Virus record (IMG/VR): IMGVR_UViG_3300047378_000142
Coordinates: 1 to 28,902 of that record
Direction: 5' to 3' (one strand)
DNA from: a virus
Length of the DNA stretch: 28,902 bases
This document shows positions 1 to 28,902 of the stretch, piece by piece. Under the pieces are notes generated by a model. It searched no databases, had not been told where the DNA came from, and saw only the letters and a program-made list of their open reading frames with translations. How positions within the stretch are numbered: position 1 is the stretch's first letter; each line of letters begins with the position of its first letter. The position numbers were made by a program, and so were the translations under genes.

Positions 1-3000
1 CTTTCAGCATTTTGCTGATTTATCTTTTGTTTTCTTTCTATCTCAGCTTTTGAATCGCCTGTATCTACAGGTTCAATTGCAAACATATTAGAAAAAGATG
101 CCATATTTGAAGGGTCTTTAAACTGATTGTACAGGTAGTACATTTGATTTTGACTATATATCCTAGCCTGTTCACTTAAAGACTTTACTAAAGCTCTTTT
201 AGTAATACCGTTTGGATTATTGTCGTAATCTTCTGAAATTTTATTATATTTTTCTAGATTAATTACTATCTCATTATTTGCTTTTTTGAAATTGTTTATT
301 TTGTCAGTCCATTTCTTACCAAAAATTTCTTCTAGCTTTGCTTTTATAATAGACTCATTTTCCATTCTCCTCTGCTTGTAAAGTCTAGTAGCAGAGTCTA
401 TTCTATCTGCAACCAATTCCATAGCAACACCACCCATCATTTCTCCGGGAAGTTTAGATATTCTTGTCATTACATCAGGAAGGGAGTTATTAGAATTAAG
501 AGCTTCGTCAATTCTATCTGCTATTTTTGATAATGTTGTTTTAAAATTATTTATAACCTTTTTATTTTCAGCAGCTCTATTTTTTTCAATTCTTCTTTCT
601 TCTAATTTTTTCTTTTCTTCTGCCAACTCTTCCTGACTTTTGTCAGGGTTTAGGTCTACAGATACGCCTGTAATGTCCTCATAAAGTCTTTCAAATTCTA
701 CTCTATATTCCTCAGATTGTTTTTTTAGTATTTCGCTTAAATTACTTTTACCAATTGTTACAACACCATTAAATAAATCAACGGCTCTTTCTAGCATATC
801 TATTTTATTAATATCAGTATCTGACATTAAAATAGATTGATTGTAATTTATTGCTACATTAATAGCATCAATTTTTTGTTCATCTTCTTTTGTCTTATCT
901 AGAATTTTTTCTAACTCATTTAATTCATTTATTAATTTCTCCTGCTTAGCACCTATTTCTTCGGCAGTAACTGAATCATTGTCTTCAACTAAATTGTTTG
1001 TTATACCATCTATTAAAACTTTAGTTTCCGCATCAACCGTTTTTGCAACAGGTCTACCACTCTGAATTGCAATGTATTTTCCTTTTAATAAATTATTAAA
1101 TTGTTTTTTTAACGCCTTTACGTTTTCATTTACAGCAAAATCCAAAACCTCTTTTTGTAAGTTTATTAGATTTGTTTCATTTGCTATAGCTATATTATCT
1201 ATAAGTTCTTTAAATAATGTATTTTTATCTAAATTTAATGTTCGAGGAAGAACAGACCTCATAAAGTTCCTTAACTGAGACTTTGTTTTATTCAGGTCTA
1301 TCTCGGCTTCTTTCGCTGTTCTTATTCTTGTTTTTAATTTAACTATTTTTTCAAAAACAGTTTCGGTTGGCTTTATCTTGGAGTTTCTTTGGAACTCAAC
1401 TATCATCTTTGCTTGTTGTATCGATAGTGACTTTCTTTCTCCTGCTTCATTTTTAAATTCAGGCTGAGACTCAAGGTACTCAATAGTCTTGTCCATTATC
1501 TGCTGACTAGTGAGTATTGGTTTTCTTTTATCGTTCTTTCTAGTTTCCTTTAATCTATATTCTTCTGTTTTAAGTACAGCCTCGTCTATAGCAGCCGTTC
1601 TCTCTTTTAGCTTACTATCTCTAAAGTCTCTTACCTTTTCATTTATTTGATTAGGAGTTAATTTATTTTTTCGTTTTTTATTTCTAGCTTCTTCTTTAGC
1701 TCTGAACTCCCTTGCCTGAATCTCTATATCTTTCTTTTTTTGTATAGGTTCTTTTTGTTTTCTTTCAAACTCTTTTACTTTTTCATTAAGCTGTGTGTTT
1801 GTAAGTTTAGTTCGCTTCTTATTATTTTGTTCTAACTTTATTCTATATTTCTTTACTTTATCGTATAGCTTAAGACCTTCCTTTACGCCACCTTTCATAT
1901 TTGCAAAACTTTTTGGAAGTTCTTCAAAGTCAGAAACATTCATTTTTAATAATGCATCTACTTTCTTAGCAGCAAATTTTCTTACTCTAACTAAGTAGTC
2001 TTTAATTTCGTCATTAGTAAACCCACCAAACCTTGCCTCTGTAATAGTATCAATTAAATCCTTCTGCTCACGAGATGCAGGAGTGGTCTCAGTAGTTTTT
2101 ACTTTAGTAATTACAACACCACTCTTGCCAAACGAATTATTCTTTTTAACTATGGCATTGTCTCCTAATAGTTCTTGAGCATAATCAACAAGTTCATTCC
2201 CATCAAAACCTTTTTGGAATACATCTACTATACCCCCCTTGGTTTTTCTTTTGATTATATAATTTTTTTCTTCAGGACCTATCTCGAAATTTTTAGACTT
2301 TGCAATATCTCCTTTAAATGCACGAGAACTAATAACTGCCGTACCACCTTCGTTTAATTTATCGAAGATATCCTGTATGATAAAATCTCTAATATTTTTA
2401 GGCACAACATTTACAACATTAAGAGACACAATTCCATCATAACTCTTTTTGATGTCCTCTGATTTAGTATAAGTTACAGGTTTAGCTCCCTTCCATCTTT
2501 CAGGGTTTATGTCAAGAGACTCTACATCTCTATCTAAGACATTGCTCATTGCATCTGTTCCTAACCCTAGACCTGCACCGTAGTCTAACACATCGCCAAC
2601 AACACCTAATCCTTTTAATATACGAGCTGCCTTAATATAACTACCTTGCGTATTACCAACCTGAGTAGTCCCGGAAGCCTTAGATAGTGCTTCATCAACT
2701 TGCTCACGAGATGCAGGAGTGGTTACATCTCTTACCCCTGAGCCATAAGGAGCTACTCCTTGAGCTTGTTGAGACTTTCCTTTACCCTCGTATTTCTTAC
2801 GCATCTCTTCAGGCATAATTTCAAGAGCATCAACTTTAATGTCAGGAACGCCTATTACTTCCCCTTCTACTGTATTAGAATAAGTTGAGTGATTAGAGCC
2901 TTCACGAACACCCGTTGGTTTTAAAACCAACATTACATCATTTTGCTTAAAATCATTTTCTTTATAGAAACCGTCACGCAAACTTTCAAGGTCTGTGTAT

Positions 3001-6000
3001 CCATTTATGGAATTAACATATTTTGTAAATGCTGTATTTGGGGTAGCCTGAGAATTGTTTAGTGCTATTAAAAAAGGTTTTCTATCTGTAGTTTCTTTTA
3101 ATTCCTTCCAAGAGTTGTATTTTTCAAGAGTTTCTTTTATAACTTTTACCGGTTTTGTTTCTAATGCTTTAGTTTTAAAATCATTAAAATCCCCTAATTT
3201 AGATGTAATAAAATCATAAGCAGCTTTGTTAAATAATTTACTCACAGTTGGCGAGCCACTTATTATAAATATATAATCTGCTTTATCTATATTTCTCTGT
3301 ATGCCTTTAGCAGACATACTACTTGCCCAAATATCATTTGGTTTTTGATGAGCAAAAGAAGGACCTCCATCAATACCTGTTTCTTGATTAATACCCAATT
3401 GGTCTGCTACCCAAAACCATACCTTTTGTTTTTTTGCTGCTATATCTTCAAGTAGTTTATAGAAATCAAAACTTTTATCAGGAGTAACTAATGAATTTTC
3501 ATAACTTTCTTTAAACTGTAATTGACTTCTTTCTGAAGGAAGATTTATTTCGGTTGGAGTTCCTATTGGATTAGTTCCATTGTCTAATGTTTCAATATCT
3601 AAAACATCCTCTTCGGTAAGCTCCTCGCCTGTTCTAGTTTTTTGTGCTAGTGTATTTATTAAATCAATAACACTTTCATCTGTCTTACCAAAATCTTGTC
3701 CTAAATTTATACCGAATACTTTAGCCAAGTCTTTGAAGAACTGAATTACTTTATTTTTTGCAGGCTTAGATAGCTGCGTGTAATTAAATTCATTAGAAGA
3801 TAATAAACCAATAAGCTCAGCTACATACTCTTCTTGCTGTTGCTCTTGCAGCTCTCCTGTGTATTGTTTAGAGAAAGCATCTATTCGTTTTGCTAATTCA
3901 CTATTTTTTGGTAATGTTTTTTTAACAGACAGTACCATTTGGTTTGCTACTTTTTGAGCACGTTTATCTGTCTTTACTTTATCTAAAAATATAGCGTGGA
4001 ATATTTCGTGCGGTACTGTACTCGCTGTTGCTTTTTCAAGATTAATATGAATTGTAGAACCTCCTTCTTTTTTAAAATCAATACTACCTTTACCTTTTTT
4101 GTTCGTATACCTTTCAAACTCTTCTTGAGTTTCGTGTAATATAATTTGTGTGTTTGGAAGTAACTTAGCAATAGACTTAGCACCTTGCTTGGCTGCTGTT
4201 AAAACAATTTTTCTTGCTTTATTAATTTTTTCAGGAGCTAATTTATCTTTACCTTTATTATTTACAAATAAGTTTTCACTTATAGTTTCCCTACCTTCTT
4301 GCTCTTGGAAAAATACTTCGATGTCAGTAGGTTCTTGTTTTTCTTCAGTCTTTGGTTTCATCTCAGGTATAGATTCCTCTATCTCCTGTTCAGTTTCCGT
4401 GGTTTCTAAAATGTTCTCCAACTGTTTATTAACCTCGTCAAGTTGTCTTTGCTTTGATTTTACCAACTGAGGGTCTTTGCCTTCTATCTGTTCTGTTAGT
4501 TCTTGTTTTTGATACAATAACTCTAATGCAGCCTTTTGTTGTTGCTCTGTATACCCATCAGGTATTTGCTGAGCTGCTGCTTGTATTCTATTGAAATCTT
4601 TCTCTTCAGCCTTAGCCTGCTCTACTGTAAGCTCGCCTGATGCAATTCTTTGCTTCAGGTCTGTCATATACATATCTTTGTAGTTAGGGTCTTTCAGTAT
4701 AGATTTGAATAGGTCAAATTGTTCATTTGAAACCGTTCTTAATCTTTTACCTTTTATAGCAGATACACTAGCAGGTATTGTAGCCATTGTAAAACCACCT
4801 ACAGCTTCAGCTAAACCTGCTTCAAAAGATTGCTTTAACCAACCACCAATACTGTCAGGTGTGTTAAACATATCTTTTTCTTTTACCTGATTGTATATTT
4901 CTTTTACTCCCAACTCAACCAACTGTTGAGAAAAACCTGTTTCAAACTCAGCTAAAGCACCCGAGCCAACTATCAATGAACCACGAGCTGCTGCACTTTC
5001 CACCTCTTCAGCCACAAATCTTTGAAATGTCTTAGCCGTTGCTCCTTTTGGAACTTTTTTAAATACACGCAATAATAGATTTGAAAGGAAACCTCTTTGA
5101 GAAAGTACGTTCCTTAAACCTCTTTCTTCTAAATAAGCACTTGCTAATGCTATAGGAATAGTGATTAATTTTTTTTCATTCTCAGAAATGTTCTCAAACT
5201 CAGGGTTTTTTTCCATTTCTTCTTTCACATATCCTGTATTTGTTAAAAACAATCTAGCTCTTCTACTAAAAGGTCCCCCTCCAACAAAGGCAGGTAATGA
5301 CTGAGCTAAGCCATAAAGACCTTGTTTTATTATTCCTTTTTGTCTTTCTTGTTCAACAAACTCTTTTGATGCTTCAGGAGCATCTATAGGTATATAATCT
5401 AATACATCGTCAATTACATCATTAACACCCTCTAATAAAGTTTTTTGCTCTTCAGCATAGTCTGCTGTTTCAGAAAATCTACTTCGTGTTTTTGGTTTTA
5501 ATGTTTGTTCTAATTGAAAATAATCTGCATCACCACCAACAATACCTCTTCGATACCCTTTCTTTATGGTATCTATTAACTTTCTATTAGCTCTATCAAA
5601 AGGAGTTCCTGAGTCTTTTAAAGCTGAATATGCAGCAATGGATGCCTCGGTACTTTTTGTAGCTAATCCAAAAACCTTAAATAGATTTTTTACATACACC
5701 AAATCATTAGTGTCTCCTCCTAACTTTTTAATCAACTCCTCTTTGCTAAGCCCTTCTAAGTTTTCGTCTTTATCTACTAGCCCTTCATCTTTTGCGATTT
5801 TAGATATAGCTTTAACGTAGTCTTCTTCAGACATAGTTGCGTTCTCGTCTACATAAACATCTACATCGTGTGCCTGACTAATTAATTCAGTAGCCATTAA
5901 TGCAATACCTTTCCTAAATTCTTTAGCCATACCACCCAAAAAAGTACCTTGCTTTCCTTTCATTGTGGTGTATTCTCCTACCAATCTATCTAGCTCAGCT

Positions 6001-7094
6001 CCCTTTGATTTTAATTGCTCTTGTCTTTGGTCTATTGTTTTTTGCTCTGCTAATAAATTCTTTTGAGTTTCTTGAAAAGATAAATATTCTTTATAAAGCT
6101 CAGGGTCAGCTTGCAGTTGTTGGAAAGTTAACCCTTCAAATTTTTTATACGATTCGTTGTATTCAGCTATTCTCTTTATGTGCTCTTTTTCTTGCTTGTA
6201 AAATTTTTCTGTTTGAGCATTTAATACAGCTACAGCATCTTTAACTTTGCTTTCGTCTTTTATTTTGACCAACTGATTTGCAGACTTCAGTTCTGTCTTG
6301 TTTTCTCTAATAAAATTCCTAAGCTCTCTTGCACTCTCTTTAGAGTTTAATCCTAAAAAAGGGTCTAAGTTCACATATAGTTTTTTTCTATTAGCAGAAG
6401 TAACCACCATAGCATCTCCACCACCTGTTTCTTCAAATGTAAAACCATAACGCCCAAAATTATAATTCATTTCCGGAACTACAATCTCTTCTTGACTCTC
6501 AATTTTTTCATCATCAATAAGACTTAATGATTCTTGTAAGTCATCAAACTCTGACTTTCTTTCTGCTAGTATAGTGCCCTTATACGGGTCTCTTCTAGAT
6601 ATTGTTTCACCTGTTTGGGGAAGATATATAAGTTCATCTTCCTTGCTTTTTTCTCTAGCCATCCTAGAGAGTTCTTCAGGAGAAACATAGGGCTGCTCAG
6701 CTAACCTTTCTTCTGTAGTTAGCTCGGGTGATATTTTTGGAGTGGCTTCGTCTAGTCTTTGAACTTGCTCTTGAGATATAGAAGGCTCTGCTATTTGCTG
6801 CTCTGTTGCAGGTGCAACTTCAGGCTCAACAGCCATTGGGTCAAATATGCTCTCATCTTGTTGAGATACCGATAAACCATCTTCTGCCGGAGCTTGCTCT
6901 GTAATAGATTCCGTAACGACCTCTGTCTCCAAAGAAGGCTCTGATTCTTCTTTTTTTTTTACGCCAAATTTTTCCTTAAAATCTTTAGCATAATTAATAA
7001 CATCTTCTTGACTAGCTCCATTTTCTATCATTTTTCTGATATTGGAGTCTAATTGACTGAGTCTATCTTTAGTTAAGATTAATTCTTCTTCCAT
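1..7094 (-). CDS. Giant multidomain phage protein (zincin peptidase + methyltransferase), 3' end outside window
   Basis: An uninterrupted reading frame starts at ATG 7094 and is still open at the left edge, giving at least 2364 codons. In order I see: an acidic, probably disordered N-terminus (1-110); a long coiled coil (about 270-370); a hydrophobic helical region (about 595-770); a zincin peptidase with HEIFH at 1029-1033 and a downstream EEYVAE (1088-1093) that may supply the third zinc ligand; an unassigned globular region (about 1200-1440); a class I SAM methyltransferase core (about 1470-1660, motif I VLDYGAGLG from 1502); and three ~48-residue charged repeats (from 1750, 1797 and 1846). 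The rest is helical and charged. Giant proteins with several enzyme domains are known in phages as large polyvalent proteins, usually thought to be packaged and ejected with DNA. Its place at the end of the tail/cargo operon, 9 bases after the 620-aa gene, fits that. The substrates are unknown. No RNA polymerase motif is seen in the visible part. Confidence 0.85.
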   Translation of the reverse strand, partial: MEEELILTKDRLSQLDSNIRKMIENGASQEDVINYAKDFKEKFGVKKKEESEPSLETEVVTESITEQAPAEDGLSVSQQDESIFDPMAVEPEVAPATEQQIAEPSISQEQVQRLDEATPKISPELTTEERLAEQPYVSPEELSRMAREKSKEDELIYLPQTGETISRRDPYKGTILAERKSEFDDLQESLSLIDDEKIESQEEIVVPEMNYNFGRYGFTFEETGGGDAMVVTSANRKKLYVNLDPFLGLNSKESARELRNFIRENKTELKSANQLVKIKDESKVKDAVAVLNAQTEKFYKQEKEHIKRIAEYNESYKKFEGLTFQQLQADPELYKEYLSFQETQKNLLAEQKTIDQRQEQLKSKGAELDRLVGEYTTMKGKQGTFLGGMAKEFRKGIALMATELISQAHDVDVYVDENATMSEEDYVKAISKIAKDEGLVDKDENLEGLSKEELIKKLGGDTNDLVYVKNLFKVFGLATKSTEASIAAYSALKDSGTPFDRANRKLIDTIKKGYRRGIVGGDADYFQLEQTLKPKTRSRFSETADYAEEQKTLLEGVNDVIDDVLDYIPIDAPEASKEFVEQERQKGIIKQGLYGLAQSLPAFVGGGPFSRRARLFLTNTGYVKEEMEKNPEFENISENEKKLITIPIALASAYLEERGLRNVLSQRGFLSNLLLRVFKKVPKGATAKTFQRFVAEEVESAAARGSLIVGSGALAEFETGFSQQLVELGVKEIYNQVKEKDMFNTPDSIGGWLKQSFEAGLAEAVGGFTMATIPASVSAIKGKRLRTVSNEQFDLFKSILKDPNYKDMYMTDLKQRIASGELTVEQAKAEEKDFNRIQAAAQQIPDGYTEQQQKAALELLYQKQELTEQIEGKDPQLVKSKQRQLDEVNKQLENILETTETEQEIEESIPEMKPKTEEKQEPTDIEVFFQEQEGRETISENLFVNNKGKDKLAPEKINKARKIVLTAAKQGAKSIAKLLPNTQIILHETQEEFERYTNKKGKGSIDFKKEGGSTIHINLEKATASTVPHEIFHAIFLDKVKTDKRAQKVANQMVLSVKKTLPKNSELAKRIDAFSKQYTGELQEQQQEEYVAELIGLLSSNEFNYTQLSKPAKNKVIQFFKDLAKVFGINLGQDFGKTDESVIDLINTLAQKTRTGEELTEEDVLDIETLDNGTNPIGTPTEINLPSERSQLQFKESYENSLVTPDKSFDFYKLLEDIAAKKQKVWFWVADQLGINQETGIDGGPSFAHQKPNDIWASSMSAKGIQRNIDKADYIFIISGSPTVSKLFNKAAYDFITSKLGDFNDFKTKALETKPVKVIKETLEKYNSWKELKETTDRKPFLIALNNSQATPNTAFTKYVNSINGYTDLESLRDGFYKENDFKQNDVMLVLKPTGVREGSNHSTYSNTVEGEVIGVPDIKVDALEIMPEEMRKKYEGKGKSQQAQGVAPYGSGVRDVTTPASREQVDEALSKASGTTQVGNTQGSYIKAARILKGLGVVGDVLDYGAGLGLGTDAMSNVLDRDVESLDINPERWKGAKPVTYTKSEDIKKSYDGIVSLNVVNVVPKNIRDFIIQDIFDKLNEGGTAVISSRAFKGDIAKSKNFEIGPEEKNYIIKRKTKGGIVDVFQKGFDGNELVDYAQELLGDNAIVKKNNSFGKSGVVITKVKTTETTPASREQKDLIDTITEARFGGFTNDEIKDYLVRVRKFAAKKVDALLKMNVSDFEELPKSFANMKGGVKEGLKLYDKVKKYRIKLEQNNKKRTKLTNTQLNEKVKEFERKQKEPIQKKKDIEIQAREFRAKEEARNKKRKNKLTPNQINEKVRDFRDSKLKERTAAIDEAVLKTEEYRLKETRKNDKRKPILTSQQIMDKTIEYLESQPEFKNEAGERKSLSIQQAKMIVEFQRNSKIKPTETVFEKIVKLKTRIRTAKEAEIDLNKTKSQLRNFMRSVLPRTLNLDKNTLFKELIDNIAIANETNLINLQKEVLDFAVNENVKALKKQFNNLLKGKYIAIQSGRPVAKTVDAETKVLIDGITNNLVEDNDSVTAEEIGAKQEKLINELNELEKILDKTKEDEQKIDAINVAINYNQSILMSDTDINKIDMLERAVDLFNGVVTIGKSNLSEILKKQSEEYRVEFERLYEDITGVSVDLNPDKSQEELAEEKKKLEERRIEKNRAAENKKVINNFKTTLSKIADRIDEALNSNNSLPDVMTRISKLPGEMMGGVAMELVADRIDSATRLYKQRRMENESIIKAKLEEIFGKKWTDKINNFKKANNEIVINLEKYNKISEDYDNNPNGITKRALVKSLSEQARIYSQNQMYYLYNQFKDPSNMASFSNMFAIEPVDTGDSKAEIERKQKINQQNAE
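1480..1851 (-). repeat. Three tandem ~48-residue charged repeats within the giant protein
   Basis: Translated units begin at residues 1750, 1797 and 1846 of the giant protein (spacing 47 and 49). Each follows the pattern aromatic-R-x-K-x-E, then N-x-K-R, then L-T-x-x-Q-[IL], then K and an aromatic residue. The matching cores are LTNTQLNEKV, LTPNQINEKV and LTSQQIMDKT. The units have diverged at DNA level, so this is an old protein repeat. They are probably helical and highly charged. The function is unknown. Confidence 0.8.
2065..2087. repeat. 23-bp direct repeat, copy 1 (methyltransferase C-terminal boundary)
   Basis: These 23 bases are identical to 2701-2723. Read in frame on the minus strand they encode TTPASREQ at residues 1670-1677 of the giant protein. 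The copies start 636 bases (212 codons) apart, so the interval is in frame and contains the whole methyltransferase core. The flanking bases differ on both sides. Confidence 0.9.
2701..2723. repeat. 23-bp direct repeat, copy 2 (methyltransferase N-terminal boundary)
   Basis: Exact copy of 2065-2087, encoding TTPASREQ at residues 1458-1465 of the giant protein, just before the methyltransferase domain. Recombination between the two copies would cleanly delete the 212-residue module without shifting the frame. Confidence 0.9.
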
Positions 7095-7103
7095 TTTTTA
7101 AAT

Positions 7104-8966
7104 CTATTCATAAATAGGATTCCCATTCGCATCTAAGCCTACATATTTTTTACCTGTAGCTGCCCCCTCAGTTAATGAAGACATAAAGTTTTCTGCAACT
7201 TCATCTAATAAACCCGTGTTCATAAAGTTTATCAAATCATTTAATTCGTCTTCATTATCAAGATTTACATCAATAAAAGAATCGTCTGCCGTGTTCGTAA
7301 TTCTTGCTTTATTAAATCCCGGGTCAAAAGTATCACGAGCTTTAAAACCTAAGTTTTCATAATACTTATTAAAATCTTCTGTAAACCCTCCTTCGTCAGA
7401 ATTAAATTTTCCTTCTTCATCAACAATCTTAGTTTTCATTGCACGAATATAGTCTTTAGCATCTCTAACAGGGTCATCGCTAAATGCTTCTATTCCTGTT
7501 TCTGTTGCCACATACTCTCCCTCGGCAGGTCTTATGTTAGCACCACCATTAAAGTCTTCACCCATTTGATTCCATTCTGCTTTAGTTGGGTTAGCAACAA
7601 AATAATTTCCATCTTTATCTTTTCTAATTATTTGAAGTGGAATAGAATTCTTACCTGTTTTTGTTTTTCCTTTTCCGCTTGCATCATCGTAATAAACCTC
7701 CAATGCTTTATACTTTAAATTTGATACAGGGTCTGTTAGCTCAACAAACTTCCCTCCCTTATATCCTAATTTTACCATTCGGTCCGTACTAGCTAATTGC
7801 TTCATAAGAATTTTTTGTTGCTCAGGAGATGCAGCATATATATTATTCCAAAGCTCAGCCGATTTTGGTATTTTATTTCCGCCTCCGCCTCCGCCTCCGC
7901 CTCTATACGAAGGTCTAGTTACTCTTCCTGTGCTAGTTGCTGCTACTGTTCTGTCTAGCTTAGCTCTGAATTGACTTCTAAGGAAATCTTTACCCATATT
8001 TATTTGTTCTTCAGTAAGGGAAGGCATTAGTAGACCACCTTCTGTATATTCCTGCTTTATATTTTTAGAACCCTTGCAATCTTCTCCCGGCTTACAATTT
8101 GTAAAACCACCGACTCCATCCATCAAAACAGAAACAGCTTGAAATGGGTCAGCCATTATTTCACCTAGTGCTGCTTCTTCAGCTTCAAGAAAGGCATTCC
8201 CTGCCTCTTTAATCTCTTTGCTAACAAAAGCATCCGAATCCATTGCAGTTATATCTTTTACTTTAAATAACGTCCCTGCTTTTGCGTAAGTTGCAAGCTC
8301 TTTAAATACATACTCGTAATCTCCTAGCTTATTGACAACTTTATCTAACGCAGCATTTGAATCAAATTCTTTTACGTCTTGCAGGAAAATATTACCAAAA
8401 GCCTGTAAGCTAACGGTATCGTTAGGGTCTGTACTGTTCACAAAACCACCTTTCCCGTCAGAAATAACTTTATTGCCAACCATATTTCCATCCTTTTGAA
8501 TCACAATCCTTGTGTTATTTAAGTTTGTAAACCTCATTAGGTTGTCCATATTCTGACGAGTATAATCAGACATAGTACCGTCAGTTGATGACTTTACAAG
8601 ATTAGCATATTGTTTATTTAGGTTCTGCTGTGTTTTTATAAGAAGGTCAGAGTTGTCCGTAAGATTTTGAAGTCTTCGTTGGTATTCGTATGTTGTAATG
8701 TCTCCATTTTTCCAAGCCTTATTATTTGAAACGCTAAATGCTTTTATGTCATTAGCATTGTCCATAAAAATCTGATTCCAAGTGGTGTTAGCACCTAATG
8801 GAACTTCGACATCAGCTGCTACTGTAGCTAAGTTGTCAAGTGCCTTAAATTCTGCTTCACCCTTTTCTCTTGTGGTGATAAGCATATCTGAGAAGCTCTT
8901 TCCAATATCACCCCAATTTACTCGAGTGTTCGCATCTCTTTCTACATATCCAAATTTAGTTGCCAT
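7104..8966 (-). CDS. Probable virion cargo/internal protein with polyglycine hinge (620 aa)
   Basis: I do not recognise a named family. The protein has an N-terminal, mostly helical half (residues 1-350) with a short Cys-containing loop near residue 290 (two Cys in NCKPGEDCKG). Eight consecutive glycines follow at 356-363, then a charged, Asp/Asn-rich C-terminal half. There is no signal peptide and no clear membrane span. It lies between the 216-aa internal-virion-type gene (3 bases upstream) and the giant enzyme gene (9 bases downstream), in the position where crAss-like and other podoviruses encode proteins packaged in the capsid or tail and ejected on infection. The cargo role is therefore inferred from position only. 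The hinge suggests two independently folded halves. Confidence 0.75.
   Translation of the reverse strand: MATKFGYVERDANTRVNWGDIGKSFSDMLITTREKGEAEFKALDNLATVAADVEVPLGANTTWNQIFMDNANDIKAFSVSNNKAWKNGDITTYEYQRRLQNLTDNSDLLIKTQQNLNKQYANLVKSSTDGTMSDYTRQNMDNLMRFTNLNNTRIVIQKDGNMVGNKVISDGKGGFVNSTDPNDTVSLQAFGNIFLQDVKEFDSNAALDKVVNKLGDYEYVFKELATYAKAGTLFKVKDITAMDSDAFVSKEIKEAGNAFLEAEEAALGEIMADPFQAVSVLMDGVGGFTNCKPGEDCKGSKNIKQEYTEGGLLMPSLTEEQINMGKDFLRSQFRAKLDRTVAATSTGRVTRPSYRGGGGGGGGNKIPKSAELWNNIYAASPEQQKILMKQLASTDRMVKLGYKGGKFVELTDPVSNLKYKALEVYYDDASGKGKTKTGKNSIPLQIIRKDKDGNYFVANPTKAEWNQMGEDFNGGANIRPAEGEYVATETGIEAFSDDPVRDAKDYIRAMKTKIVDEEGKFNSDEGGFTEDFNKYYENLGFKARDTFDPGFNKARITNTADDSFIDVNLDNEDELNDLINFMNTGLLDEVAENFMSSLTEGAATGKKYVGLDANGNPIYE
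7878..7903. repeat. Hexanucleotide microsatellite (TCCGCC)x4 plus two bases
   Basis: Four perfect tandem copies of TCCGCC, followed by TC, encode the eight-glycine run (alternating GGC and GGA) at residues 356-363 of the 620-aa protein. It is a G+C-rich island in an A+T-rich genome. Slippage by whole units would change linker length by two glycines and keep the frame. Confidence 0.95.
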
Positions 8967-8969
8967 ACG

Positions 8970-9620
8970 TTATGCTGTTGTGTCTGCTAATGGTGTATAA
9001 GAGCCCCTCCCTGTTCTAAGGTATCTATTATTTATACGTTTCTGCTTATTCATAGCAGCTATATTTGGGTCAAATGCTGCTTCAGGCAAAAGACTTAACC
9101 CTGCCATTGAAGCCTGTTGTATACCTTGCATCCCTTGCTGCATATATTGTGCTGCTGCTTCTTCAGCATCTGCTTGTGCCATCTGCTGACCTGCAACTTC
9201 TCCTAATTGAATTTGAGTTCTTAGGTCACGAAGTCTCATATCTTCTCCAACAACTTGTTCTTTTATACGCTGCCCTTCTGTTCCCATTGCTGTAGCAATT
9301 TTTCTTTGACCTTGCTGAATTGCTTGTTGAACAGCAGGAACTCTAGCAAGACCTCTATCGCTTTCTCTAAGACCTTCGATTGCTTGTGCACCTGTCACCA
9401 TTAAGGCTTCTCTTTCTAACTCATATGGTTCTTTATAAATAGAAAGTTGCTCTGCGTAATTTTTTTCTAAATCTTTATTTGCAGCAGAAAGTGCTCGTTG
9501 TGCATTTATTTCTGCCTCTTTTGCTTTTCTTTTTTCTTTTCCAACCTGAGCAAAGCTCATTCCTGCCTGCCCTAATCCTACACCTATTGATGCTACTGTT
9601 AATGCCGTTGCTACTGCCAT
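8970..9620 (-). CDS. Internal virion-type protein (T7 gp14-like by shape), 216 aa
   Basis: The first ~30 residues form a small-residue-rich hydrophobic helix (many Ala, Gly and Val). A long charged, Gln/Ala-rich helical region with coiled-coil character follows (about 28-175), then a short basic tail. This architecture resembles the small internal virion or ejection proteins of podoviruses (T7 gp14, P22 gp7), which insert into the host membrane to make a DNA conduit. I cannot claim sequence homology. The gene sits 1 base after the GNAT-like gene and 3 bases before the 620-aa cargo-like gene, so the three are surely co-translated. The start is ATG at 9620. Confidence 0.75.
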   Translation of the reverse strand: MAVATALTVASIGVGLGQAGMSFAQVGKEKRKAKEAEINAQRALSAANKDLEKNYAEQLSIYKEPYELEREALMVTGAQAIEGLRESDRGLARVPAVQQAIQQGQRKIATAMGTEGQRIKEQVVGEDMRLRDLRTQIQLGEVAGQQMAQADAEEAAAQYMQQGMQGIQQASMAGLSLLPEAAFDPNIAAMNKQKRINNRYLRTGRGSYTPLADTTA

Positions 9621-9621
9621 A

Positions 9622-10032
9622 TTATAATTTTTTTATCATTTCAGATGAATAGCTATCTCCCTCAACATACCCTAACTTTTTGTAGACATCTATCAGACCT
9701 CTGTGTTTTATTAGAGCATATGCTATTGATGCACCATTCATCTTACATATTTTTGTTAACGTATTTATTAATAACTCTATAGCCATTGACCTGTTTGGTT
9801 TTTTTCTGTAGTTTTTATTAGAAATTATCCAATCAACCCAAGCAACTTCCGAGTTAGTTCTATATATAAAACCTGCACATACAGGAATGTCTTCGTCATA
9901 AACCATAAAACCACCCGTAGCATTTTCAGGTAAGAATGATTTTGGAGGTGCTGCCCAACCCCAATCTTTCCACCAATCTACAAGTATATCGTCATAGTCA
10001 GTTTCGGATAATGGCTTAACGTCAAACATCAT
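9622..10032 (-). CDS. GNAT-like N-acetyltransferase with degenerate CoA loop (136 aa)
   Basis: The order of elements fits a small GNAT fold. An N-terminal helix region is followed by a strand FMVYDEDIPVCAGFIY (about 42-57), then VAWVDWIIS (63-71), then the turn YRKKPNRS into a helix (75-100), and a C-terminal YKKLGYVEGD (about 117-126) typical of the GNAT end. The usual acetyl-CoA pyrophosphate loop, R/Q-x-x-G-x-G/A, is replaced here by R76-K-K-P-N-R81, with no glycine, so binding may be altered. The frame opens at a TTG (10041), but ATG codons at 10032 and 10029 are more likely starts. GNAT genes occur in the structural blocks of several marine podoviruses; the target is unknown. A TATCTTTG box lies just upstream of the chosen ATG. 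Confidence 0.7.
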   Translation of the reverse strand: MMFDVKPLSETDYDDILVDWWKDWGWAAPPKSFLPENATGGFMVYDEDIPVCAGFIYRTNSEVAWVDWIISNKNYRKKPNRSMAIELLINTLTKICKMNGASIAYALIKHRGLIDVYKKLGYVEGDSYSSEMIKKL

Positions 10033-10038
10033 TGACCA

Positions 10039-10046
10039 CAAAGATA
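10039..10046 (-). promoter_or_regulatory. Candidate Bacteroidota -7 box (TATCTTTG) before the GNAT-like gene
   Basis: The minus strand reads TATCTTTG, matching TAnnTTTG, and ends 6 bases before the ATG at 10032. No TTG/TTTG -33 element is evident at the usual distance. If used, the transcript would be leaderless or nearly so. The box overlaps the alternative TTG start at 10041, which argues for the downstream ATG. Confidence 0.35.
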
Positions 10047-10052
10047 ATAAAA

Positions 10053-10883
10053 TTAAGGGAAACTTTTCATAACCTCTGACTCAACAGCAAATAACTCAAC
10101 CTTTGTGTTTTCTGAATATGTTAAATCAAATACTGCATAGTGCCCTAATACTCCGTGAGATTCAGCAACTGAGTTCTTGATAAATAAGAAGGTCTCTACG
10201 TTTGTTGGTATCGGTGTAGTACCGGCAGGTGATGTATCTATAATAACATTATTAACACCCCCTCTAAGGTTTACATTAATGGCTGTTACATTTCCTGCAT
10301 ACACAGGCTCGTTAGTAGCTGACAAGAAGTAGAAGTAGTCATCAACACTTAATATGTTTCCTATCTGAACTGTTGTTGCAAAGTTTATTGTAGCAATACC
10401 TGCACCAATAACTACTGTTGTACTATTACCTATTCCGTTTAGTGAACGCAATGAAAACTCAGGCAAAGCAGCAGGTGATGAACCTAGCCCTTCGTTTCTG
10501 ACAAACGCAAACCAACTCTGCTCTTTCTTTTCAAAGTAATCTGCATTTATAAACCCTGAATCTTGTATGTCTGTTTTAATAGTAGCTGCCCAACTATCGT
10601 CTCCCTCTAAATTAAGAGTTTTAAAGAGTTTATTCTCTAGTGGCGACACATTGAATACACTTTCCATTTTAGACGGCTTGAAAGCCTCGTCAGGAGTTCC
10701 TACCTGAGTCCAAAAGTCAGTATAGAACGTGTTTCTATTTTCATTTACATTGTGGCGGTAAAGGTTACCCCCTTTGAAAGTATAAAAGTAATTATTCATT
10801 CCTATCATCCAATCAGGATAATAGGTATAAAAGGATGGGAATCCCTGTACCCCTTCATCGTATGTTAGTGTATAATTCGCCAT
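10053..10883 (-). CDS. Tail-associated structural protein, crAss-like type (276 aa)
   Basis: The N-terminal ~150 residues are rich in aromatic residues and follow a pattern I associate with proteins encoded just after the tail-stabilisation/muzzle gene in Bacteroidota podoviruses. These are YDEGVQGFPSF at the start, DWMIGMNNYFYTF, LYRHNV, and later SWFAFVRNE. The C-terminal half (about 150-276) is beta-rich with short Val/Ile/Thr strands. No enzymatic motif or membrane span is seen. The 3-base gap to the 308-aa gene upstream and the short gap to the GNAT-like gene place it firmly in the tail operon. Probable role: exposed part of the tail hub, or an attachment point for receptor-binding elements. 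That role is inferred. Confidence 0.7.
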   Translation of the reverse strand: MANYTLTYDEGVQGFPSFYTYYPDWMIGMNNYFYTFKGGNLYRHNVNENRNTFYTDFWTQVGTPDEAFKPSKMESVFNVSPLENKLFKTLNLEGDDSWAATIKTDIQDSGFINADYFEKKEQSWFAFVRNEGLGSSPAALPEFSLRSLNGIGNSTTVVIGAGIATINFATTVQIGNILSVDDYFYFLSATNEPVYAGNVTAINVNLRGGVNNVIIDTSPAGTTPIPTNVETFLFIKNSVAESHGVLGHYAVFDLTYSENTKVELFAVESEVMKSFP

Positions 10884-10886
10884 ATC

Positions 10887-11813
10887 TTAACAGTTTGCTC
10901 TATTTATTACTACTCCGTTTGCATCAACCTCAATATATTCAGTTGCATTTATTTTATAAAAACCTTGCGATAATGGATATTGACCATATGCATCTTGGAA
11001 CACCCAATCATTTATAGCAGGGTTTCCTGCTGTTCCTGATACCGGTGCATTATAATATGTAAACCCTACCGTATACCCACAGGCAGTTGGAAAATCAGGA
11101 GCACCAAGACTTGAAGAGTATCCCGTTAAAAGCGTAGGACATTCAACTATAACTCCAAATGAATTTGTTGGACACGCTGTTAGGTTAGCAAATTCTAACA
11201 ATATAGCCTGAGGGTCAGCCGTAAGTTTAGGCACAACCATAACTGTAGTCCCCGGTACTGCTGCCGTAGTAAGACTAAGCTCTCCTGCTTGAGGAGTAAT
11301 GCTTTGTACATTACCGGTGTCTACAAATCCTGTTCCATCAACGTGGTTATATATAGGTATATTACTATATAGGTTTCCTGCTACAGGAACACATCCATCT
11401 AAAGTATTACCCAAATATGTGTAGCTATTAGGTACTGTGCTTCCGTGATATCCGTCTACAGGAGAACTTACCTTATTGTAAAGAACACCGTCATATGTGG
11501 CTTTAATACCAACAGGTGTAGAAGCCGGTGCAAATTTTATTATAACAGCACCCACATCAGAAACAGCGTTACCTAAATCTATATTTAATGTAAATAGCCT
11601 TGCCACAGTAGAGCTACCTACTATAGAACTACTTCCACAAGGTGTTAGGCATTCAGGGCATTGTACTATTGGTAACAACAGGCAACTAACCTGCTCACGA
11701 ACAATATTGCCGTCAGAGTAAAACCCATCTGCTGAACAGGTAGTCAATTCGTCATCGTCAAAAACTGCCGTTGAGTTTTCTAGTGTTGTTCCGTTTAAGT
11801 AGTATGTAGGCAT
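10887..11813 (-). CDS. Cys-rich tail/adhesion-like protein (308 aa)
   Basis: No named family is recognised. The protein is Thr/Ser/Val/Gly-rich and looks like an all-beta extracellular phage protein. It has ten cysteines (26, 44, 52, 55, 59, 141, 214, 225, 245, 308), including a CPECLTPC cluster and a Cys as the very last residue. A short ADGFYSDG segment (28-35) and a C-terminal GFYKINATEYIEVDANG (284-300) look like small repeat-type surface modules. It follows the muzzle gene by 11 bases. With that gene's Cys-rich end, it could form disulfide or metal-stabilised contacts at the tail tip. Receptor binding is a reasonable guess but not shown. Confidence 0.65.
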   Translation of the reverse strand: MPTYYLNGTTLENSTAVFDDDELTTCSADGFYSDGNIVREQVSCLLLPIVQCPECLTPCGSSSIVGSSTVARLFTLNIDLGNAVSDVGAVIIKFAPASTPVGIKATYDGVLYNKVSSPVDGYHGSTVPNSYTYLGNTLDGCVPVAGNLYSNIPIYNHVDGTGFVDTGNVQSITPQAGELSLTTAAVPGTTVMVVPKLTADPQAILLEFANLTACPTNSFGVIVECPTLLTGYSSSLGAPDFPTACGYTVGFTYYNAPVSGTAGNPAINDWVFQDAYGQYPLSQGFYKINATEYIEVDANGVVINRANC

Positions 11814-11824
11814 AATTTAATTTT

Positions 11825-14800
11825 TTAACATAAGCAGCAGGCGTTTGATTCCGTAGCTCCATAACATAAGTCGTTCGTTTCAGTAATTGTTCTATAATCC
11901 CAAATTAAATACAAGTAGCTACCTGAAGCCGGCATATTAAACTCGGCAAAGTATGTGTTTGGTGCACCTGTATTGTCTATTGGTGTAGCTGTTGTTGCTG
12001 CTGCCAATAATGCCTGCATATCAACATCAGTATTGAGATATTGTGTATTAGTTCTCAAATATTTAAACCTATCACTTGTTTCATCAAAAACAAAATCATC
12101 GGTTGTTAGCTTGTTGCATATTAATCTTACGGTAGCTGTATCAGATGGTATAATGCCACCACCTTGTCTTCCTGCCACTTCTTGATATTGAGATACCAAT
12201 GGATTATTAGCTCCCGTTGCAAACTCAACTGACTCTGAATGCAATGGAGATGTAAATGTTCCATCTGTCCATCTGTATTCGTTGTGTATAAACATCCCTG
12301 CCTCGTCATCCCCTGTGAAGCATACATTAATTATTTTTATCTCTTCAGCATCAGGACAATTTACTAATACCTGTAAAGTAGTCGTATCATTTGACAACAC
12401 CGTTATATAAACAAACTGCTCAGAAACAGATTGCTTAGGGAACGTAAGTGTTCCTCCTGCTGTTACCGTTCCTGTATTGTAGTCAGTTCCATTGTAATTT
12501 GCATTGATTGAGAATCCCGGGGTAGTTGCTGAGTCTTCTATGACTTGATATTCAATATCAATATCTCCCACAAACTCTCCTACATCTACGCAGTATGTAG
12601 TAGATTCTGTCTCTATAACTTTAAATGTTTTTCCAACACCACAAGGGTCACATTCTATTTCACTTGGTTTTAATATGTCATTAGAGCTAAGAACATACTC
12701 ATCCATATACGGGTCAAACCCACCTAGCTTTTGAGTCTCAAACGACTCTATAAATAAGTCTCTAAACCAACTACGCATACCTTGTTCAGATATTACCGTT
12801 AGTTTTTCATTCTGAGCTGCACTACCCTTAAGCTGTATTACAGCACCACGCTTAGCATCTGTAAAGTATTTGTCTGCACCCCATTGTACAAAACTCTCAG
12901 GGTTGTTAGATATGCCATACTCCTCTACACGAGAAATTTGAGTTCCTAAAACTTCAGGTACTGATGTTAATGCACTACCTGCTCCTGCATCTGATAATAA
13001 GTTTTTTCCTTGTAGTACATAAGATATCCTATCTTCCTGCAATGTAAGTATATCAGTCTCTCTACCAAAAAGTTTTTGTACAGTACCAAATGACTGTTCT
13101 AGTGGTTTAAAGTTTAGTAATCCTAAATTAAACTCATTTAGTTTATTTAAGTTAGATTCTTGATTATAAACACCACTATATGTAAGGTCAGCAAATCTAT
13201 GTGCCTCTTTAAATTCTTTTTCACTAGTAGTTAAAACTCTATTGCCAAGGTTAAAAGTTTTACCTACAATTGAATCTCTAATTTTATAGCTTTCAACTCC
13301 ATTCCCAAACGAATAGCAGTTAAAAAAATCTGTATTAATAATTGCAGGTTGTGTGTTTGTTTGGTTATCAACATTCCCTTTATGTAACCCCGGATATCTT
13401 ATACCTGTTGGTATGTCAAAATATTCATATATTTCATATGTTTCAGCAGACTCGTACCACACATTAGGTAATGAATCTTGAGGTTCACTTTCAAAAACAA
13501 CAGCATTGTCAGACCTAATAACTTTTATTCTAGCTTGCGTTACACCTCTTCTGTTTTTTGTGCTACCACAAGCATAAGAACCTAAAATATTTAATGTGCT
13601 TGAAGAGGTAGTTTGGTTTCCTTGATTCCACCAAATTTCATTTGTATAAAGAGAGCATCCGTATGCCTGAACTTCTCCACTCCAAGTCGTTAAAGTTCCT
13701 CCTATATTAACATCGGGGTCATTTAAATATGATTGAAAGTTTTCTCCATTTAAAAATTCAAGAAAATTAGGATAATCTCTTGTAGCTATAATTTCTATAC
13801 TAATTTCGTAAACTCTTTGCTCGCAATTACCACCACTCCCGTTTCTGCTGAATGAAAAAAACATTTCAACACGAGAACCTTGTGGAACATCAAAATCTTG
13901 ATTACTATCGTTAAAAGACATATCAATATTAAACCCTGCACAGGTTTGCTTAGTCCTTGCTTCGTCAGATTTTAACCCCGAATCAATTACAGCATTAACA
14001 TCTTGAGTTACATTTATTGAATTTGGGCTAATTTTCATATAAGGACCTGCCGGATTACCATTGGTTATTTCATTACTAGCAAAAACCTCCTTATCTAATA
14101 CAGTAGCATATATGCATCTTGATGTACCACCAAGACCATCTCTTTTTACAATTAACCTATCTCCCTTTTCTACCTTTAATGAATTTTCTCCGTCAAGCAA
14201 AAAGTAAATCATCCCATCTTTATCTCCTGAAAAATACATACTACTGAATATTGTATTGTAATTTTCTTCATCAGGTTTGATAATAAATTTATAATGAGTA
14301 GCCCATTCAGGTGCGATTTGCGTTGTGGGTATAGTTGCTTTTATATAGTTTTTAGATGAAGATTCAGAGCAAGGAATGCTAACCGTATTGTTATCACTAA
14401 CAAGACCTGTTGATGACCTTCCAAACTCATCCATATAAACTATACCAACCTCATAGTTTCTATTACTATGAAGACTTTCTATATTTCCTAATACAGAAAA
14501 ACTTGCCTCTGCATTAAGTATTTTATAAAATTCGTAAAAATATTTATCAGTTCCGTCAGGGTCTGATGTGTCTAAAACAAACTTAACATAAGGAAACCTA
14601 AAAGTTATAATATTATTACTAGTGCTAGTAAATACATCTACTGATTGATTATTGTCAGGTCCTCCGTCTAAGGCTTTATTTCCAATTGTACCTGTACCAC
14701 TAGTAAATTTAGTAGCACTACCTAAGTCTGTAGATAGTGTATCGGGTATAGAGCAATTAAAAAAATCCGTAAATCTAGTGCCATTACAAGATGTAGGGTC

Positions 14801-16336
14801 GGCAGGATTTGAAGAAAAAATAGGCAGTATATTTCTGTTAGAAGCAGAACCGCCAATCCCAATAGTATTTTTAAAATCATTACTATTTGCTAATTCATAT
14901 ATATTATTGTAGTCTTTAGGTAACGTAAAAATAAACGATAAAGTAGTTTCAGGTGTTTCTTCGCCCGAATCAGGTTGAGGACCTGTTGGCTGTGTTTCAA
15001 ATTGCTCGTGCTGTATTGTAAAATCAAAAACAATACTAGCTCCTTTAACTAAATCTGAATTTGGTATATTGGAAAAATCAAAATCAACTTTACCGTCAGT
15101 TACTATAGTAGGAAAAAACCCGGGGATAGAAAAATTTGTAGATGAAATAGTTTCATCAGCTTCAGTAATAACATCTTTTTCACTAATTAAATCTACAAAA
15201 TACTCAATTCTAGTTGGGTCAAGACCCCTAGAAAGATTAAAACCATCTATATAATTACCATAGATAAGCCTATTACCCATTATTGTTTGAGCTAAAGCAA
15301 ACCTAGGTACATTATCATATAATCTTAATATCTCAGAATCTTGAAGTATGGTAAATATGTTGCTATTATCAAACGCAAAGGTGTAGTCAAAATTATTGGC
15401 TAATCCTAAATCAGATTTATCTAACTTTTCTATTACCTTTATTATTCCATCTTGTGCACTTTTAAATAATAAATCAATACCTTTTACTAACGGTCCTCCC
15501 GTATTTATAGTTACATTAGCAGTATTAAATCTATTTATCATACCTTCATTTACAGTAGTGTCTAAACTATATGAAAATGATTCAGGATAAAAAGCAGGGT
15601 GAGAGAATGGTGATGTTGCCGAATAGTCATTGTCAGCATATCTATACCTATAACCAAAACATATATATCTGTCTTCTAAGTAACTTTCTTCGGAAGATGT
15701 TTTAACTAAATCAACAGAAGGAGAAAACAAAGGTGGTTTTTTAATAACCTGTAGCTCTTCCTCTAATATTTTAGGCTGCACGTTGTAATCATAAGCCTTC
15801 GTTAAAATTATAGTAAATAACGCAGGGTCAGGGTAGTTTCTTTTTACATTAATAAATCTTGGTGGATTTATGTTATCTGTAAAAAATAATAAATCTTCTA
15901 CTAAATCTACACCCGTTATAAGGTAATCAGAATTGAAGTTTAGTGTTGTAATAACATCATTTTTATTTACACTAATAAGATGATATACTATTTGATTAGT
16001 TAAAGTATTATATGATACTATCAAATCAATTATACCAAGTGGTGCTTCAATAGATACAGGATAGTTACTATCGTGAATAAACCAATATATTGTTTCATTA
16101 GCTCCATCCTCATACGCACCAATACATCTAGCATCTGTACTTAAAGGTGTGCCTTTGTATTGTATTGCTGTTAAAGATAAGTTGCCTTTAGTGTTTTCTA
16201 TTACACCAATCTCAGAGCTTTCCGTAGACCCCATACGAACATTGATTGCATCTATGTATTCGCCATCAGGGATAAGTCGTTCATCAACCGACTTATTCAT
16301 TCTACCTTTTATGAAGTTTCTTGTAATATTCGCCAT
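11825..16336 (-). CDS. Tail stabilisation / muzzle protein, P22 gp10-type of crAss-like phages (1503 aa)
   Basis: This is the distal tail-hub protein that closes the portal channel in short-tailed phages. The length and several segments match my memory of the crAss-like stabilisation/muzzle family. The N-terminus contains FIKGRMNKSVDERLIPDGEY (about 8-27). A central segment around 650-700 has APEWATHYKFIIKPD. A propeller-like section has ISYVLQGKNLLSDAGAG (about 1100), VLGTQISRVEEYGIS (about 1125) and MRSWFRDLF (about 1190). C-terminal beta domains follow a CDPCG at about 1230. The last residues carry four cysteines (1491, 1500, 1501, 1503). The start overlaps nothing: the stop of the 307-aa ring-type gene is 1 base upstream. 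It is the largest fully contained gene and the anchor for assigning the phage type. Confidence 0.85.
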   Translation of the reverse strand: MANITRNFIKGRMNKSVDERLIPDGEYIDAINVRMGSTESSEIGVIENTKGNLSLTAIQYKGTPLSTDARCIGAYEDGANETIYWFIHDSNYPVSIEAPLGIIDLIVSYNTLTNQIVYHLISVNKNDVITTLNFNSDYLITGVDLVEDLLFFTDNINPPRFINVKRNYPDPALFTIILTKAYDYNVQPKILEEELQVIKKPPLFSPSVDLVKTSSEESYLEDRYICFGYRYRYADNDYSATSPFSHPAFYPESFSYSLDTTVNEGMINRFNTANVTINTGGPLVKGIDLLFKSAQDGIIKVIEKLDKSDLGLANNFDYTFAFDNSNIFTILQDSEILRLYDNVPRFALAQTIMGNRLIYGNYIDGFNLSRGLDPTRIEYFVDLISEKDVITEADETISSTNFSIPGFFPTIVTDGKVDFDFSNIPNSDLVKGASIVFDFTIQHEQFETQPTGPQPDSGEETPETTLSFIFTLPKDYNNIYELANSNDFKNTIGIGGSASNRNILPIFSSNPADPTSCNGTRFTDFFNCSIPDTLSTDLGSATKFTSGTGTIGNKALDGGPDNNQSVDVFTSTSNNIITFRFPYVKFVLDTSDPDGTDKYFYEFYKILNAEASFSVLGNIESLHSNRNYEVGIVYMDEFGRSSTGLVSDNNTVSIPCSESSSKNYIKATIPTTQIAPEWATHYKFIIKPDEENYNTIFSSMYFSGDKDGMIYFLLDGENSLKVEKGDRLIVKRDGLGGTSRCIYATVLDKEVFASNEITNGNPAGPYMKISPNSINVTQDVNAVIDSGLKSDEARTKQTCAGFNIDMSFNDSNQDFDVPQGSRVEMFFSFSRNGSGGNCEQRVYEISIEIIATRDYPNFLEFLNGENFQSYLNDPDVNIGGTLTTWSGEVQAYGCSLYTNEIWWNQGNQTTSSSTLNILGSYACGSTKNRRGVTQARIKVIRSDNAVVFESEPQDSLPNVWYESAETYEIYEYFDIPTGIRYPGLHKGNVDNQTNTQPAIINTDFFNCYSFGNGVESYKIRDSIVGKTFNLGNRVLTTSEKEFKEAHRFADLTYSGVYNQESNLNKLNEFNLGLLNFKPLEQSFGTVQKLFGRETDILTLQEDRISYVLQGKNLLSDAGAGSALTSVPEVLGTQISRVEEYGISNNPESFVQWGADKYFTDAKRGAVIQLKGSAAQNEKLTVISEQGMRSWFRDLFIESFETQKLGGFDPYMDEYVLSSNDILKPSEIECDPCGVGKTFKVIETESTTYCVDVGEFVGDIDIEYQVIEDSATTPGFSINANYNGTDYNTGTVTAGGTLTFPKQSVSEQFVYITVLSNDTTTLQVLVNCPDAEEIKIINVCFTGDDEAGMFIHNEYRWTDGTFTSPLHSESVEFATGANNPLVSQYQEVAGRQGGGIIPSDTATVRLICNKLTTDDFVFDETSDRFKYLRTNTQYLNTDVDMQALLAAATTATPIDNTGAPNTYFAEFNMPASGSYLYLIWDYRTITETNDLCYGATESNACCLC

Positions 16337-16337
16337 A

Positions 16338-17261
16338 TTATTTTATCCACTTATCTTGACCTCTTAGATTCATTAACAATCGACCCGGGTGGATGTTACT
16401 TATTCTTATCTTAGCGTTTCTCAATAAAGCAGTTTTTCTTTTCTGTGCTCTTCGTACAACGTACTCTTGCACATTAAGTTTACTATTTAATATTGCGTAT
16501 TCGATATATGCATACACATAATCTTCAAATAATTTATTTACACTAATCTTAGAGTCATCCCCACCTTCCATACCATCAGATACATACTCAAGTATACAAA
16601 GCTCTCCACTCATACCTGAGCTAAAGTTTATAACACCTGCTGCCTTATCTATCTTAAAGGTAGGGTTTATATTTGCTGTTTCTGTATTTAAACCATATCG
16701 TGCACCGATAGCATAATCAAAATACCAATTACCTTCGTAATAGTATCCTTCCATCCCATCAAATTGACTTCCTTGATTAAGGTAGATACTTTTCTTTTGG
16801 TTTGTAATTCTATCTAAATCAATCTGAGAAAACTGTGGCGATAATGCATTACCATCAGAATCAAATAATATTCTATTATTATTGTCTTGTAAATATGCAA
16901 GCGAAGAGTTTATCTGAATATTCTCAGTTAGCGGTCTAAGTAAACCATCCTTGTATATATTAACTCTAACCCAATTAACGTAGTCTGAAGGCAATATGTA
17001 TCGTAAAGAGTCATTCACATTCAACTCCAATACTTTAAGCTCTTTAAACGCATCGTAATTAAGTTCTTGTATTGCTCGCTTTGCGTGAAACAATACCTTA
17101 AATCTTTCCTCGTTATTTACAAGTGAGTGGTTTCCTGAATACATCAACATAAAGTTGTTGACTATATCATACAAGCTGACATATTGGTATGAACCCCAAT
17201 TCGCATCTTCAGGAGCTGCTCCCCCATTTTCATAATATTGATACTGTGATATATATGCCAT
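16338..17261 (-). CDS. Neck/ring structural protein, adaptor-like (307 aa)
   Basis: This is a probable component of the ring stack between portal and muzzle. The N-terminus is Tyr-rich (residues 1-30). A helical segment (about 35-75, with FHAKRAIQELNYDAFKEL) is followed by beta-rich sequence with ILPSDYVNWVRVNIYKDG (about 93-110). The C-terminal helix (about 235-285) is very basic, and the gene ends with a conserved-looking HPGRLLMNLRGQDKWIK. Helix-rich adaptor proteins with a small beta insertion are typical of podovirus necks. The start codon overlaps the stop of the 310-aa gene (TAATG), which implies coupled translation. The exact ring position cannot be decided from sequence alone. Confidence 0.7.
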   Translation of the reverse strand: MAYISQYQYYENGGAAPEDANWGSYQYVSLYDIVNNFMLMYSGNHSLVNNEERFKVLFHAKRAIQELNYDAFKELKVLELNVNDSLRYILPSDYVNWVRVNIYKDGLLRPLTENIQINSSLAYLQDNNNRILFDSDGNALSPQFSQIDLDRITNQKKSIYLNQGSQFDGMEGYYYEGNWYFDYAIGARYGLNTETANINPTFKIDKAAGVINFSSGMSGELCILEYVSDGMEGGDDSKISVNKLFEDYVYAYIEYAILNSKLNVQEYVVRRAQKRKTALLRNAKIRISNIHPGRLLMNLRGQDKWIK

Positions 17262-18193
17262 TATTGTTGATTATCTTTTTGTTCTTCTAAATTAGCAAAC
17301 TGATATACCTGAGTTTCTCTTATCTGTATACCTGAGTATTGAAGTATTTTAATTACTAAATTTACCTCATCATCAATTGGTAACTCAAAGTCTTGGTAAT
17401 CTGATTGTGATTGGTCAAATACAGGCTGTCCTCCTGCAAGTGTACTATATGTCCACTTAGGGTCTTTAGGATATCTAATATACTGACTAAATACCTGCCC
17501 GGGATTGTTTATTGTTTTTGGCAATACTGTTACCGAATCAGTATTTAAAGAATACGCAGGGAACATCTTGCTAGGTGCAGTAAGCAATGAGTTAGCTAAC
17601 ATACTAATCTTGCTATTTGTTACCTTTTCTACCTCATAGTTCTCAGGTTTAAATATTGAGTAATCAATACCTGAAGAAGGAGGAGGGAATATATTATCCT
17701 CTAGGTTTAATATATCATTAGAAACATTTGTAATTATTGTTTGCTCTAATGATTCTAGGTTTACTAAAATGTCTCCAACAGCAACCACTCCTGCAAAGCC
17801 ACTATCTCTCATCGTAAATGGCTGTGGACTAATTCCACTAATACCACTCTTTACAAACGTAGTATATGCCAATACCTTATTCAATAAATAGTAATCATCT
17901 CCTGTAGTTAATTGAGATGGCGTAAAGTATCTATTAAATGCTTTTTGGTCAAAGTTTCTTATTGTCGAGAATGTATCTATAGACTCCTCAATGCCTTTTG
18001 TCATATCAGCATACTCAGACCCTGATATCCTAGCGTTCTCTTTATTTATAGCCGTATTGTAATTACTAAAGTAATTCTCAAAGATTTCTAGTTGTGCTTG
18101 CTTAGCAAACAGATTAAAATCCTGTGGAGATATATATCCATAGTTGTTCTTGTTAAGAACCGAAAAGACTGTATTTCTTACTGAGTTTATCAT
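17261..18193 (-). CDS. Neck/ring structural protein of crAss-like type (310 aa)
   Basis: The N-terminus has the pattern MINSVRNTVFSVLNKNN, then GYISPQDFNLFAKQAQ and LEIFENYF (about 18-42). I recognise this from conserved proteins encoded between the capsid and muzzle genes of crAss-like phages. A helical N-terminal domain is followed by mixed beta sequence with Pro-rich loops (about 150-260) and an acidic helical C-terminus. There is no signal peptide and no enzyme motif. It is the first gene after the terminator at 18218-18251 and has its own TATCTTTG box 15 bases before the ATG, so it probably opens the neck/tail transcription unit. Its stop overlaps the next start. Assignment as a ring protein is by family memory and position. 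Confidence 0.7.
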   Translation of the reverse strand: MINSVRNTVFSVLNKNNYGYISPQDFNLFAKQAQLEIFENYFSNYNTAINKENARISGSEYADMTKGIEESIDTFSTIRNFDQKAFNRYFTPSQLTTGDDYYLLNKVLAYTTFVKSGISGISPQPFTMRDSGFAGVVAVGDILVNLESLEQTIITNVSNDILNLEDNIFPPPSSGIDYSIFKPENYEVEKVTNSKISMLANSLLTAPSKMFPAYSLNTDSVTVLPKTINNPGQVFSQYIRYPKDPKWTYSTLAGGQPVFDQSQSDYQDFELPIDDEVNLVIKILQYSGIQIRETQVYQFANLEEQKDNQQ

Positions 18194-18207
18194 AATAAAC
18201 TTTTGTA

Positions 18208-18215
18208 CAAAGATA
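18208..18215 (-). promoter_or_regulatory. Candidate Bacteroidota -7 box (TATCTTTG) opening the neck/tail unit
   Basis: The minus strand reads TATCTTTG, with its last G 15 bases before the A of the ATG at 18193. It lies directly downstream of a strong minus-strand terminator, so a new promoter is needed here. No good -33 TTG is seen at 17-23 bases; that stretch is the terminator hairpin. Confidence comes mainly from context. Confidence 0.5.
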
Positions 18216-18217
18216 AC

Positions 18218-18251
18218 AAAAAAAAAGAGTCCGATGGAAAATCGGACTCTT
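18218..18251 (-). terminator. Rho-independent terminator after the 249-aa gene
   Basis: On the minus strand an 11-bp perfect stem, AAGAGTCCGAT with ATCGGACTCTT (18225-18235 and 18241-18251), encloses a 5-base loop. A run of T follows (complement of the A-run 18218-18226). It begins 24 bases after the stop of the 249-aa gene and ends before the promoter box of the 310-aa gene. The plus strand has no T-run after the hairpin, so it acts on minus-strand transcription. Confidence 0.9.
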
Positions 18252-18274
18252 GTAATATATACTATATATGCTCG

Positions 18275-19024
18275 TTATCCTTCTATAAGGTTCTCAAGCA
18301 TTTTTAGTGAGTCAATTCCTTCATCACTCTGCAAGTATGATGTTGCTAAATACAATGGGTCTTCATTGAATGGCACAACAAGCATTCTTGTTTTATTAGA
18401 TGGTGTACTAAACCATATCTCTTTTTTGTTTCTTCTAAAGGTTAATAACCCTTTATCAAAAAACAGTTGTACTGTACCTTGAACTTTAACTGTTGGGTCA
18501 TTAATAGCATCTAAAAAGTCACTTGGATTGCTTTTAGCAAAAATTAATATATCTCTTTTTAATTCAGCAGTAGATGTCTTAGAAGTATCTCTACCAAATA
18601 ATACACGAGACAATGATTCAATCTGCTCAATAGATAGTTTACTCGCTTCAACAAGTGCATCTACCTCTAAGTTTAACACTTCAACTTGTTCTTCTGCATC
18701 TTTAGCTTGATTGACTTCTACGAATCTATTTCCATTCATAGGATGATAATGTAAAAATTCCTGAAGCACAGGATTGTTTTTAGGAACTCTCAAAAAACCA
18801 TCTTCAAAAACAATTGGCTCTAAAATTACATTGCCATCTTGCTCGTCTTCAAATGGAGACTTTTGGTTTCTAGCATATCTAAGTGGTCTGTTTTCATTCT
18901 TTTCTTCATCGAAGTAAAGTAATGAGTAGCTCCTAGAACTTTTCGTTGGTATCATATACGATAAGGGAGCTCTGTCTGATTTTAATCTGTAGGTTTTATC
19001 TACAGCTATTTTTTTATTTTTCAT
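18275..19024 (-). CDS. Conserved head-associated protein of unknown function (249 aa)
   Basis: No named family is recognised. The N-terminal half (1-110) is beta-rich and basic, with LRYARNQKSPFEDEQDG (about 49-65) and a short LQEFLHYHPMNG (about 87-98). A helical, acidic middle (about 105-165) contains two helices with leucine spacing. The C-terminal part has the repeated strand pattern LLTFRRNKKEIWF. There is no membrane span. It lies between capsid and neck genes and is flanked by terminators on both sides. Its expression therefore probably depends on read-through from the capsid transcript. Candidates are an auxiliary capsid or head-completion protein. The start is ATG at 19024 with an A-rich leader. 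Confidence 0.65.
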   Translation of the reverse strand: MKNKKIAVDKTYRLKSDRAPLSYMIPTKSSRSYSLLYFDEEKNENRPLRYARNQKSPFEDEQDGNVILEPIVFEDGFLRVPKNNPVLQEFLHYHPMNGNRFVEVNQAKDAEEQVEVLNLEVDALVEASKLSIEQIESLSRVLFGRDTSKTSTAELKRDILIFAKSNPSDFLDAINDPTVKVQGTVQLFFDKGLLTFRRNKKEIWFSTPSNKTRMLVVPFNEDPLYLATSYLQSDEGIDSLKMLENLIEG

Positions 19025-19042
19025 TTAATTTAATTTACAATT

Positions 19043-19074
19043 TTAAAAAAAAGGGGTGATGTTTCACACCCCTT
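19043..19074 (-). terminator. Rho-independent terminator after the major capsid gene
   Basis: On the minus strand an 8-bp stem, AAGGGGTG with CACCCCTT (19067-19074 and 19051-19058), has an 8-base loop and is followed by a T-run (complement of the A-run 19045-19052). It starts 17 bases after the capsid stop. Partial termination here would make capsid transcripts more abundant than those of genes further on. Confidence 0.88.
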
Positions 19075-19090
19075 ATAATATTAGTTACTC

Positions 19091-20512
19091 CTAGTCTTTA
19101 AAGAGGAAGAAGTTGTTTGCACCCATAGTACATACAGCTCTCTCAGAAAGGAAGTGTACTTCCATTGCATCAAGGTCGCTAGTCATTGCACCACCTGCTG
19201 AACCTGTAATCCACGTTTTGTAACGTCTATCTTCAGTTTCTGAAGCTCGGTAACGAACGTGTAAGAAAGGTCGCTTAGCGTTCTTTCCAAGAACTTGGTC
19301 ATAAACAGTAGTAGAACCCGCAGGTACTAATAATCCGTTTACAACTTCACCTCCTGTTGGAAGACCACCTCGCATAGTTGGGTCGTTTAGGTATTTCCAA
19401 TCAGTCTTGTAGAAATCGTAACCTCTACGGAATCCTGTGAAACCTAAGTTAAGAGCCATATCCTTATCGTTGTCAAATAGTCCGTAAGACGTACCACCTG
19501 CACCGTAAGAATTTTGAGCTGCTAACATATCATCAATATCAAAACCAAACTCTCTGTTCAAGAAAATAACATTCTCTTCAATAGAACCTTGCTTATCTAA
19601 TCGTCTGATGATGTTGTCAAAATCAGCTAAAGTAGAAGGATTACCTCCTGACCATACATTTCCTCGGTTCTCTACTGAGTAGAAAATACCTTCAGAACCT
19701 TTAGCTAAAGCAGTATTTGCAGCATTAGCCATAGGAACAGCTTCAATCATTGAAGTCTCTAGGTAATCATCAAAACGTAAACGAGTTTCGTGCTCTGATT
19801 TTAAGTACCAAAGGTATCCTGTAGCACCATTCTCAGTAGTTACTTCTACCCATCCGATTTGAGCCATATCAGAACCTGATACTGCATACTTATCTTTAAG
19901 GATAATTGGAGAACATTCAAAAATGCTATCATCAGCTTCTAAAGAACCATCCATTCCGGCAGTTCCTTTTTTAAATTCAGAACCGTAAATAAATACGCTT
20001 ACAACTTCTGCTGCTGCAAAAGCCTGTCCACCTACCTCGTAGTAAGCAACTGTAAACTCATCATTTGTAGCACCTGAACCAACTGCTGTAACGATAGCTT
20101 TGTTGCTTCCTGTAGTACCTGAAATCATTACAGTCTGTCCTACTCGAATAGCGAGAGAAACATCAGCAGCAGGGACTAATGGGCTAGTACCCGGTACTCC
20201 TGCATCTGCAACTGTAAATGTAGCCGTATCATCACCTGCTATTGCTGTAGTGGTTACGTTGTCATATTTAATGTGAAGTCTTCCTTGCTCAGCCCATTTG
20301 ATAAGGTCAGAGTTAGAAGGCATTTCTGCTCCTACCATTCTAAGGAATGAGGAGATTGTACGATTACCATATCTTTCAAATTCTTTCTCATAAGTATCAG
20401 GTAGATACTGATTCAAGAAATCAAAGTTGGTAATATAATTTGTTGCGGTTGGTATTTGCTGTGCACTTGGCTGCAAATCAAACCCCGGTGTTGTTTGAAC
20501 ACTTCCTGCCAT
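19091..20512 (-). CDS. Major capsid protein, HK97 fold, crAss-like (473 aa)
   Basis: The N-terminal part contains FERYGNRTISSFLRMVGAEM (about 45-64) followed by KWAEQGRLH (72-80), a pattern I recognise from crAss-like capsid proteins. Residues about 84-178 look like an inserted all-beta domain rich in Thr, Val, Gly and Ala. The core resumes near SEFKKG (178-183), continues through a spine-helix-like segment and ends with a C-terminal section containing ERAVCTMGANNFF. The length of 473 fits the family. The gene follows the acidic scaffold-like gene by 25 bases and is closed by its own terminator, as expected for the most abundant virion protein. An A-rich leader precedes ATG 20512. Confidence 0.88.
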   Translation of the reverse strand: MAGSVQTTPGFDLQPSAQQIPTATNYITNFDFLNQYLPDTYEKEFERYGNRTISSFLRMVGAEMPSNSDLIKWAEQGRLHIKYDNVTTTAIAGDDTATFTVADAGVPGTSPLVPAADVSLAIRVGQTVMISGTTGSNKAIVTAVGSGATNDEFTVAYYEVGGQAFAAAEVVSVFIYGSEFKKGTAGMDGSLEADDSIFECSPIILKDKYAVSGSDMAQIGWVEVTTENGATGYLWYLKSEHETRLRFDDYLETSMIEAVPMANAANTALAKGSEGIFYSVENRGNVWSGGNPSTLADFDNIIRRLDKQGSIEENVIFLNREFGFDIDDMLAAQNSYGAGGTSYGLFDNDKDMALNLGFTGFRRGYDFYKTDWKYLNDPTMRGGLPTGGEVVNGLLVPAGSTTVYDQVLGKNAKRPFLHVRYRASETEDRRYKTWITGSAGGAMTSDLDAMEVHFLSERAVCTMGANNFFLFKD

Positions 20513-20537
20513 AATTTTTCTTTTTTAATTTTTAAAC

Positions 20538-21635
20538 TTATTTTTTACTTCTAATTTTTAAACCTCTACCCGAGTCGTTGCCGAGAGATTTAATTTGCAT
20601 CCCGCCTTTAGAAGTTACTTCAGGTGTTTTGCGTTCAGACATATTAATGTTTTTCGTCTTACGCATCACATCGTCAGTTGCCTCTGCTTTACCTTGTTCG
20701 TAAAAGAACTTGGCAAACTTTTCAGGATTCATTGCAATAGACAAAGCCTTGTGGTATCCTACTGCATCTTCGATAAGTCCATCTTCATTTAAGAACTTTC
20801 CTATAAAGTTCTGTGGGTCAGATTGAATTTTCTTTAGTTCAGTAGCATCACCCGGAGAATACGTTACCTTTTTATCGTCAAGCGTGAACTCAAAACCTTT
20901 GAACTCACTTCCGAATACGTTGTCAGTTTTTTTATTAAACCAATCACGCTTTCTTTGTATCGTCTCTTCGTAAGTCTTTGATGACTCTATATATTGTTTA
21001 TATGCCTCAAGGTCTTTCGCATCACTTTCAGAAATAGAACTCCGGCTTGACTCAAGGGGAACTCTGTACTTTTCCTTCTGCTCATTGAAATACTTCTTGG
21101 CTTTAGCAATAGTCTTTTTTCTTGCTATTTTGATTTTCTTAATGTCAGCCTCATCATCTAACTCCTCATCGAAAGAATATTCATCCATTAACATATCAAT
21201 GTCTTCGGAGTCTAATCCTTCCTCGGTTGCACTAAGATATTCTCGTAGCAATGTATCAGGGGTTAATTCATCAAAGTCTTTGCTTAACTTAACAAAGTCA
21301 TCAATTCCTCTCCCTGTTTCTTTTTTGTACTTGTAATAAGCTGCAACATCTTCAGGCATCTCTTCAGATTCCTGAGCTGCTGTAAGCTCATCAAGAGAAC
21401 TAATCTCTCTTCCGTACTTATTCTTAATAAATGAAAGAACGCTTTCCTCATTTAGCTCTGAGGGTTGAGCTGTATCTTCTTCTTCTTCGGTTTCTTCTTG
21501 AGCAACAACATCAGTCGTTTCTTCAGATTCAACCTCTTCATTTAACTTTTCTTCGTGCTTTTCGAGTAACTCCTGTTCAACTTGCTGTACAGACTTTTCC
21601 TCAACAACACCTACTTCTTTTACTTTAATTTCCAT
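20538..21635 (-). CDS. Scaffold-like acidic head assembly protein (365 aa)
   Basis: The first ~75 residues are dominated by Glu with Asp, Gln and Val, and are probably disordered or coiled coil. The middle (about 100-230) is helical and highly charged with alternating acidic and basic stretches. The end is short and basic (GRGLKIRSKK). This order (acidic helical body, basic C-terminus), with a position between portal and major capsid genes, is typical of phage scaffolding proteins. These bind the capsid protein through the basic tail and leave before packaging. No protease domain is seen. It starts at ATG 21635, preceded by a TAATTTTG box, and probably heads the scaffold-capsid unit. The scaffold role is inferred. 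Confidence 0.7.
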   Translation of the reverse strand: MEIKVKEVGVVEEKSVQQVEQELLEKHEEKLNEEVESEETTDVVAQEETEEEEDTAQPSELNEESVLSFIKNKYGREISSLDELTAAQESEEMPEDVAAYYKYKKETGRGIDDFVKLSKDFDELTPDTLLREYLSATEEGLDSEDIDMLMDEYSFDEELDDEADIKKIKIARKKTIAKAKKYFNEQKEKYRVPLESSRSSISESDAKDLEAYKQYIESSKTYEETIQRKRDWFNKKTDNVFGSEFKGFEFTLDDKKVTYSPGDATELKKIQSDPQNFIGKFLNEDGLIEDAVGYHKALSIAMNPEKFAKFFYEQGKAEATDDVMRKTKNINMSERKTPEVTSKGGMQIKSLGNDSGRGLKIRSKK

Positions 21636-21651
21636 TTGATTTGATTTTATG

Positions 21652-21659
21652 CAAAATTA
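21652..21659 (-). promoter_or_regulatory. Candidate Bacteroidota -7 box (TAATTTTG) for scaffold and capsid genes
   Basis: The minus strand reads TAATTTTG, matching TAnnTTTG, with its last base 17 bases before the A of ATG 21635. It lies in a 46-base A+T-rich gap after the portal gene, one of the longest gaps in the block. No -33 element is clear. Confidence 0.4.
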
Positions 21660-21681
21660 AACAAAAAATAATTATGTTTTT

Positions 21682-24117
21682 TTACCTAGGTTCAAACTCA
21701 GCTAGGTCAAATCCATCTAGACTATCCTCGTTAGATTCAAAGGTCATAGGTGGTAAATTATTCTTTCTTTGATTTATTAGTTTTGATTGCTCAGAGTTTT
21801 GTTGACTAATTCTATCTGATTTAGCTTTTTCTCTATTATCTTCTCTTTTCTGAAGTTGGTCTGATTCGATTCCTCTAAGCTGCATATTAAGATTAAACTC
21901 TTTATCCATTAGCCTTTCTTTGAGCATTGCTTCGTTTTTCATCTTCTCTATTTCAAACGCTACCTCTGCTTGCTTAAGTTGCATTTTAGATTGAGACTCA
22001 GCTTGTATTTTTTGCATAGCAGCTTGAGCAGCCATTTGCTGAGATTGCATTTGCTGTTGTGATTGCATAACTTGCTTCTGCATAGCCATCTTCTCTTCTC
22101 TATCTTGTTTTGCTTTACGCTTAACTTTTAATAATTGATTAGCAACTTTAATATTTCTAATTTCACGAATATCAATTGCATCCTCAAGGTTTATACCACC
22201 TTTAGATAATGCTACTTGTATATTTTGCTCAAGCATTGCTTTTTGCTCTTCGTCAGGAGAAACTTCAATAAAAATTCCAAAGTCATATAAGTATAGCTCA
22301 TTTATGTCATCCAATATAGATACATTGTACTTACCTATTTTATTAATAAACTCATCCTTAAAATCAGAATATTCTAATACATCACTAACTCTGTAAGATA
22401 AACTTTCAGCTAGTGACCTGTACATATAAAGACTTCCATCCAATATGTGTCTAGTAGCTGTATTTGAGTTAGCTGCTGCTAGTTTTTGTAATCCAACCAA
22501 CGAATCAGGGTCAGGCATACTTCCATCTCTAGCTTCATTAAGACCCGTTACATTTCTGATTTGGTTTAGATAATGATTGTAATTACCAATAAGCATTTGA
22601 GTTTTAGATGCACCTGAGTTAGATGTTAGCTGCTGTATTGGTACTCTTGCGTTGTTAAATTCACCATCGCCTGTATAGCTTCTACCAATAACACTACCTG
22701 TTTGGAAATATAGTCTTAATGCATCTTCAGGATTGTATGCTGCTCCTGTACCTAGGTCTACTTCATTTAATCCATCGGCATCAATAAACACACCATCAGG
22801 TACAACCTTAGCAATAACTTGCTGTAGTTTTAAATGAGTAATCTGAATCAAATCAGCAAATGGTATCATACGTCTTACTAAAGACTCAATAACACCTTTA
22901 TACATTCTTGGTGCTGTAGCAACGTAGTTAGGAAGTGCGTGCTGTGTAGCAGACTTTGGTCTTACCATATTCTCAGCCATCTCCCACTTGAGTATTATAT
23001 TAGTACCCATAACCATAACACCGTTATACCACACATCAATGGTTTTTTCTACTTTTTCAAATGACCCTTCCTCCATCATCTCTTCGGGTGGATTGAATTG
23101 GTCATCTTTTTCTACCATTGATATAGCTCCACTATCTTTTATCTTTTTCTTATATACGACCTTTTTAGTTGTCTTATAATTAAAGTACATTAAAGTGGTA
23201 GTGTCTCTATAAAATATATCATTATCATAATACTGAGCTACGTTGTAGTAATCATACCAAGACTGCCCATATTTAGATATTTCTTCTAAGTCTGCATTTG
23301 TTAAAGTTTGGTCTATCTTCTTTAGCTCAATAATTGGAACTGTTTTAATCTCACCCCAATAAAAACAATCTTTAAAATTAGGGTCTTCGGTGTAACTATA
23401 AACAATATTGGCAGGGTCAACATATTCAACCTTTACGCCTGAACCCGGCAAAAACTCTGTCTTAGCTACACCGATTCCTAATACAGTTAAGTCATAATCA
23501 ATCCTTTTACGAATGTCATCGTAATGATTTTCATCAAACATTGTATCAATAGCAGTCTCTTCTGCTATCTCAATTGCAGGCTTATAATTAAGCTGCATAT
23601 ATAATGCTAACTCTTCATCTGTAGATGGCAACTCTTCAGGGTCTACAGAAAAAGGGTTAACTGCCGTTTTTTGCTCAATATTTTTTAATATATCTTTAGC
23701 AAGCATTTCACCTTGAACCAATTGCTGAAACTTGCTTCTTTTAGATTGAGATATTGCATCTTGAGAATATGCCTTAACTTTAAATAATCTATCAGACATT
23801 CCGTTGACAACGATGTCAACAAACTTTGGTAATATAGGAACAGGTGTCCAATCTAGGTTTAAGTATGATAAGTCACCATCTACGGCTAACTCATTTTTAT
23901 ATTTCCCTACAGATTGCTCTCCTCGAGCATATAGTCTTAGTCTGTGAAAATCTCCCCATTGGCTATAAAATCTACATTGTCTCCCATCTTTCTTGAACCA
24001 TTCATATTGAATTGCTTGTCCAATCTGCAAACCAAATTCATCAGTAGCCTTCTCGGCATCTGATACAAATTGACTAGGGAATCCTGTAGATGATATGTTT
24101 ATTTTAACATCGTTCAT
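21682..24117 (-). CDS. Portal protein (811 aa)
   Basis: This is the dodecameric ring at the capsid vertex through which DNA enters and leaves. Evidence is the position directly after the large terminase (ATGA overlap, 24114-24117), the length, and the layout. A mixed N-terminal part is followed by a central region with portal-like PANIVYSYTEDPNFKDCFYW (about 230-250) and MIPFADLIQITHLKLQQVI (about 417-435). A conserved-looking VTGLNEARDGSMPDPDSLVG lies near 515-535. From residue 677 onward the protein is a Gln/Met/Lys-rich continuous helix of about 110 residues, as in portals with a long C-terminal barrel inside the head. The extreme C-terminus is acidic. Portal function is highly likely; membership in the crAss-like group is inferred. 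Confidence 0.85.
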   Translation of the reverse strand: MNDVKINISSTGFPSQFVSDAEKATDEFGLQIGQAIQYEWFKKDGRQCRFYSQWGDFHRLRLYARGEQSVGKYKNELAVDGDLSYLNLDWTPVPILPKFVDIVVNGMSDRLFKVKAYSQDAISQSKRSKFQQLVQGEMLAKDILKNIEQKTAVNPFSVDPEELPSTDEELALYMQLNYKPAIEIAEETAIDTMFDENHYDDIRKRIDYDLTVLGIGVAKTEFLPGSGVKVEYVDPANIVYSYTEDPNFKDCFYWGEIKTVPIIELKKIDQTLTNADLEEISKYGQSWYDYYNVAQYYDNDIFYRDTTTLMYFNYKTTKKVVYKKKIKDSGAISMVEKDDQFNPPEEMMEEGSFEKVEKTIDVWYNGVMVMGTNIILKWEMAENMVRPKSATQHALPNYVATAPRMYKGVIESLVRRMIPFADLIQITHLKLQQVIAKVVPDGVFIDADGLNEVDLGTGAAYNPEDALRLYFQTGSVIGRSYTGDGEFNNARVPIQQLTSNSGASKTQMLIGNYNHYLNQIRNVTGLNEARDGSMPDPDSLVGLQKLAAANSNTATRHILDGSLYMYRSLAESLSYRVSDVLEYSDFKDEFINKIGKYNVSILDDINELYLYDFGIFIEVSPDEEQKAMLEQNIQVALSKGGINLEDAIDIREIRNIKVANQLLKVKRKAKQDREEKMAMQKQVMQSQQQMQSQQMAAQAAMQKIQAESQSKMQLKQAEVAFEIEKMKNEAMLKERLMDKEFNLNMQLRGIESDQLQKREDNREKAKSDRISQQNSEQSKLINQRKNNLPPMTFESNEDSLDGFDLAEFEPR

Positions 24118-26360
24118 CTAATAATTTCGCTAATATTTCCTTTATTGCTATACTTTGCAAAGTTAATCTTTATTTTTGATTGTTTTTTCTCCGACACATA
24201 CAGATGCTTCTGTGTAGCCATAATTGCTAACCCTGAACTTATCGAAGCATCAAACTTTGTTCTATTGGTTATATCAAACTTAGCCCAATCTTCAAGCGTT
24301 CTAGTAAATGGCATAGAGCCTATGTCTTCCGAGTCTCTATATGTACCTTCCACATCAAACCCTACATACTTTTCTATATATGACTCAATAGCTGCTGCGT
24401 GTGCCTGCTTAACATCCTCACTACTGTTAGGTATACCACCAAGCTCACGTTCAGTTTTTGATAACTTATTATATGACTTGTCAGGTCTATTCATACAGAA
24501 CCCTCTGTAGCCTCTGTTCTTAAAATGATACAGCAAACGTGGTTTGTTATTCTCTATAAGTATTGGCATACCATAAAAAACGCAAGCCATCAATACCTCT
24601 TCAAAGAATATCTCTGCTGTCTGTGGTCTAGCTACATATTCTAAAAAGAACTCATTACTTGGTGCTTCATCCATATTAAACATAGTCACCCCGTGCAATG
24701 CACCATTAGAACCACCACCACCTACTGTGCCTGATATATCATATGAGTCACAACCGAATGCACCTATATGGTCATTCCCGGGATACTTAGCCCCATTCCT
24801 GTCAACTACCCTATTTTGTAAATTCTTATTGGGTGTCCAACTTACATTGAACCTACCACGCTTATCCGGGCTAAATACAACCTCGCTATCTTTAACACCA
24901 TTCTTCCAATGGAAGCTACCTCGTGTTATATGATGCTCTTTTATTAATGCATCGTTATAATCTATCTGCTGATATATCTTAGTTAGGTTAAATATAGATT
25001 GTTTACTTTCATCTCTAAATGCGTGTGACTCTGTTCGTGGAAACTGACGATAAAATTCGTTCAACGCATCTGCATCGTTCTTCAATGAAGATACTTCATT
25101 CTCCCAATAATCTACCGCACCCTGAGATATCATCTCATTATCTACACCTAGTACAGACTTATCAGGTGTTCTAAATACAGGCATCCCAAACCTATCTATA
25201 AATCCTTCCATATTCCACTCCATTGGAATAAACAAAGAATACATACCACTCTTAGTCTGACCGTTTGAATTACGATTTAAAACATTAGAGTCATTGTATA
25301 ATTTTTTAAAATTATCACCACCCTTGTTAAGTGCATTAGATGTAGAACCCATCATACACTTACCTATAATCTTACTACCTAGTCGTAAACACGTTTTAGT
25401 TACTCGCCAATTGTTTAAAATATTATTTGGCTTTATCCATTTGCCACTTTCATCGTGTACTAGTAATAATAACTTTTCACCATCATAACTGTTGTCATCC
25501 GTGTTCTTCCAATCTATTGTGGTGTCCAACCCAAACAACTCATCATCGCTTGTGTCGTACATATTCTTTTTAGTAATCTTTGCTGCCGGGATACGGAACG
25601 CAAGCTCTGTCTTCGGCTTATCCATACCATCCATAATAGGCTTGAAAAAGAAAGGTAGCCTACTGTTTATGGGTACAACCTTATCAGTAAACATCTTCTT
25701 AGCATCCGAACCTGTCTTTGATAATATACCAACCCTTGAATCTTTTGCAAGCGTTCCTGTATTAACGCATTCAGATGATGACATAAAAGAAAACCCTGAA
25801 CGTCTTATCTTAAGGTATGTCATACCGAAACTTCTTTTGTCAGCCTTGCAAGCCTCCCAAAATATATATAGTATACGATTTGCTTCACGATAGTCAGGAT
25901 ACCCAACATCAATAGATGTCCATTGCAGATACATATAATGTGCTCCTGTCATATATGTAGGTACGCCATTGTTCATAAACCAATGCCCATACTCTCGTGA
26001 ATCAAATTCAGATTCAATATAATCAACCCACCTATCTTTAAATTCAGATGGTTTATCGTTCCATTGGAATATAGATTGAATCTTCTGTAAGTCTTTTGGT
26101 ATTTCTTCTCTCTGCCAATACTGCTCCTCTTTCTTACCACTTCTTTTGTACACCTTCTTAGGCACTAGTGGTAATGCTATAGGCAATCCCTGTATAGAGA
26201 CTACTTCACCTATTTCACCGGTCTTTGATATGATAACCATATCATACTTTTCGTCATATCCATACTTCCACGTTTTTGCCTTATTCTTATTTTTTAAGAC
26301 ACTCTTTGGAACGTAATCTTCTAGTGTGACGTATAAGTTATTTTGACCTTCGTTCTGCAA
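24114..26360 (-). CDS. terL: Terminase large subunit, crAss-like (748 aa)
   Basis: This is the DNA-packaging motor ATPase and nuclease. In the ATPase domain the Walker A position reads IRRSGFS (185-191), where the usual GKS/T is G-F-S and arginines precede it. Walker B is LLLLVHDE (297-304), and the coupling motif is GSTSN (338-342). In the C-terminal RNase H-like nuclease the probable metal ligands are D538 (GCDSYD), E603 (LIENN) and D704 (KFDAS). The 748-residue length is long for TerL but normal for crAss-like phages. The frame has no ATG before residue 41, so initiation is probably at TTG 26360. That lies inside the end of the preceding 93-aa gene (23-base overlap). The end overlaps the portal start by ATGA. 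Confidence 0.9.
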   Translation of the reverse strand: MQNEGQNNLYVTLEDYVPKSVLKNKNKAKTWKYGYDEKYDMVIISKTGEIGEVVSIQGLPIALPLVPKKVYKRSGKKEEQYWQREEIPKDLQKIQSIFQWNDKPSEFKDRWVDYIESEFDSREYGHWFMNNGVPTYMTGAHYMYLQWTSIDVGYPDYREANRILYIFWEACKADKRSFGMTYLKIRRSGFSFMSSSECVNTGTLAKDSRVGILSKTGSDAKKMFTDKVVPINSRLPFFFKPIMDGMDKPKTELAFRIPAAKITKKNMYDTSDDELFGLDTTIDWKNTDDNSYDGEKLLLLVHDESGKWIKPNNILNNWRVTKTCLRLGSKIIGKCMMGSTSNALNKGGDNFKKLYNDSNVLNRNSNGQTKSGMYSLFIPMEWNMEGFIDRFGMPVFRTPDKSVLGVDNEMISQGAVDYWENEVSSLKNDADALNEFYRQFPRTESHAFRDESKQSIFNLTKIYQQIDYNDALIKEHHITRGSFHWKNGVKDSEVVFSPDKRGRFNVSWTPNKNLQNRVVDRNGAKYPGNDHIGAFGCDSYDISGTVGGGGSNGALHGVTMFNMDEAPSNEFFLEYVARPQTAEIFFEEVLMACVFYGMPILIENNKPRLLYHFKNRGYRGFCMNRPDKSYNKLSKTERELGGIPNSSEDVKQAHAAAIESYIEKYVGFDVEGTYRDSEDIGSMPFTRTLEDWAKFDITNRTKFDASISSGLAIMATQKHLYVSEKKQSKIKINFAKYSNKGNISEIIR

Positions 26361-26619
26361 ATCCTTGTTTTGTATCTATCTTACTTTTTCCTTTCTCGGC
26401 AGACTCTAACGCCTCCCTTTCAAGTTCTATCCTATTTAATATCTCAAACGCATCAAATATTGCTAACTTCTTTGTAGCTGCTGCATTCTTTAGTTTATCG
26501 GCAGCTAAGTCATCTTCCGGGTCGTGCTTTATAATATCTTCTTTAGCAACCTTTATTAACTGCTCAACAGCTCTATGACCTGCCTGAATTATTTTTTTCT
26601 TTGTTTCCTTTACGTTCAT
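26338..26619 (-). CDS. Candidate terminase small subunit (93 aa)
   Basis: This is a small, entirely helical, charged protein. An N-terminal basic helix (about 4-28) leads to KHDPEDDLAADKLKNAAATKK (about 31-51) and a Glu/Leu-rich helix with AIFDAFEILNRIELE (about 53-67), then a basic tail. It lies immediately upstream of the large terminase and overlaps it by 23 bases. Its start overlaps the stop of the GroES-like gene (ATGA). Size, fold type and position fit a small terminase subunit. No helix-turn-helix is obvious, and the call rests mainly on neighbourhood. Confidence 0.5.
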   Translation of the reverse strand: MNVKETKKKIIQAGHRAVEQLIKVAKEDIIKHDPEDDLAADKLKNAAATKKLAIFDAFEILNRIELEREALESAEKGKSKIDTKQGFAERRSK

Positions 26620-27179
26620 AGGCTCATTGTTATTTGATGGTCGTATACTCTATATAGCTTTTCATCATCAACCGTAAACTCATACTCGCTATCAGGAGTA
26701 AAGCTAATTCTATCCCCGGGATTCAATCCCATAGATGTCAGATACTCGTTAGGATATTTCATTATACCTACTAACGGCTCTTCTACACTATTCTTATATA
26801 TAACAGAATCCTCTTTTTTGATAGGCTCTACAAAACAATATCTATCGTGTGCGTTCCAACCCTTATCATTCTTATACATAAAGAACTGCTCATTATCTAC
26901 AAAAAATAGGTCATCCTTAAAAAAGCTCCTTCCGCTTTTTTGCCTACCCTTCATATCATTATAAAACTTAAATACGTTGTGATGTACGAGTAAGGTGTCT
27001 CCTACCTTAACTTCTCCTGTGTAGCCGATTGGAAGCTCGACAACTTTAGCATATCTGTTTGAAAACATATGGTCTTCTTCAGATGTACTAACGACAAGCT
27101 CTAGCCCTGCTATTTCTTTTGTGTTGTCGTATCGTCTTCCTTTTAATGGCTTTACTATAAAGTAAAACGGTGATTTCAT
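26616..27179 (-). CDS. GroES-like co-chaperonin candidate (187 aa)
   Basis: The first ~120 residues follow the GroES/Cpn10 order. A short strand FYFIVKPL (5-12) leads to a loop with AGLELVVSTSEED (24-36) in the place of the mobile loop and its hydrophobic tripeptide. Then come YAKVVELP (43-50), EVKVGDTLLVHHN (56-68), and a return strand EQFFMYKN with VEPI (97-120). Residues 136-185 look like part of a second barrel (LVGIMKYP, LNPGDRISF, EKLYRVYD). GroES is about 97 residues and T4 gp31 111, so this would be an extended or doubled form. Phage co-chaperonins adapt host GroEL to fold the capsid protein, which would suit a gene next to terminase in the head operon. Homology is inferred from pattern only. 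Confidence 0.5.
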   Translation of the reverse strand: MKSPFYFIVKPLKGRRYDNTKEIAGLELVVSTSEEDHMFSNRYAKVVELPIGYTGEVKVGDTLLVHHNVFKFYNDMKGRQKSGRSFFKDDLFFVDNEQFFMYKNDKGWNAHDRYCFVEPIKKEDSVIYKNSVEEPLVGIMKYPNEYLTSMGLNPGDRISFTPDSEYEFTVDDEKLYRVYDHQITMSL

Positions 27180-27406
27180 TAAAAGTTTATGTTGTATTCA
27201 ATAGATACGGGTACGGTTTCATTAAACTCTTTCCAAACAAATACTTCTTGCCCGGATTGTATCCATATCTCTATTGATTTTTTTTCTTTATTAAATTTAA
27301 TTAAATGTATTGTATGACTATTGTTCAGGACAGACTGACCTGTTATATAGTGCATAGCACCCGACTTATAGTCAGGTCCAATAGATATTTTTCTAATTAT
27401 ACCCAT
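27179..27406 (-). CDS. Small conserved hypothetical protein (75 aa)
   Basis: No family is recognised. The protein begins MGIIRKISIGPDYKSGAM and is predicted to be mostly beta, with an alternating hydrophobic pattern through IEIWIQSGQEVFVWKEF (about 46-62) and EYNINF at the end. The frame could start 15 bases upstream at ATG 27421. I prefer 27406, because that ATG overlaps the TAA of the preceding gene (TAATG), the same coupling used at its own end with the GroES-like gene. There is no membrane span. It may be a small head or packaging accessory protein. Confidence 0.6.
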   Translation of the reverse strand: MGIIRKISIGPDYKSGAMHYITGQSVLNNSHTIHLIKFNKEKKSIEIWIQSGQEVFVWKEFNETVPVSIEYNINF

Positions 27407-27663
27407 TAATAAACAACGCACACAACGCTAGAGCTTGTCCCGTCTCCTGCGTTTCTATACATTCTACCTACTGCTAGTCCTGCCGATACAGCAGCAGCAT
27501 TGTCTGCATATACAGGAAGGGTTACTGCTACTAAAGAAACTAACTCAAGTAAAGACTCTACTGTGTAGTTCTTAGTTTTATTTGCATCTTGTTCGTCAGA
27601 ACCTATTAATATATCTGTTAGGTTAACTTGACCTGATATTGGGTATGTACTAATTATCGCCAT
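27406..27663 (-). CDS. Small fibre-like structural protein (85 aa)
   Basis: The N-terminal half, with YPISGQVNLTDILIGSDEQD (about 7-26) and then NKTKNYTVESLLELV (28-42), resembles the short connector found in phage head or tail fibre proteins of Bacteroidota. The C-terminal half, PVYADNAAAVSAGLAVGRMY (about 50-69), resembles a compact module recurrent at the ends of phage structural proteins. Two modules in 85 residues suggest a minimal trimeric fibre or head decoration, but this is pattern memory only. It overlaps the preceding coiled-coil gene by 14 bases. Confidence 0.5.
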   Translation of the reverse strand: MAIISTYPISGQVNLTDILIGSDEQDANKTKNYTVESLLELVSLVAVTLPVYADNAAAVSAGLAVGRMYRNAGDGTSSSVVCVVY

Positions 27664-27880
27664 TTGTTACTTTTCCTGTTTGCACATTGATGACTGCATC
27701 ATCTCCGTATTTTTCTAATAATTTTTTCTCTTCCTTAATATAAGTAGCTTTCATTGCTTCGATTTCTTTTAATAAGGCATCTTGTGCGATGAAGGTGTCA
27801 GCTATTCTAATTTTAACATTATTATATTCTGTTACTAATCCTTGTAATAGCTCTAGCTCTTCTTTACTTAATTCTTTCAT
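27650..27880 (-). CDS. Small coiled-coil protein heading the late block (76 aa)
   Basis: Residues 1-60 are one long charged helix with heptad-like leucine and isoleucine spacing (MKELSKEELELLQGL at the start). A short tail containing YGDDAVINVQTGKVT (about 58-72) follows. There is no enzyme motif or membrane span. Similar short coiled-coil proteins with a YGD.sINxxTGexT ending are common in phages of Bacteroidota. I know no assigned function, but a prefoldin-like or tail-accessory role is possible. It is the first gene of the minus-strand block and follows a TATATTTG box. Confidence 0.6.
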   Translation of the reverse strand: MKELSKEELELLQGLVTEYNNVKIRIADTFIAQDALLKEIEAMKATYIKEEKKLLEKYGDDAVINVQTGKVTNGDN

Positions 27881-27896
27881 TTGATTATATTTTTTA

Positions 27897-27904
27897 CAAA
27901 TATA
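27897..27904 (-). promoter_or_regulatory. Candidate -7 box (TATATTTG) for the minus-strand late block
   Basis: The minus strand reads TATATTTG, matching TAnnTTTG, and its last base is 17 bases before the A of ATG 27880. It is the only non-coding space upstream of the long block. No clear -33 TTG is found; that region holds the start of the divergent gene. It faces away from the plus-strand box at 27914. Confidence 0.5.
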
Positions 27905-27913
27905 AAACTTTTT

Positions 27914-27921
27914 TATCTTTG
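27914..27921 (+). promoter_or_regulatory. Candidate -7 box (TATCTTTG) for the plus-strand lysis pair
   Basis: TATCTTTG followed by CAG matches the Bacteroidota -7 element. It lies 4 bases before ATG 27926, so the transcript would be leaderless or start even later. It is only 9 bases from the divergent minus-strand box, so the two promoters could compete for polymerase. No -33 TTG is found at the usual spacing. Confidence 0.4.
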
Positions 27922-27925
27922 CAGT

Positions 27926-28198
27926 ATGAAGAGCCCACAGGTAATTATTTTTATAGCTTTATATTCACTTATAGCTACAGTCATTATAACTAATCTATTG
28001 TTTGTTGAAAAAAAAGAGAACAAGATTATATCACCTAAATACAATACTATATCTGCCGATACGGTGTATATGTCTATTGATAGCTTGGACTCTAAAAGAG
28101 ATACAGTAAAAATTTATTATGAAAGGAAAGTTAGCAATTATCATATACTGCCTTCTTCTGAACGTATCAGCCTATTCGCAAGTCGGATTAATAGATAA
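27926..28198 (+). CDS. Membrane-anchored spanin-like protein (90 aa)
   Basis: An N-terminal transmembrane helix (about 5-25, VIIFIALYSLIATVIITNLL) is followed by a soluble tail rich in Ser, Asp and Lys with DSLDSKRDTVKIYYERK (about 53-69) and an ending LPSSERISLFASRINR. This N-in, C-out shape is that of an inner-membrane spanin subunit (Rz-type), and the gene is beside an endolysin. The frame can be extended to a TTG at 27881. I take ATG 27926, since the extension crosses both promoter boxes. The last 80 bases overlap the next gene in another frame, as in many Rz/Rz1 pairs. No named homology is claimed. Confidence 0.6.
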   Translation: MKSPQVIIFIALYSLIATVIITNLLFVEKKENKIISPKYNTISADTVYMSIDSLDSKRDTVKIYYERKVSNYHILPSSERISLFASRINR

Positions 28199-28499
28199 CA
28201 ACGGAGACACATTGGTTGCCATCACTCTTGAGCAGATGGATAACATATACATTGAGCTAATCCAAAAGGATAGCCTAATGGAACAGGCTATTATAAGCTC
28301 TTCTAAGGAACTTAAACTATATGAGCTAGTATCTATAGCAGAGATTAACTTAAAGTCTTGTGAGGATGTCTTAAAAGATGCCTCAGATAATAATACTTAT
28401 TTAATGTCTGAGAACAAGAAAATAGATAGTAAACTTAAAAGGACTAGAAAGGTTGCCATATACACTACTATTTTTGCTATACTTAGTATCCTTCTTTAG
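28119..28499 (+). CDS. Secreted coiled-coil protein with C-terminal membrane helix, lysis candidate (126 aa)
   Basis: A signal-peptide-like start (MKGKLAIIIYCLLLNVSAYS, likely cut before Gln21) is followed by a charged helical stretch with coiled-coil character (about 35-108). A hydrophobic segment (IYTTIFAILSILL, 114-126) then ends the protein. There is no lipobox cysteine at the signal end, so it is not a classical Rz1 lipoprotein. The gene begins inside the preceding membrane-protein gene (80-base overlap) and ends 17 bases inside the convergent amidase gene. Together these suggest a lysis cassette in which it could act as the second spanin component, a unimolecular spanin, or a holin-like protein. 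The role is inferred from topology and neighbours. Confidence 0.6.
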   Translation: MKGKLAIIIYCLLLNVSAYSQVGLIDNNGDTLVAITLEQMDNIYIELIQKDSLMEQAIISSSKELKLYELVSIAEINLKSCEDVLKDASDNNTYLMSENKKIDSKLKRTRKVAIYTTIFAILSILL

Positions 28500-28890
28500 A
28501 TACATCAAAACTTGGGCAAGCCTTGTAAGATGTATATTCATTGTGACCGTGAACGGTGCTGCCCGGATATCTTTTCTTTAATTCATCTATAAGCCATATA
28601 AAAGCTTCTTTCTGTGCGTGGGTTCTTGTGTCTTTAGGATTCTTAAATGATTTATCCATTCCTCCCGCATATGCAATTCCGATACTATGTTTGTTCTCAC
28701 CCTTAACGTGAGCACCTACTTTTGATTCGGGTCTACCCACTTCAACCGTACCATTTAATGTTATGAGATAATGGTATCCGACATCTGACCAACCTTGAGC
28801 CAAGTGCCATTGTCTTACTTCCCCTACTGAAACATCTCTACCTTCAGGGGTAGCTGTGCAATGAATAATAATTTTGTCTATTTTTCTCAT
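28483..28890 (-). CDS. Endolysin: N-acetylmuramoyl-L-alanine amidase, T7 lysozyme type (135 aa)
   Basis: This is a zinc amidase that cuts between muramic acid and the stem peptide to release progeny. Seen features: IIIHCTAT (7-14) with zinc ligand H10, SDVGYHYLI with Y39 matching the catalytic Tyr of T7 lysozyme, and HGHNEYTSYKACPSFDV (114-130) with probable ligands H116 and C125 and the catalytic-type K123. This is a complete Amidase_2 domain. The protein ends right after it, so no cell-wall-binding domain exists, and it is slightly shorter than T7 lysozyme (151). There is no signal peptide, so a holin or another route is needed. A purine-rich GAAAGAAA lies upstream of ATG 28890. The 3' end overlaps the convergent lysis gene by 17 bases. 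Confidence 0.93.
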   Translation of the reverse strand: MRKIDKIIIHCTATPEGRDVSVGEVRQWHLAQGWSDVGYHYLITLNGTVEVGRPESKVGAHVKGENKHSIGIAYAGGMDKSFKNPKDTRTHAQKEAFIWLIDELKKRYPGSTVHGHNEYTSYKACPSFDVSKEGY

Positions 28891-28902
28891 TTGATTTCTT
28901 TC

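Follow-up and report, generated by a model that had tools for sequence, protein, structure and literature searches.

An enzyme-bearing giant at the end of a phage virion operon is probably an ejection protein with exchangeable cassettes

The DNA examined here (a 28.9-kb linear virus record of 28,902 nucleotides, all of it hereafter called the window) runs out inside one very long minus-strand frame, which raises the question of what a phage would do with a single chain that appears to join unrelated enzymes directly behind its virion genes. The minus strand encodes, in order, an amidase, a co-chaperonin GroES-like protein, the terminase, the portal, the capsid protein and ring-like proteins; these are followed by a 1503-aa muzzle-type protein and, last, by proteins of 216, 620 and at least 2,364 aa, referred to here as p216, p620 and the giant (Table 1). 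An earlier note on this DNA had placed the giant at the end of a cargo operon, and it is indeed the last gene after the muzzle and structural genes. The window terminase is 78% identical to that of an uncultured podovirus from Manatee Spring (MW202828.1), 46% identical to those of Flavobacterium phages of the genus Elemovirus, and 31-39% identical to those of Pachyviridae and Pervagoviridae phages of Cellulophaga and Tenacibaculum. Judged by these sequence comparisons, the source virus is a podophage related to flavobacterial phages, with Pervagoviridae, Pachyviridae and Elemovirus as near relatives. Pachyviridae and Pervagoviridae lie near Crassvirales in published structural comparisons (PMC9855967). 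The crassvirus muzzle C-terminal domain PF25729 was matched (E 5e-13) by a separate 276-aa gene (10053-10883, minus strand), apart from the 1503-aa muzzle-type protein. Between the muzzle and the putative ejection genes lies a gene for a 139-aa protein (9622-10041, minus strand; phrog_17252), detected in 70 ORFs of the loci compared, whose MW202828 counterpart is annotated as an N-terminal acetyltransferase subunit. A tRNA-Leu gene (28265-28336, minus strand) adjoins the phage amidase.

Table 1. Features of the giant and of the two genes preceding it, with positions in the window.
Feature	Residues	Position	Strand	Evidence
Giant, putative cargo/ejection protein; 2,364 aa, ATG start, C-terminus missing at contig edge		3..7094	-	Uninterrupted frame, no stop
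Domain A, conserved N-terminal scaffold	186-440	5775..6539	-	24-41% identity in relatives; also in MW202828 giant
Domain B, mildly hydrophobic helical scaffold	550-895	4410..5447	-	Conserved in relatives
Domain C, zincin-like metallopeptidase (best reading)	957-1168	3591..4226	-	Invariant HExxH and downstream Glu; weak Zn-peptidase family matches
HEIFH motif	1029-1033	3996..4010	-	Sequence; conservation
Domain D, unknown fold, virus-only	1187-1467	2694..3536	-	Most conserved part of family
Domain E, class I SAM-dependent methyltransferase (MTase) cassette	1468-1670	2085..2693	-	Sub-threshold Pfam match; fold match
Segment F, highly charged helical linker, imperfect repeats	1671-1842	1569..2084	-	K, R, D, E = 44%
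Domain G, C-terminal scaffold, incomplete at contig edge	1843-2364	3..1568	-	24-38% identity in relatives
p620, proposed ejection trio member 2		7104..8966	-	Syntenic in 49/60 relatives; phi38:1 gp100 counterpart labelled structural
p216, hydrophobic N-terminus, proposed ejection trio member 1		8970..9620	-	phrog_13764 virion structural, E 5.5e-15; synteny

The claim of a single giant frame cut off at the left end of the window held, as no stop codon precedes the contig edge and relatives are longer. A search of viral contigs returned 28 relatives, in single frames of up to 3,783 aa, and in local alignments relatives run 570-620 aa past the end of the window; the giant is short by about that length here, and further domains may be out of view. 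The exact A-B-C-D-E-F-G order recurs in three contigs, L044 (2,900 aa), L046 (2,899 aa; L047 is an open-ended repeat of it) and L059, and for this reason the giant is not attributed to chance or to a contig chimera. An assembly chimera or frameshift read-through might have been suspected, given that the contig ends inside the gene and that the frame of L059 is split at an ambiguous base, but the independent contigs L044 and L046 share the order and are complete at about 2,900 aa, which already refutes this explanation and leaves it a negligible probability. The L059 break was likewise rejected as a natural split, being an ambiguous-base artefact. L020 and L080 provide natural splits: their giant is encoded by separate genes (931+172+1931 aa) and divided between the scaffold and the enzyme half. 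No NCBIfam model matched the giant.

The enzyme-like domains are flanked by scaffold and linker segments. Domain B corresponds to the hydrophobic helices of the earlier note; its mildly hydrophobic character was borne out, but a membrane region was not, as the best 19-residue mean hydropathy in residues 550-895 was 1.17, below the usual transmembrane threshold, and no canonical transmembrane helix was found there. The charged repeats reported for segment F are present as two clear imperfect copies (residues ~1746-1782 and ~1793-1831), with a score of 79 where shuffled sequences reached 54 at most, and TRF found no DNA repeat in this region.

The proposed metallopeptidase corresponds to domain C, where the H, E and H of HEIFH are invariant in 22 relatives, E1088 and E1089 are also invariant, and E1093 is nearly so. 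The HExxH motif is thus accompanied by candidates for the third ligand expected of zincins, namely E1088 or E1089 and the near-invariant E1093. Individual members of the domain weakly match the DUF5700, M78, DUF6782 and SprT-like zinc-peptidase families, and no Pfam zinc-peptidase family was shown to pass its cut-off for domain C. The AlphaFold prediction (pLDDT ~80 here) places the HExxH helix after two strands; the Foldseek matches listed were all methyltransferases, with no zincin structure amongst them. From the motif, its conservation and the predicted secondary structure, a zincin-like fold is the best reading. Among the papers searched, none joined crAss-like phages with a zincin.

Domain D is conserved across the 24 sequences aligned first, and a scan turned up 74 viral loci with the domain. 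L099-L105 are among them, and several of this series are without the flavophage neighbour genes. When ~85,000 prokaryote genomes were scanned for the D pattern, a search of limited sensitivity, the pattern matched 95 times and no relative of D emerged. No Pfam family matched the domain, and ASCH (PF04266) had no match in the window; DUF6559 was rejected, as it reached E 0.007 at best, below cut-off, in 4 of 24 members. The structural model of D is confident (pLDDT 91.9, pTM 0.87). Compared by fold with the PDB, it returned nothing below E 1 and many weak matches to ASCH, YTH and other PUA-like domains, which serve as a lead only. By sequence, the PDB gave a single match, 46 columns long, to Legionella RavD (E 0.02-0.06), and it was not taken as homology. 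A viral structure library yielded 16 matches at E 1.5e-4 or better, most at 10-16% identity, and these structural relatives come with no named function for the domain. Amongst the residues invariant in the most distant members are F-W-x-A-D-Q, W-A, G-S, N, F and H-x-T-Y, a pattern that suggests a binding or active site. With such invariant polar and aromatic residues (including D, Q, S, H, T and Y), D is probably an enzyme or a ligand-binding domain needed by most members of the family. A giant from another phage lineage that contains a distant relative of D (L104:6993-14195) has an L5 gp82-like domain as well, together with an ART-PolyVal match that falls just short of its cut-off.

The methyltransferase claim for domain E was confirmed at the level of predicted structure. 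Pfam Methyltransf_23 scored E 3e-4, below its cut-off, and the model (pLDDT ~95) matched class I SAM methyltransferases in Foldseek, the best being glycine-sarcosine N-methyltransferase 5him (E 6e-7). The glycine-rich motif I expected of a Rossmann methyltransferase reads DYGAGLG. At the place of the DarB-type NPPY/F motif stands N-V-V-N-V-V-P, and no helicase domain was found in the giant; because the NPPY/F motif of DNA adenine methyltransferases is missing, DNA is not favoured as the target. The lack of a DNA-methyltransferase motif and the fold matches to small-molecule and peptide N-methyltransferases make a protein or metabolite target more likely.

Relatives of E extend well beyond this group of phages. 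A single-sequence query of the viral contigs returned 0 matches and an alignment query 344. The 70 non-redundant E-bearing frames, picked by similarity to the window and therefore biased in their fractions, comprised 47 in proteins of at least 1,000 aa, 15 in proteins of 300-999 aa and 8 solo methyltransferases. In cultured or named phages the relatives of E belong to large proteins: the genes for CRP-738 gp40 and CRP-3 gp36 each stand between portal and coat genes, that for Myrna gp97 is a near neighbour of the major head gene, HTVC103P gp52 has a lysozyme domain besides, and the LS06 relative is a giant.

The conservation of E was compared with that of the packaging gene TerL. Across phages whose TerL is 35-82% identical to that of the window, the methyltransferase stays at 66-73%: L044 (TerL 82%, MTase 67%), L127 (82%, 68%, with no D), L117 (77%, 70%), L125 (66%, 69%), L131 (47%, 68%) and L116 (35%, 73%). 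Because this identity is flat with respect to TerL, and because relatives in unrelated phages sit mostly in large proteins, several of them beside portal or coat genes, the methyltransferase is taken to move as a cassette. The other domains also recombine. L013 (TerL 75%) has D and lacks the methyltransferase, D precedes C in L026, and a non-redundant set contained 53 ORFs with zincin and D, 21 with zincin and methyltransferase, 5 with all three and 1 in the order D-zincin. Between the window and MW202828, identity is 78% for the terminase, 75% for the portal, 69% for the capsid protein (MCP), 44% for the muzzle, 38% for p216 and 22% for p620; the two giants share only two patches at 25-33% identity, and the MW202828 giant has its HExxH motifs elsewhere. 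As enzyme parts are swapped between phages in this way, the virion probably contains the giant and delivers it along with the DNA.

Gene order and database labels are consistent with such a role. The trio p216-p620-giant closes the virion operon in 49 of 60 relatives, and most of the others have proteins of similar size in its place. In relatives p216 often begins with a hydrophobic segment; its profile found no match in the PDB. A perfect TCCGCC repeat (7878-7903) corresponds to a glycine run within p620. The end-of-operon proteins phi38:1 gp101 and phi13:2 gp127 and the elemo giant, tied by sequence to the window giant through L016, L020 and L021, appear in database records as structural or virion structural proteins. 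The earlier suggestion of an injected protein stands in so far as these syntenic proteins of cultured phages are labelled structural, while for the window protein itself we infer presence in the virion.

Comparison with known systems helps to place the giant. Polyvalent proteins (Iyer et al. 2017, PMC5512222) are giant chains, encoded near virion genes, that join unrelated enzymes and commonly include a zincin-like peptidase as a partner. The giant likewise combines a zincin-like domain and a SAM methyltransferase in one chain encoded among virion genes, in keeping with the comparison already drawn in the earlier note; it differs in that its methyltransferase is not a DarB-type NPPY adenine methyltransferase. 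The catalogued polyvalent domains (MPTase-PolyVal, ART and LPDs), typical but not strictly required, gave no Pfam match in the giant, C or D, and D appears not to be among the Pfam LPD domains because neither it nor the giant matched any of them. The combination is unusual in that only a handful of relatives have it, but the principle is the known polyvalent one. In T7 the genes gp14-gp15-gp16 are three consecutive late genes with the largest last, as in the window trio, and no sequence match between the two trios was found. T7 gp16 is not known to have a methyltransferase or a zincin. The N4 virion RNA polymerase gp50 (Schitoviridae) is a giant ejected protein with an N-terminal ejection region and an HExxH domain, and the largest member of the T7 and N4 ejection proteins enters the cell (PMC12633501). 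Pfam and PDB sequence searches of the window giant, which lacks ~600 aa, gave no match to the N4 enzyme or to T7-type RNA polymerases. Crassviruses, with a related virion by the muzzle domain match, carry large proteins as cargo (PMC10172136), and the giant gave no match to a cargo or RNA polymerase family of crassviruses. The giant of Flavobacterium phage elemo (QMP85339.1) occupies the same gene position and has a zincin 37% identical to that of the window; it differs in that D and the methyltransferase were not detected and DUF3293 is present instead. In that protein (L030:7612-18696) DUF3293 (E 1e-12) lies just upstream of the zincin, apparently as a different payload. The best reading is thus a polyvalent ejection protein with an interchangeable payload at the T7 gp16/N4 gp50 operon position, a variant of a known principle.

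Beyond the observed domain content, conservation, synteny and cassette exchange, we infer that the giant is probably the largest of three ejection proteins, with conserved scaffolds and exchangeable enzyme cassettes. The N- and C-terminal scaffolds, with the cassettes lying between them, would package it in the capsid and then thread it through the tail, either together with the DNA or before it. In the cell envelope or cytoplasm, the metallopeptidase would most likely cut the chain at linkers and free the other domains, and within minutes of the start of infection the freed methyltransferase may then modify a target belonging to either host or phage. Zincin domains have been proposed to release parts of polyvalent chains (Iyer et al., PMC5512222), and we lean towards such release here. 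Counting against processing, the N4 vRNAP, which bears an HExxH domain, was reported as a full-length protein without degradation (PMC12633501). The peptidase could instead be an effector that cuts host proteins while the giant stays unprocessed; zincins are common effectors and this alternative was raised for polyvalent proteins in the same study (PMC5512222), but domain C persists beside very different partner domains and in either order, as expected of a shared helper such as a processing protease, and we regard the effector role as doubtful. On another, tentative reading, several phage lineages would deliver D in their virions as a virus-only enzyme or a reader of modified nucleic acid with a new fold, and the methyltransferase linked to it would be a mobile injected effector acting on a non-DNA host target.

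Both enzymes might also act earlier, in virion assembly, with the peptidase maturing internal proteins in the prohead and the methyltransferase modifying capsid or cargo proteins. The late-gene position would suit this, as would the finding that structural proteins of phages, the major capsid protein of phi38:1 among them, are methylated in free virions (PMC13288928). Yet the methylation in phi38:1 is attributed mainly to the host, since no methyltransferase is known to be encoded by this phage; moreover, most of the relatives that a search with the whole protein returned lack the methyltransferase, which is thus not needed for assembly, and rapid payload exchange better fits a host-facing role. 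We therefore hold an assembly role to be unlikely. That the domains are relics in a passive part of a DNA-ejection channel is more improbable still: in its favour stands the 1691-aa phi38:1 gp101, in which no C, D or E domain or HExxH was found, but the catalytic-type residues of C and D are invariant across dozens of divergent relatives and the methyltransferase is kept at 66-73% identity.

The preferred reading, an ejected giant with exchangeable cassettes, would make the ejection proteins of flavobacterium-type phages interchangeable payload carriers. Close relatives share 70-80% identity in their capsid and packaging genes but have almost entirely different cargo proteins. One methyltransferase module is common to phages of Roseobacter, Pelagibacter and Mycobacterium and to flavophage-like viruses, and D is strongly conserved, without a cellular counterpart among the genomes scanned; each of the two lends itself to separate expression and assay, and relatives are available in culture.
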